A stretch of 64,000 bases of DNA, taken from assembly GCA_022820505.1 (NCBI GenBank), contig JAJEFK010000016.1, positions 1-64,000 on the forward strand. The letters are read 5' to 3'. Positions 1 through 64,000 of this stretch are shown here, piece by piece. The notes under the pieces were generated by a model that searched no databases, was not told the origin of the DNA, and saw only the letters and a program-made list of their open reading frames with translations. Position 1 is the stretch's first letter; each line of letters opens with the position of its first letter. The translations under genes were made by a program, and so were the position numbers. This DNA is from Acidimicrobiia bacterium. GTDB lineage: Bacteria > Actinomycetota > Acidimicrobiia > Acidimicrobiales > Poriferisodalaceae.

Positions 1-864
1 GATGCGGCGCGCCGCCCGGTACTTGGCGATCTCCTCGAAGAAGTCGATGTGGGCATTGAAGAAGAAGCTCAGCCGTGGCGCGAATTCGTCGGTGGACAGC
101 CCCCGCTCTGCAGCGGCCTCGACGTACGCGAACCCGTTCGCCAAGGTGAAAGCAAGCTCCTGTGCAGCTGTCGAGCCTGCTTCTCGAATGTGATAACCGC
201 TGATCGACACCGAATTCCACCGGGGCATCTCATGGGTGGCGAACTCGATGGTGTCGGCGACGATGCGCATCGATGGCCGCGGCGGGTACACCCATTCCTT
301 CTGGGCTTGGTACTCCTTGAGAATGTCGTTCTGCAGCGTGCCGCCGAGCTTGCGGCGGTCCGCACCGTGCTCTTCGGCGTTGGCGACGAACATCGCCCAG
401 ATCGTGGCCGCAGGTGCGTTGATGGTCATCGACGTGGTGGTCGCCTCAAGGTCGATGCCGTCGTACAGCGTCGACATGTCCTCGATGGAGTCCACGGCCA
501 CGCCGCAGCGGCCGACCTCGCCCAGCGACATGACATCGTCGGAGTCGAGTCCCATGAGCGTGGGCATGTCGAATGCGGTCGACAGCCCGCCCCCGCCCGC
601 TTCGAGGATCTCGTGGAAACGCTTGTTGGTGTCCTCGGGCGTTCCGAAGCCTGCGAACATGCGCATCGTCCACAGCCGGCCGCGGTAGCCGCTGGGATGC
701 ACGCCACGCGTGTACGGGAATTGCCCCGGCCAGCCCACCTCAGGATCGGGTTCGCTCTCCACAGGCGCATAGAGCGGGTCAAGCTCGAGACCGCTCATCG
801 TCTCGAAGTCGGCGTTACGCACCGGGGTGGCTTCGAACTCTGCTTGCCAGCGCTCGCGTGTCAC
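1..864 (-). CDS. methylmalonyl-CoA mutase large-subunit-type protein (partial, runs off the left edge)
   Basis: Reverse-strand reading from GTG at 864: [34 protein letters not shown]...[39 protein letters not shown]...[33 protein letters not shown], typical of methylmalonyl-CoA mutase. Confidence 0.93.
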
Positions 865-1014
865 CCGTGGCCTCCTGAGATCCGCAGTCTCGTCGCTGCC
901 GAAGTGCGTTCAATGTCGACAACACCTGCGGCGCTTGAAGTGTATGCAGGCGCCCGCGTTCGGTTCTCCGTGCCGCTCAAGAATGTGAGCCGTCCCACTG
1001 CTACGCGACTTGCC

Positions 1015-1077
1015 TCCCGCTCTTGTTCGCTGCGCTCACGGGCCGCTCGGGCCACGGCTTCGCCTAGCGGCTCAGCC
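1015..1077. repeat. 63-bp dispersed repeat, copy 1 (inverted relative to copy 2 at 62393-62455)
   Basis: tcccgctcttgttcgctgcgctcacgggccgctcgggccacggcttcgcctagcggctcagcc; 60/63 identical by eye to the reverse complement of 62393-62455. Confidence 0.9.
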
Positions 1078-1084
1078 TCTGGTC

Positions 1085-1927
1085 TCAGCCTGTGAGCGGG
1101 TCGACGGGTCCGCGCCCGCTGCCGAGCAGGCGATCTGCTCCTGCCGCGATAGCTCGCGCGGTCAGATCGTGGGCTCGGTCAATCGCTGAGTCCACGTCGG
1201 TGCCCTTGGCCAGCTCGGCGCAGATGGCGGCCGAGAAGACATCGCCCGACCCCCGGACGTTGCGAGTCTCGATGCGCGGCGCCGACAGCAGCCGGGCGCT
1301 GCCGTCCCGAACGACGACATCGGTGATCGTCTCACCGATCCGGAGTCGGCCGCCGGTGACGACCACGGCCTCCGGGCCAGTGGCTGCGAGCTCGTGGGCC
1401 GCCTCGACCCACGCCTCGACCTCGTCGCCGAGGTCCCTGCCCACGAGTCGGCCTGCCTCGAGGTGGTTGGGCGTCACGACCCGGGCGTTCGGCAGCAGGC
1501 GCGTCGCGACCGATCGCTCTGCCTCGGCGCTGAGCAGCGGCTCGCCGACCCCGTCGACCAGCACCGGGTCCACCACCAGCTGGGGAAGCCGGCGGGCAGC
1601 AATCGACGCCACCGCCGCGACGGTCTCCGCAGTGAGCAGCAGGCCCGTCTTGGACGCCGCAATGGGCATGTCGTCGAGCACTGCGTGGACCTGTGCGGCC
1701 ACCAGCTCGGCATCGACGGGCTGCGCGGCCCGGAACTCGGCCGTGTTCTGCGCCGAAACCAGCGTCAACGCGAATGTCCCGTGCACGCCGCATGCCGCGA
1801 ACGCCCGCAGGTCCGCCGCGAGACCGGCCCCGCCCGAAGAATCCGCCCCCGCAATGGTCAACGCCGCGGGCCACCAGGCGTGCTGCGCGGGCGGACGGGG
1901 GTTCTCGCTCGCGATCCCACCGGCCAT
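1085..1927 (-). CDS. thiD: hydroxymethylpyrimidine/phosphomethylpyrimidine kinase
   Basis: ALTIAGADSSGGAGLAADLRAFAACGVHGTFALTLVSAQNT..., ThiD-type ribokinase fold; C-terminal VRGSGDVFSAAI. Confidence 0.93.
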   Translation of the reverse strand: MAGGIASENPRPPAQHAWWPAALTIAGADSSGGAGLAADLRAFAACGVHGTFALTLVSAQNTAEFRAAQPVDAELVAAQVHAVLDDMPIAASKTGLLLTAETVAAVASIAARRLPQLVVDPVLVDGVGEPLLSAEAERSVATRLLPNARVVTPNHLEAGRLVGRDLGDEVEAWVEAAHELAATGPEAVVVTGGRLRIGETITDVVVRDGSARLLSAPRIETRNVRGSGDVFSAAICAELAKGTDVDSAIDRAHDLTARAIAAGADRLLGSGRGPVDPLTG

Positions 1928-1995
1928 GTCACCAGTACAACAGTTGGGCGCGCTGCGCGGCAGTCACTCCCGCCTGTGGTTAGCGTCGGCAGGCG

Positions 1996-3162
1996 ATGGC
2001 CGGATCTGCGTCGAGACTGAGCGGCTCCTGCACTCGCAGCATCTCCCCCGACGGGACCGTGGGGATCATCGCCAACCCGGTCTCGGGGCGCGACGTTCGC
2101 CGGGTGGCGGCGCGAGGCGCGGTGTCCACTACCGAGGACAAGCGCAACCGGATCGCCCGAGCAGTCATCGGCGCCGTCACCGCGGGGGCCACACGGATCG
2201 TGGCCATGGCAGAACCGTTCGGCATCGCAACCGGCGCGCTCACCGATCTGCGCATCGACGCCGAGATCGAGATCGTGGACGTGGGCGCGACCGTCTCGCC
2301 CACCGACACGATCCGCGCAGTCGAGGCCATGCGGGCCCGGGATGTCAATGTGCTGGTGACGCTGGGCGGTGACGGCACCAACCGCACGATCTGCGGGGTC
2401 TGGCCCGAGGCGACGCTGGTGCCGATGTCCACCGGCACCAACAACGTGTTTCCCAGCCTCACCGAGCCCACCGTCGCCGGTGCCGCCGCGGGACTGCTGG
2501 CGAGCGGCATGGTGGACCCTGAAGCGTGTGCGCCCCGGTCGAAGCTGATCACTGTGACATCAGGAAAGGGCACATCGGGTGACGGCCCATCGCAGACGGG
2601 GGAGCCAGCGCGCGGCTGGACCGAGATCGCACTGATCGATGCGGTCACGCTGGCCGATGACTTCGTCGGCAATCGCATGCCCGCGGACGGGGTGCGCATG
2701 CGGCAGGTGCTCGTGTCGCGCGCCCATCCGGCCAGCATCGGGCTGAGCTCGCTCGCGGGGCTGCTGCAACCCTGCTCGTTCTCCGACGACGCGGGCGTGC
2801 TGGTGAACTGCGGACCGGGCGGGCGCCCGATGCGCGTGGCGCTCGCACCCGGGCTGTACCGCACGGTGCCGGTGATCGATCACCGCAGCGTCGAGCTGGG
2901 AGAAGCCGTCGAGCTCCGGGGTCCGACAGTGCTGTCGCTCGACGGCGACCGCGAGCGCACGATCGGCCCCGATGAAGCAGCAATTGCCGATGTGCAGCGC
3001 AGCGGGCCCCGGGTGGTGGACGTGGATCGGGCACTGGAATTGGGTGCTGCCGCCGGGGTGTTCGAGACTTCTCGGGCGCCGACCGGCGACCGTGCGCTCA
3101 ACGAGGCCTCCAAGGTCCATTACCACCACGCCGACGGCAGCCCGATCCGCGATTGCTGCTGA
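1996..3162 (+). CDS. ATP-NAD/AcoX-type kinase family protein
   Basis: VGIIANPVSGRDVRR...VNVLVTLGGDGTNRTICGVWPEATLVPMSTGTNNVFP, GGDGT NAD-kinase/AcoX motif. Confidence 0.82.
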   Translation: MAGSASRLSGSCTRSISPDGTVGIIANPVSGRDVRRVAARGAVSTTEDKRNRIARAVIGAVTAGATRIVAMAEPFGIATGALTDLRIDAEIEIVDVGATVSPTDTIRAVEAMRARDVNVLVTLGGDGTNRTICGVWPEATLVPMSTGTNNVFPSLTEPTVAGAAAGLLASGMVDPEACAPRSKLITVTSGKGTSGDGPSQTGEPARGWTEIALIDAVTLADDFVGNRMPADGVRMRQVLVSRAHPASIGLSSLAGLLQPCSFSDDAGVLVNCGPGGRPMRVALAPGLYRTVPVIDHRSVELGEAVELRGPTVLSLDGDRERTIGPDEAAIADVQRSGPRVVDVDRALELGAAAGVFETSRAPTGDRALNEASKVHYHHADGSPIRDCC

Positions 3163-3235
3163 GCGGCTGAGCCGCCGCCAATTCCCGACTAATCCGGTCG
3201 GGTTTGTCGTCAAATGCGGCTATCCTCCGCGGCAC

Positions 3236-3259
3236 GGGCTGCGCCGGCTCGCGCAGCCC
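3236..3259 (+). promoter_or_regulatory. 9-bp perfect inverted repeat (5'UTR hairpin) upstream of peroxiredoxin
   Basis: GGGCTGCGC-CGGCTC-GCGCAGCCC, flanked by outer arms CAAATGC (3211-3217) and GCATTTG (3261-3267). Confidence 0.55.
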
Positions 3260-3289
3260 GGCATTTGCCGCATCGCAAGGAGGACGAAC

Positions 3290-3952
3290 ATGGCACTGCG
3301 TCTCAATGACACCGCCCCCGATTTCACTGCCGACACCACCGAAGGCGAGATCAGCTTCCACGACTGGATCGGCGACGGCTGGGCGCTGCTCTTCTCCCAT
3401 CCGAAGGATTTCACCCCGGTGTGCACCACCGAGCTGGGCGCCGTTGCCGCGCTGGCCGATGAGTTCACAGCGCGCAACTGCAAGATCATCGGCATCAGCG
3501 TCGACGGCGTGAGCGACCACGTGAGCTGGAAGGCCGACATCGCTTCTGCGACCGGCCACGAGGCCAACTACCCGCTCATCGGCGATCCTGAGCTGGCGGT
3601 GGTGAAGCTCTACGACATGCTTCCCGCAGACGCCGGCGACACATCGGCGGGGCGCACCGCGGCCGACAACGCCACGGCCCGCACCGTGTTCATCATCGGC
3701 CCGGACAAGAAGATCAAGGCGTCGCTCACCTACCCGATGACGACCGGCCGCAACTTCGCCGAGATCCTGCGCCTGCTCGACTCGTGCCAGCTCACCGCCG
3801 CCGAGCAGGTCGCCACGCCGGCCAACTGGCAGCAAGGCGAGAACGTCATCATCGTGCCTGCCGTGTCGAATGAGGCGGCCGCCGAGAAGTACCCCGACGG
3901 CTGGGAATCACCGCTGCCCTACCTGCGCCTGGTGCCCCAACCCGGCAAGTAA
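3290..3952 (+). CDS. peroxiredoxin (1-Cys/Prx6-like, AhpC/TSA family)
   Basis: RBS AAGGAGG upstream of ATG 3290; MALRLNDTAPDFTADTTEGEISFHDWIGDGWALLFSHPKDFTPVCTTELG. Confidence 0.95.
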   Translation: MALRLNDTAPDFTADTTEGEISFHDWIGDGWALLFSHPKDFTPVCTTELGAVAALADEFTARNCKIIGISVDGVSDHVSWKADIASATGHEANYPLIGDPELAVVKLYDMLPADAGDTSAGRTAADNATARTVFIIGPDKKIKASLTYPMTTGRNFAEILRLLDSCQLTAAEQVATPANWQQGENVIIVPAVSNEAAAEKYPDGWESPLPYLRLVPQPGK

Positions 3953-4010
3953 TCGCGAACGGCGATACGAGGCTGCGGCAACCTCGACGGCACAGGCCCT
4001 AGCCGAGCGC

Positions 4011-5309
4011 TTAGCTCACGCCGGATTCGGCGACGACTTCGGCTTCGAAGGCCGGGGCACCGTCGAGGCGGCGCATCGAATCGGGCAGCTCGGCCCGGAC
4101 TCGCTGGTGGAAGACGCGGTCCTGGGCCAGCGTGTAGGGATAGGCCGCCTGACCGGATCGCAGCAGCGGAACGTGCAGCGGCCGGCTGTTGGTAGGACCG
4201 GGACGATCCTGCTCGACGAGCGTCTCCGAGGTGGCCTCGCCATCGCGCACTACCCGGTAGGGCCTCACCACGCCGCCACGGGTGGCCTTGCCCTCTGATT
4301 CCTTGTAGACGGGCACCACCGGCTCGAACGTGCCGGAGTGCCGTGCGATAGCCACCGCCTTGTACACCATGCCGGCGGTTGCATGGCCGGAACCCACCAC
4401 CAGCTGGGTGCCCACGCCATAGCCATCGACCGGCAGATGCGCCAGATCGGCGATGCGGTACTCGTCTAGATCGCCTGACACCACGATGCGGGTCTCCTCG
4501 GCGCCTGCGTCATCCAGCCACTGCCGTACCCGCGGCACCTCCACCGTGAGATCTCCCGAGTCGATGCGTACCGCGCCCGGCACCCCGCCGAGACGCTTCG
4601 CCGCTGCGAGACCCCGTTCAAGCCCTGTTCTCAGGTCGAAGGTGTCGATGAGCAGCGTGGTCTCGAGGCCGTGCGCACGCATCTGCGCCTCGAAGGCTGC
4701 TTCCTCGTCGTGGTGCGCCAGCGTGAAGGCGTGAGCAGCGGTGCCGGCCGTCGGGATCTCGAACTGCTCACCGGCGAGCAGGTTGGATGTCGCATCGAAA
4801 CCAACCAACCAGGCGGCACGCGCGGCGGCAACGGCAGCGAGTTCGTGGGTGCGGCGGCCGCCCATCTCGATGAGGTGGCGTCCTTCTGCGACATCGTGCA
4901 TCCGTGCAGCCGCAGACGCGACAGCGCAGTCGTGGTTGAGCACCGACAGCACCAGCGTTTCCACGAGCAGCGCCGTGCCTACCGAGGCATCGACACGCAG
5001 CACTGGGCTGCCGGGCACGTAGAAGTCGCCCTCGCGGTAGCTCCAGGCATCACCGTCGAATCGGAACGTCGCCAGGTGATCGAGCAGGCTGTCGCTGAAA
5101 CGGCCGAGCCCAGCCAAGTAGTCCAGATCGTCGGCCTCGAACCGGTAGTCAGCCAGCAGCCCGGCCAGCCGGCCCGGACCCGCCACCACGCCGTAGCCGC
5201 GTCCCGGCGGCAATCGCCTGGCGAACACCTCAAAGCACGAGCGCCGCGACGCGACACCTGACTGCAAGGCCGCATCGAGCATGGTGAGCTCGTACAGGTC
5301 GGTCATCAT
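4011..5309 (-). CDS. pncB: nicotinate phosphoribosyltransferase
   Basis: MMTDLYELTMLDAALQSGVASRRSCFEVFARRLPPGRGYGVVAG...VRIDSGDL...VDGYGVGTQL, NAPRTase hallmarks; start taken at the MMTDLYE methionines. Confidence 0.92.
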   Translation of the reverse strand: MMTDLYELTMLDAALQSGVASRRSCFEVFARRLPPGRGYGVVAGPGRLAGLLADYRFEADDLDYLAGLGRFSDSLLDHLATFRFDGDAWSYREGDFYVPGSPVLRVDASVGTALLVETLVLSVLNHDCAVASAAARMHDVAEGRHLIEMGGRRTHELAAVAAARAAWLVGFDATSNLLAGEQFEIPTAGTAAHAFTLAHHDEEAAFEAQMRAHGLETTLLIDTFDLRTGLERGLAAAKRLGGVPGAVRIDSGDLTVEVPRVRQWLDDAGAEETRIVVSGDLDEYRIADLAHLPVDGYGVGTQLVVGSGHATAGMVYKAVAIARHSGTFEPVVPVYKESEGKATRGGVVRPYRVVRDGEATSETLVEQDRPGPTNSRPLHVPLLRSGQAAYPYTLAQDRVFHQRVRAELPDSMRRLDGAPAFEAEVVAESGVS

Positions 5310-5524
5310 GGCCGTGCCCACACCACAAGTCTGCCCGCGCCGAGCACCAGTTCGCCTGCACAACCATCTCGACGCCCGTCAAGTCATGCCGCCCTGGTGA
5401 CTCTCGGACCCAGCTCTGTTGGAGAACGAAATCAGGTCGAGCACTCGGAATGAGCGGTCTCCGAATTCCCACTTGCTGCACCGTCAAGTCCCTATCATCG
5501 CGCTCTCACGGCGGAAGTATCAGC

Positions 5525-8509
5525 ATGGATGACGTGAATTCGCAAAACCAAGGTTCCCTCTGGCGGCGCTGGGATCCGCATATTCACCTTCCCGGAACGG
5601 TCTCGAACGATCAATTCGGTGCAATGAGTATCGAGGACGCGCTGAGGCAACTCTCCCGTGTTCAACCTCGGATCGAAGCCATAGGGGTTACCGATTACTA
5701 CACCACGACTAGTTTTCGCGCTGCTGCCAACGCGCTAGCAACAGGGGTTGCTCCCGGAATTCACTTCGCTTTCCCGAACGTTGAACTCCGGCTCGATAAC
5801 GCTACGTCATCAAATCACGGAGTCAATATTCACCTCCTTTGCTCTCCCAATGAAGTAGACCGACTCGACCAGTTCATCAGTGGTCTTGAATTCAGCTGGC
5901 GAGATACGACGTTCAGAGCCACACACGACGATCTAATCCGGCTTGGTCGAGAATTCTCGCAGGATGCGAGTCTCCCAGATGATGCAGCATTACGAATCGG
6001 TGTGACGCAGTTCAAAGTAAACTTCGAGCAGCTACGCCAGCAATTCCGGAACAATAACTGGGCGCTAGAGAACATCCTCATTGCGGTTGCTGGTGGTGGA
6101 CGCGATGGCACGTCAGGCCTACGTGACCAAGCCGGAGGCTTCGCTGCGAGACGACAATCCATTGAACGTCTAGCGCACATAATTTTCAGTAGCAACCCAC
6201 AGCAAGTGAGGTTTTGGTCGGGCGATGGTGACTTGAGTGAGACAGAGCTCGAACAGACATACGGCGGCATGAAGGTCTGTCTCCACGGAAGCGACGCGCA
6301 TGATCCCTCAAGACTTGGTATACCGGACGACGATAGATTCTGTTGGCTCAACGGTGATCCGACTTTCGATACACTGCGTCTTGCTTGCCTGTCGCCCAAG
6401 ACGAGGAGCTTCATCGGACAAGAATCACCTGCCGTGTCCAGTACCTATGGCAGAGTGATTAGAGTAGGCGTACCTAACGAGAGTTGGTTTGCCAATGGTA
6501 CGATTGAACTCAATCCTGGATTAGTCTCGATTATTGGACCGCGCGGTTCGGGCAAAACTGCTCTCGCCGACCTGATAGCAGCTGGCGCGGGCTCAAGGGA
6601 ACCATTCGATAATGATTCATCCTTCATTCGGCGCGCTGGACGACTGCTCAGCAGCACAGTAGTCAGAGTCGAATGGAGCCATGACGAGACGATGGAACAT
6701 CGCCTGGCCAACGACGATGCCAACGAAGCTTACCCACGACCAGTGCGATACCTGAGCCAACAGTTTGTGGAGCGACTGTGTGCTTCGGATGGCGTATCCG
6801 ATCAGCTCCTGGTAGAGATTGAGCGCGTGATATTCGAAGCCTGGCCAGGCGAAGAACGTCAGGGTGCCACCAATTTTCGCGAACTGCTAGAGATACAGTT
6901 GACGTCGGCACGAGCACGCCAATCGTCGGAGCTCCAAGAGGTGTTGGATTACAGCGATCGTATCGCAGATCTAAGGCTTCGTCGCAGACAAGTTGGGGCG
7001 CAACGATCGGAGAAAGCACAATACGAAGCGCAACTCAAGCGACTCGAGGGTCAGATAGCCGCCTTGACTACGAATTCGGACCAAAGGAGCGCGAACCGGC
7101 TTGCAGTCGTATCTGAAGTCTTTGTTGAACGGCAAGGGCTAGTTCAAGCGCTTGATCGACGTCGGACGGCTTTGAGCGGGTTGCAGAGTGCCGTTAGCTC
7201 GGCTCGATCAACCGCATTCCCTCAATACCACCGACGCCTTCGCGACGAATATTCGGCATCAGGCCTAACTGACATACAATGGGCATCCTTTACAATTGAC
7301 TTCACTCATGACGTAGATAGTCTGATAGGGCAAGCGCTTCAAGACATCTCTAATGAGCTGAACAGCTTAAGAGGGGAGCCTGTCGTCGACACCATTCCAA
7401 TTGTGCTTGACGAGTACTCTCGCGAGGAACTCTCTACCTTCTCGCTCGCTCAACTCAATAGTGACGTCATGCGGCTTCAAGAACTCGTAGGGCTCGATAC
7501 TGAACGACGCAAGCGGCTTACGAAGCTCTCTGAATCTGCCGCAGGCGTCCGCACACACATATCAAGGTTGTCGGAAGACATCGAACGCGCTTTGAGTGAG
7601 GACATTGACGAACTCATCATAAGTCGACGCGACCACTACGAATCCTATTTTCAGGCTCTAATCGAAGAAGAAGATGCGTTACGAAAGCTCTATGAGCCGC
7701 TTAGCGCTGTGCTAGAGGACATTGGCTCTTCGGTGTCGAAACTTCGATTTAGCGTTCGACGAGCAGTTGACGTCAGCTCATGGGCAAGGATGGGTGAGGA
7801 ACTGCTCGACTTGAGGAAGGAAGGTCGCTTTCGTGGAGAGGGTGCCCTAGAACGCGCTGCGATGACCGAACTCGTCCACGCCTGGGAATTCGGCGATTCT
7901 GGTGAAGCCGCCGATGCGATTGACAACTTTGCCAGAAAATATGGTGGCGATATTCGAAGCCAACAGCCGGCGCGTGTGGCAAATGACTCGCAAATTGACA
8001 ACTGGGAACGAAGTGTATCACGCTGGCTATTCAGGACTGATCACATCCAGCTTCGATACAGTTTGGACTACGATGGGTTGAACATTGAACAACTCTCACC
8101 GGGGACGCGTGGGATTGTATTGCTACTCTTGTATCTGGCGGTAGATCAACAAGAGAGCGATCCGCTGATCATCGACCAACCGGAAGAGAACCTTGACCCG
8201 GAATCCGTGCATTCGGAGCTAGTCCAGTTGTTCAGGTTGGCAAGTCAACGCCGACAGATCATCATGGTCACACACAATGCAAACTTGGTCGTCAACACCG
8301 ATGTTGACCAAGTCATCGTCGCTCACTGTGGACCGCTGGCCAAGGGACAGCTGCCCGAGATTCAATATCGATGCGGTGGTCTAGAGGACCCTGAGATACG
8401 TCGCTCAGTATGCGAGATACTCGAAGGTGGCGCAGAAGCGTTCCGACAACGCGCCCGCCGATTGGGCCTTGACATGTCTGTTGATGTGTCGGCTTTGGCT
8501 CCTCAATAG
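5525..8509 (+). CDS. PHP-domain + AAA/SMC-like ATPase (TrlF-family-like)
   Basis: N-terminal PHP-like motifs (RRWDPHIHLPG, IGVTDYYT, LHGSDAHDPSRLG); Walker A GPRGSGKTAL; central coiled coil; ABC-like C-term LSPGTRGIVLLLLYLAVDQQESDPLIIDQPEENLDPESV. Confidence 0.83.
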   Translation: MDDVNSQNQGSLWRRWDPHIHLPGTVSNDQFGAMSIEDALRQLSRVQPRIEAIGVTDYYTTTSFRAAANALATGVAPGIHFAFPNVELRLDNATSSNHGVNIHLLCSPNEVDRLDQFISGLEFSWRDTTFRATHDDLIRLGREFSQDASLPDDAALRIGVTQFKVNFEQLRQQFRNNNWALENILIAVAGGGRDGTSGLRDQAGGFAARRQSIERLAHIIFSSNPQQVRFWSGDGDLSETELEQTYGGMKVCLHGSDAHDPSRLGIPDDDRFCWLNGDPTFDTLRLACLSPKTRSFIGQESPAVSSTYGRVIRVGVPNESWFANGTIELNPGLVSIIGPRGSGKTALADLIAAGAGSREPFDNDSSFIRRAGRLLSSTVVRVEWSHDETMEHRLANDDANEAYPRPVRYLSQQFVERLCASDGVSDQLLVEIERVIFEAWPGEERQGATNFRELLEIQLTSARARQSSELQEVLDYSDRIADLRLRRRQVGAQRSEKAQYEAQLKRLEGQIAALTTNSDQRSANRLAVVSEVFVERQGLVQALDRRRTALSGLQSAVSSARSTAFPQYHRRLRDEYSASGLTDIQWASFTIDFTHDVDSLIGQALQDISNELNSLRGEPVVDTIPIVLDEYSREELSTFSLAQLNSDVMRLQELVGLDTERRKRLTKLSESAAGVRTHISRLSEDIERALSEDIDELIISRRDHYESYFQALIEEEDALRKLYEPLSAVLEDIGSSVSKLRFSVRRAVDVSSWARMGEELLDLRKEGRFRGEGALERAAMTELVHAWEFGDSGEAADAIDNFARKYGGDIRSQQPARVANDSQIDNWERSVSRWLFRTDHIQLRYSLDYDGLNIEQLSPGTRGIVLLLLYLAVDQQESDPLIIDQPEENLDPESVHSELVQLFRLASQRRQIIMVTHNANLVVNTDVDQVIVAHCGPLAKGQLPEIQYRCGGLEDPEIRRSVCEILEGGAEAFRQRARRLGLDMSVDVSALAPQ

Positions 8510-8566
8510 AGCCATCGTGTCAGCCGTCACTGCAATTGCATAGCTCTCGAGGCGTACTGCGCGAAT

Positions 8567-11722
<3,156 letters not shown>

Positions 11723-11880
11723 GAGGTTGCCGATCCCCTCGCCGGCCCTTGCTTCAACCCCCGCAGCCCCTCGACTGCCGGGAGCCTACGCATTCCACCC
11801 CGCAAGCCTGCTTGGCCTGGCCAATGCTGCTGCTCCAGAGACCGCCTGCAAGCGGCGTGGCGCGCCGACTTGTCGAGGTG

Positions 11881-11899
11881 CTGGTATATTTTCTGGTAT
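11881..11899. repeat. short direct repeat CTGGTAT(N5)CTGGTAT in the hsdR / XRE-ImmA divergent promoter region
   Basis: CTGGTATATTTTCTGGTATGAATTC, a 12-bp repeat period in an AT-rich patch between divergent genes; possible operator. Confidence 0.3.
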
Positions 11900-11938
11900 G
11901 AATTCGCTCGATAATGCCACCGTATCGGCAAGTTCGCG

Positions 11939-12568
11939 ATGATCGACATCCGCGACAAGGCAAGGGTGCTCGACGAGCTCGGCGACAAGGTGCTGGAAGC
12001 GCTCGCTGCGAGCGTCACAGGCGCCCGTAGGGACTTCCTCCGCTACCAAGGCACGCTTCCAGACTTCGCTGCTCAGGCGAGTTCACGAGGATCGGCAAAC
12101 TGGATCCACGACCGGCTCTGGCACCATGTGCGGGCTCTCTTGGACGATATTGACGATGTGCTTCTCATCGATCTCGGCGTAACGCGAGAGGTCGTGCTCG
12201 GAGGCCGGTACCGGATCCGGATGAAGCGCCACCATCCGCCGGCGCAGGTCGCGACGTACCCCACGCAGACCGCAATGCACTTCATGAGCCAAGCGCCGGA
12301 GCAACTCGTCCTTGAGGGACTCGAGCAAGTCAACCTCATTGCCGGCTATGTGTGGTTCGGCGACAGCTCCGAGATCGGAGCAGCTGTTCTGTCCTTGCGT
12401 GACGGGCAGGACAACGTGCTGTGGGTCCATGAACTGCCCGAGACCGACCTTGACAGGTCCGCGGACGTCGCAACGCCACTGCCGCCCCGCGACGAGCACG
12501 AGAACACGCAGGTCCGCCTGCGGCTCGAGCGGCTGCGAAGCGACGATCCGAGGTCTCAAGAGCTGTGA
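11939..12568 (+). CDS. conserved hypothetical protein paired with XRE/ImmA gene
   Basis: 209 aa; 4-bp overlap with the downstream GTG start (12565); no family recognised with confidence. Confidence 0.75.
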   Translation: MIDIRDKARVLDELGDKVLEALAASVTGARRDFLRYQGTLPDFAAQASSRGSANWIHDRLWHHVRALLDDIDDVLLIDLGVTREVVLGGRYRIRMKRHHPPAQVATYPTQTAMHFMSQAPEQLVLEGLEQVNLIAGYVWFGDSSEIGAAVLSLRDGQDNVLWVHELPETDLDRSADVATPLPPRDEHENTQVRLRLERLRSDDPRSQEL

Positions 12569-13638
12569 GCTTGGGTGAGGCAATCGTCACGCTGCGGCGG
12601 GCGAATGGCCTGACGCAAGAGAAACTGGCAGAAAGCGCTGGAGTCACCCAGGCAGCGCTCTCGCGTTATGAGAACGAGCTGCGAACGCCCGATGCCGAGG
12701 CGATTACCGCGCTCGCTGGCGCCCTTGGTGTTACGACGGCCTTCCTGCAGCGCGCCGAGGGAGCGGTGGGGGCGTTCATGATCGATGCGCACATGCGACG
12801 CAGGGCCACTGCGAAGCCCACCGTGTGGCGCCGACTCGAGGCCAAGCTGAATGTGTACCGGCAACACCTCGACGCCATCACAGACGCAGTCGAGATGGTG
12901 CCGAAGCTGGCGCTTCCACGTTTCGATCCCATGGAGTATTCGCCAGATGAAGCAGCCCGGATGGTTCGCATGCAATGGCGCATGCCCGCGGGTCCCGTAC
13001 GCGATCTCGCCGGTTGGCTTGAAGCGGCTGGCTGTTTAGTCGTTGCCGAGGACTTCGAAACGGTGGCCGGCGGCAGCCGCGTCGACGGCCTCTCACAGTG
13101 GTCGCACGACTACCCAGTCATGCTCGTGAACAAGCAGGCACCTACCGATCGTCTCCGCCTGACCCTGGCCCACGAACTGGGACACATCTGTCTGCACAGC
13201 ACGGAGTTGTTCGGTGATCCCGAAGACGAAGCGAATGCCTTCGCCGCGGAATTTCTCATGCCCGCTGCAGCCATTCGGCCCGACCTGCACAACTTGGACC
13301 TGGGGCGACTGCACCTACTCAAGCGTCACTGGGGCGTCTCGATGCAAGCGCTGATCGAACGCGCCTATCGCTTGGAGACCCTTTCCGCGGCTCGTCGGAC
13401 GCACCTATACAAGGCCCTCAGCAAACGAGGCTGGCGAACTCGAGAACCCTTGAGCGACGAACTCCCGCCGGAGACGCCTCACTTGGTGACTCGTCTGGTC
13501 ACCTCGCTCCGCGACGCAGGCCTGTCGGCCGCCGAGACCGCGACGATTGCTGGCGTTGCGCCCGGCACCCCACGGCAGCCGGTATTCCTACCCTCGGAGG
13601 TAGGACCCGCGGCACATCTCAAGATCGTCGATCAGTGA
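12565..13638 (+). CDS. XRE-family HTH fused to ImmA/IrrE (M78) metallopeptidase
   Basis: HTH EAIVTLRRANGLTQEKLAESAGVTQAALSRYENELRTP; zinc motif LAHELGHICLHS with downstream EDEANAFAAEFLMP. Confidence 0.93.
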   Translation: MSLGEAIVTLRRANGLTQEKLAESAGVTQAALSRYENELRTPDAEAITALAGALGVTTAFLQRAEGAVGAFMIDAHMRRRATAKPTVWRRLEAKLNVYRQHLDAITDAVEMVPKLALPRFDPMEYSPDEAARMVRMQWRMPAGPVRDLAGWLEAAGCLVVAEDFETVAGGSRVDGLSQWSHDYPVMLVNKQAPTDRLRLTLAHELGHICLHSTELFGDPEDEANAFAAEFLMPAAAIRPDLHNLDLGRLHLLKRHWGVSMQALIERAYRLETLSAARRTHLYKALSKRGWRTREPLSDELPPETPHLVTRLVTSLRDAGLSAAETATIAGVAPGTPRQPVFLPSEVGPAAHLKIVDQ

Positions 13639-13704
13639 CCTGACGATCCACGCTGAGTGACGATGACCGACCTAGCCGTCAGGGCGCCGATCCGTCGCTC
13701 CGGT

Positions 13705-14310
13705 CTACACGACGGGGGTCAGTTCGCGTGTCTCGGCTGGGACCCCGCGAATCGGTGAGCCTTGACACAACGACTCGAGCCATTCGACGAGTTCGTCGAC
13801 CTGCCATGCCGCAAGGTCGGTTACCCGGTGACCACGAATGCCGACGAAGTACTTGTCGTCCCAGTTCATGCACTCTGCCGGAAGGCCACAAGCCGAGGAT
13901 CCGAAGTAGACGAACCGCGTGCCGATCAGTACCCGGTTCACCTTCAAATCACGGTGAATATCTTCGTCGCAATGGTGGCACGGCAGTTGTATCCAATCGC
14001 CCGATCTGTCGTCACGGCGATACACATTGTCGCCACACTCAATCCGCATATCGCTGCTGGCTCGCGGCTTCTTGCATTCGAACCGCGGATCGTCCCAATA
14101 CTCCTCGAAACTCAAGGTTTCTGAGATCTGCATCGCATAAATCAGTCGTCTGCCCAGACCTGCGCTCACACTGCCCAAGCCCATGATCCAATCCCCCACT
14201 TGAGCCGTGCGCCGAACCTGCGGCTTGCACAGCGCCAGCGTGCAATATCCGTGATACGGATTCGGAGCTAAGCCAGTATCATAGGTCATTACATACCGGT
14301 AGAGCTTCAT
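13705..14310 (-). CDS. Nmad2-like (nucleotide-modification-associated domain 2) protein
   Basis: MKLYRYVMTYDTGLAPNPYHGYCTLALCKPQVRRTAQVGDWIMGLGS...LIYAMQISETLSFEEYWDDPRFECKKP...DNVYRRD...GDWIQ; 1-nt TGATG overlap with hsdS. Confidence 0.83.
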   Translation of the reverse strand: MKLYRYVMTYDTGLAPNPYHGYCTLALCKPQVRRTAQVGDWIMGLGSVSAGLGRRLIYAMQISETLSFEEYWDDPRFECKKPRASSDMRIECGDNVYRRDDRSGDWIQLPCHHCDEDIHRDLKVNRVLIGTRFVYFGSSACGLPAECMNWDDKYFVGIRGHRVTDLAAWQVDELVEWLESLCQGSPIRGVPAETRELTPVV

Positions 14311-15596
14311 CAGTCCTGCCCGGCCATTGGTGCAGATACACGTAGCTCACCAGAAATCAGCTTCGGTAGCAGTGTGTCACGCAGGTTTGCCAAACCTTGC
14401 GACATGGACTGCAACTTCAGCGTCTGCCTGAGCCACGGCGCTGCAACACGTGAGAATTCTGCCAAGACCTCTGTAGACGGCATGATCAAAGTGGTTGCCG
14501 CTAACGCGTGAGGTCGAACCCGTTGATGGCTCTTGGATGTCCCGGTCACGAGTCCGACCAGCACGTTGCGGTACCGGTCAGAGCGCAACGTGCAATACAA
14601 GAACGAAGAATCGGTAGGCAGTTTGGGGCGCAGAACGGCGAACTCCGTTGACGCGACGGCTGCTTTGCCCGGCTCTGGGCCGACGAGCCAGACTCTCTCG
14701 ACATCCGGGTTCAGGCGCGAAAGCAGCACTGTGTTTGGATGCACGACACACTTGTTACTCCGTATGGCCTCACCAAGTTCAATCACGGGGCGCTTTCCCG
14801 AGTCGAATGCTGGAATGCTGTAAAGGCAGTACTCAAGCCCCGGTGATCGGCTCGGGTCAACTGTTTGTCTCAAGTGGTCTGCGGCCTCGTCAAGTCGGCA
14901 GGTCCGCCAATCTCTTGGGATCGGGCCGAGTTGGGAGTCGACCAGTTCATCGGGGAAGAGGTTGTATACCTCGGCGGGGAGGCCGAGAAAGGACTCGCCT
15001 TCACGCCACCGGCCCTCCATCTTGGCCAAGACCGGCACAAAATCCACAAACCATGCTTTGTACAGGGACTGAGCCATCTGCTCCAATGTCTCGCACATCT
15101 GCCGATTAAGCTCAATCCGATCATCCAGCGCGCTCAGAATCTCCGCGATCCGGCGCTGTTCCGCCATCGACGGAAGTAGAATCCCATGGCCTGAGACATA
15201 GTCCCACTTCGCGCGGGGCATTCTTGTGCCCTCGGCCCCACGAGTCGCCATATCAACGAAATCAGAACAAGCAAGCACATAGAACAGAAACTGGGCATTG
15301 ACGCTTTGCTTGGGCCGTATGACCCAGATATCGGTCGAGCAAATGCCGTCAAAGTTCGGTCTCACGACCTTACGAAAATACGGCCGCAGCTTGCCAAAGA
15401 GGATGTCGCCCTGACGAAACCGCGACTTGGTACTTGTGACATCGCTTGCACTACCAACGCCAATAAGGCTCAGGCTGCCCTCGCCGATGTGCTCAAGGCC
15501 GATATACGGCGAACCGTCGCAATGCTCGGGTCTTACCGAATCACGGACTAGGTGACAGCAATCAGCAATTGTGGTGCGAGCTTGGGCGCCTGACAT
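14310..15596 (-). CDS. hsdS: type I restriction-modification specificity subunit S
   Basis: Two TRD-like halves; conserved region EQRRIAEILSALDDRIELNRQMCETLEQMAQSLYKAWFVDF; C-term LRDTLLPKLISGELRV. Confidence 0.95.
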   Translation of the reverse strand: MSGAQARTTIADCCHLVRDSVRPEHCDGSPYIGLEHIGEGSLSLIGVGSASDVTSTKSRFRQGDILFGKLRPYFRKVVRPNFDGICSTDIWVIRPKQSVNAQFLFYVLACSDFVDMATRGAEGTRMPRAKWDYVSGHGILLPSMAEQRRIAEILSALDDRIELNRQMCETLEQMAQSLYKAWFVDFVPVLAKMEGRWREGESFLGLPAEVYNLFPDELVDSQLGPIPRDWRTCRLDEAADHLRQTVDPSRSPGLEYCLYSIPAFDSGKRPVIELGEAIRSNKCVVHPNTVLLSRLNPDVERVWLVGPEPGKAAVASTEFAVLRPKLPTDSSFLYCTLRSDRYRNVLVGLVTGTSKSHQRVRPHALAATTLIMPSTEVLAEFSRVAAPWLRQTLKLQSMSQGLANLRDTLLPKLISGELRVSAPMAGQD

Positions 15597-15600
15597 AGAT

Positions 15601-15876
15601 TCAATGCGACTTACGCGCTATGCATACGGCCGAGAACTCATTCGCACCGGAAATTTCGCGCGCGTCCTCATTTTCGCCTTCCCATTCCGCGTGATCGGGC
15701 TTCGGGCGGATGTTAATGGCACTCAGGCTGTTGGCATGAAGATTGTCGTAACCGTCTTCATAACCGTTGACAACGACTCTGATGTCCGAGGGGTAGTGGG
15801 CTAACGCTTCGATCAGGTCCTTGACGGTCAGAGGTCGGCACTGTTCCTCGTAACTGCCGGCAGTGTGGCTGGCCAT
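15601..15876 (-). CDS. small hypothetical protein inside the hsd operon
   Basis: MASHTAGSYEEQCRPLTVKDLIEALAHYPSDIRVVVNGYEDGYDNLHANSLSAINI...; lies between hsdM stop and hsdS start (4-nt gap to hsdS). Confidence 0.7.
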   Translation of the reverse strand: MASHTAGSYEEQCRPLTVKDLIEALAHYPSDIRVVVNGYEDGYDNLHANSLSAINIRPKPDHAEWEGENEDAREISGANEFSAVCIARKSH

Positions 15877-15929
15877 GCCGCCTCCTTCGATACTCGATCC
15901 ATTCACACCAGTCGCCTCCGCTATGGGCC

Positions 15930-17912
15930 TCAGAAACCCAAGGATTGCAGGTTGGCCTCGATCTGAGTGTCTAGTTTTTCTGCTTCGGCCTGCTGCGCGC
16001 GCCATTCGACGGCGAGGCAGGTCATCTTGTCGGCGAATGGCTCGCTGTCGTCGGGCTTGGGGGCGACACCGACGTAGCGACCGGGGGTGAGCACGTAGTC
16101 GTGGCTGCGGATTTCCTCGACAGGGGTGCTCTTGCAGAAACCTGACACGTCTTCGTAGCCCGCGGAACCGCCGTCAGCACTTGGGCGGCCGTGGCCGCCG
16201 ACAGGCTCGGAGCGCCAAGCGTGGTAGGTGGCGGCGACCTTGGCGATGTCGCTGTCAGTCAACTCGCGGTGCGTGCGATCGATCATGCGGCCGAAGCTGC
16301 GAGCGTCGATGAACAGAACCTCGCCGGTGCGGTCGCGCAGACCTCCCCCGCCTGAGCGGTCCTTCGCGATGAACCACAAGCACGCTGGGATCGCTGTGGA
16401 GAAGAACAACTGGCTGGGTAGTGCCACCATGCAGTCGACCAGACCGGCCTCGACAAGGTTCCTACGGATGTCGCCCTCTCCTGACTGCTGCGACGACATC
16501 GAACCGTTCGCGAGCACGAAGCCTGCTACACCCCTCGGCGCGAGGTGGTGCACCATGTGCTGTACCCAGGCGAAGTTGGCGTTGCCGTTGGGCGGTACCC
16601 CATAGCGCCAGCGCTGGTCGCCGGCCAGGCGGTCAGCACCCCAGTCGGAGACGTTGAACGGCGGGTTTGCCAGGATGAAGTCCGCCCGCAGATCCGGATG
16701 GCGGTCGTTATGGAACGAGTCGCCGTGCTCGATCTGGCCCCCGATGCCTCGGATCGCCAGATTCATACGAGCCAAGCGCCAGGTCGTGTAGTTGGACTCC
16801 TGGCCATAGATGGAGATGTCGGTGCGTGCTCCGCGCTGCAACGCTCCGCCGTTCCCATTGCCGTCGGCGTGCGCCTCGATGAAGTCGACCGACTGCACAA
16901 ACATGCCTGCCGAGCCACAACACGGGTCGTACACCCGGCCTTCATACGGCTCGATCATCTCGACGAGCAGCCTTACAACGCAACGGGGCGTATAGAACTC
17001 GCCGCCGCGCTTGCCCTCGGCATCGGCGAACATCGACAGGAAGTACTCGTACACCCTGCCGAGCACGTCGCGAGAACGAGCGGCCGAGTCGCCCACGGTG
17101 ATGTTGCCCAGCAGGTCGATCAGCCGTCCGAGCCGTTGCTGGTCAAGCGCGGGACGGGCGTAGTCCTTGGGCAGTACGCCCCGCAGCGCTGGGTTCAGTG
17201 CCTCCAGCTCGTCCATAGCGTTGTCAACGATCGAGCCAATCGTCGGTTGCCGAGCCTGGGCGGTGAGTGTGTGCCACTGAGCCGGCGGCGGCACCCAGGC
17301 GACATTGCGCCAGCGGTACTCGTCAATGTCGTCGGGATCGGCGCCGTCGTCGATCTCATCTTCAAGCGACGCCCGAACCTCGGAGTACGCATCCGATACG
17401 TACTTCAGGAAAATCAACCCAAGCACGACGTGCTTGTACTCCGCAGCGTCCATGCTCCCACGCAGCTTGTCGGCTGCTGCCCACAGCGTCCGCTCGATGT
17501 CAGCCAGGTCGCCGCTACCCTCTGTGCTGTCGAACTTGCCTTGTCGGGCGTCATCACCCACTTTGACGGCCGTCGGACTAGGCACATCGCCGGCCTTTGC
17601 AAGACCATCTGACTCATCGTCGGTTCCGTCCAACGCCGCTACTTGGTACGAATGTCGCAGGTTCTCCAGCAGGGTCCTACCGTGGGCCTCATCGCCATCA
17701 GACCGCCACGCCACCAACCACAGGTCGGGATATTCGGCCTCTATCCGCTTCTCTCGCCACTGCGAGAGAGTCCACGTTCTCTTGGCCGCTCGCTGAAAGC
17801 GGTATGGCCCAACATCTGCGTCGTCAACGACGTTGCCGTCGTCGTCGACGAATGACACCTCGAATCCCTCGACCCTTGAGATGGTCTTGGCGACTTCGCC
17901 GCTTGCGGGCAT
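15930..17912 (-). CDS. hsdM: type I restriction-modification DNA methyltransferase subunit M with ~135-aa N-terminal extension
   Basis: N6-MTase motif [15 protein letters not shown]; motif I region [15 protein letters not shown]; HsdM N-domain begins at about [41 protein letters not shown]. Confidence 0.95.
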
Positions 17913-18047
17913 TCATCATCTCCGCACTGCCCGAGGTCCCGCGAACCGGGGCCCATCCGCTGTGGCTTGTTTCTACCTGACGCTGGCTCGAAGCGACGCG
18001 ATCCGACTACCGGCGGCACATCAGGCTCGCCGATAGCGTGAGCGGCG

Positions 18048-18434
18048 ATGGCACTCGTCGGGCTGGCACGGCTCATGGCCGTGTCGCATCTGGCCTACAT
18101 CGTGTTCCTGCTGGTCGGCGGATTTGCCGCGAAGCACCGACCGAAGCTGATGAAGTGGCACCTCGCCGCATTCGGCGCAGCCGGATTGGTGAACATCACC
18201 GGTTCCGACTGCCCGCTGACGACTTGGGAGAAGTGGTTTCTCCGTCGAGCAGGGCGGGAGCCGTATGAGACAGGTTTCGCCTCCCACTATCTCGTGGAGC
18301 CCTTCTATTCGAAAGGCATCACCGGCCGGGTGAATTCGGTGATCCTGCTCGCACTCGTGATCCCGGTCTTGGTGAGCTACTGGCGACTGGCCAGAAACGC
18401 CGCTAGCCCCAAGGGCGGGTCCGCTTCGTCGTAG
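18048..18434 (+). CDS. DUF2784-family membrane protein
   Basis: LAYIVFLLVGGFAAKHRPKLMKWHLAAFGAAGLVNITGSDCPLTTWEKWFLRRAG...FYSKGI, DUF2784 pattern. Confidence 0.82.
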   Translation: MALVGLARLMAVSHLAYIVFLLVGGFAAKHRPKLMKWHLAAFGAAGLVNITGSDCPLTTWEKWFLRRAGREPYETGFASHYLVEPFYSKGITGRVNSVILLALVIPVLVSYWRLARNAASPKGGSASS

Positions 18435-18454
18435 CGCTTCGTCGTAGCGCTTCG
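18422..18454. repeat. 13-bp tandem repeat (CGCTTCGTCGTAG x2 + CGCTTCG) spanning the DUF2784 stop codon
   Basis: cgcttcgtcgtagcgcttcgtcgtagcgcttcg read directly. Confidence 0.85.
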
Positions 18455-18458
18455 CCTC

Positions 18459-18590
18459 TCGGTTCTGCGTCATAGACTCGCGGCCGGTTGTCGTGAGCGA
18501 AGCCGGTGAGATCCCGGCGCTGTCCCGCAACGGTGATGCCCCTTCGGGGGACGAGTCCGGTCGCCTCCCGGCCGCCATCACGCGAACCGA
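18459..18590 (+). promoter_or_regulatory. cobalamin (B12) riboswitch
   Basis: gcgaagccggtgagatcccggcgctgtcccgcaacggtga...gagtccggtcgcctcccggcc matches the cobalamin-aptamer core; P1 TCGGTTC (18459-18465)/GAACCGA (18584-18590); precedes btuF. Confidence 0.9.
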
Positions 18591-18668
18591 TTCCTCGAGG
18601 TAAGGAGCGGCTCGTGCGGTGGGTGCTCCCGCTGCTCGGCCCTGAACTCGAGCAGAAGGGAGAACACC

Positions 18669-19565
18669 ATGAACCGCACTGCGACAAGGCGAGCGGCCCT
18701 GCCACTGCGACTGCTGTGGGCACTGCTGACGCTTGCCATTGTGGCGTCGGCCTGCACGGGCAGCGACGCCGAGCCGGCAGAAGAACACGAGTTCGGCAGG
18801 ATCGTGTCGATCTCACCGACCGGAACCGAGATCCTCTTCGCCATCGGTGCAGGCGAGCGTGTCGTGGCCGTCGACCAGTTCTCCTACTACCCGCCCGAGG
18901 CCCCCGTGACCGACCTCTACGGCTGGAACCCGAACCTCGAGGCGATCGCGTCGTACGAGCCCGACCTCGTGGTGCTGCAGACCAACGGCGAACTCATCGC
19001 CGGACTCGAGGCACTGGGGATCACCGTGCTCGCCCACGACGCACCGGTCGTGTTCGACGACGTTTACGCCCAGATTGCCCAGTTCGGCGCCGTCACCGGC
19101 CAAGCCGACGAGGCAGCCCGGCTCGCCGCTGACATGCAGGCTGACATCGCCGACCTGATCGCCGCTGCGCCCGACGCCTCGGGGCTGACCTACTACCACG
19201 AGCTTGACAACACGCTGTACAGCGTCACGAGCGGCACCTTCATCGGGCAGGTGTACGGACTGTTCGGGCTCGACAACGTCGCCGATCCCGCCGACGCCGA
19301 GGGCAATCACTTCGGTTATCCCCAGCTCAGCGACGAGTACCTGGTCGACGCCGATCCCGACCTGATCTTCCTGGCCGACACGCTGTGCTGTGGTCAGAAC
19401 GCCGAGACCGTGGCAGCGCGCCCAGGATGGGATCAGCTCGCCGCGGTGCAGGCCGGCAGGGTCGTCGAGCTCAGCGACGACATCGTGTCCAGGTGGGGAC
19501 CCCGCTTGGTGGACTTCATCGCTGCCATTTCCGACGCGCTGGTCGACGCCGGCGCTGCGAGCTGA
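18669..19565 (+). CDS. btuF: cobalamin ABC transporter substrate-binding lipoprotein
   Basis: Lipobox-type leader (LAIVASACTGS); RIVSISPTGTEILFAIGAGERVVAVDQFSYYP, BtuF/FepB-like; under B12 riboswitch. Confidence 0.88.
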   Translation: MNRTATRRAALPLRLLWALLTLAIVASACTGSDAEPAEEHEFGRIVSISPTGTEILFAIGAGERVVAVDQFSYYPPEAPVTDLYGWNPNLEAIASYEPDLVVLQTNGELIAGLEALGITVLAHDAPVVFDDVYAQIAQFGAVTGQADEAARLAADMQADIADLIAAAPDASGLTYYHELDNTLYSVTSGTFIGQVYGLFGLDNVADPADAEGNHFGYPQLSDEYLVDADPDLIFLADTLCCGQNAETVAARPGWDQLAAVQAGRVVELSDDIVSRWGPRLVDFIAAISDALVDAGAAS

Positions 19566-19577
19566 TCGAACGCTGCC

Positions 19578-20663
19578 GTGACCGACGCTCGCACGACCGG
19601 CTCCAGCACGTGGGCCGGCGCCGACACGGCGCTGCAGGCCGCGGATCTGAGGCTGCGGCAGCTCGGCATTGGCGCTGCTGCGGTCGTCGTCGCCGCCGTC
19701 GCGGGGCTGACCATCGGACCGGTCGGCATCAGCGCACATCGGGTGGCGCTCGAGCTCGCGGACGCGTTGCCCGGCTTGGCATTCGACTCGGGGCTCATCG
19801 ATGCACACGCCGCGATCGTGCGGGAGATCCGCTTGCCTCGCGTCGTGCTCGGGCTGCTCGTGGGAGCGACGCTGTCCATGAGCGGCGCCACCTACCAGGC
19901 CGCCTTCCGCAACCCGCTCGCGGACCCGTACCTGCTGGGCATCGCTGCGGGGGCGGGCCTCGGCGCCACTCTCGCCATCACCGCCAACCTGGGCGACGGC
20001 GCAGGCGCATTCGACCCGGTGCCTCTGGCTGCCTTCGCTGGAGGACTCGTGGCAGTGACGGTGTCCTACGTCGCGGGCCATCTCGGCGGGCGCTCGACGG
20101 CGTCGCTGATCCTCGCCGGCATCGCCGTCGCCAGCTTCCTGACGGCATGCCAGACCTACGTGCTGCAGGCCAACAGCGATGCGTTTCGCAGGATCATCGC
20201 CTGGATCCTCGGTCGGATAGCGACATCGGGCTGGTCAGAGCCTGCGCTGATGCTCCCCTACTTCGTGGTCACCGCAGCCATCGTGATGCGCTACCGCCGG
20301 GCGCTGGACGTGCTGGCGGTGGGCGACGAAGAAGCCGCGGCCCTCGGGGTGAACCCGCGGCGAGTGCGCTTGGTGGTGGTACTGGCGGCATCGCTCGCTG
20401 CGGCCGCGGCGGTCTCGGTCAGCGGGCTCATCGGCTTCGTCGGCATCATCGTGCCGCACACGGTGCGACTTGCATTCGGGGCCAGCAACCGGGTGGTGCT
20501 GCCGCTGTCGGTGCTGTTCGGGGGGGCATTCATGGTGCTCGCCGACTTGGTGGCCCGCACGGTGCTGTCGCCGGCCGAGCTGCCGATCGGCGTCGTCACC
20601 GCGTTCCTGGGAGCACCGTTCTTCGTGCTCGTGCTGCGGACCTCGCGCCGGGAGGTCTGGTGA
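19578..20663 (+). CDS. btuC: cobalamin/iron-siderophore ABC transporter permease
   Basis: FecCD/BtuC-type permease: EIRLPRVVLGLLVGATLSMSGATYQAAFRNPLADPYLLGIAAGAGLGA...GLIGFVGIIVPHTVRL. Confidence 0.93.
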   Translation: MTDARTTGSSTWAGADTALQAADLRLRQLGIGAAAVVVAAVAGLTIGPVGISAHRVALELADALPGLAFDSGLIDAHAAIVREIRLPRVVLGLLVGATLSMSGATYQAAFRNPLADPYLLGIAAGAGLGATLAITANLGDGAGAFDPVPLAAFAGGLVAVTVSYVAGHLGGRSTASLILAGIAVASFLTACQTYVLQANSDAFRRIIAWILGRIATSGWSEPALMLPYFVVTAAIVMRYRRALDVLAVGDEEAAALGVNPRRVRLVVVLAASLAAAAAVSVSGLIGFVGIIVPHTVRLAFGASNRVVLPLSVLFGGAFMVLADLVARTVLSPAELPIGVVTAFLGAPFFVLVLRTSRREVW

Positions 20664-21484
20664 TGGCGGTGCGAATCCAGTCCGTCGCAGTGCAGCTCGA
20701 CAGCACCCAGGTGCTGCGCAGCGTCGACCTGAATGTCGCGGCGGGTGAATGGGTTAACGTCATCGGGCCCAACGGCGCCGGCAAGACCACCCTGCTGCGG
20801 GCCGTGCTCGGGCTTGTGCCGTTCCGGGGAAGCATCGACATCAACGGCCTGCGCGACCGTCGGCGTTCAGCACGAGCCCGTCACGTGGCCTACGTGCCGC
20901 AGACGCCGGTGATTCCCCCGGGGATGCTCGTGGCCGACTACGTGCTGCTGGGGCGCACTCCTCACCGCGGTGTCTTCGCGGCCGAGACCGCTGGCGATCG
21001 CAGGATCGCCGCAGAAGTGCTGGAACGGCTGGATCTCGGAGGCTTCAGCGAGCGCACCGTGCAGTCGCTCTCTGGCGGCGAGCGCCAGCGCACCGTGCTG
21101 GCCCGGGCGCTCGCGCAGCAGACCGAAGTGGTGCTGCTCGACGAGCCCACCACGGCGCTCGACCTCGGGCACCAACAAGACGTGCTCGAACTCGTGGAGA
21201 CGTTGCGGCGCGAGCGCGGCCTGACCGTCATCGCGACGCTGCACGACCTGACGCTCGCGGCCCGTTACGGCGACCGCGTAGCGGTGCTCTCCGGCGGCCG
21301 GATCGCGCAGTGCGGTCGGCCTGCTGAAGTGCTTACGGTGGAGACCATCGCTCAGCATTTCGGGGCACACGTCCGCGTGATCGACGATCCGGAAGGGCCG
21401 GTCATCGTCCCCGCCTCCGCGCCCGTTCCCGAATTCGAGGCAGCGGAGTTGGCAGTGCTCGCCACCAGCAAGGAGTCCCGATGA
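20663..21484 (+). CDS. btuD: cobalamin ABC transporter ATP-binding protein
   Basis: ATG 20663 overlaps btuC TGA; Walker A GPNGAGKTTLL; signature LSGGERQRTVLARALAQ; DEPTTALD. Confidence 0.93.
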   Translation: MAVRIQSVAVQLDSTQVLRSVDLNVAAGEWVNVIGPNGAGKTTLLRAVLGLVPFRGSIDINGLRDRRRSARARHVAYVPQTPVIPPGMLVADYVLLGRTPHRGVFAAETAGDRRIAAEVLERLDLGGFSERTVQSLSGGERQRTVLARALAQQTEVVLLDEPTTALDLGHQQDVLELVETLRRERGLTVIATLHDLTLAARYGDRVAVLSGGRIAQCGRPAEVLTVETIAQHFGAHVRVIDDPEGPVIVPASAPVPEFEAAELAVLATSKESR

Positions 21485-22065
21485 ACGACATACCGTCAGA
21501 CACCGAATCGCCGCCGACCGAGGATCCGCGACCTGGTGGCTTGCGGACCGCCCGCAGCCTCGTCGTGGTGAACACCGGCGACGGCAAGGGCAAGTCGTCG
21601 GCGGCATTCGGCACCGCCATGAGGGCGCGCGCCCGAGGCTGGCCGGTCGCAGTCGTGCAGTTCCTGAAGTCCGAAGACTGGGTGACCGGCGAGCAGATGA
21701 TGGCCGAACCGCTCGGCATCGACTTCTGGTCGCTGGGAGAAGGCTTCACCTGGGACAGCGAGGACTTGACGCGTGACGAAGCCGAGGCCCGCGAGGCCTG
21801 GCGGCACGGCAAGGAGCTGGTGTCGGCGGGTGAGCACCGGCTGGTGGTGTTCGACGAGATCACCTACCCGCTCAACTGGGGCTGGATCGACGCCGCAGAC
21901 GTAGAGGCCACCTTCAGGAATCGGCCTGAGCATGTCTCCTTGGTGCTGACCGGGCGTGACGCGCCGGAGTGGATGACGGACTTCGCCGACACCGTGACCG
22001 AGATGCGCAAGGCCAAGCACGCATACGACTCGGGGATCGCGGCCAAGAAGGGCATCGACTACTGA
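21481..22065 (+). CDS. cobO: cob(I)yrinic acid a,c-diamide adenosyltransferase
   Basis: LVVVNTGDGKGKSSAAFGTAMRARARGWPVAVVQFLKSEDW, CobO/CobA type; ATGA overlap with btuD. Confidence 0.94.
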   Translation: MNDIPSDTESPPTEDPRPGGLRTARSLVVVNTGDGKGKSSAAFGTAMRARARGWPVAVVQFLKSEDWVTGEQMMAEPLGIDFWSLGEGFTWDSEDLTRDEAEAREAWRHGKELVSAGEHRLVVFDEITYPLNWGWIDAADVEATFRNRPEHVSLVLTGRDAPEWMTDFADTVTEMRKAKHAYDSGIAAKKGIDY

Positions 22066-22131
22066 GCATCACTCGTTACGCAGGCGGGTGCCGCTCATAA
22101 CCTCTCTCGCGATGCCGGTACGAAGCGGACG

Positions 22132-23289
22132 ATGAGCGGCTTGAAGGTCTCCGAGCGGGCGGACATTGCGCCGTTCTTTGTGATGGAGATGATGCGGGCT
22201 GCCGCCGACCGGGAAGCTGCCGGCGGCGATGTGGTGCACATGGAGGTCGGCCAGCCATCCACTCCCGCGCCGGCCGGGGCGCGCGCTGCTGCCAAGGCGG
22301 CCATCGACAACGACGTGCTGGGTTACACGTCGGCCGTGGGTATCGAACCGTTGCGCACGAGGCTGGTCCAGCACTACGCCGACTGGTACGGCCACGACAC
22401 CGACCCGGGCCGCATCGTCGTTACCCAAGGTGCCAGCGGGGCGTTCACGCTCGCGTTCCTGGCGTGCTTCGAGGCCGGCGACCGGGTGGCGGTGACTGCG
22501 CCCGGATATCCCTGCTACCGCAACACGCTCGAAGCGCTGGATATCGAGGTCGTCGAGATTGCCGTCACACCCGAGTCCGGCTTCCGGCTGAGCGCAGACA
22601 TGGTGACGAACGCCGGCGCACTCGACGGGCTGGTCGTCGCCAGTCCCGCCAACCCCACCGGCACCATGCTCATGGCAGACGAACTGGGCCGGCTAGCTCG
22701 CTGGTGCCATGACGCCGGTGTGCGGCTGATCTCCGATGAGATCTACCACGGCATCGCCTACGGAACCGAAGCCGCCACCGCTGCGGCGCACAGCCCGAGC
22801 GCGGTCGTGGTGAACAGCTTCTCCAAGTACTTCTCGATGACCGGTTGGCGGTTGGGCTGGCTGGTGCTGCCGCCCGATCTGGTCTCACCCGTCGAGCGCC
22901 TCGCCCAGAACGCCACCATCGCCGCTGCCACGGTGAGCCAGCACGCCGCACTCGGCGCCTTCGACAGCATCGACGAGCTGGAATCCAACGTCGCCCGCTA
23001 CCGGGCGAACCGCCAGATCCTGCTCGACGGCCTGCCCGCAGCAGGCATCGATCGCATCGCCCCACCTGACGGGGCGTTCTACATCTATGCCAACGTCGAT
23101 CACCTCACCGACGACAGCGCTGAGCTGGCCGCGACCTGGCTCGCGGAACTCGGCATCGCCACCACGCCCGGCATCGACTTCGACCCTGCAGAGGGACATC
23201 GCTACATCCGGTTCTCGTTCGCAGGCAGCAACGACGACATGATCCAGACCGTCGAACGCCTCACCGCGTGGGCCAAGCGCCCGCATTGA
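22132..23289 (+). CDS. PLP-dependent class I/II aminotransferase
   Basis: VEVGQPSTPAPAGAR...SPANPTGTML...ISDEIYHGIAYG...VVNSFSKYFSMTGWRLGW. Confidence 0.93.
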   Translation: MSGLKVSERADIAPFFVMEMMRAAADREAAGGDVVHMEVGQPSTPAPAGARAAAKAAIDNDVLGYTSAVGIEPLRTRLVQHYADWYGHDTDPGRIVVTQGASGAFTLAFLACFEAGDRVAVTAPGYPCYRNTLEALDIEVVEIAVTPESGFRLSADMVTNAGALDGLVVASPANPTGTMLMADELGRLARWCHDAGVRLISDEIYHGIAYGTEAATAAAHSPSAVVVNSFSKYFSMTGWRLGWLVLPPDLVSPVERLAQNATIAAATVSQHAALGAFDSIDELESNVARYRANRQILLDGLPAAGIDRIAPPDGAFYIYANVDHLTDDSAELAATWLAELGIATTPGIDFDPAEGHRYIRFSFAGSNDDMIQTVERLTAWAKRPH

Positions 23290-23333
23290 GCCTCTCGGGC
23301 GCAACCCAAGTCCCACCACTAGCGTCGCTGCTC

Positions 23334-24128
23334 ATGGAATCGGCAGAACTGGAAACGCTCATCATCGACGCGGCCGACAACGGCGTGGTCACGATCACGA
23401 TGAACCGGCCCAAGCGACTCAACGCCGCGAGCCCCCAGATGTTCACCGAGCTGCGCGAGACGTGGAACGAGATCGGCGGCGATCCCGCGGTGCGCTGCGT
23501 GGTGATGACCGGCGCCGGCGACGCCTTCTGCAGTGGCGCCGACCTGGCCGCCGATGACGGCGACGGCCCGCGCAGGCATGCGCTGCAGGGGCTGAACGTG
23601 ATCCACCCGACCGTGTCGGCGCTGTACTCGATCATGGTGCCGGTCATCGCCAAGGTGAACGGGGTGGCAGCCGGCGCCGGCATGAACCTCGCCCTCGCCT
23701 GCGACCTGATCGTGGCCTCCGACCAGGCTCGCTTCAGCGAGATCTTCGCCCGTCGCGGCCTGTCAGTCGACTTCGGCGGCACCTGGATCCTGCCCCGGCT
23801 CATCGGCCTGCACCGCGCCAAGGAGCTGGCGTTCTTCGCGGACGTCATCGATGCCAAGCAGGCCGAAGACTTCGGCATCGTCAACAAGGTGGTGCCCCAC
23901 GGCGAGCTCGACGCATTTGTGGACGACTGGGCCGACCGCCTCGCTGCCGGGCCGCCCATCGCCGTCGCCATGACCAAGCGCCTGCTCACCCTCAACGCCT
24001 CGGCCGACTTCGCCACCGCACTGGAGGGCGAGGGCATGGCTCAGTCGCTCAACTTCACTACCGAGGACACCAAGGAAGCCGTCCAGGCATTCCTCGAGAA
24101 GCGTCCGCCCACCTTCACCGGCCGGTAA
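23334..24128 (+). CDS. enoyl-CoA hydratase/isomerase (crotonase)
   Basis: VVTITMNRPKRLNAASPQMF...VVMTGAGDAFCSGADLA...GVAAGAGMNLALACDLIVAS. Confidence 0.93.
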   Translation: MESAELETLIIDAADNGVVTITMNRPKRLNAASPQMFTELRETWNEIGGDPAVRCVVMTGAGDAFCSGADLAADDGDGPRRHALQGLNVIHPTVSALYSIMVPVIAKVNGVAAGAGMNLALACDLIVASDQARFSEIFARRGLSVDFGGTWILPRLIGLHRAKELAFFADVIDAKQAEDFGIVNKVVPHGELDAFVDDWADRLAAGPPIAVAMTKRLLTLNASADFATALEGEGMAQSLNFTTEDTKEAVQAFLEKRPPTFTGR

Positions 24129-24150
24129 CTGCCGGCGGCGCAGCGGTGCG

Positions 24151-25353
24151 TCAGGCGACTGCGGCTCGGGACTCTGCCCAGGTCTTGCCGGATTCCACGT
24201 CGACGTCGTGGGGCAGGCCCAGCACCCGCTCGGCGATGATGTTGCGCTGCACCTCCGAGGTGCCGCCGCCGATGGTGAGTGCAGGGCTGAACAGGTAGCC
24301 GCCGTGCCAGCCGTTCCAGCCCTCCACCACGGCTTGGGTCTTGGGGAACTCCGGCGATGTGCCCAGCGGCCCCGTGTTCGCCAGCAGTCCATGGGCGCCT
24401 GCCAGATCCTTGGCCAGCGTCATGACGTGCTGGCCGTGATCGTCGGCCAGCGCCTTGCGCACACTGGCCTCGGGGCCGGGCTGGCGGCCGTGCAGGCGGG
24501 CGCTCAGTGTTCGCAGCCGGATGAGCCGCAGCACCTCGCCCTCGATGTGCAGGCGTGCGGCCCGGTCGCGCATCACCGGATCTGACACGCCCCCGGCAGA
24601 CCGCACCACGTCGAGCAGGTCGGCAGCGCTCGGTCCGCTGCCCCACAGCGCCCCTTCGCCCGACAGCGACACCCGCTCGTTGCCCAGCGTGATCTTGGCC
24701 AGTCGCCAACCGTCGTTCTCGTCGCCGATGCGGTTCTCCACCGGCAGCTCCATGTCGGTGAAGAACGTCTGGTTGAACGAGTAGGCCGTGGTCATGTCGA
24801 TGATCGGGCGCAACTCGAGGCCGGGTGTGTCCATCGGGCAGATGAAGTAGGACACGCCGCGGTGCTTGGGCACATCGGGATCGGTGCGGGCGATGAGAAT
24901 GCCGAACTTGCTTCGATGCGCTCCTGAGGACCAGATCTTCGAGCCGTTCACGATGTACCGCTCGCCGTCGCGCACCGCCCGGGTAGCCAGGTTGGCCAAG
25001 TCCGAGCCGCTGTCGGGCTCGGAGAACAGCTGGCACCACACCTCCTCGCCGGTGAGGATCGGCCACAAGTAGCGCTCTTTCTGGGCGTCAGTGCCGCCGG
25101 CGATGATCGTCGGGCCCGCCCAGCCCAAGCCGATGCCGCCAGCCAGCCGCTTCACGCCGGCCGCGGCCAACTCCTCGTCGATCAACAGCTGGCTGATGGG
25201 GTCGGCGTCGAGGCCGTATGGCTTCGGCCAGTGCGGTGCCACGTATCCGGCGTGTGCCAGCGCCTCCTGGCTCGGATTGCCGTCGTGGTCGTCGAGCCAG
25301 TCGCGCACGGCGACGCGGCGAGGATCGTCATGGTCCGGCCAGTCGAAATCCAT
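24151..25353 (-). CDS. acyl-CoA dehydrogenase
   Basis: EEVWCQLFSEPDSGSDLANLATRAVRDGERYIVNGSKIWSSGAH...LTIGGGTSEVQRNIIAERVLGLP. Confidence 0.94.
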   Translation of the reverse strand: MDFDWPDHDDPRRVAVRDWLDDHDGNPSQEALAHAGYVAPHWPKPYGLDADPISQLLIDEELAAAGVKRLAGGIGLGWAGPTIIAGGTDAQKERYLWPILTGEEVWCQLFSEPDSGSDLANLATRAVRDGERYIVNGSKIWSSGAHRSKFGILIARTDPDVPKHRGVSYFICPMDTPGLELRPIIDMTTAYSFNQTFFTDMELPVENRIGDENDGWRLAKITLGNERVSLSGEGALWGSGPSAADLLDVVRSAGGVSDPVMRDRAARLHIEGEVLRLIRLRTLSARLHGRQPGPEASVRKALADDHGQHVMTLAKDLAGAHGLLANTGPLGTSPEFPKTQAVVEGWNGWHGGYLFSPALTIGGGTSEVQRNIIAERVLGLPHDVDVESGKTWAESRAAVA

Positions 25354-25387
25354 GTGCGGACCCTAGTGGGGTGCCCTCAGACGCGAA

Positions 25388-25417
25388 CAGGCCCCCGCTC
25401 GACCGAGCAGGGGCCTG
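25388..25417. terminator. strong intergenic hairpin
   Basis: CAGGCCCC-c-GCTC-gacc-GAGC-a-GGGGCCTG; between P1-type peptidase stop and acyl-CoA dehydrogenase start (same strand); no U-tract. Confidence 0.6.
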
Positions 25418-25660
25418 CTGCTACCCGAAGATCGTGTTCGCGCATCCGCCGGTTGGCGGGGCAGCGGCCGCGTGAGGACCAGCACGCGGATCTTGTGGGG
25501 TTCGGTGGTCCGGGTTGGAGTCGCCACCTGATGGAGACGTCCCCTTCTCGGAAGCGGGTCGCCTCAGCGCCCGGCCACCTCCAGAGTCCTGTTGCGTTTC
25601 GGCATTGCTTGGACCACCCCCTTTCTCTGGTGCAACCAGATTGCCACAGTCACGGCCGGA

Positions 25661-26581
25661 TCAGGGAACGAATTCCGATCGGATCGCTCGGGCGACGGCC
25701 GCAGCACCCAGCGTCGCCACCAGATCCGGCTGCGTGTCGACCTCGCCTGTGGCGAGCAGGAACAACGCGTCGCCGTCGAAGTTCGTGTGCGGGGGCTCGA
25801 TCGCCCTGGCGATCCCCGTGTGTGCCAGATCGACCGCTCGACAAGCCTCTGGCTTGGTGAGCCGGGCATTGGTGACCAGGCAGCCGATCGTCGTGTTGCC
25901 TCGCTCGGGCGATTCGGACTCCTCGTTGCCGCGCCCGGTAAATCCGGGAATGGCCTCGATCGCGTCATACGGGTACCGCTCTGACCCAGGCGGCGCCGAG
26001 CATCCGGCCAGCACGGTCCCGTCTGCGTCGATGACGTCGCCCAGAGCATTCACCGCCACTAGCGCGCCCACCACCACATCGCCCGAACGCTCTACCGCAG
26101 CGCCGAGCGCGCCGGGCACCGAGAAGTCCCTGCCGGCGACCTTGCCGATCGTGCAACCGCGCCCCACGCCGACCCGTCCCGTGGCGGGTTCGTCGGCACT
26201 GGCAGCCTCGCATGCAGCCCAGCCGGCAGCCGCGGTGGGGCGCTCACTGTCCGGGGACTGGATGTCGTACACGACGGCCGCTCCCACAACCGGCACGATG
26301 CTGTCGCGAATATCGAGTCCGCGGCCCTCGCTGGCGCACCAGCGCACGACTCCGTCAGCCGCAGAAAGGCCGAAGACGCTGTTGCCGCATAGCACGACCC
26401 CGTGGCACTCCACGCCCCCACCCGTCGAACTCAGCGCAGCGGCCTCGCGAGTCCCGGGTGCACCGCCGCGTACGGCGATGGCGCCCAAGGTGCCCGGCGG
26501 CGGGAGCACCACCGTCACCCCGGTAGCTGCGTCGTCGTCAGTCCACGAGCCGACCAACACCGACGGCAGTCCCAACGCCAT
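25661..26581 (-). CDS. P1-family (S58/DmpA-like) peptidase
   Basis: GVTVVLPPPGTLGAIAVRGGAPGTREAAALSSTGGGVECHGVVLCGNSVFGLSAADGVVRW...GATVGCLVTNARL-like C-term. Confidence 0.87.
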   Translation of the reverse strand: MALGLPSVLVGSWTDDDAATGVTVVLPPPGTLGAIAVRGGAPGTREAAALSSTGGGVECHGVVLCGNSVFGLSAADGVVRWCASEGRGLDIRDSIVPVVGAAVVYDIQSPDSERPTAAAGWAACEAASADEPATGRVGVGRGCTIGKVAGRDFSVPGALGAAVERSGDVVVGALVAVNALGDVIDADGTVLAGCSAPPGSERYPYDAIEAIPGFTGRGNEESESPERGNTTIGCLVTNARLTKPEACRAVDLAHTGIARAIEPPHTNFDGDALFLLATGEVDTQPDLVATLGAAAVARAIRSEFVP

Positions 26582-26662
26582 GGCCGCGCACCCTACGCGT
26601 TGGGCTGCGCGCTGGCCGCGCCGATTCCCAGGCGCAGTCCGGCTGTGGGGAGCAACGCCGGA

Positions 26663-27616
26663 CTACTCCTCTGCGGCCCCGATCGGGGCGTCGGCGTCAC
26701 CGGAGCGCTCGCGGAACATCTCGCCCATCGCGGCAACGGCGCCGAGCACGCCGCTGGTGTCGAGCGGCAGGAAGATCTTGGTGGCCTGGCCGTTCGCAAC
26801 GCCTTGCAGCGCTTCGAGGTACTTGATGGCGATCAGGTCGTCGGTGGGATCGCCATTGTGGATCGCCAAGAACACCCGCTCGATGGCCTGGCCCTCGCCC
26901 TCGGCCACCGTGAGCTTTTGGTATTTGTCGGCATCCGCCACCCGCTTGATTGCCTCAGCCTCGCCCTCAGCCCGCAGGATCTGCGACTGCTTCACGCCCT
27001 CCGCCTGCAGGATCGCCGCACGCTTCTCGCCCTCGGCCTCGGTGACAGCAGCACGCCGGTCGCGCTCGGCCTTCATCTGGCGGTGCATGGCAGTGGTCAC
27101 ATCGGCGGGCGGCTCGATCCGCTGGATCTCCACGCGGACCACACGGGTGCCCCACTTATCGGTGGCGTCGTCGAGAATCTGCCGCAGCTTGGAGTTGATG
27201 ACCTCGCGCGACACCAGCGCGTCGTCGAGCTGCAGGTCGCCGACCACGTTTCGGAGGTTGGTCTGCGCCAGCTTCGTCACGGCGATGATGAAATTGCCGA
27301 CCGCGTACTTCAGCTTCACCGGATCGGTTGGCTCGTAGTAGATGACGGCGTCAACCGTGACCGCCACGTTGTCCTTGGTGATGACCTCCTGGGGGGGCAC
27401 GTCCACGACCTGCTCGCGCATGTCCACCTTCAAGATGCGCTGCACGAACGGGATCACGAAGCGCAGGCCCGGTTCGACCGTCATGCGGTACTTGCCCAGG
27501 AACTCGATGAGGCCCTGCTCGAACGGGCGAACAATGCGCAGGCCCTTCGCCGCGGTTACGAAAAGTGCGAGTGCGATGATTGCCAGGAGGATCACTCCGG
27601 GGCTGATGCTGTCCAT
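26663..27616 (-). CDS. SPFH/band 7 (stomatin/paraslipin-like) protein
   Basis: [71 protein letters not shown]. Confidence 0.95.
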
Positions 27617-28254
27617 CAGTCGCTCCTTGGGGTGGCGGTCTCGTCGTCCGGGGCGGACGGCTGGTCAGTGTCGGCGTCGTCGCTGCTGCCGTCGCCGGCG
27701 TCATGGTCGGATTGCGGCTCAGGAGCATCTGGGGTCGGTGCTGCTGTAGCCGGGTCGACATGGGGCACGTAGTCGTCAGGGGGCGCCTCGACGAATTCGA
27801 CTTGCAGCTTGGTGCCGGCGAGTGCCACAACCTGCACCAGCGATCCTTCTTCGATGCGGCCCTCTTCGCAGACCGCCCGCCACTCGTCGGATTCCACGCG
27901 CACCCGGCCCGTGTTGTTCACTGGGTCGATGACCTCGACGGCGCGCCCCGACATGCCGATGTAGCGATTCGCGCCGACGGGAAGGTCGTCGGGACGGTCC
28001 TGGCGGCCCATGAAGCGGCGCAGGATGACCATGGACACCGCCGTGCCGCCGAAGAACAGCAGCCATTGGACAGCGCCGTGGAGATCCAGCCAGGCTGCTG
28101 CCGCCGCCAGCACGGCACCCAAGGCGAACGGCAGCAGGAAGAAACCAGCGGTGAAGATCTCGCCGAGGCCCATGACCATCGCCAGCGCGACCCAGACCCA
28201 TCGCCACAGTTCGTTGTCCACCCGAACCCCCGTGCATCGTCGGACGTGCTGCAA
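27616..28254 (-). CDS. NfeD-family membrane protein (start may be GTG at 28221)
   Basis: Four TM-like segments plus OB-fold tail [34 protein letters not shown]; abuts the SPFH gene (typical NfeD-stomatin pair). Confidence 0.9.
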
Positions 28255-28285
28255 GTATGCCCCGCCCCAACAATCCCGTTGCCGC

Positions 28286-28318
28286 GTCAGCAGGCGCGCT
28301 GCTCTCTCAGCGGCGCTG
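28286..28318. repeat. 33-bp direct repeat, copy A (downstream duplicate of fpg 3' end)
   Basis: gtcagcaggcgcgctgctctctcagcggcgctg, identical to 28347-28379. Confidence 0.95.
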
Positions 28319-28346
28319 CAGTGCTTGCTGATGTTGCCCGCGGGAT

Positions 28347-28379
28347 GTCAGCAGGCGCGCTGCTCTCTCAGCGGCGCTG
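28347..28379. repeat. 33-bp direct repeat, copy B (includes fpg stop codon and last codons)
   Basis: Identical to 28286-28318, offset 61 bp. Confidence 0.95.
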
Positions 28380-29252
28380 ACACTGGGGGCACCAGGTGCT
28401 GGAGCGTTGGTCGAGCACGCGGCGCCGTAACTCGGTGCCGCAGCGCACGCACGGCTCGCCAGCGCGGCCGTAGCAGACGAAGTACTTCTGGTTGTCGCCT
28501 GCACCTTCGAGGCTGTAGTAGTCGCGCAGCGTGCTGCCGCCCCGTTCGATGCTGGCGACCAGCACATCTCGCAGCGCTGCCAGCAACCGTTCGGCTCGCG
28601 GTTTTGAGATCGCCCGGGCCGACGGGTTGATGCAGGCCAGGAACAGCGCCTCGTCGGCATAGATGTTGCCGATGCCGGCAACCAGCCGCTGGCTCAGCAG
28701 CTGGGTTTTGATGCGCTGGCTGGACCGCCTGCTGGCACGCCAGAACGTGGCTGCGTCCAAGCCTTCCTCCAGCGGCTCGGGGCCCATGGCAGCAAGCGTG
28801 GGCAGTTCCCGGTAGTCGCCCCGGTCGCAGACGGCGATGCGGCCGAACCGGCGCACATCGTGGAAGCACAGCGTCTGACCGTTGTCGAGACGCCACCACG
28901 CCCGCACATACGGGTCGGCAGCGCCGACTGCGTCCGGCGCCATGACTTCCGCCGCTGGTCCGTCAGTCGGGTGAGCAGGCAGCACGGCGCCGCGCACTGC
29001 GTCAGCGTCGGCTGCTCCGGCGAAGCACAGCCGGCCGGTCATGCCGAGATGCACGATCAGCTCGCGCCCGCAGTCCAGTTCGCCGATCAGATACTTGCCG
29101 CGCCGACGCAGCACCTCGATCTCGCTGCCCACCGCATCCGGTCCGGACGCGAACTTGTGCGACGGGTAGGCCCATGCGTCGGTGATACGACGTCCGATCA
29201 GCGGCCCGGCCAACTGACGCCGGACCACCTCGACCTCCGGCAGCTCAGGCAT
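28368..29252 (-). CDS. mutM: formamidopyrimidine-DNA glycosylase
   Basis: MPELPEVEVVRRQLAGPLIGRRI start and C-terminal zinc finger CYGRAGEPCVRCGTELRRRVLDQRSSTWCPQCQRR. Confidence 0.97.
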   Translation of the reverse strand: MPELPEVEVVRRQLAGPLIGRRITDAWAYPSHKFASGPDAVGSEIEVLRRRGKYLIGELDCGRELIVHLGMTGRLCFAGAADADAVRGAVLPAHPTDGPAAEVMAPDAVGAADPYVRAWWRLDNGQTLCFHDVRRFGRIAVCDRGDYRELPTLAAMGPEPLEEGLDAATFWRASRRSSQRIKTQLLSQRLVAGIGNIYADEALFLACINPSARAISKPRAERLLAALRDVLVASIERGGSTLRDYYSLEGAGDNQKYFVCYGRAGEPCVRCGTELRRRVLDQRSSTWCPQCQRR

Positions 29253-29324
29253 CGTTGTGGCGCCAGCGACCAAGGGACACGGTGCGCATCCGCGACGGGC
29301 AGTTCCGGGCTGCGCGGATCGGGC

Positions 29325-30128
29325 CTACCGGAACTTCGGCGGGCGCTTCTCCAAGAACGCAGCCACGGCCTCGCGGTGATCGTCGGATGCACGAGCGATG
29401 TTCAGCGCCTCCAGCTCACGACGCTGCACCGCACCCAGATCGGTGTCGGATCCGTTGGCGGAAAGCAACTGCTTGGTGAGCTGCAGCATGGTGGGCGGGT
29501 TCTCGGCATAGCTGCTCGCGCGTGCGAGGGCCGCTTCGAGCACGTCGCCGTCGGTGACGTCGTCGACGAGGCCCATCTCGCCCGCTTCGTCGCCCGTGAC
29601 AATCCGGCCGGACAGCGCGAGGTCCGACGCTGCGCCCCAGCCGCAGCGCTGGATGAGGATGTGCGACGAGGCCAGCTCCGGCGTGACGCCCATCTTCACG
29701 AAGCGGCACGACAGCTTGGCCTCGCTGTGGGCAATGAGGAAGTCCATCGACAGGATCATGGTGAGGCCGACGCCGATCGAGGCGCCGTTGATGGCCGCCA
29801 CCATGGGCTTGGAGCTGCGAACGAGCTCGACCCAGTCGTCTGCGGCGGAGTCATCGTGGGCCGCCGCTTCGCCCACGCTGCTGCCCGCTTCGTCGGCGGC
29901 GTCGATGCGGGCCGCGAAGACCTCGGCAATGTCGGCGCCTGCGCAGAATCCGCGACCGGCACCAGTGATGACGAACGCCCCGATCGACGGATCGTCGTTG
30001 CCGGCCCGCACCGCGTGCGTCAGCTCCGACTGCATGCGCGGCGTCCACGCGTTCAGCTTCTCCGGCCGGTTCAGCGTCAGCACCCGCACGTCGTCGCGGT
30101 CGGTCACGGTGATCTGCTCGTACTCCAT
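29325..30128 (-). CDS. enoyl-CoA hydratase/isomerase
   Basis: VRVLTLNRPEKLNAWTPRMQ...FVITGAGRGFCAGADIAEVFAA...AAINGASIGVGLTMILSMDFLIAHS. Confidence 0.93.
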   Translation of the reverse strand: MEYEQITVTDRDDVRVLTLNRPEKLNAWTPRMQSELTHAVRAGNDDPSIGAFVITGAGRGFCAGADIAEVFAARIDAADEAGSSVGEAAAHDDSAADDWVELVRSSKPMVAAINGASIGVGLTMILSMDFLIAHSEAKLSCRFVKMGVTPELASSHILIQRCGWGAASDLALSGRIVTGDEAGEMGLVDDVTDGDVLEAALARASSYAENPPTMLQLTKQLLSANGSDTDLGAVQRRELEALNIARASDDHREAVAAFLEKRPPKFR

Positions 30129-30216
30129 CTCGATGCTCCCAAGTTCGCAGGATCGGGCTACAGCATGGCCGCTGAGCGCGCAGCAGTGCTCATGCGGCGA
30201 TCAGTGATCGATGCGG

Positions 30217-30235
30217 GCTGGCTCACGCAGCCAGC
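30217..30235. repeat. inverted repeat/hairpin GCTGGCT-CACGC-AGCCAGC
   Basis: Read directly; same CACGC loop as 30248-30270. Confidence 0.85.
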
Positions 30236-30247
30236 TGTGCTCAATGC

Positions 30248-30270
30248 GGCATCGCTCACGCAGCGATGCC
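30248..30270. repeat. inverted repeat/hairpin GGCATCGCT-CACGC-AGCGATGCC spanning the nuclease stop codon
   Basis: 9-bp perfect arms, 5-nt loop, read directly. Confidence 0.88.
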
Positions 30271-31218
30271 CGTTCTCCGCTGGTGCTCGAGTTGGCCTTC
30301 GGGACAGTCGTCGCGATAGGGACACCAGCTGCACAACGGGCCCGGGGTGGGATCGAAGCATCCCGTTGCAGCGGCCTCAGCGATCCGACCCCACGTGTCG
30401 CAATGTTCGCCGACCGCCGCGGAGACAGCGTCGGCGTCGAATGGGCGGGCGATCTCGGTGGGCCGGCGATCCTTGCGGCCAGCACCCGTCTCGCCCAGGT
30501 ACAGCAGCCGCACCTCGCTCACATCGTCGCCGACCGATTCCAGCGCAGCTGCATACAGCCAGACCTGCGACAGGCGGCTGTCCACAAAGCGCTGCGAGGG
30601 CGGGCGCCCGGTCTTGTAGTCGGTGACGCGCAGACCTTCGGGCACCCGGTCGACGAGATCCACGATGCCCCGGAACGGCACACCCTCCAGCGACGTGTGT
30701 ACATCTCGCTCGCGATCCACCACATCGACCTCGGCGGGATCCACCAGCTGGAAGTACCCCTCGACGTCGGTCCACGCGTTCCATCGAAAGGCCCGTTCCT
30801 GGGCTTCAGGCAACTCCAGCGCCACGAAATCGGGATTCTCCGCTAGCTGCGGCCACAGATCCCGGCAGATGGCACGGGCCCGCTCGAGCGTGCGCTGCGC
30901 GGGCGCGACCGCGAGCAGCTCCTCCAGCACGTGATGCACGAACGTGCCACGCAGCGCCGGCTCTCCGGGAGGGTCCGGCAGCTTGTCGACGTAGCGGAAC
31001 TTCCAGCGCCGCGCGCACTGCCGGAACGTGGACGCGCCCGAAGGACTCAGGCTCCGCGGAAGCTCGACCTCTAGCGCGTCGTCGACAGCGACGCTGCCGG
31101 TGCGGGGTTCCACGTTCACAGCGTGGCCCATCCGGTCACCGGGTACGTGGATGGTTTTCTCTAGCGACGGCGCCAGCGGCGCCACAGCCACCACGCCACG
31201 ACTGCGGCAATCAGCCAT
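30256..31218 (-). CDS. RecB-like PD-(D/E)xK exonuclease family protein
   Basis: LSPSGASTFRQCARRWKFRYVDKLPDPPGEPALRGTFVHHVLEELL...LRVTDYKTGRPP...CSWCPYRDDCPEGQ. Confidence 0.9.
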   Translation of the reverse strand: MADCRSRGVVAVAPLAPSLEKTIHVPGDRMGHAVNVEPRTGSVAVDDALEVELPRSLSPSGASTFRQCARRWKFRYVDKLPDPPGEPALRGTFVHHVLEELLAVAPAQRTLERARAICRDLWPQLAENPDFVALELPEAQERAFRWNAWTDVEGYFQLVDPAEVDVVDRERDVHTSLEGVPFRGIVDLVDRVPEGLRVTDYKTGRPPSQRFVDSRLSQVWLYAAALESVGDDVSEVRLLYLGETGAGRKDRRPTEIARPFDADAVSAAVGEHCDTWGRIAEAAATGCFDPTPGPLCSWCPYRDDCPEGQLEHQRRTGIAA

Positions 31219-31457
31219 CCAACCGCGACCGCACCGCCGAACGCTGCGAGCAGGCGCCGGTCGACCGGCTCGGCTTGGCGCGGCAGGAGGTGCGATGCGG
31301 GCGCGGGCGCCGGATCGGCATCGGTGTCGGCGACCGGAGCATCTGCGGCGGACGATGCGGCTGATGTCTCAGAACCCTCAGCCGCAGGCAGATCGCCTGG
31401 AAGCGCGGCCGTGCCGTCGACGCTCGGCCGTGGTCGGTTCGGGTCGTAATCTGCCAT
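31161..31457 (-). CDS. small single-pass membrane protein
   Basis: MADYDPNRPRPSVDG... low-complexity acidic/Ala-Pro region, then LLAAFGGAVAVGWLIAAVVAWWLWRRWRRR; upstream of the RecB-like gene. Confidence 0.65.
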   Translation of the reverse strand: MADYDPNRPRPSVDGTAALPGDLPAAEGSETSAASSAADAPVADTDADPAPAPASHLLPRQAEPVDRRLLAAFGGAVAVGWLIAAVVAWWLWRRWRRR

Positions 31458-31503
31458 GGTCACACCCTGCAGCGACAAGCAATCCGAGCGTACCGCCGAC
31501 CCG

Positions 31504-32274
31504 TCAGGCCAATCGGCTCCCCAAGTCGGCCCAGAGCTCGTCGAATGCCTGCACCGCTTCAGGTGCACCGGGCCGGCGGCCGAGCGCCCGCAGCGGCAGC
31601 GACTGCCCGGAGGCCTCGGCGATGGCAGCCCGTTGCGGGATTGGCGGCAACAACTCCGCGCCGAAACGCTCAGCGAGCTGCTGGGCCCAATAGGCGTTGT
31701 CACGGGTGCGCCCCACACGGTTCAGCACGACACCGGCGATCGTTGGCGTGCCTTGGCGTTGCGCGACTCGGCCGACGGTGGACCGCATGAGGTCGACGCC
31801 GTCGGCCGCCCAGGCAGCCGGCTCGGTCACCACCAGGGCACGGTCGGCTGCGAAGAGCCCGTTGATGCACAGCAGCCCCAACGACGGCGGGCAATCGATG
31901 AGCACCAGATCGTGGTTCACGCCGGCCAGCGCGATGCGCAGCCGATCCTGAGCACCCACCAGGTCAGCCGCCATCTGCGGTTCCCGGCTGGCCATCGCAT
32001 AGCTGCCGGGGACCAGCTGCGGGCACGGTCCATCGGGAGGCCAGCGAGCGTCGGTGACCGCCGCCAGCACCGCGCCCGGCGCGGGATCGGCGAGTGCGTC
32101 GTCGACGCTCGGCGATCCGTTCCACACACCGAGGCCAGCCGACGCATTGGATTGCGGGTCGAGATCCACAACGAGAACGCTCAGCCCGGAGGCGCAGGCT
32201 GCCTCGGCGATGCCGAGTGCGACGGTGGTTTTGCCCACGCCGCCCTTCTGGTTCACCACGGCCAGCGTCGTCAT
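31504..32274 (-). CDS. ParA/Soj-family ATPase
   Basis: TTLAVVNQKGGVGKTTVALGIAEAACASGLSVLVVDLDPQSNASAGLGV...DLVLIDCPPSLGLL. Confidence 0.95.
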   Translation of the reverse strand: MTTLAVVNQKGGVGKTTVALGIAEAACASGLSVLVVDLDPQSNASAGLGVWNGSPSVDDALADPAPGAVLAAVTDARWPPDGPCPQLVPGSYAMASREPQMAADLVGAQDRLRIALAGVNHDLVLIDCPPSLGLLCINGLFAADRALVVTEPAAWAADGVDLMRSTVGRVAQRQGTPTIAGVVLNRVGRTRDNAYWAQQLAERFGAELLPPIPQRAAIAEASGQSLPLRALGRRPGAPEAVQAFDELWADLGSRLA

Positions 32275-32310
32275 CGCGAGTGCCCTACTCCAGCGTGGGC
32301 GAGCACCGTG

Positions 32311-33519
32311 TCACGGCGCCGCTGTCGCGAGCGGTGAGGACAAGTCGATGCCGCACAGGGCCGCCGCGGCCACCAGCTCTCCTCGCAGCGTGGCACCGGC
32401 GGCCCCGCTCTCCACGGCTGCAGCGGCGTCGAGCAGCGCAGTGCGAGCCATCGGCGCATTGAGGTCGTCATCCAGCACAGCCTGCACCTCAGCGAGCAGG
32501 CCCGATGACCCTTCTCCCAGTCGGGCGGCTGCCGAAGTCCCGCCGGCGGCTGCCACCAGCGTGTCCAAGTCGCGCTGAGCAGTAAGGCCTTCCGAATCGA
32601 ACCACTCCCATTCAGTGCGGTAGTGGTGCGCCATGAGCGCCAGCCGGATGGCCCTGGGATCGATGCGGGCACGCAGATCCGAGATGAAGACCAGGTTGCC
32701 GAGCGATTTCGACATCTTGTGCCCTTGGTACGAGACCAGGGCCGCATGCACCCAGTAACGGGCCAGCGGAGCACCGTGCAGCGCCTCGCTTTGGGCGATC
32801 TCGCACTCGTGGTGCGGGAACACCAGGTCGCCGCCCCCGCCATGTATGTCGATGGTCTCGCCGAGCGCCGCGTAGCCCATGGCCGAGCACTCGATGTGCC
32901 AGCCAGGCCGTCCCGGGCCGAACGGCGACGGCCACGAAGGCTCGCCGTCTGCGCTGGCTTGCCACAGCACGAAGTCGAGCGGGTTGCGCTGGCGGGGGTC
33001 GTCGGGGGTGCCGCCGCGCTCGCTGGCGAGCTCGGTCATGCGCTCGGCGCTGTAGCCGGACAGTTTCCCGAAGTCCGGGAACGTGGTGACGTCGAAGAAG
33101 ACCCGGTCGGCCGAAACGTAGGCATGCCCGGCATCGAGCAGCCGGGAGATCATGGCGATCATGGCATCGATGGACCGGGTGGCCCGTGGCTCGTGCGCCG
33201 CAGGCCGTGTTCGAAGTGCAGCCATGTCGGCTTCGAAGCGATCGATCTCCCGCTCGGCCAGCGACAGGTAGTGCTCGCCCAGCTCGGCCGCCTTGGGCAG
33301 GATGCTGTCGTCGACGTCGGTGTAGTTGCGCACCAGCGTGACGGTGTGACCCATGTCTTCGAGCCGGCGGATCAGCAGGTCATAGGCCAGATACGTGGCG
33401 GCGTGCCCGAGGTGGGTGGCGTCGTAGGGCGTGATGCCGCACACGTACATGCCGACGTGATCGTCGAATTCCATCTCGACGATGGAGCGCTGCGCGGTGT
33501 CGTAGATGCGCATTCCCAC
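32311..33519 (-). CDS. mshC: L-cysteine:1D-myo-inosityl 2-amino-2-deoxy-alpha-D-glucopyranoside ligase (mycothiol)
   Basis: CysRS-like: [51 protein letters not shown]...[23 protein letters not shown] is MshC-type. Confidence 0.9.
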
Positions 33520-33545
33520 GGCCCGACACGGTACTGTCGGAGCGG

Positions 33546-34724
33546 GTGGACAGGCGTGGAAGCGACCGTGCGCTGCTCGAGCGGATCGCCCTGTACCGGC
33601 ATCGCCGCGAGCTGCCGCCGCTGCAACCCGCGGTCATCGATGAGCTTGCCGAATGGCTGAAAATACACGGCTCAGACCCGCTGACGTACGTGTGCGATCT
33701 CTTCGAGCGTCACCAAGTGGTCTTCGTGGGCCACCACACCCCCACACGCCGCGCTGGGCTGTTCCTGCAGGATCTCGTGGCAGCGGCATACCGGTCAGGC
33801 GTGGGCATCGTGGCCATGGAGTACGCGTGCGTCGACGACCAGGCCCGGCTTGACGCGGTGGTGACCGGCACGACGTTCGATGAGCAGCTTGCGCGAGACG
33901 CATTGCTCCGCTGGGGCATACGCCACAACTTCGTTTACCGCGAATACCTCAATGTGCTGAGCGCAGTCTGGGAGGTGAACCGTCGCTTCGCCGGTGGCGG
34001 GCCGCCGATGCGTGTCCTGGCGCTTGACTACGACCTCGACCTCGATGCCGTCACCGACACGGCCGACCTGCGCACCTCGTACGCGTGGCCGCACCTGCGC
34101 AGCCGTGGCCCGGTGTCGGCGCACATGTGCGACGTGTTGCTCGCCGAGGTCGTCGAGCCGGGGCATCGCGCACTCGTGCTGGCCCGCACCGCTCACGCGC
34201 TCACGAGGGCCAGGCGGCTGCCGCACCGGGTGTGGGACGCGATCGATGCCGAGATCGTCGGCGGTCACGTGGTGGGCGCGGCGAATCGTGTGTACGAGGT
34301 GGTGGCCGACCGAGCCGTCACCGTGCTGATCCACGAGCCGCTGCCGGCCGACGGCGAGCTGTGCGACTACGCGCTGGTCGCCGACGGTGTGCTCGATGCG
34401 GCGTTCGCCATGCACGACGACCTGGCCGTACCACTCGCCTTCGACGTGGATCAGGGGCCTGCGGCCCGGCTCGGCTGCACGACGAGCCTGGATCGCGAGC
34501 CTCTCGGCAGCCTCGCCACCGGTTGGATCTACCTCGAACCCGACTACGAGCGCCGTGCTCCGACCCCGCTGCCCGAACCGGTGCCTGCGGTGTACGTGGA
34601 ACACGCCCGGCGCTATGCCCTCGATCCGGCGCTGCGAGACGAGAAATCGACCCCAGGCGACTTCGCGGCGGCCGTGTCCGAATCAGCAGCGGCGGCAGAG
34701 CTGGCCTGGACACAGGTGCTCTAG
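33546..34724 (+). CDS. hypothetical protein, possible Tiki/ChaN/EreA-like fold; paralogue of the next gene
   Basis: VCDLFERHQVVFVGHHTPTRRAGLFLQDLVAAAYRSGVGIVAMEYACVDDQARLDAVV...YREYLNVLSAVWEVNRRF...MRVLALDYDLD. Confidence 0.7.
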   Translation: MDRRGSDRALLERIALYRHRRELPPLQPAVIDELAEWLKIHGSDPLTYVCDLFERHQVVFVGHHTPTRRAGLFLQDLVAAAYRSGVGIVAMEYACVDDQARLDAVVTGTTFDEQLARDALLRWGIRHNFVYREYLNVLSAVWEVNRRFAGGGPPMRVLALDYDLDLDAVTDTADLRTSYAWPHLRSRGPVSAHMCDVLLAEVVEPGHRALVLARTAHALTRARRLPHRVWDAIDAEIVGGHVVGAANRVYEVVADRAVTVLIHEPLPADGELCDYALVADGVLDAAFAMHDDLAVPLAFDVDQGPAARLGCTTSLDREPLGSLATGWIYLEPDYERRAPTPLPEPVPAVYVEHARRYALDPALRDEKSTPGDFAAAVSESAAAAELAWTQVL

Positions 34725-34784
34725 CTCGGCTCCGGGTCGGCGCGCTGTCAGATTCCGGGCCGCCAGCGGGCAGACTCATGGGCG

Positions 34785-35936
34785 GTGCCGCCCGAAGACC
34801 CCACCGACGACGAGCGGCCCCCGTCCGCGCTCCAGTCCCCGGAGGAATACCTGGGCGACTTGTGCGGTCGCCACCAGATCGTCCTGCTCGGCGATCAGGT
34901 CGGAGTCCGACAGCACCTGGGATTCCTGGCGGGCACGCTCGCCGAGTTGGCCGACAACGGCGTGGAGAATCTCGCTTGGGAGTTCACCAACTCGCGCCGC
35001 CAAGCCGAGCTTGATGCCCTGATCGATGCCCCCGTGTGGGACAGCAGGGCCTGCGCCGACCTCTTCGTCGATCTGCTCGGTGCCGGGTTCGGCTACCGGG
35101 AATATGCCGATGTGCTGCACGCGGTCTGGAAGCACAACACCGCAGAGCGCCGCCGTGATGACGATCGGCGACCCATCCGCGTGATCGCGCTCGGCCTGCC
35201 CACCTACGTGGAAGACCCCGACCTGCTCGACGGTCGCTCTGCCGCGGAGCTCGGGCTGCGGAACTGGTCGTTGGGCGGGCACTACCGGGACATGTCCGCG
35301 TTCCACGCCGCCAGCGTCCTCACCGCCGAGGTGCTCCGCGGGGGCCAACGGGCGCTCGTGTACATGAACGTCGCCGCCACTACGACCGGCCTCATCGAGT
35401 GGGTGGACGGCTCGCCGACTACCTCTGCGGGCAACCTCCTGTGGCGGTGGATGAGCGACGGCTGCCGACGTGTCGTGTTCCACGGCGCAGTGTCCGACAC
35501 CGCCGCCGCCGAACGGGTCGAGGAGCTGATCTCACGGTCGCCGGAGGGGCGTGGCGGCACCGACATCCGCTTCGGCTTGGACTTGGCAGCGTCAACGCTC
35601 GGCAGTGTTGCGATGACGGAGGTGCAGGGCTCGGTTGACGGCGCCGATACCTCGCTGCGGCTGCGCGAGGTGGCCGACGGCTACGTCTATCTGGGGCCGC
35701 GAGCCGGCTGGGAACCGTGTTCGCTGATCGACGACCTGATCACCGACGAGAACTTCGCTAGTGCCGAAGCCCGCTACCGGGCACTCGATCCCCGACCGGA
35801 GCCCTACACACGCGACGAGCTCGACGAGGTGCGCCGTACCGGGCAGCAGGAGCTGTCGGCAGCCTGGCCGCCGCTGCCGGAACCGCCCGAGGAGCCGAAG
35901 CGGCGTTTCGCACGTTTCCGCAAGAACGACTCGTAG
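34785..35936 (+). CDS. hypothetical protein, paralogous to 33546-34724
   Basis: LGDLCGRHQIVLLGDQVGVRQHLGFLAGTLAELADNGVENLAWEFTNSRRQAELDALI...YREYADVLHAVWKHN...IRVIALGLPT; aligns motif-by-motif with the upstream gene. Confidence 0.72.
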   Translation: MPPEDPTDDERPPSALQSPEEYLGDLCGRHQIVLLGDQVGVRQHLGFLAGTLAELADNGVENLAWEFTNSRRQAELDALIDAPVWDSRACADLFVDLLGAGFGYREYADVLHAVWKHNTAERRRDDDRRPIRVIALGLPTYVEDPDLLDGRSAAELGLRNWSLGGHYRDMSAFHAASVLTAEVLRGGQRALVYMNVAATTTGLIEWVDGSPTTSAGNLLWRWMSDGCRRVVFHGAVSDTAAAERVEELISRSPEGRGGTDIRFGLDLAASTLGSVAMTEVQGSVDGADTSLRLREVADGYVYLGPRAGWEPCSLIDDLITDENFASAEARYRALDPRPEPYTRDELDEVRRTGQQELSAAWPPLPEPPEEPKRRFARFRKNDS

Positions 35937-35944
35937 TTCGCGCC

Positions 35945-36466
35945 GTGCTGCACCGCATCGACGAGATCCCGCTTCGGGCTGCTGAGGTGACCGGCCGCCT
36001 GTTCGTGACCAACTTCTCCGCAGTCGGGCCCGATCCGGCGGCCGCGCTGGATCGGGTGGGCGCATCGGTGGTGGCGTGCATGCTGACGCGCCACGAGATC
36101 GATCTGCGCTATCCCGACTACGGCGAGTGGCTCACTTCCCACAGCGACGCTGCCAGCAGCCCCCATGCACTGTGGCTGCCTACGCCAGACGGAGGTGTCA
36201 CGACGGACGGGCCGGTGCTCGAACTCGTGGAGCTTGTCGTTTCAGCGCTGGATCGCGGCGACAGCGTCCTCGTGCACTGCGGTGCTGGCATGGCGCGCAC
36301 GGCGGTGATCGGGATCCTGACGATGGTTGCCTTCGGCACCGACCCGGCCGCGGCCGCTGTTGACTTCCGAGCGGCCCGTCCCGGCGGAGGTCCCGACGGT
36401 CCTCCCCAAGAACGCCAGATCGCCCGCCTCATCCCCAAGGCCAAACGGCTGCGCGCCAGCAGCTGA
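35945..36466 (+). CDS. protein-tyrosine/dual-specificity phosphatase-like protein
   Basis: CX5R active-site loop VLVHCGAGMARTAVIGIL. Confidence 0.85.
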   Translation: MLHRIDEIPLRAAEVTGRLFVTNFSAVGPDPAAALDRVGASVVACMLTRHEIDLRYPDYGEWLTSHSDAASSPHALWLPTPDGGVTTDGPVLELVELVVSALDRGDSVLVHCGAGMARTAVIGILTMVAFGTDPAAAAVDFRAARPGGGPDGPPQERQIARLIPKAKRLRASS

Positions 36467-36472
36467 CGCGGC

Positions 36473-37288
36473 CTAGCCCGCGTCCGCGTCGGTGCCGTCG
36501 TGTGCTTCCCAGCGCCAGCCGGAGCGGACCATGATGCAGCGGCGGCGAGGGCCCGGGGCATCGAGGTCGCCGTCAGGAAAGGCGGCATCGCCGACGTACA
36601 CGGCAATGTGACCCGGATCGGTCTCCGGCGACGGGATGATCTGAGTGTGGAAGCACGTGTGACCGTTGATCGAGGCCAGCACATCGGCAGTGCGTGTGAA
36701 GCCTGACAGCCAGGTGAGCGTCACGAACGTGGGCGTGACGAACTCGATCTCGCCTGCTGCTCGCCGCTCCAGCGCCGCCGCCGGCGACACCCAGGCATGG
36801 TCCAGGATCTCGCTGCCGTCGACACGTACCGCATCCAGATCGGCTGGTGCCTCGCAGATGAAGAAATGCGTCGAGAACCGCTTCGGCCGGATCGGCGGCG
36901 GCAGCCAGTGGGCGAAGTGGATCAGTTCGGCGCCAGAGAGGTCGATGCCGGCCTCTTCGTGCGCCTCCCGAACTGCTGCTGTGCGAAACCCGCGCCGGTG
37001 ACCGTCATGCAGGCCAGCTGCGCCAGCGGTGCGGAGGTCGCACGCGGCCACCACATCGCCGGGCGTGTCGCGATCGGGCGGGTCCACCCGACCACCGGGA
37101 AATACCCACATGCCGCCGAAGAAGCCACGCGAGTTGCGCCGGAGCATGAGCACCTCGATATGCGCTCCTGCGTCGCTCTCCGCGGCGTCGAATCCGTGAC
37201 CTGGCGCAGCCGCGGGCGTGCCGTCGCGCAGCACCACGACGGTCGCCGCGTCGATCGGCGCGGGCGGTGCTGTGGGGGAATCGTTCAT
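36473..37288 (-). CDS. NUDIX hydrolase
   Basis: GFFGGMWVFPGGRVDPPDRD...REAHEEAGIDLSGAELIHFAHWLPP. Confidence 0.9.
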   Translation of the reverse strand: MNDSPTAPPAPIDAATVVVLRDGTPAAAPGHGFDAAESDAGAHIEVLMLRRNSRGFFGGMWVFPGGRVDPPDRDTPGDVVAACDLRTAGAAGLHDGHRRGFRTAAVREAHEEAGIDLSGAELIHFAHWLPPPIRPKRFSTHFFICEAPADLDAVRVDGSEILDHAWVSPAAALERRAAGEIEFVTPTFVTLTWLSGFTRTADVLASINGHTCFHTQIIPSPETDPGHIAVYVGDAAFPDGDLDAPGPRRRCIMVRSGWRWEAHDGTDADAG

Positions 37289-37297
37289 AGGGCCGGC

Positions 37298-37948
37298 TTA
37301 TGCGGTATCCCGGGTTCGCAGCTCGAGGCGATCGGAGCCGGCGTCCATGCCGGGCAGCGGGCGCGAGACGTAGCCGCTGTGCTTGGCCAGCAGCTCCACC
37401 ACCATCTCCTCGGCTTCGGCCCAGTCGTGGGCCCGTGGTCCTTCCACCTGGGCGTTGTAGGGCTGGTCGAAGGTGATCGCGTACCCACCCGCGGCACGGA
37501 TGTCGATCACGTTGTGCGGAGCGTCTTCGATATAGGCGTCAGCGTTCACCATCGCCTTGTCGGCCACGAAGCAGATGTCGCGATAGGGGATGCGCTCGCG
37601 GTCGAGCCACTCGACCGTGTCGCTCACCGTCACGCGGTGGCCCCAGCTCACATACAGGCGGTGGGTCACGATCCGTATCCACACGCCGGCGTCGGACAGC
37701 CGCCAGAGCGCCTCAGAGCACCCCTCCATGGGCTCCATCTCGCGGAACATGCGGTAGTCGATGACGGCGATGCGATGGAGCTCTTCGAACTCGCCGTCGG
37801 CGAGGCCCCACTCGGTGAAGTTCCAGCCACGCACGAGCGGCAACGAGTCCTCCGGAACTCCGCGCTCGGCCGCAACCACGCGACGGAAGGCCTCGGTGTG
37901 CATGCCGCACACACCGTCGAGGTCCACTGCAAGCACGAACGCAGGCAC
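37298..37948 (-). CDS. 5'(3')-nucleotidase-like HAD protein
   Basis: FVLAVDLDGVCGMHTEAFRRVVAAERGVPEDSLPLVRGWNFTEWGL...ICFVADKAMVNADAYIEDAPHNV. Confidence 0.85.
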   Translation of the reverse strand: MPAFVLAVDLDGVCGMHTEAFRRVVAAERGVPEDSLPLVRGWNFTEWGLADGEFEELHRIAVIDYRMFREMEPMEGCSEALWRLSDAGVWIRIVTHRLYVSWGHRVTVSDTVEWLDRERIPYRDICFVADKAMVNADAYIEDAPHNVIDIRAAGGYAITFDQPYNAQVEGPRAHDWAEAEEMVVELLAKHSGYVSRPLPGMDAGSDRLELRTRDTA

Positions 37949-38007
37949 TGCAGCAACCTAACAACCTGGCCGCTGCAGACTCCGGTGATTCCGGCACGGC
38001 GCCAAAC

Positions 38008-38026
38008 TGCGGCGATCATCGCCGCA
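38008..38026. promoter_or_regulatory. 19-bp perfect palindrome upstream of nitrile hydratase operon (candidate operator)
   Basis: TGCGGCGAT-C-ATCGCCGCA between divergent genes. Confidence 0.4.
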
Positions 38027-38044
38027 AGTGCCATGCTGGGCCCG

Positions 38045-38785
38045 ATGCAGTCCGATCCTCACAGGCGCGGCGTCCACGACTTGGGCGGCGCGGGCGGCTG
38101 GGGCCGTATTCCATACGAACCGGACGAGCCACCGTTCCACGCCGACTGGGAACGGCGAGTCTTCGGCCTGCTCGGCGCAGTCACGTCGGCGACGGCCCGG
38201 AGGCCAGGCGAGTTCCGCTATGCGCTGGAGCGCCTGCACCCCGACGACTACTTCGACAACGGCTATTTCGGTCGCTGGCTGGCGGGCTTCGAGGTGCTGC
38301 TTGCGGAATACGAGGTCGTCGACCCGGTCGACTACAGCGCACGACTGGAGGCGCACACTGGTCCGATCCCCAGCGAAGTCAGGCGCATGTCACCCGAGCG
38401 GCGGGTTGCCCCGGTCGCGGACCGCGTCCCTTCGATGCTGCCCCCCGATCGCCCGGTGCCGGTGCCCCAACGCCGGACGGTACGGCGGGATCTCGCTGAG
38501 CCGCCCCGGTTCAGCACCGGCGACCGCGTGGTTGCCCCGGCGCCGACCCAACCCGGCCACACACGGCTGCCGGGCTACGTGATGGACAAGCCGGGCACGG
38601 TCGCCAAGCTGCATCCGGCCGAAGTGCTGCCCGACAGCACCGCGCACAACAGGGGCGAACGGCCCCAGCACGTGTACTGCGTGGGCTACGACGCCCGAAC
38701 GCTGTGGGGCGACGACGCCGAGCCCAATGCAACGGTCTACGTCGACCTGTACGAGTGCTACTTGACCGCAGCCGAGAGCGACTAA
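38045..38785 (+). CDS. nitrile hydratase subunit beta (alternative in-frame ATG at 38033)
   Basis: MQSDPHRRGVHDLGGAGGWGRIPYEPDEPPFHADWERRVFGL...RFSTGDRVV...HTRLPGYVMDKPGTV...HVYCVGYDARTLWGDDAEPNATVYVDLYECYL. Confidence 0.95.
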   Translation: MQSDPHRRGVHDLGGAGGWGRIPYEPDEPPFHADWERRVFGLLGAVTSATARRPGEFRYALERLHPDDYFDNGYFGRWLAGFEVLLAEYEVVDPVDYSARLEAHTGPIPSEVRRMSPERRVAPVADRVPSMLPPDRPVPVPQRRTVRRDLAEPPRFSTGDRVVAPAPTQPGHTRLPGYVMDKPGTVAKLHPAEVLPDSTAHNRGERPQHVYCVGYDARTLWGDDAEPNATVYVDLYECYLTAAESD

Positions 38786-38818
38786 CGCGATGGCAACAGG
38801 CTGATCACGGAGGAACGG

Positions 38819-39442
38819 ATGCACGACGAGCCCGGGCACGGCCATCACGAACACCACGACGCGTCATCGCCGGAGGTCCGCGTCGAAGCGCTCGAAGACC
38901 TGCTGGTCGAGCGAGGCCTGGCCGATCCCGAGCGGATCGACGCCACGATCCGGCGTTTCGAGCACGACATCGGCCCGATGATCGGGGCGCGGCTGGTAGC
39001 CGAGGCGTGGGCTGATGCCGGCTTGCGTCAGCGGCTGCTGACCGACGCTGACGCCGTCGTGGCCGACATGGACATCCGGGGTGCAGAGATCGAGCACATC
39101 GAGGTGAAGGCCAATGGGCCCGGCGTCCACAATGTGGTTGTCTGCACACTGTGCTCGTGCTACCCGTGGGCGCTGCTGGGCTTGCCGCCGAACTGGTACA
39201 AGAGCCCCGAGTACCGGGCCCGCGTGGTGCGCGAGCCCCGGGCCGTGCTGGTCGAGATGGGCCTCGAACTCGACCCGGGCACCGAGGTGCGCATCTGGGA
39301 TTCCAGCTCTGAGACCAGATTCCTGGTGCTGCCCGAGCGTCCTGCGGGCACCGAGGGATGGCCGGCCGAGCGCTTGGCCGAACTGGTGACCAGGGATTCG
39401 ATGATCGGCGTCGCGCATGCGGCCGATCCCGGCGGCCAGTGA
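38819..39442 (+). CDS. nitrile hydratase subunit alpha, cobalt type
   Basis: Metal site VVCTLCSCYPWALLGLPPNWYKSPEYRARVVREPRAVL; CTLCSC (Thr) is the Co-type variant. Confidence 0.96.
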   Translation: MHDEPGHGHHEHHDASSPEVRVEALEDLLVERGLADPERIDATIRRFEHDIGPMIGARLVAEAWADAGLRQRLLTDADAVVADMDIRGAEIEHIEVKANGPGVHNVVVCTLCSCYPWALLGLPPNWYKSPEYRARVVREPRAVLVEMGLELDPGTEVRIWDSSSETRFLVLPERPAGTEGWPAERLAELVTRDSMIGVAHAADPGGQ

Positions 39443-39452
39443 GGCGCCGCCG

Positions 39453-39794
39453 GTGAGCATTGACCTGCTGGAGGGCAGCCCGGCCGCACCGCCACGTGAC
39501 AACGGCGAGCTCGTCTTCTCCGAACCGTGGCAGGCACGTGCGTTCGGGCTGGCGGCTGACCTCGTCGGCAGCGGCCACTTCACCTGGGACGAGTTCCGCG
39601 AGCACCTCATCGAGGCCATTTCCGGGTGGGAGCACACCTCGGGCAGCGGAGATGCTGCAGAGCCGTGGGACTACTACCGGTGCTGGCTGACAGCGCTCGA
39701 GCACGCCGTTGGCGAGCGCGGCCTGCTGAGCAGCGATGCAGTTGCCGATCGGGCCGCCGCGTACGCTTCCCGTCCCGCCGGCCACGACCACTGA
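39453..39794 (+). CDS. nitrile hydratase accessory protein (NhlE/p14K-like)
   Basis: LVFSEPWQARAFGLAADLVGSGHFTWDEFREHLIEAI...WDYYRCWLTALEHAVGERGLLS, beta-subunit-N-terminus-like; start at GTG 39453. Confidence 0.9.
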   Translation: MSIDLLEGSPAAPPRDNGELVFSEPWQARAFGLAADLVGSGHFTWDEFREHLIEAISGWEHTSGSGDAAEPWDYYRCWLTALEHAVGERGLLSSDAVADRAAAYASRPAGHDH

Positions 39795-39864
39795 GCCGCA
39801 TGCTCGACGAGCCGGCGACGCCGCACAGCACGCGCGCGTGCGGCGCGGGTGTCAGACTGGACCC

Positions 39865-40404
39865 ATGAGCACCCTCACCTTCCACGATCCGCGAGGCGAG
39901 GCCAAGACTGCGCCCGAGCCCTACACGCTCAGCACGCCGCTCGACCAGCCGATCACGATCGGCCTGGTCGCCAATGGCTTCCCCGACAGTGTCCGCTTCC
40001 TCGACCACGTCGAGAAGGCACTGGCCGAGCGGCTGCCGTCGGCGTCGTTCAACCGTTACGACAAGGGCGACGCTTCGTCGGTTGTCGGCAAGGGGATGCT
40101 CGACGACATCAGCTCCGAGTGCGGTGCGGTGATCGCCGCGTACGGCCATTGAGGCAGCTGCACATCTGGCACCGTGCGTGACAGCATCACCACCGCCCGA
40201 GCGGGCATCCCGTCCATCGCACTCGTCACCGACGCGTTCTGGCCCCAAGGCGACTTTGTGGCCAACGCCACCGGCATGCCGACCGTTCCTCGCGTCCGCC
40301 TGCCGCACCCGGTAGCGGGCAGCGGCGAGGACAACATGGCCAAGGTGGCCGCCGACATCGCGCCGCAGATCATCGCGATCCTGACCGGCGCCACCTCAAA
40401 CTGA
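39865..40404 (+). CDS. UGSC-family selenoprotein candidate (in-frame TGA at 40150-40152 read as Sec)
   Basis: MSTLTFHDPRGEAK...CGAVIAAYGH-[TGA]-GSCTSGTVRDSITTARAGIPSIALVTDAFWPQGDFVANATGMP...; both halves in the same frame with continuous homology-like character; H-U-G-S-C motif; stem-loop right after TGA. Confidence 0.87.
40153..40185 (+). promoter_or_regulatory. candidate bacterial SECIS element
   Basis: ggcagctgcacatctggcaccgtgcgtgacagc can pair GCUG/CAGC and GCAC/GUGC around loop AUCUGGCACC; starts directly 3' of TGA. Confidence 0.45.
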
Positions 40405-40411
40405 ACTAGTC

Positions 40412-41536
40412 GTGGCACTGCTGGAGGCCCGCAGCGAGGCCGACGCGCTCGAGCAGCTTCACGCGCTCGGGCTCACCGATGGTCTGCCGGTGGTCATCCC
40501 CACGCCGGAGCGGGTGGCCATGATGGCGCTCGCCTCTGGCCTTGACCTCGATCTCGAATTGGGTGTCATGGGACCCGCGCACGGCGTGGCGAGCGTGGAG
40601 AAGGTGGCGACGGCCGCAGTGATGGCCGGCTGCCTGCCCGACTACATCCCCGTCGTTGTGGCCGCCGTGCGCGCGGTGTGCCAGCCCGAGTTCGACCTCA
40701 CCGAGATGCAGAGCACCACCCACTGCACCGCGCCGCTCATCGTGGTGTGCGGGCCAGCACGGCACCAGTGCGGCGAAGTGGCATCAGGATTCGGGGCGCT
40801 CGGGCCCGGCCATCGGGCCAATGCCACCATCGGGCGGGCGCTGCGGCTGGCGATGATGAACATCGGCGGGGCCCGGCCGGGCGTGTCCGACATGGCGCTG
40901 CACGGTCATCCCGGCAAGTTCACATACTGCCTCGCCGAGGACACCGAGAGCAGCCCGTTCGCGCCGCTGCACACCAGCTACGGCTACGCCGAAGAAGACA
41001 GCGCCGTGGTCGTGGTCGGTGCCGAGGCGCCGCACTCCACGATCTTCACCGGCGATGCGGACGACCCCGAGTCGGCCAGCCGGCTGCTGAACGTGATCGC
41101 TGCGGTCATGGCCAACCCGGGCAGCAACAACGCGCACCTGCGGCACGGCGCTGTCACCGTGATCATGAACCCCGATCACACGACAGTGCTGGCTCGCGCG
41201 GGGCTGACCCGCGAGGACATTCAGGCCGAGCTGGCTGCCCGCGCAACCAATACCGCAGCGACGCTCGCCCATGTCGGGTCGGCCTTCTACCTCGACCGGG
41301 ACGGCCCGTCCGATGAGCTGGTCCCGATCCTGAAAGACCCCAGCAGGATCGTGGTATTCCAGGCGGGCGGCTCGGGTCTGTACACGATGGTGATGCCGTC
41401 GTGGTGCGCCGGCCCTCACCAGAACCCGGTCGTCCACGCCGAGATCGATCTCGACCAAGCGTGCGAGGTGCCTTGGGCCGAGGCCCTTGGGATCGGCCAA
41501 TCAGACCCAGCCGATGTTGCAGGAGGAGCAGCCTGA
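40412..41536 (+). CDS. conserved hypothetical protein co-encoded with the UGSC protein
   Basis: [72 protein letters not shown]...[22 protein letters not shown]; starts 7 nt after the UGSC stop; TGATG overlap with next gene. Confidence 0.8.
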
Positions 41537-42030
41537 TGAGCGATGCGCCCCGCCCGCACGGCGGACGGTGGTTCGAGGAGCTGACGCCGGGACTGGTGAT
41601 TCACCACCGGTTGCGCCGCACGATCACCGAGGCCGACAACGTCATGTTCACCACCATGACGATGAACCCCGCGGCCCTGCACCTCGACTTCGAATACGCC
41701 CGCACTGAGACCCAGTTCGGCAAGCCGCTCGTGAACTCGATGTTCACGGCCGCTGTCGTGGTCGGCATATCAGTCCACGAGACCACCCACGGCACCACCG
41801 TGGCGAACCTCGGCTTCGAGCGGATGGACTTCCCTGCGCCTGTCTTCCACGGCGACACGCTGCGCGTCGAGAGCGAAGTGGTCTCGGCACGCCCGTCCAA
41901 GAGCAAGCCCGACCAGGGCATCATCCTGTTCGAGCACCGCGCCTACAACCAGGACGACAAGCTGGTCGCCATCATGCGCCGCAACGCCCTCATGTGGCGC
42001 ACGCCGGCGGAGCCCGACACCGACGCCTGA
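41536..42030 (+). CDS. MaoC-family (hotdog) dehydratase
   Basis: [71 protein letters not shown]. Confidence 0.92.
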
Positions 42031-42077
42031 ACGCCCTGGGGCGCGGCGACATCACTGCGCGTGCATCCTTGACCGCC

Positions 42078-43103
42078 GTGAGCCCCGGTCCCGCGCCCGA
42101 TGCCATCGCACTGCAGCGAGACGCGCAGCAACTCGCGGATGGCGTGCTGTTCGAGCGTGCGCTGGACGTGGACACAGCGGGCGAGGTTCCCGAGCGCAAT
42201 TTGGACCTGTTCCGTGACGCCGGCTTGTATGGGCTGTGGACGCCGACCGAGGTGGGCGGCTGCGGCTTCGACGAGCTTGAGCGGCTCCCGATTCTCGAAG
42301 CGCTGGCCGGCGGCTGCCTCACGACCGCGTTCGTGTGGGCTCAGCACGGAGGCGGCTCGGCGAACGCCGCGCGGATGCCAGCCGGGTCGCCGCTGCATGA
42401 GCGCTGGGCTCAGGCGCTCGCCACCGGCGCGCAGCGCAGCGGTGTGGCGTTCGCCCATGTGCTGCGGCCCGAGCCGTGCCTGTTCGCCGAGCGTTCCGGT
42501 GGTGGCTGGAATCTGCGTGGCGTCGCGCCGTTCGTCACCGGGTGGGGTCACATCGACGCAGTGCTGGTTGCCGCTCACGAGGCCGACCGGCTCGTGTGGA
42601 TGCTCATCCCGGCCACCGAGGCGCCCACGCTGACATCGCGCCGGCTGCGGCTTGCCGCAGTGGACTCGTCGGTGACAGCGGAACTGCACTTCGACGGTCA
42701 CGTCGTCGGCGACGACGAGGTGGTGGAGATCATCGACTACAGCGACTGGCTGTCGTTCTACCGCCAGGGCCTGCGAACCAACGGCGCCCTCATGCTGGGC
42801 GTGGCATCCCGCGCACTGAAACTGTTCGGACCCTCGCCGCTGGATGCCGAGCTGGACGCGGCTCGCAGCGCGCTCTACGCGGCCGAGGTCGACGAGATGC
42901 CCGAACGCCGTGCGCAGGTCGGTTACGTGGGCATCCGGGCGACCAGCGCGCTCGTCTCATCGGTCGGCGGCAGAGCCATCACACTCGCCCATCACGCGCA
43001 GCGCCTCGCCCGCGAGGCACTGTTCCTGCTCGTCCAGGGCCAGACCGCCGACATCCGCGCCGGCCACCTGCGCCGCCTCGGCGCCACCGACCCGGACGGT
43101 TGA
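42078..43103 (+). CDS. acyl-CoA dehydrogenase family protein
   Basis: RDAGLYGLWTPTEVGGCGFDELERLPILEALAGGCLTTAFVWAQHGG...; start GTG 42078 inferred. Confidence 0.87.
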   Translation: MSPGPAPDAIALQRDAQQLADGVLFERALDVDTAGEVPERNLDLFRDAGLYGLWTPTEVGGCGFDELERLPILEALAGGCLTTAFVWAQHGGGSANAARMPAGSPLHERWAQALATGAQRSGVAFAHVLRPEPCLFAERSGGGWNLRGVAPFVTGWGHIDAVLVAAHEADRLVWMLIPATEAPTLTSRRLRLAAVDSSVTAELHFDGHVVGDDEVVEIIDYSDWLSFYRQGLRTNGALMLGVASRALKLFGPSPLDAELDAARSALYAAEVDEMPERRAQVGYVGIRATSALVSSVGGRAITLAHHAQRLAREALFLLVQGQTADIRAGHLRRLGATDPDG

Positions 43104-43106
43104 GGG

Positions 43107-43949
43107 CTAGGGCAGGCCGGCGCCACCGATGTCGACGCGGACGGTCTCGATGCGGCCGAGGGCAGGGGCGTCGTCGGGTGGGCGCGACGTTGGTGCGGTG
43201 ACCATGTAGAGGGTGCGGCGATCGTCGTCGCCGAGCATGCAGGCGAAGCAGTTCAGCTCCAGCTCGATGACATCGGTGACCTCGCCGCCGTCGACCACAC
43301 GGAAGCAGCTCGCGTTGAGGGGGTCGGCCACCCAGATGCCGCCGGCTTCGTCGAGGCAGATGCCGTCGGGCACTCGCTCGCCCAGATCGGCAAAGGTGCG
43401 CCGGCCGCTCAGCGAGCCGTCAGGTTCGATGTCGAACGCGGTCATGCGGCGGCCGTAGCTCTCCGCGACGACCATGTGGCGCCCGCTGGGGTCGATGACG
43501 GTGCCGTTGGGGAAGTCGAACCCGTCGGGCCCAGGCCGTGCCGCGCCGTCGGGGCTCACGATGGCCAGCGTCGCCTGGGCGAACGTCTCCCCGGCACTGT
43601 CGTCGAACCCGAAGTTGCCGACGTACGCCGTGCCGTCGGCAGCAACCACCATGTCGTTGCACGGCCCGCCGGCAATGCCCGACAGGTCGGCGTGCAGCGA
43701 CTCGTTGCCGTCGGCGTCGAGACGGCGAAGCTGCCGGTCGAGCATCGAGACGAACAGCAAGTCGCCGTTGGGCAGCCAGCCCAGCCCCGACGGCTGGGTG
43801 GGCACCGTATGGATCAGCTCCTCGTTGCCGTCCGGCGTGACCGTGAAGATTCCGTGCCGGTAGAAGTCGGAGTACCAGAGCCGGCCGCCGCGCCAGCGCG
43901 GCCCCTCCCCGAATCGCAGCCCGGTCACCACCACATCAGTTGTCGTCAT
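43107..43949 (-). CDS. SMP-30/gluconolactonase/LRE-family protein
   Basis: FGEGPRWRGGRLWYSDFYRHGIFTVTPDGNEE...SGLGWLPNGDLLFVSMLDRQLRRLDADG...GGPCNDMVVAADGTAYVGNFGF. Confidence 0.92.
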   Translation of the reverse strand: MTTTDVVVTGLRFGEGPRWRGGRLWYSDFYRHGIFTVTPDGNEELIHTVPTQPSGLGWLPNGDLLFVSMLDRQLRRLDADGNESLHADLSGIAGGPCNDMVVAADGTAYVGNFGFDDSAGETFAQATLAIVSPDGAARPGPDGFDFPNGTVIDPSGRHMVVAESYGRRMTAFDIEPDGSLSGRRTFADLGERVPDGICLDEAGGIWVADPLNASCFRVVDGGEVTDVIELELNCFACMLGDDDRRTLYMVTAPTSRPPDDAPALGRIETVRVDIGGAGLP

Positions 43950-44027
43950 GGCCGCCGACGCTAGTCCTGCACCCAGCTCGCATTTGAGGGCACCGGTCGT
44001 GTCCAGATACCCGACGCTGTGGGCGGA

Positions 44028-45320
44028 TCAGGACCGCGGGACGACCATCTGGTGCTTGATGGGGCCGACGTGCAGGTGTCCGATCCGGGACTGCTCCCCG
44101 TCGAGCTGCAGGCCGTCGAGCAGGGGCGCCACCACCCGGAAGAACGCTCGCAGCTCCCAGCGGGCCAGGTGCACGCCCAGGCAGAAGTGAGCACCGTGCC
44201 CGAAGGCGAGGTGGTCGTTGGGGGCGCGCTGAATGTCGAAGCGGTAGGGCTCGGGGAACTGGCGTTCGTCTCGGTTGGCCGAGGGGTACCACACCCCCAC
44301 GTGCTCGCCGGCCTTGATCGTGTGGCCTCGCAGCTCGGTGTCTTTGGTGCACGTGCGGGCGAACTGGATGACCGGCGATGTCCAGCGCAGGATCTCCTCC
44401 ACGGCCGATTCAACGGCGTCCTGGTCGTCGATGCGCTCGTTGAGCAGGTCGAGTTGGTCGCGGTGCTCGAGCAGGGCGATCACCCCGCCGCTCGCTGCAT
44501 TGCGAGTGGTCTCATTGCCTGCGGCGATCATCAAGCGCAGGTAGCCGACGAGCTGCTGCGGCGTCAGCGGGCCTGATTCGATCTCGGACCGCAGCAGGAT
44601 GCTCACCAAGTCACGGCCGTCGGTGCCGTCACGTCGACGCCGGGCGATCAGCTCGCCGATCCACGTGTCGAACTCGCGGATCATGCGCGACCGCATCTCG
44701 TCACGGGGTTCGCCGGGCCGGCAGAACCGCTCCAGATCGGGATCGTCGAACAGCACCGATGTCCAGGCGTGCACCTGCTCCCAGCCGTCGGCCGACACGC
44801 CCACCATCTCGCAGATGGCTGCCAGCGGCAGCTTCACCGCCAGGTCTTCCACCACGTCGGCGGTGCCCTCGTCGGCCACCTTGGCGATGAACTCGTCCGC
44901 GAAGCGCTGGGCGTGCAGTTCGAGCGACTCGGATCTGCTGCGCATCGCCTTCGGCGTGAACTCCGGCACCACCAGCCGGCGCAGGTCCCAGTGGTCGGGA
45001 CGGTCCTTGAAGATGAAGTCCGGCGGCTCGTCGGGGTCCCAGCCGATCTCGATGGCGCGCTGGCGATACTTGGTCCAGAAGCGGGCATCCCGGTCGGCGT
45101 CAGCGAGACGCAGTCGTCCGCCCCCGTTGATGAACGTCTTGTTCTGACCCGAGATCCACTTCACGTCCTCGTAGCGGGTGATGGCCCAGAACGGGACGAT
45201 GTTGTCGCGTACATACCAGTAGACGGGCGCCTCGTCGCGCAGCAGATCCCACTCGGCCCACGGGTAGCCCTCGGCGGCGTACCGCTCGGTGTCATGGATG
45301 ACCGCCTCGTCAACCTGCAT
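44028..45320 (-). CDS. cytochrome P450
   Basis: Heme loop HLAFGHGAHFCLGVHLARWELR; I-helix LMIAAGNETTRNAASGG; ExxR EILRW; start at MQVDEAVIHD inferred. Confidence 0.96.
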   Translation of the reverse strand: MQVDEAVIHDTERYAAEGYPWAEWDLLRDEAPVYWYVRDNIVPFWAITRYEDVKWISGQNKTFINGGGRLRLADADRDARFWTKYRQRAIEIGWDPDEPPDFIFKDRPDHWDLRRLVVPEFTPKAMRSRSESLELHAQRFADEFIAKVADEGTADVVEDLAVKLPLAAICEMVGVSADGWEQVHAWTSVLFDDPDLERFCRPGEPRDEMRSRMIREFDTWIGELIARRRRDGTDGRDLVSILLRSEIESGPLTPQQLVGYLRLMIAAGNETTRNAASGGVIALLEHRDQLDLLNERIDDQDAVESAVEEILRWTSPVIQFARTCTKDTELRGHTIKAGEHVGVWYPSANRDERQFPEPYRFDIQRAPNDHLAFGHGAHFCLGVHLARWELRAFFRVVAPLLDGLQLDGEQSRIGHLHVGPIKHQMVVPRS

Positions 45321-45485
45321 CAACCCGTACCCCTGCTCGCCAATGACCGCCACCGTCGGCGTCAACGGTAGCCATGCGCCCGGTGCCGGTGCCGGGGTGT
45401 TGCCGTGCCCGAATCGACAACCGGGACGCGCTCGACGCAATACTGACCGCGTGGCCGACGCAGCCACGAAAGGCTGGGGCATCAC

Positions 45486-46487
45486 ATGAGCACGAGTTCT
45501 GACGCCGCGGATGGTTCAGGCGCCTTGCCGGTTGTCTGGTTCGATCGGCCTGCCGGCCGGCTGCAGCGCGAGCTGCTGGACGGCCGGGTCGAGATCGTCG
45601 ATGTGCGAGGCGACGATCCGCTCGAAGGCATCGAACGGGCCCATGGCGCCATCGTGGGCGCTGCGATCCGCTACGACCGCACCGTGTACGAGCAAGCTCC
45701 GCGGCTGAAGGTGATCGCCCGAGCCGGCATCGGCTTCGACAATCTCGACCTCGACGACGCCACCGAATTCGGCATCGCCGCCTGCAACACGCCCGACGGC
45801 CCGACAATCTCCACCGCCGAGCAAGCCGTCGCGCTCATCTTCGCCATCACCAAGGGACTGAAGGAATCAGCCCTGCGGCTCGGCGCCGGCGAGGGCGACC
45901 TCTGGGCTCGCCACGGGCACCTCGAGCTGGCCGGCTCGACGCTCGCATTAGCAGGGCTCGGACGCATCGGCGGCTACGTGGCCCGGGTGATGTCGGCCGT
46001 CGGCATGGAGATCGTCGCGTATGACCCCTATGCGGGCGACGAGCGATTTGCGGAACTGGGGGCGCAGCGGGCGGCGACGCCCAATGACGCAGTGGCCGAC
46101 GCGCATGTCGTGTCGGTGCACGCGCCGCTCAGCGACGCAACGCACCATCTGGTGAACGCCGAGCTCCTCGCTGCGATGCGCGACGGCGTGTACCTGGTCA
46201 ACACGTCTCGTGGCGGACTCGTCGACCAAGAGGCGCTGCTCGCAGCGCTCGATGGCGGCAAGGTGCGAGGCGCAGGGTTGGACGTGACCGAGCCGGAGCC
46301 GCTGCCGCCAGGCCACCCGCTGCTGGGCCGGCCCGACGTGGTGGTGACCCCGCACGTGGCCTCCGCCACGGTCGCCGGCCGCCGCCGCATCTTCACCCAT
46401 GCAGTGTCGGAGGTCATGACCGCACTCGACGGCAACCAGCCACCCAACATGCTCAACCCCCAAGCCTGGCCCGGCCGCAACGCCTGA
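45486..46487 (+). CDS. D-isomer-specific 2-hydroxyacid dehydrogenase
   Basis: LALAGLGRIGGYVARVMSAVGMEIVAYDPY...LVNTSRGGLVDQEALLAALDGGKVRGAGLDVTEPEPLPPGHPL. Confidence 0.94.
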   Translation: MSTSSDAADGSGALPVVWFDRPAGRLQRELLDGRVEIVDVRGDDPLEGIERAHGAIVGAAIRYDRTVYEQAPRLKVIARAGIGFDNLDLDDATEFGIAACNTPDGPTISTAEQAVALIFAITKGLKESALRLGAGEGDLWARHGHLELAGSTLALAGLGRIGGYVARVMSAVGMEIVAYDPYAGDERFAELGAQRAATPNDAVADAHVVSVHAPLSDATHHLVNAELLAAMRDGVYLVNTSRGGLVDQEALLAALDGGKVRGAGLDVTEPEPLPPGHPLLGRPDVVVTPHVASATVAGRRRIFTHAVSEVMTALDGNQPPNMLNPQAWPGRNA

Positions 46488-46500
46488 CTCCTAACCTCCG

Positions 46501-51465
<4,965 letters not shown>

Positions 51466-51660
51466 GCACACGAGCAGCGAGGCTGGCGGCGCCAAACTCT
51501 GAGATCGAAGTTCAGGCGCAGGTGCGGTGCCAAGACCGCGGATGTGCGGAGCCCGAGCGGCGTTGACCCGCGGGGTGCAGTCCGACGGCCTAGCGCCGGC
51601 TAGCGGCGCCGCTGTGAATTGCTTGGCTTCGCGCGCATCGCGAGCCGGTGATGTTCCGTA

Positions 51661-52782
51661 GTGTCGGCGGGCGTGGCTGCTGTCATTGTCGGAACAGGGA
51701 TCGCGACGCCGCCTCATGTGGTCGGCAATGACGATCTGGTTCGCATCATGGACACGAGCGACGAGTGGATCCGGTCGCGCACGGGGGTGGTGAGCAGGCG
51801 CTTCGTGGAGCCGGGCACTGGAGCGTCGGATCTGGGCGCTGAGGCGGCGACGGCGGCGATGCGCGACGCAGGGGTGGCCGCTGGAGAGGTGGATTCGGTG
51901 ATCTGCGCGACGATGACGCCGGACCGTCAGAACCCCGGCATTGCGGGAGCGGTGCAGCACAAGGCGGGCATCGAGGGTGTGGCGACGTTCGATCTGCGCC
52001 AGCAGTGCGCCGGGTTCCTGTTCGGGCTGGATCTGGCCGACATGCTGATCGGCACCGATCGTGCCGACACGGTGCTGGTAGTGGGCGCGGAGGTGCATGC
52101 GGGCTATCTGCCGTGGGGCGACGCGTGGGACATCGTGCTGGGCCGCAGCGACCGGGCAGCGACCGACGACGAGCGGGAGCTGGCCAACCGTCACCGGGCA
52201 TGGAGCGTGCTGTTCGGCGACGGCGCCGGCGCCGCGGTGGTGCAGCGCCATGACGCTGCCGACGACGGGCAGGACGGGGGGCTGCCGGTGGGGCTGCTGG
52301 CGTCGGTGCTGAGAACTGACGGCGCGAACGCCGATCTCATCGAGGTCCCGGGCCTGGGGTCGCTGCAGCGTCCTTACGCGGACGCTGCGCAGATCGAAGA
52401 AGGCATGCAGCACCCGCAGATGAACGGCGGCGGTCTGTACCGGATGGCGGTCGAAGCGATGCCCGAGGCGGTGCTGGAGGTGCTGGCGCGCACCGGGCAC
52501 GATCTGGGCGACGTGGATGTGGTAGTGGCTCATCAGGCCAACGAGCGCATCCTGGACGGCGTGCGCCGCCGGCTGGGCGTCGACGACACGGTGGCGCCCT
52601 CGAACATCGACCGCTGGGGCAACACCACTGCGGGGACGCTGCCGATCCTGTATCACGAGCTGCGCGCTGCGGGCCGCGTCGAGCCGGGTGCGCTGGTGGC
52701 GTTCACCAGCTTCGGCGCCGGCACCCACTGGGGAGCGATGCTGTACCGGGAGCCGTTCGGTCCGGTCGCGGTCGGCACGTGA
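51661..52782 (+). CDS. 3-oxoacyl-ACP synthase III (FabH)-like protein
   Basis: AAVIVGTGIATPPHVVGNDDLVRIMDTSDEWIRSRTGVVSRRFVEPGTGASDLGAEAATAAM...DLRQQCAGFLFGLDLADMLIGTDRADTVLVVGAE...VVAHQANERIL...NTTAGTLPI. Confidence 0.94.
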   Translation: MSAGVAAVIVGTGIATPPHVVGNDDLVRIMDTSDEWIRSRTGVVSRRFVEPGTGASDLGAEAATAAMRDAGVAAGEVDSVICATMTPDRQNPGIAGAVQHKAGIEGVATFDLRQQCAGFLFGLDLADMLIGTDRADTVLVVGAEVHAGYLPWGDAWDIVLGRSDRAATDDERELANRHRAWSVLFGDGAGAAVVQRHDAADDGQDGGLPVGLLASVLRTDGANADLIEVPGLGSLQRPYADAAQIEEGMQHPQMNGGGLYRMAVEAMPEAVLEVLARTGHDLGDVDVVVAHQANERILDGVRRRLGVDDTVAPSNIDRWGNTTAGTLPILYHELRAAGRVEPGALVAFTSFGAGTHWGAMLYREPFGPVAVGT

Positions 52783-53579
52783 CTTCGCTGGCTGTCGCGG
52801 TCGGCGTCGCGGCGGTGCTGATGGCCGGCTGCTGGCTGGTGAGCCTGCGCTTGGGCGACGCTTCGATCGTGGACCCGGTGTGGCCGATGGTCTTCGTGGC
52901 CGTCGCGTGGGGCGTATGGATCAGCTCAGGCGGCGGTGGCGGCCGCAAGCTGGCGCTGGCGGCGATGGTGACGCTGTGGGGCGCGCGGCTCGGCGTGCAT
53001 CTGGCGCTGCGCAAGCGAGGCGAGCCCGAGGACTTTCGCTATGCAGCGATGCGTGCCCGCTGGCAGCCGTTCGAGCTGTGGAGCCTGGCGGTCGTGTTCG
53101 GGCTCCAAGGCGCCCTCGCCACAGTGGTCTCGCTGCCGCTGGTGGCCATTTTGGGTGCCGCGGGCAATCCGGCTGTGACATGGCTGGACTGGATCGGCGG
53201 AGCTGTGTGGGCGGCCGGGCTGCTGTTCGAGGCAGTCGCGGACCGCCAGCTGACACGCTTCCGCGCCGAACCCGAACAACAAGGCAGGGTGCTCGACCGC
53301 GGGCTGTGGCGCTACAGCCGTCACCCCAACTACTTCGGCGACTTCTTGGTGTGGTGGGGCATCTGGCTGGTGGCAGCCGCCGCCGACGCTTGGTGGACGA
53401 TCATCGGGCCGACCGTCATGACAGTCCTGCTGTTGCGGGTGTCGGGCGTCGCCCTGCTCGAGCGCACCATCAGCGAACGGCGGCCCGGCTACGCCGACTA
53501 CATGGCGCGCACCAGCGCCTTCGTGCCGCTGCCGCCGCGCCGCCCGCGGCCGTCAGGGGCCAACGACGGATACGGCTAA
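52779..53579 (+). CDS. DUF1295-family (steroid-reductase-like) membrane protein
   Basis: SIVDPVWPMVFVAVAWGVW...KLALAAMVTLWGARLGVHLALRKRGEPEDFRYAAMR...LDRGLWRYSRHPNYFGDFLVWWGIWL. Confidence 0.92.
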   Translation: MTSLAVAVGVAAVLMAGCWLVSLRLGDASIVDPVWPMVFVAVAWGVWISSGGGGGRKLALAAMVTLWGARLGVHLALRKRGEPEDFRYAAMRARWQPFELWSLAVVFGLQGALATVVSLPLVAILGAAGNPAVTWLDWIGGAVWAAGLLFEAVADRQLTRFRAEPEQQGRVLDRGLWRYSRHPNYFGDFLVWWGIWLVAAAADAWWTIIGPTVMTVLLLRVSGVALLERTISERRPGYADYMARTSAFVPLPPRRPRPSGANDGYG

Positions 53580-53586
53580 CCCCGTC

Positions 53587-55032
53587 ATGGGCGATATCGC
53601 TGTGGCATGGTTCCGGCGCGACCTGCGGCTGGCCGACAACCCGGCGTGGGCTGCGGCAACGAGTCACGCCTTCGCTGTGCCGGTCGTGGTGCTCGAACCG
53701 CATCTGCTCGCTGCAGCCGGCCCGCACCGACTGCGGGCCTATCTCAGCGCGGTGGCCTCTTTGGAGCGGTCGCTGCAGGGCATCGGCGCTTCGCTGCGGG
53801 TGGCCGTCGGGGATGCCGCCGAGGCGATCGCGGGCGTGGCAGCCGAGCTGAACGCGTTGTCAGTGTGCGTGAACGCAGACGTGACGCCCTACGCAGCGCG
53901 ACGCGACCGGCGGGCGGCCGACGCGCTCGGCTGCCCGCTGGATGCGCACTGGGGAATGCTGGTGCATCCGCCGGGCGCTGTGCTGACCCGCAAGGGCACG
54001 CTGTCGCAGGTGTTCACGCCGTTCTGGCGCCGCTGGCAGACGCTGCACCTGCGACCTGAGGCCCAAGCCCGGCGCGGCCCGGCGACTGCGGCCGAGGTGG
54101 CGATGTCCCTGCCCGAGGCGATGGCCGCGCTGCGGCGGCTGGGCATCGACCTTCCGTCGGGGCCGACGGTGACCGCCGAGCCGACGTGGTCAGAAGCAAG
54201 CGCAGCCACCCGAGTCGACAAGTGGCTCGAAGAGGTCGACCGCTACGGCGAGATCCGTGACGACTTCGGCGCCTCGGGCACATCGCAGCTGAGCGCCTCG
54301 CTGCATCTCGGCGTGCTGTCGCCCCGGTCGGTGGTGGCCGCTGTCGGCGCCGCCACCGCGGGGCGGCAGGCGTTCGTGCGTCAGCTCGCCTGGCGCGACT
54401 GGTACGCGCACCTCACCCACCGGCATCCCGACATCGCCGACGCCGCCATCAGGGCGCCCTATGACCGGGTCGCGTGGCGCCACGGCCCCAGCGCAGACCG
54501 CGACTTCGACGCATGGACCGCAGGCCTCACCGGCTACCCGATCGTGGACGCAGCCATGCGCCAGCTCGCTGCCACCGGGGAGCTCCACAATCGCCTGCGC
54601 ATGGTCGCAGCCTCATTCCTGGTCAAGGACCTGCTCATCGACTGGCGCCGAGGCGAGCGCTGGTTCCGCTGGCTGCTGGCCGACGGCGACCTCGCACAGA
54701 ACGCCGGCAACTGGCAATGGGTCGCCGGCACCGGCCCCGACGCCGCTCCGTACTTCAGGATCTTCAACCCCGTCGCACAGAGCCGCCGCCACGACCCCGA
54801 CGGCGCCCACCTGCGGCGATGGGTCCCCGAACTGGCTCGCCTGGGTGCCGACATCGTTCATGCCCCTTGGGAAGCCTCGCCTGCCCGGCTCGCGGGCGCC
54901 GGCTTGCGACTCGGCGTGGATTACCCGACGCCCATCATCGACCACGACCACGCACGCCAGCGAACTCTCGCCGCATACCGATCCGCGCTCGGCAAAGCGC
55001 ACGACGGCCGCCCGCGGCCGTCTCCGGCCTGA
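53587..55032 (+). CDS. cryptochrome/DNA photolyase family protein
   Basis: VAWFRRDLRLADNPAWAAA...WRDWYAHLTHRHPD...GLTGYPIVDAAMRQLAATGELHNRLRMVAASFLVKDLLIDWRRGERWFRWLLADGDLAQNAGNWQWVAGTG. Confidence 0.96.
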   Translation: MGDIAVAWFRRDLRLADNPAWAAATSHAFAVPVVVLEPHLLAAAGPHRLRAYLSAVASLERSLQGIGASLRVAVGDAAEAIAGVAAELNALSVCVNADVTPYAARRDRRAADALGCPLDAHWGMLVHPPGAVLTRKGTLSQVFTPFWRRWQTLHLRPEAQARRGPATAAEVAMSLPEAMAALRRLGIDLPSGPTVTAEPTWSEASAATRVDKWLEEVDRYGEIRDDFGASGTSQLSASLHLGVLSPRSVVAAVGAATAGRQAFVRQLAWRDWYAHLTHRHPDIADAAIRAPYDRVAWRHGPSADRDFDAWTAGLTGYPIVDAAMRQLAATGELHNRLRMVAASFLVKDLLIDWRRGERWFRWLLADGDLAQNAGNWQWVAGTGPDAAPYFRIFNPVAQSRRHDPDGAHLRRWVPELARLGADIVHAPWEASPARLAGAGLRLGVDYPTPIIDHDHARQRTLAAYRSALGKAHDGRPRPSPA

Positions 55033-55140
55033 TGTCCGGGATCGGCGGGCGCGCAACATCGCCCGGGGGCGCGTACCGCACCGCGGAAGTCGGCGCGATA
55101 CTGCCCGTCGTCGCGGACACAGCGGGAGAAGGATGAACCG

Positions 55141-56496
55141 ATGCGCAAGGTGCTGGCGTATTCGATGCTGCTGCTGGTGGGGCTGGTGCTGTCGCAGTTC
55201 CTGCCGCAGCTGACCGGCGATCTGCATGACGGGGCGGCGACGACGATCCGGGTGCTGACCATGACCGGCCTCGCGTTCATCATGATCCACGTCGGCTTCG
55301 AGTTCCACATCGACAAGACCGATCTGCGCCAGTACGGGTGGGACTACTTCGTGGCGTTCACCGCGGCGTCGTTCCCGTGGATCTTCGTCACCGGCTACTT
55401 CGTGTTCGTGATGCTGCCGTCCGACGTGTGGGGCAACGCGGACGCGTGGAAGGAGACGCTGCTGGCGGGCAGGTTCGCCGCGCCGACCTCGGCGGGGGTG
55501 CTGTTCAGCATGCTCGCCGCAGCAGGCCTGGGCGCCACGTGGCTGTTCGGCAAGGCGCGGATACTCGCGATCTTCGACGACCTCGACACCGTGCTGCTGA
55601 TGATCCCGCTGCAGGTGCTGCTGGTCGGTCTGGCGTGGCAGCTCGGCGGCGTGGTGGTGCTCATGGCGGCGCTGCTCGTCATTGCCTATGTCTTCTTGCA
55701 CCGAGTGACGCTGCCGGTCACCTGGGGCTGGGTCGTGTTCTACGCGGCTGCGATCGTCGGCGTCAGCGAGATGCTGTACGCGCTGACGAAGGTGATCGAC
55801 CCGTCCGTCCCGATCCACATCGAGGTGCTGCTGCCGGCGTTCGTGCTGGGCTGTGTCGCCAGGCCGCGGTCGGCGGCTGCGTCGGGCGATGCCGGCACGG
55901 CCGAGGCCGATCTGCACGAGGTGCTCGAACGGCCGACCGAGCGGCGTGCCGCAGCGTGGGTCGCGGCGGTGTTCATGCTGCTCGTCGGGCTGAGCCTGCC
56001 GCAGATCTTCGAAGGCGCCGACGCGCAGCATCCCGAGCCGACCGAGGCGTCGCTGCACGCCGCCGCACCAGCCGCCTCGGTGGACGACCCGACGCTGCAC
56101 GGCGGGCAGTACGAGGGCCGCTATGTCGCGACGGTCACCGCGAGCCAGCCGCAGATGAGCTGGGGCGAGATCGCCCTGCACGTGGCGGTGCTGTCGGCGC
56201 TGAGCAATCTGGGCAAGATGTTCCCGGCGCTGTGCTACCGGCGCCAAGCGCACTGGCGAGAGCGGCTCGCGGTCGCCATCGGCATGTGGCCCAGAGGCGA
56301 GGTCGGCGCGGGCGTGCTGGTGCTGAGCCTCAGCTACGGCATCGGCGGGCCGATCGTCACCGTCGCGATGCTGTCGCTGGCGCTCAACCTGTCGCTCACC
56401 GGCGTGTTCATCTTCGTCGTCAAGAAGCTGATCGCGCCGCTGCCCCAGCCGGGCCAGCCCGAATCAGGTGCCCTCAAGCATCCCGCGCAGTATTGA
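55141..56496 (+). CDS. cation:proton antiporter (CPA-type) membrane protein
   Basis: About 12 hydrophobic segments; IRVLTMTGLAFIMIHVGFEFHID...GRFAAPTSAGVLFSMLAAAGL...VAIGMWPRGEVGAGVLVLSLSYGIGG. Confidence 0.85.
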   Translation: MRKVLAYSMLLLVGLVLSQFLPQLTGDLHDGAATTIRVLTMTGLAFIMIHVGFEFHIDKTDLRQYGWDYFVAFTAASFPWIFVTGYFVFVMLPSDVWGNADAWKETLLAGRFAAPTSAGVLFSMLAAAGLGATWLFGKARILAIFDDLDTVLLMIPLQVLLVGLAWQLGGVVVLMAALLVIAYVFLHRVTLPVTWGWVVFYAAAIVGVSEMLYALTKVIDPSVPIHIEVLLPAFVLGCVARPRSAAASGDAGTAEADLHEVLERPTERRAAAWVAAVFMLLVGLSLPQIFEGADAQHPEPTEASLHAAAPAASVDDPTLHGGQYEGRYVATVTASQPQMSWGEIALHVAVLSALSNLGKMFPALCYRRQAHWRERLAVAIGMWPRGEVGAGVLVLSLSYGIGGPIVTVAMLSLALNLSLTGVFIFVVKKLIAPLPQPGQPESGALKHPAQY

Positions 56497-57108
56497 ACGG
56501 CCCGAGTGAGCTGGGTCTCCGTCACGAGGCTCGACGCTGATGTCCACGACCGAGTACAGGGCCGGGTCGTAGCCGGTCGGCACGGCGAGGCTGCCCGGGC
56601 CGGCGGGGTCGACCACGCCGAGCGACACGAGGTCGGCGACGTTGCCTTGGTCGTCGGGCCGGATGAGCCATGCCTCAAGGTCCGCCTCGGCTTCGACAGC
56701 CGGCAGGACCGCGTCGACGATCACGATCCGGTGACCTCCGTCTCGCTCGACGAGCTCTGCGCTGGCCCGGGCCCCGGCGCCAAGCGGATCGAAGCTGTCG
56801 GGCTCGTAAGCGAGCGTGCTGCTGGCTATGACCGCATCGGGATCGCCGGTCGTAGCGGCCCATACTGCGACGCCGGCGATCGCAAGCGCCGCAGCCGCCG
56901 CGCTCGACAGCACAATGCGCCGCGCCCTGCGCCTGCGAGGCTCGAGCGGCACCACCCGGCCGTCGGGTTCGCCGCCGGCGCGCACCGCCGACTCGATGCC
57001 CTCCCACACCTCGGGCGGGGGCTGGAGCAGCTCGAGACCCTCGGCGTCGAGCCCGCGCAGCGTCGCCTCGATCTCGGCGTCGTCTCGGCTGTCGGGTCGG
57101 TCACTCAT
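56464..57108 (-). CDS. anti-sigma factor (RskA/anti-sigma-K-like C-terminal domain)
   Basis: Single TM after RRRRARRIVLSSAAAAALAIAGVAVWAA; 8-bp overlap with the upstream ECF sigma gene; C-term resembles anti-sigma-K domain. Confidence 0.82.
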   Translation of the reverse strand: MSDRPDSRDDAEIEATLRGLDAEGLELLQPPPEVWEGIESAVRAGGEPDGRVVPLEPRRRRARRIVLSSAAAAALAIAGVAVWAATTGDPDAVIASSTLAYEPDSFDPLGAGARASAELVERDGGHRIVIVDAVLPAVEAEADLEAWLIRPDDQGNVADLVSLGVVDPAGPGSLAVPTGYDPALYSVVDISVEPRDGDPAHSGRSILRGMLEGT

Positions 57109-57655
57109 CGGCCGACCCCAACTGATAGCGAATCTTGCCGAGGCCGCGATGAATGGTGCTCTTGACCGTGCCCAGCGGCAGCGAAGCCTTCTGCGCTATC
57201 TCCGAATGGGTCCAGCCCTCGAAGTAGTGCATCTCGATCACCCGGCGTGTCCGCTCGGGCAGGCGGCGCAGCGCCTCGGCGATCATCAGGCGCTCGGCGA
57301 TCTGCTCGATCTCGGCGCCGGTCGGGATCTCAGCCGGCTCCTCGCCGGAGCGTCGTTCTGAATGCCTCTTCTCGGCGCGGATGTTGTCGATGATCCGGTT
57401 CTTGGTGATCGTGACCAGCCAGCCGGCCAGGCTGCCCTTGGCAGGGTCGAACCGCTTGCGGCCCCTCCAGGCGCTGATGAACACTTCCTGGGTGACATCG
57501 TCGGCGCGGCTCTCGTCGAGCGTCCGGCAGCACAGCGTGTAGACGAGGTCTCCGTAGCGGCGGTAGACCGCCTCCAGAGCCCCCACGTCGCCCTCAACGA
57601 ACGCCTTCTCCGCGCTGTCGGTCGCCTCGTCGGCGGAACGCTGCACGACGAGAGG
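57101..57655 (-). CDS. ECF RNA polymerase sigma factor (SigK-like)
   Basis: AFVEGDVGALEAVYRRYGDLVYTLCCRTLDESRADDVTQEVFISAWRGRKRFDPAKGSLAGWLVTITKNRIID...LPERTRRVIEMHYFEGWTHSEIAQKASLPLGTVKSTIHRGLGKIR. Confidence 0.94.
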   Translation of the reverse strand, partial: PLVVQRSADEATDSAEKAFVEGDVGALEAVYRRYGDLVYTLCCRTLDESRADDVTQEVFISAWRGRKRFDPAKGSLAGWLVTITKNRIIDNIRAEKRHSERRSGEEPAEIPTGAEIEQIAERLMIAEALRRLPERTRRVIEMHYFEGWTHSEIAQKASLPLGTVKSTIHRGLGKIRYQLGSADE

Positions 57656-57734
57656 GTAGCGACGCGCCCCGATGCCCCAGATGCCGCTGCTCGCGCGGAC
57701 CACGGGCGCCTGAGCCGACGAGCGGCCAGGCGCC

Positions 57735-57772
57735 TCGGCGGGCGGGCATCAGCGCACATGCCCGCCCGCCGA
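57735..57772. terminator. strong hairpin terminator downstream of fasciclin gene
   Basis: TCGGCGGGCGGGCAT-cagcgcac-ATGCCCGCCCGCCGA, 15-bp perfect stem, 8-nt loop. Confidence 0.8.
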
Positions 57773-57785
57773 AGCCGGTACCGGC

Positions 57786-58427
57786 CTACTCCGAGGGGGG
57801 CGGGAGCAGGACGGTGTCGATGACGTGGATCACGCCGTTGGAAGCGGCTATGTCGGTTGCGATCACTGTGGCGTCGTTGACCATCACCGTCGAGCCATCG
57901 ACCGAGATGGCGATCTCGGCGCCATTGACGGTGGCCACGCTCTGGCCGTCGAGCGACACCACGACCTCCGCTGGCGCCTCGACCGGCAGCACGTGATAGG
58001 TCAGCACCGCAGCAAGCAGCTCGGTGTCCGCGAGCAGATCCTCAGCGGTCACGTCCAGCGCAGCCAACGCAGCCGCGAACGCTTCCTCGGTCGGCGCCAA
58101 CACCGTGAACGGCCCGTCGCCGCTGAGCACCTCCACCAAACCCGCAGCCTGCACCACCGCCACCAGCGTCGGGAACGAACCAGATCCCACCGCAACATCC
58201 ACAACCGTGCCCAGTGCTTCTTCTTGGGCCGGCGGCACCGTTTCCTCGGCAGGTGCTTCTGCCTCGGTCGTCGGCGTTGTCTCGGCCGCAGTCGTCGGGA
58301 CTTCACTCGTCGCCGGGGCGGCGGCAGTGCCGGGGGCTGCGGTGCTGTCGCTGTCGTCACCGCACGCAGCCGCAATGAGGACCGCTGCCAGCAACACTGC
58401 CGACAATCGAATAGCTCTTCTGGACAT
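57786..58427 (-). CDS. fasciclin-domain lipoprotein
   Basis: Lipobox AAVLIAAACGDD; GPFTVLAPTEEAFAAALAALDVTAEDLLADTELLAAVLTYHVLPVEAPAEVVVSLDGQSVATVNG...GVIHVIDTVLLPP. Confidence 0.94.
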   Translation of the reverse strand: MSRRAIRLSAVLLAAVLIAAACGDDSDSTAAPGTAAAPATSEVPTTAAETTPTTEAEAPAEETVPPAQEEALGTVVDVAVGSGSFPTLVAVVQAAGLVEVLSGDGPFTVLAPTEEAFAAALAALDVTAEDLLADTELLAAVLTYHVLPVEAPAEVVVSLDGQSVATVNGAEIAISVDGSTVMVNDATVIATDIAASNGVIHVIDTVLLPPPSE

Positions 58428-58504
58428 GTCGTCTGCTCCAAGTCTCGGGGAACTTGAAACTGACTACGGAACGACAAGCGCGACTGGTTGCAACGAGTCG
58501 CTGC

Positions 58505-60364
58505 TCATCTCGGCAGCCGCTGTGCCGACGCGGGCTCCCGCCGCTCGGCCTCGAGGCACAGCCACATTGTCTGACCGGCTGTCAATGACGCATACGAGCC
58601 CGGCACGTACACCCGGTCATCGAGCAAGTCCAGGCAGCCTTCGTCGCTGAAGCGCGCCCCAGCACTGTCGGCGGGGCACAGCCCCGACAGCGCCTCCATG
58701 TCGATGGTGAGCTGTTCGCGGGTGACGTTGGTGACCGACACCACCGTCTGGCCCCAGTCGCGTCCCCCCCGGATCACGCCGAACACGCGGGCACCCGCCT
58801 CCAGCGACACCTGGGGGCTGTCGGGGTGGAATGCCGGCTGGGCACGACGGATGAGCATGCGGTGCACGAGCTCCACCAGGGTCCTGCGCCGGATCCCATC
58901 CTGCGCGCCGAGCAAGTCGACGGCCTCGTCCAAGGTGATCTTGCGCCGGTTGATCGTGCGCTTGTTCTGCTCCACCGGCGGCAGGCCGTGCTCGGTGACG
59001 ATGCGCGGCGGCTCGCTGATCGGCGTCCAGTAGCTGGGCGTGCCCAGCAGTGCATGCACGTAGAGGGCGGGAACGCCGGCGAGGCTCAGCATGATCGTGT
59101 GCGCCGCGAGGAATTGCGCGACGCCCAGCGGGTCGCCATCGCCGGCGAAGAGATCCCACAGCGAGACGTTCAGCTCGTAGGCCTTGGGTCCCGCAGGCGT
59201 GTCGAACTCCGAATGCGTGCCGCCCGCGCTGTGTGCCGCGGCGATGAGCCGGTTGATCTCGGCGGCGCTCAGCAGCCCCTCCACCGGGCGCAGCCCGATG
59301 CCATCGTGGCTGGCGATGAAATTGAAGAACGACGTACCCGCAGGCGGCGTCTCCAGCTTGCCCAGCCATTGCTGCATCGCCACCGACGAGCCCGACAGCA
59401 TCGTGTGGGCCACCAGCGGCGGCAGGCTGAAGTTGTAGACGAGGTGGGCTTCGTCGCCCTCGCCCCAATACGCCACGTTCTGGTCGTGCGGCACGTTGGT
59501 CTCGGTGATGATGACCGAGTCGGGACAGCGTGCGTCAAGCAGCGTCCTCAGCAGCTTCACGAACTCGTGGGTCTGCGGCAGATTGACGCAGGAAGTTCCG
59601 AGCTCCTTCCAGAGATAGGCGATGGCGTCGAGCCGGAACCACCGCACGCCCGCGTCGACCAGACGGGCCACCGTGCGCAGCAAATCAAGCAGGACCTCGG
59701 GCTCAGCGAAGTCCAGATCGATCTGGTCGAAGCTGAACGTGCACCACAGCAGCCGGGGGCCGTCAGGGGTCTCGATCTCGCGCAGCAGCGGCGTCGTGCG
59801 GGGACGCACCACGCTCGACAGGTCGTCTTCGGGTTCGGCGGTGAGCAGGCAGCGGCTGCCCGGCTCTTCCCCGCCGCAGAACTGCTCCATCCACGGGTGA
59901 TCGGCGCTGACGTGGTTCACGACCAGGTCGGCCATGACCGTGTAGGTCTCGGCGAGGTCGGTGATGTCGTCCCAGGATCCCAGACGAGGGTCCACCGCAC
60001 GGTGGTCGGTGATGGCAAAACCGCCGTCTGAAGTCGCCGGGTAGAAGGGCAGCACGTGCACGACCGACACCACGTCGCCCGTCAGGTCGTCGAGCAGTTC
60101 GTGCATCGTCTGCATCGGCACCTTGCCCGCTTCGGTGATCGAGTCGGCGTAGGTGATCACCGCCACGTCGTGCTGATCCCAACGCAGGTCGGCCGCTGCA
60201 GCGACCTCAGTGCCGTCGAGCCCGAGTGTGGAGAGCACGTCGTCGACGAGACGATCGGTACGCATCGCCGGATAGATGAACTCAAGGTGGCGCCCGACCC
60301 GGCTGCGGAGATCCCCCTCGGTCACGACGTGCGGACCCCAGTCATCAGGCCAGCTCTGGGCCAA
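58505..60364 (-). CDS. GH13 (subfamily 18-like) sucrose/glucosylglycerate phosphorylase-type enzyme
   Basis: VAVITYADSITEAGKVPMQTMHELLDDLTGDVVSVVHVLPFYPATSDGGFAITDHRAVDPRLGSWDDI...DAGVRWFRLDAIAYLWKELGTSCVNLPQTHEFVKLLR. Confidence 0.88.
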   Translation of the reverse strand: MAQSWPDDWGPHVVTEGDLRSRVGRHLEFIYPAMRTDRLVDDVLSTLGLDGTEVAAAADLRWDQHDVAVITYADSITEAGKVPMQTMHELLDDLTGDVVSVVHVLPFYPATSDGGFAITDHRAVDPRLGSWDDITDLAETYTVMADLVVNHVSADHPWMEQFCGGEEPGSRCLLTAEPEDDLSSVVRPRTTPLLREIETPDGPRLLWCTFSFDQIDLDFAEPEVLLDLLRTVARLVDAGVRWFRLDAIAYLWKELGTSCVNLPQTHEFVKLLRTLLDARCPDSVIITETNVPHDQNVAYWGEGDEAHLVYNFSLPPLVAHTMLSGSSVAMQQWLGKLETPPAGTSFFNFIASHDGIGLRPVEGLLSAAEINRLIAAAHSAGGTHSEFDTPAGPKAYELNVSLWDLFAGDGDPLGVAQFLAAHTIMLSLAGVPALYVHALLGTPSYWTPISEPPRIVTEHGLPPVEQNKRTINRRKITLDEAVDLLGAQDGIRRRTLVELVHRMLIRRAQPAFHPDSPQVSLEAGARVFGVIRGGRDWGQTVVSVTNVTREQLTIDMEALSGLCPADSAGARFSDEGCLDLLDDRVYVPGSYASLTAGQTMWLCLEAERREPASAQRLPR

Positions 60365-60448
60365 TCGGGTGCGAAACTGTACTGAGCGAGACTAGTGACG
60401 TTCATCGCGCCGACCGCGTATGCGCGGTGCACCGCGTAGCGTGAAGCC

Positions 60449-62392
60449 ATGGCCGACACACTGCTGGAAACACCGGTCGAGGGAGCGGACACGCCCTCGG
60501 TTCACCCGCTGTCGATGATGACCGAAGCGGAGGCCCACGCTGCCATCGAGGTGCTGCGTCGCAGCGGGCGCATCGGCGCGGATGCGCGCTTTCACGGCTT
60601 CTGCATCTGGGAACCGCCCAAGGCCGAAGTGGCAGCGTGGACACCGGGCACTGCCACGGATAGGCGATTCGAGGTGGTGGTGCACGAGAACGGCGTGGTG
60701 CATATCGCCGTGGTGTCGGTGACCCGCGGCGAGGTGGACTCGTGGACGCACCATCCCGGCGTGGTGCCACGGGTGGGCATGGCGGAGCTGTTCGCCGTGA
60801 TGGACGCCTGCCGGAAGGACCCAAGGTTCGCCGCTGCGCTGACCAAGCGCGGCATCACCGATCCGTCGCAAGTACAGATCGACCCGTGGCCCACCGGCGA
60901 CTACGACTTCGACTTCGAAATCGGCCGGCGCGTGCAGCGCTGCATCGCCTTCTGGCGTCCGAACCCCGCCGACAACGGCTACGCGTACCCGCTCGACGGA
61001 TTGATGGTGCACATCGATGTCGACACCCTCGAAGTGCTGCGCGTCACCGATTTCGACCAATGGCCGGTGGCCTCTGAGCGCGGCAACTACGACGTCGACT
61101 CGGTCACCGAGGACTTCGGGCCCATGCGCACCGATCTGCGCCCGATCGAGATCACCCAGCCCGAGGGCACCAGCTTCACCCTCGAAGACAACGAGCTGTG
61201 CTGGCAGAAGTGGTCGATGCGCGTCGTCATGGACGACACCGAGGGCTTGGTCCTGCACCGCATTGCCTACGACGACGGGGGCCGGGTACGGCCCATCATC
61301 GACCGGGCGTCGCTGGCCGAGATGGTGGTGCCCTACGGCGACACCCGGCCGTCGCAGACGTTCAAGCACGCGCTCGACTCGGGCGAGTTCGGCCTCGGCC
61401 TGATGAACAACTCGTTGCAGCTCGGCTGCGACTGCCTGGGCGAGATCGTCTACCTCGACTCGACGCAGGTGTTCGACGACGGCTCGGTGGTGACCACGCC
61501 GAATGCCATCTGCATCCACGAGGAGGACTTCGGCATCGGCTGGAAGCACTTCGACTGGAACGCCGACACCACCGAGGTGCGCCGCTCCCGCCGCCTGGTG
61601 GTGAGCGCCATCCACACGGTCGGCAACTACGAGTACGGGTTCTTCTGGTACTTCTACCTCGACGGCACGATCCGCTACGAGGTGAAGCTGACCGGCATCC
61701 TCACCACGCGGTCACACCGCGACGGCGACGACCTGACATTCGCCCGCCAGGTGGCGCCGCACGTGTCGGCCCCGATCCACCAGCACATCTTCTGCGTGCG
61801 GCTGGACATGGCGGTCGACGGCAATGCCAACAGCGTCGTGGAAGTCAATACCGAGGCGCTGCCGTCGGGGCCGGACAACCCGTACGGCACTGCGTTCGCT
61901 GCGCGGGAAACCGTGCTCGAGAGCGAGCTGGCAGCCCGGCGCAACACCAACTCGGCGTCGAGCCGCTACTGGCGCATCCAGAGCACGGATCACATCAACC
62001 GGCTAGGGAATCCGACCGCCTTCCGGTTGCTGCCGCCGCCCACCGCCACGATGTTTGCTGCAAACGACAGCCCGCATTCGGAGCGTGCCACGTTTGCACG
62101 GCACAACCTGTGGGTGTCGCCCACCCGGCCCGACGAGCGCTACGGCGCCGGACGGTTCCCCACGCAGCGCAACGCCGGCGACGGCCTGGAGCGCTACACG
62201 GCGGGCGACCGATCGGTGGTCGACACCGACATCACGGTGTGGCACACGTTCGGGATCACGCACGATGCGAGGCCCGAGGACTTCCCGGTGATGCCCACCG
62301 AGTACGTCGGCTTCGGGCTGGTGCCCGACGGCTTCTTCGACCGCAACCCGATGCTGGACGTGCCCCCGTCATCCAACGGCCACTGCGCCTGA
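60449..62392 (+). CDS. primary-amine oxidase (copper/TPQ)
   Basis: TPQ site VGNYEYGFFWYFYLDGTIRYEVKLTG; HQHIFCVRLDMAVDG; DFPVMPTEYVGFGLVPDGFFDRNPMLDVP. Confidence 0.96.
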   Translation: MADTLLETPVEGADTPSVHPLSMMTEAEAHAAIEVLRRSGRIGADARFHGFCIWEPPKAEVAAWTPGTATDRRFEVVVHENGVVHIAVVSVTRGEVDSWTHHPGVVPRVGMAELFAVMDACRKDPRFAAALTKRGITDPSQVQIDPWPTGDYDFDFEIGRRVQRCIAFWRPNPADNGYAYPLDGLMVHIDVDTLEVLRVTDFDQWPVASERGNYDVDSVTEDFGPMRTDLRPIEITQPEGTSFTLEDNELCWQKWSMRVVMDDTEGLVLHRIAYDDGGRVRPIIDRASLAEMVVPYGDTRPSQTFKHALDSGEFGLGLMNNSLQLGCDCLGEIVYLDSTQVFDDGSVVTTPNAICIHEEDFGIGWKHFDWNADTTEVRRSRRLVVSAIHTVGNYEYGFFWYFYLDGTIRYEVKLTGILTTRSHRDGDDLTFARQVAPHVSAPIHQHIFCVRLDMAVDGNANSVVEVNTEALPSGPDNPYGTAFAARETVLESELAARRNTNSASSRYWRIQSTDHINRLGNPTAFRLLPPPTATMFAANDSPHSERATFARHNLWVSPTRPDERYGAGRFPTQRNAGDGLERYTAGDRSVVDTDITVWHTFGITHDARPEDFPVMPTEYVGFGLVPDGFFDRNPMLDVPPSSNGHCA

Positions 62393-62455
62393 GGCTGAGC
62401 CGTCAGGCGAAGCCGGGGCCCGAGCGGCCCGTGAGCGCAGCGAACAAGAGCGGGA
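62393..62455. repeat. 63-bp dispersed repeat, copy 2
   Basis: ggctgagccgtcaggcgaagccggggcccgagcggcccgtgagcgcagcgaacaagagcggga; reverse complement matches 1015-1077 with 3 differences. Confidence 0.9.
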
Positions 62456-62501
62456 TACAACTGATAAGCCGACAGGTCCCGCCGCGGCCTACTGTGGCCG
62501 G

Positions 62502-63815
62502 ATGGCGGGAGCACCCCAATCCGACGAGCCCAGTCCGACATCTGCAGCTGGCGAACCCGATGAACTCGCGCTGACGGGCGCTGTATCTGATGGCGCCGGT
62601 CTATCCGGCGCCGAGCTCGTCGAGCACTTTTCCCCGGCGCCAGCCGAGGGCCTGCGGATAGCACCATTCCTGGACGCGATCGAGGCGCAGGCGGAAATGG
62701 CAGACCGGACCCGGTCGGTGTCGTCGGAAGTCATCGAGGCCATCCGCGGCACCGACTTCATGCGCATGTCGGCCACGCGCAACATCGGCGGTGTCGAGGA
62801 GACCATGCTGCACATGGGCCGCGAGCTCGAAGCCGTGGCAGCCCGCTGCCCGAGCCTGGCATGGTGCCTGTGGAACCACCTGTGCGTCTTCCACCTGTTC
62901 GTCGGCTCGGTGGGCCCCGAACAGCAGGACTTTCTCACCCACGTCGTGACCAACGGCCAGTGGGTGTCGTTCCCCGGCGGTGCCCGCAGTTCCGTCTACG
63001 GCCGGGTGGAGGGCGACCAGGCCATCCTGAACGGCACCGGCCGCTGGGGCACCGGCGCCCGCTACGCCGACTACTGCGGGGTGGCCTTCGCCATCACCGG
63101 CGACGACGGCAAACCGGTGAGGCCGATGGACATCCGCTTCACCATCCTGCCCACCACCACCGAAGGCATGAAGATCGACCCGTCGTGGGACGGCGCCGGT
63201 CTGCGGGCATCGGCCACCGACGATGTCCACTACACCGACGTGCCCGTCAATCTCAGCGACTGCGTGGCCTGGTTCGGCGCCAACCGTGCAGAGTCGCTGC
63301 GCACTGTGCCGGTGGTGCATCACCGCTACCGCGAGGACTGGGTGGGCATCTCCGACCTGTGGCTCTCGTTCATGGCGGTGGGCCTCGTGCGTCGGGCGCT
63401 GGCCGAAGCTGCTGACGCGGCCGGGGGCCGGCGGGTGATCATCGGAGGCAAGATGGTCGATCGGCCCACCGTGCAGGTCAACTTCGGTCGGGCGGCATCG
63501 CTGCTGGCAGCCGCCGCCGCGGCAACCGAAGCCGCCTGCAACGACGTCGACCGTCGCATCGCCGCTGGTGTCGTTCCCGACGAAGCCGACTACCTGCGGC
63601 AGATGGCAGTCACGACGATGGCCGTGGAGCAGCTCGACGAGGCCATGTCCTTGCTGCACCGCACCCAGGGCGGCACCGCGCTGCGAGAAGGCGGCGCGTT
63701 CGACCGTCGCTATCGCGACTTCCGCGCCATGCCGGTGCACATCAACGTGCACCAAGACCGGGTCACCCACCAGCTCGGCCGACACCTCCTCGGTCTCGAA
63801 CTCAACCCGTTCTGA
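62502..63815 (+). CDS. acyl-CoA dehydrogenase/flavin-dependent monooxygenase family protein
   Basis: FLDAIEAQAEMADRTRSVSSEVIEAIRGTDFMRMSATRNIGGVEETMLHMGRELEAVAARCPSLAWCLWNHLCVFHLF... Confidence 0.87.
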   Translation: MAGAPQSDEPSPTSAAGEPDELALTGAVSDGAGLSGAELVEHFSPAPAEGLRIAPFLDAIEAQAEMADRTRSVSSEVIEAIRGTDFMRMSATRNIGGVEETMLHMGRELEAVAARCPSLAWCLWNHLCVFHLFVGSVGPEQQDFLTHVVTNGQWVSFPGGARSSVYGRVEGDQAILNGTGRWGTGARYADYCGVAFAITGDDGKPVRPMDIRFTILPTTTEGMKIDPSWDGAGLRASATDDVHYTDVPVNLSDCVAWFGANRAESLRTVPVVHHRYREDWVGISDLWLSFMAVGLVRRALAEAADAAGGRRVIIGGKMVDRPTVQVNFGRAASLLAAAAAATEAACNDVDRRIAAGVVPDEADYLRQMAVTTMAVEQLDEAMSLLHRTQGGTALREGGAFDRRYRDFRAMPVHINVHQDRVTHQLGRHLLGLELNPF

Positions 63816-63922
63816 ATTGGTGGGGCGCCTGCAGACGGTGGCTGCGGGCCCAGATGGGCAAGATTAGGCTCGATAGTTGCCGCTCCGAGGTTGCCTCGCG
63901 GGCGCGAACGGAGAGGGAGATC

Positions 63923-64000
63923 ATGCGTTCGAGGACTCTGACACGACTTGCCATTGCGGTGGCCGGCGTCGCTCTGCTGGGAGCGGCGTGCGGCGGCGAC
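63923..64000 (+). CDS. N-terminus of a secreted lipoprotein (partial, runs off the right edge)
   Basis: RBS-like GAGAGGGAG; MRSRTLTRLAIAVAGVALLGAACGGD with lipobox LGAAC. Confidence 0.75.
   Translation, partial: MRSRTLTRLAIAVAGVALLGAACGGD

Follow-up and report, generated by a model that had tools for sequence, protein, structure and literature searches.

Results

The reading frame and its interruption

A coding frame interrupted by a single TGA raises the question of whether the locus carries one selenoprotein gene or a truncated gene followed by an orphan reading frame. In the 64,000-nucleotide stretch analyzed here (the window), which belongs to an assembly of 3.29 Mb that is 95.5% complete (G000), the frame opened by the ATG at position 39865 reaches a TGA at 40150-40152, corresponding to codon 96, and then stays open until the TGA at 40402-40404. 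A sequence-only reading of this DNA had interpreted the whole frame as one hidden selenoprotein of about 179 amino acids. The ORF coordinates, the in-frame TGA and the sequence across the stop were all as it had given them, the translation running ...VIAAYGH-U-GSCTSGTVRDSITTARAGIPSIALVTDAFW and the joined protein counting 179 residues. The features of the locus are collected in Table 1.

Table 1. Features of the UGSC locus, in window coordinates
Feature	Position	Strand	Basis or remark
Nitrile hydratase alpha-subunit homologue	38819..39442	+	TIGR01323, 270.5 bits, over cutoff; adjoins UGSC only in near orthologues (L048-L056)
Nitrile hydratase beta N-terminal/accessory-like protein, 125 aa	39417..39794	+	TIGR03889, 77 bits, over cutoff
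UGSC-family selenoprotein gene, 179 aa	39865..40404	+	PF24696 match spanning TGA; orthologues; purifying selection on both sides
Predicted Sec codon UGA, residue 96, within H-U-G-S-C	40150..40152	+	Comparative codon data
Candidate SECIS region; bulged 6-bp hairpin CUG-GCA/CCG/UGC-(GUGA)-CAG at about 40166-40184	40153..40190	+	Same register as the relatives' 8-bp hairpin; tentative
Conserved partner subunit NB374, 374 aa	40412..41536	+	GTG start 7 bp past UGSC stop; adjoins 105/111 UGSC hits
MaoC-like hydratase	41530..42030	+	PF01575, E 4.2e-22; start overlaps partner stop
Acyl-CoA-dehydrogenase-like protein	41994..43103	+	PF02771, E 5.8e-9; last of the same-strand run

The joined protein belongs to the UGSC family

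On the basis of its profile match, the 179-residue protein is a member of the UGSC family (PF24696). The match covered residues 7-174 and profile positions 3-171 of 172, spanned the TGA and returned an E value of 1.6e-44 and a score of 152.5 bits (cutoff 25), far beyond chance, and no Pfam family other than PF24696 matched the joined protein (PF07355 included). The NCBI model NF041046 "UGSC family (seleno)protein" gave 110.9 bits, under its 125-bit cutoff, so that this model alone would not name the protein. Judged by sequence, the window copy shares the domain, the UGSC motif and the interchange of Sec and Cys with the known family (PF24696, NF041046; PMC2398784) but is a divergent member of a HUGSC subclade, not assigned to the NF041046 equivalog. 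The earlier attribution to a known selenoprotein family was thus correct, while the word "hidden" needs qualifying, as the family was published in 2008 with the GOS selenoproteome (PMC2398784) and has both Pfam and NCBIfam models.

The family was found in 33 of the 41 genomes searched (the window's genome and 40 relatives), and the window's genome holds five UGSC paralogues, each with one in-frame TGA. Scanning the window for further in-frame TGA codons flanked by coding-like sequence gave no other convincing motif. An AdoCbl (B12) riboswitch (RF01482, 55.7 bits) is located at 18472-18616 on the plus strand of the window.

Codon 96 is almost certainly read as selenocysteine

The search for selA, selB, selC and selD proposed with the original reading found all four in the genome, above family cutoffs: tRNA-Sec (RF01852, 66.3 bits; called tRNA-SeC with anticodon tca by ARAGORN), selA (381.9 bits) and selB (274.1 bits) adjoining each other on contig C36, and selD (353.8 bits), whose product has a canonical, TGA-encoded Sec of its own (GAGUACKLG). 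In addition to the window copy, all 14 Sec orthologues examined have TGA at codon 96, while their true terminator varies between TGA and TAG, and TGC occupies exactly this codon in the Cys homologues of Rhodospirillaceae, Sphingobium and Cryobacterium (L057, L066, L067), nested within the HUGSC clade with support of 99/99, some branches there being long. No TAA or TAG replaces the Sec codon among the UGSC hits of the 33 genomes; one divergent hit shows an extra TAG in addition to its TGA.

None of the homologues ends at this TGA, the other point raised beforehand. The dN/dS ratio was 0.085 upstream of the codon and 0.173 downstream, where 35 of the 55 variable columns fall at third positions, and homologues from other phyla (51-59% identical overall) retain the sequence beyond the TGA. 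By these substitution patterns, the half downstream of the TGA is under purifying selection. The locus combines two of the features by which bacterial selenoproteins are recognized, namely sel genes in the genome and a UGA aligned to Cys or Sec with both flanks conserved.

The view that the locus is a truncated gene plus an orphan ORF, arising from a pseudogene, a sequencing error or a plain stop with readthrough, draws on the two ORFs that standard callers return, one ending at 40152 and the other spanning 40174-40404, but is already contradicted by the retention of the TGA across independent assemblies, by downstream purifying selection, by Cys at the same site and by the full Sec machinery, and we consider it extremely improbable. 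A genome-wide reassignment of TGA was ruled out, as the same gene terminates at the TGA at 40402, where orthologues have TAG or TGA. The claim of a single selenoprotein of about 179 residues is thus borne out by the PF24696 match across the TGA, the sel machinery, the TGA/TGC alignment and the downstream selection, and UGA 96 is almost certainly decoded as Sec by the cell's SelA/B/C/D machinery.

The putative SECIS element

The published bSECIS model comprises a G in the loop, a loop located 16-37 nt after the UGA and an MFE at or below -7.5 kcal/mol (PMC13188914), and the same values were adopted here. Most UGSC relatives display an 8-bp hairpin with a GUN loop beginning 19 nt after the UGA. 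Over 27 distinct sequences of this hairpin, 89.8% of cells pair and five of the eight pairs show two-sided changes, a covariation equalled by 0 of 500 shuffles, although the sequences are related and the count is not a probability. As a predicted structure, the relatives' hairpin fits the published model (PMC13188914).

The window copy keeps five of the eight pairs in the relatives' register, the alternative being the bulged 6-bp stem of Table 1, whose outer U-A pair reads as C-G in the alignment of Pseudomonadales orthologues. Folding of the window hairpin was no better than that of shuffled sequences, and its loop is CCG, lacking the consensus loop G. The window, L058 and the Pseudomonadales genes share the codons GGC ACC GTG CGT GAC without any difference although protein identity is only 51-59%, a hint of an RNA constraint. 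The putative SECIS of the window copy is weak and unproven.

A conserved partner adjoins UGSC genes

The sequence-only reading had overlooked the downstream neighbour, which turned out to be a conserved partner without a family match in Pfam or NCBIfam (NB374). A homologue of this protein lies within 2.5 kb and on the same strand at 105 of 111 UGSC hits in the 41 genomes, at least four of the six remaining hits being located at contig ends, and a partner profile search returned the same 33 genomes with both proteins and the same 8 with neither. By genomic context, the partner is a near-obligate companion of UGSC, and the two genes are probably co-transcribed. Their order varies, with the partner first or second, and the association reaches Natrinema (haloarchaea), Arthrobacter, Roseovarius and Variovorax. 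Both proteins form a single chain in L072 (window's genome, 582 aa, Sec) and in L077 (Cys), and fusions also occur in plasmid proteins of Vibrio and Sporomusa.

The motif around a partner cysteine, Cys74 (VMAGC), was found in 57 homologues, and 53 of them have the Cys. Sequence comparison of the partner with the PDB gave nothing significant, and fold matches to class I fumarases and Toblerone-fold hydrolases (TM 0.15-0.30) were discarded as too weak. The 2008 paper describes a fusion with "Unknown_1" (PMC2398784), which is possibly the same partner; no statement on the partner and thioredoxin links of UGSC was found in the papers searched.

The fused genes of Vibrio and Sporomusa are located on plasmids of Vibrio europaeus (L131, 5359-7044) and Sporomusa termitida (L133, 5317-7041), near aconitase X and DUF126 genes. 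Their products bear ADMGTS at the motif, with neither Sec nor Cys, and possibly perform a different chemistry. Two partner-profile matches (G000:C55:199623-200660 and G011:C44:32348-33349) cross one in-frame TAG or TAA and are likely read-through beyond the true stop.

Predicted fold and likeness to GrdB/PrdB

An AlphaFold2 model of UGSC built from 13 sequences showed a beta-alpha sandwich with a pLDDT of 89.3, in which Sec96 is positioned after strand 3 and immediately before helix 97-112. Foldseek comparison of this model with the PDB returned flavodoxin-like domains as best matches (TM about 0.48), and sequence comparison with the PDB gave no match. The fold is thus predicted to be a flavodoxin-like sandwich and not a thioredoxin fold, at variance with the 2008 report, which grouped UGSC with Trx-like redox proteins and suggested a "likely Trx-like fold" (PMC2398784).

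HHalign comparison of UGSC with GrdB/PrdB-like sequences placed Sec on Sec with a score of 35.8; none of 30 column-shuffled controls exceeded 18.0, and the reversed control gave 14.4. Since the HHalign probability was only 60%, homology is putative, and a similarity in mechanism is claimed and not membership. In GrdB/PrdB (PF07355, TIGR04483), as in UGSC, the Sec site is UxxC and precedes the pattern ...E..GIPT.., and their systems have a separate partner subunit. The profile match, Sec on Sec, is weak, UGSC lacks the long N-terminal region of GrdB, and its partner fits no family model. No full-length profile match placed UGSC in the GrdB/PrdB family (PF07355), and we do not class it as an aerobic glycine or proline reductase. 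A search of the PDB gave no GrdB relative. In glycine reductase, thioredoxin acts as the reductant (PMC13188914).

Three short proteins resembling GrdB/PrdB, with Sec sites of the UPxC type, are also encoded in the window's genome, at C6:70965-71165 (minus strand, about 7 kb right of the window), C58:74025 and C24:87340. In all three genes the in-frame TGA (VPxUPxC) directly follows the PF07355 match, the Pfam model ending before Sec.

Thioredoxin links and genomic neighbourhood

One partner clade, which includes the partner of the paralogue on C59 (L071) and an orphan copy on C22, has an N-terminal domain with the thioredoxin signatures CPTC and TVPTL (VKRDCPTC...TVPTL). This domain scored 24.2 bits against PF00085, passing the cutoff of 23.5 in one member, and its profile matched PDB thioredoxins with an E value of 6e-7. 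Unlike thioredoxin (PF00085), it scores weakly, is fused to an unrelated 350-aa domain and is missing from the window copy. Plasmid operons show the same link: trxB-trxA-partner-UGSC in Arthrobacter, with the trx genes directly before the pair, partner-UGSC-trxB in Roseovarius, and trxB near the pair in Variovorax. In the window copy, trxA and trxB are not adjacent and the partner has no Trx domain. These data are most simply read as a reduction step fed by thioredoxin. The orphan Trx-domain partner homologue (L134, about 6419-7207; G000:C22:20418-21206) is kept in most close relatives, and no UGSC hit was found near it.

The window gene lies in a same-strand run of nitrile hydratase alpha, nitrile hydratase beta N-terminal/accessory-like, UGSC, partner, MaoC and acyl-CoA-dehydrogenase-like genes, largely kept in near orthologues; the two nitrile hydratase-like genes form a compact pair directly upstream (38819-39794, plus strand). 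These accompany near orthologues only, and a nitrile hydratase role was discarded as a family trait. MaoC homologues also occur near UGSC pairs of a different clade, and other paralogues of the same genome lie beside homocysteine S-methyltransferase-like, acyl-CoA dehydrogenase, amidohydrolase and permease genes. The neighbours suggest catabolism of organic acids, CoA thioesters or nitriles/amides, varying by paralogue, and, given these differing neighbourhoods, the paralogues probably differ in substrate.

UGSC genes with an in-frame TGA were also detected on conjugative plasmids of Acidovorax sp. T1 (IncP p2-T1; L127, about 8196) and Paracoccus versutus (pBEN; L128, about 8274), where the gene is annotated as truncated in the former and absent from the distributed gene table in the latter.

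Discussion

We propose, as a fairly probable reading of the whole, that UGSC and the 374-residue partner constitute a two-subunit, thioredoxin-coupled selenol reductase with Sec96 located in UGSC. Following their pairing in genomic context, the two proteins would associate in a physical complex, in which Sec96 and the resolving Cys99 of the U-G-S-C motif, as placed in the AlphaFold2 model, would form a selenol/thiol pair, while the partner would supply most of the substrate site and the near-invariant Cys74. The selenolate would attack or reduce a small organic substrate, and thioredoxin would re-reduce the resulting selenenyl-sulfide; in one clade thioredoxin is fused to the partner, and elsewhere it is operon-encoded together with thioredoxin reductase. 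That the enzyme is a reductase rests on the analogy with GrdB/PrdB and seems slightly favoured. The fused homologues of Vibrio and Sporomusa, devoid of Sec and Cys, imply that this chemistry is not available to all members of the family.

Other functions can be envisaged for a genuine Sec. The pair might be a general thiol or peroxide oxidoreductase, active as an antioxidant or in repair, rather than a substrate-specific catabolic reductase, as the UxxC motif, the thioredoxin links and the placement of UGSC among Trx-like redox proteins in the 2008 GOS paper (PMC2398784) would suggest; however, the modelled fold is flavodoxin-like and not that of thioredoxin, five divergent paralogues per genome occupy different metabolic neighbourhoods and a partner of this size and conservation points to a substrate site, which makes this function unlikely. 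Alternatively, Sec might act as the covalent nucleophile of a non-redox lyase, racemase or transferase, with thioredoxin merely keeping it reduced. Such an enzyme would be in line with a Rossmann-like fold that places the nucleophile where a helix begins, with neighbouring genes such as those of aconitase X, MaoC and the isocitrate lyase family, and with the existence of members without Sec or Cys, but a stoichiometric electron flow is suggested by the fusion to Trx and the repeated occurrence of trxB/trxA operons and Cys99 is invariant in the UGSC orthologue alignment, so that we hold this role to be rather improbable.

The UGSC family was already known; this analysis adds its near-obligate partner, a link to thioredoxin and a correction of the predicted fold. 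Gene callers split UGSC genes in two, even on the Acidovorax IncP plasmid. With a partner that has no Pfam or NCBIfam model, a thioredoxin link and a predicted fold, the function becomes testable as that of a concrete complex. Tentatively, the two-subunit, thioredoxin-coupled reductase proposed here might represent an unrecognised class of selenium-dependent enzymes, with a remote relationship to the glycine/proline reductase Sec domain, with five or more paralogues per genome in Acidimicrobiia close to the window's genome and occurring also in Proteobacteria and haloarchaea, each paralogue of which would serve a different catabolic pathway.
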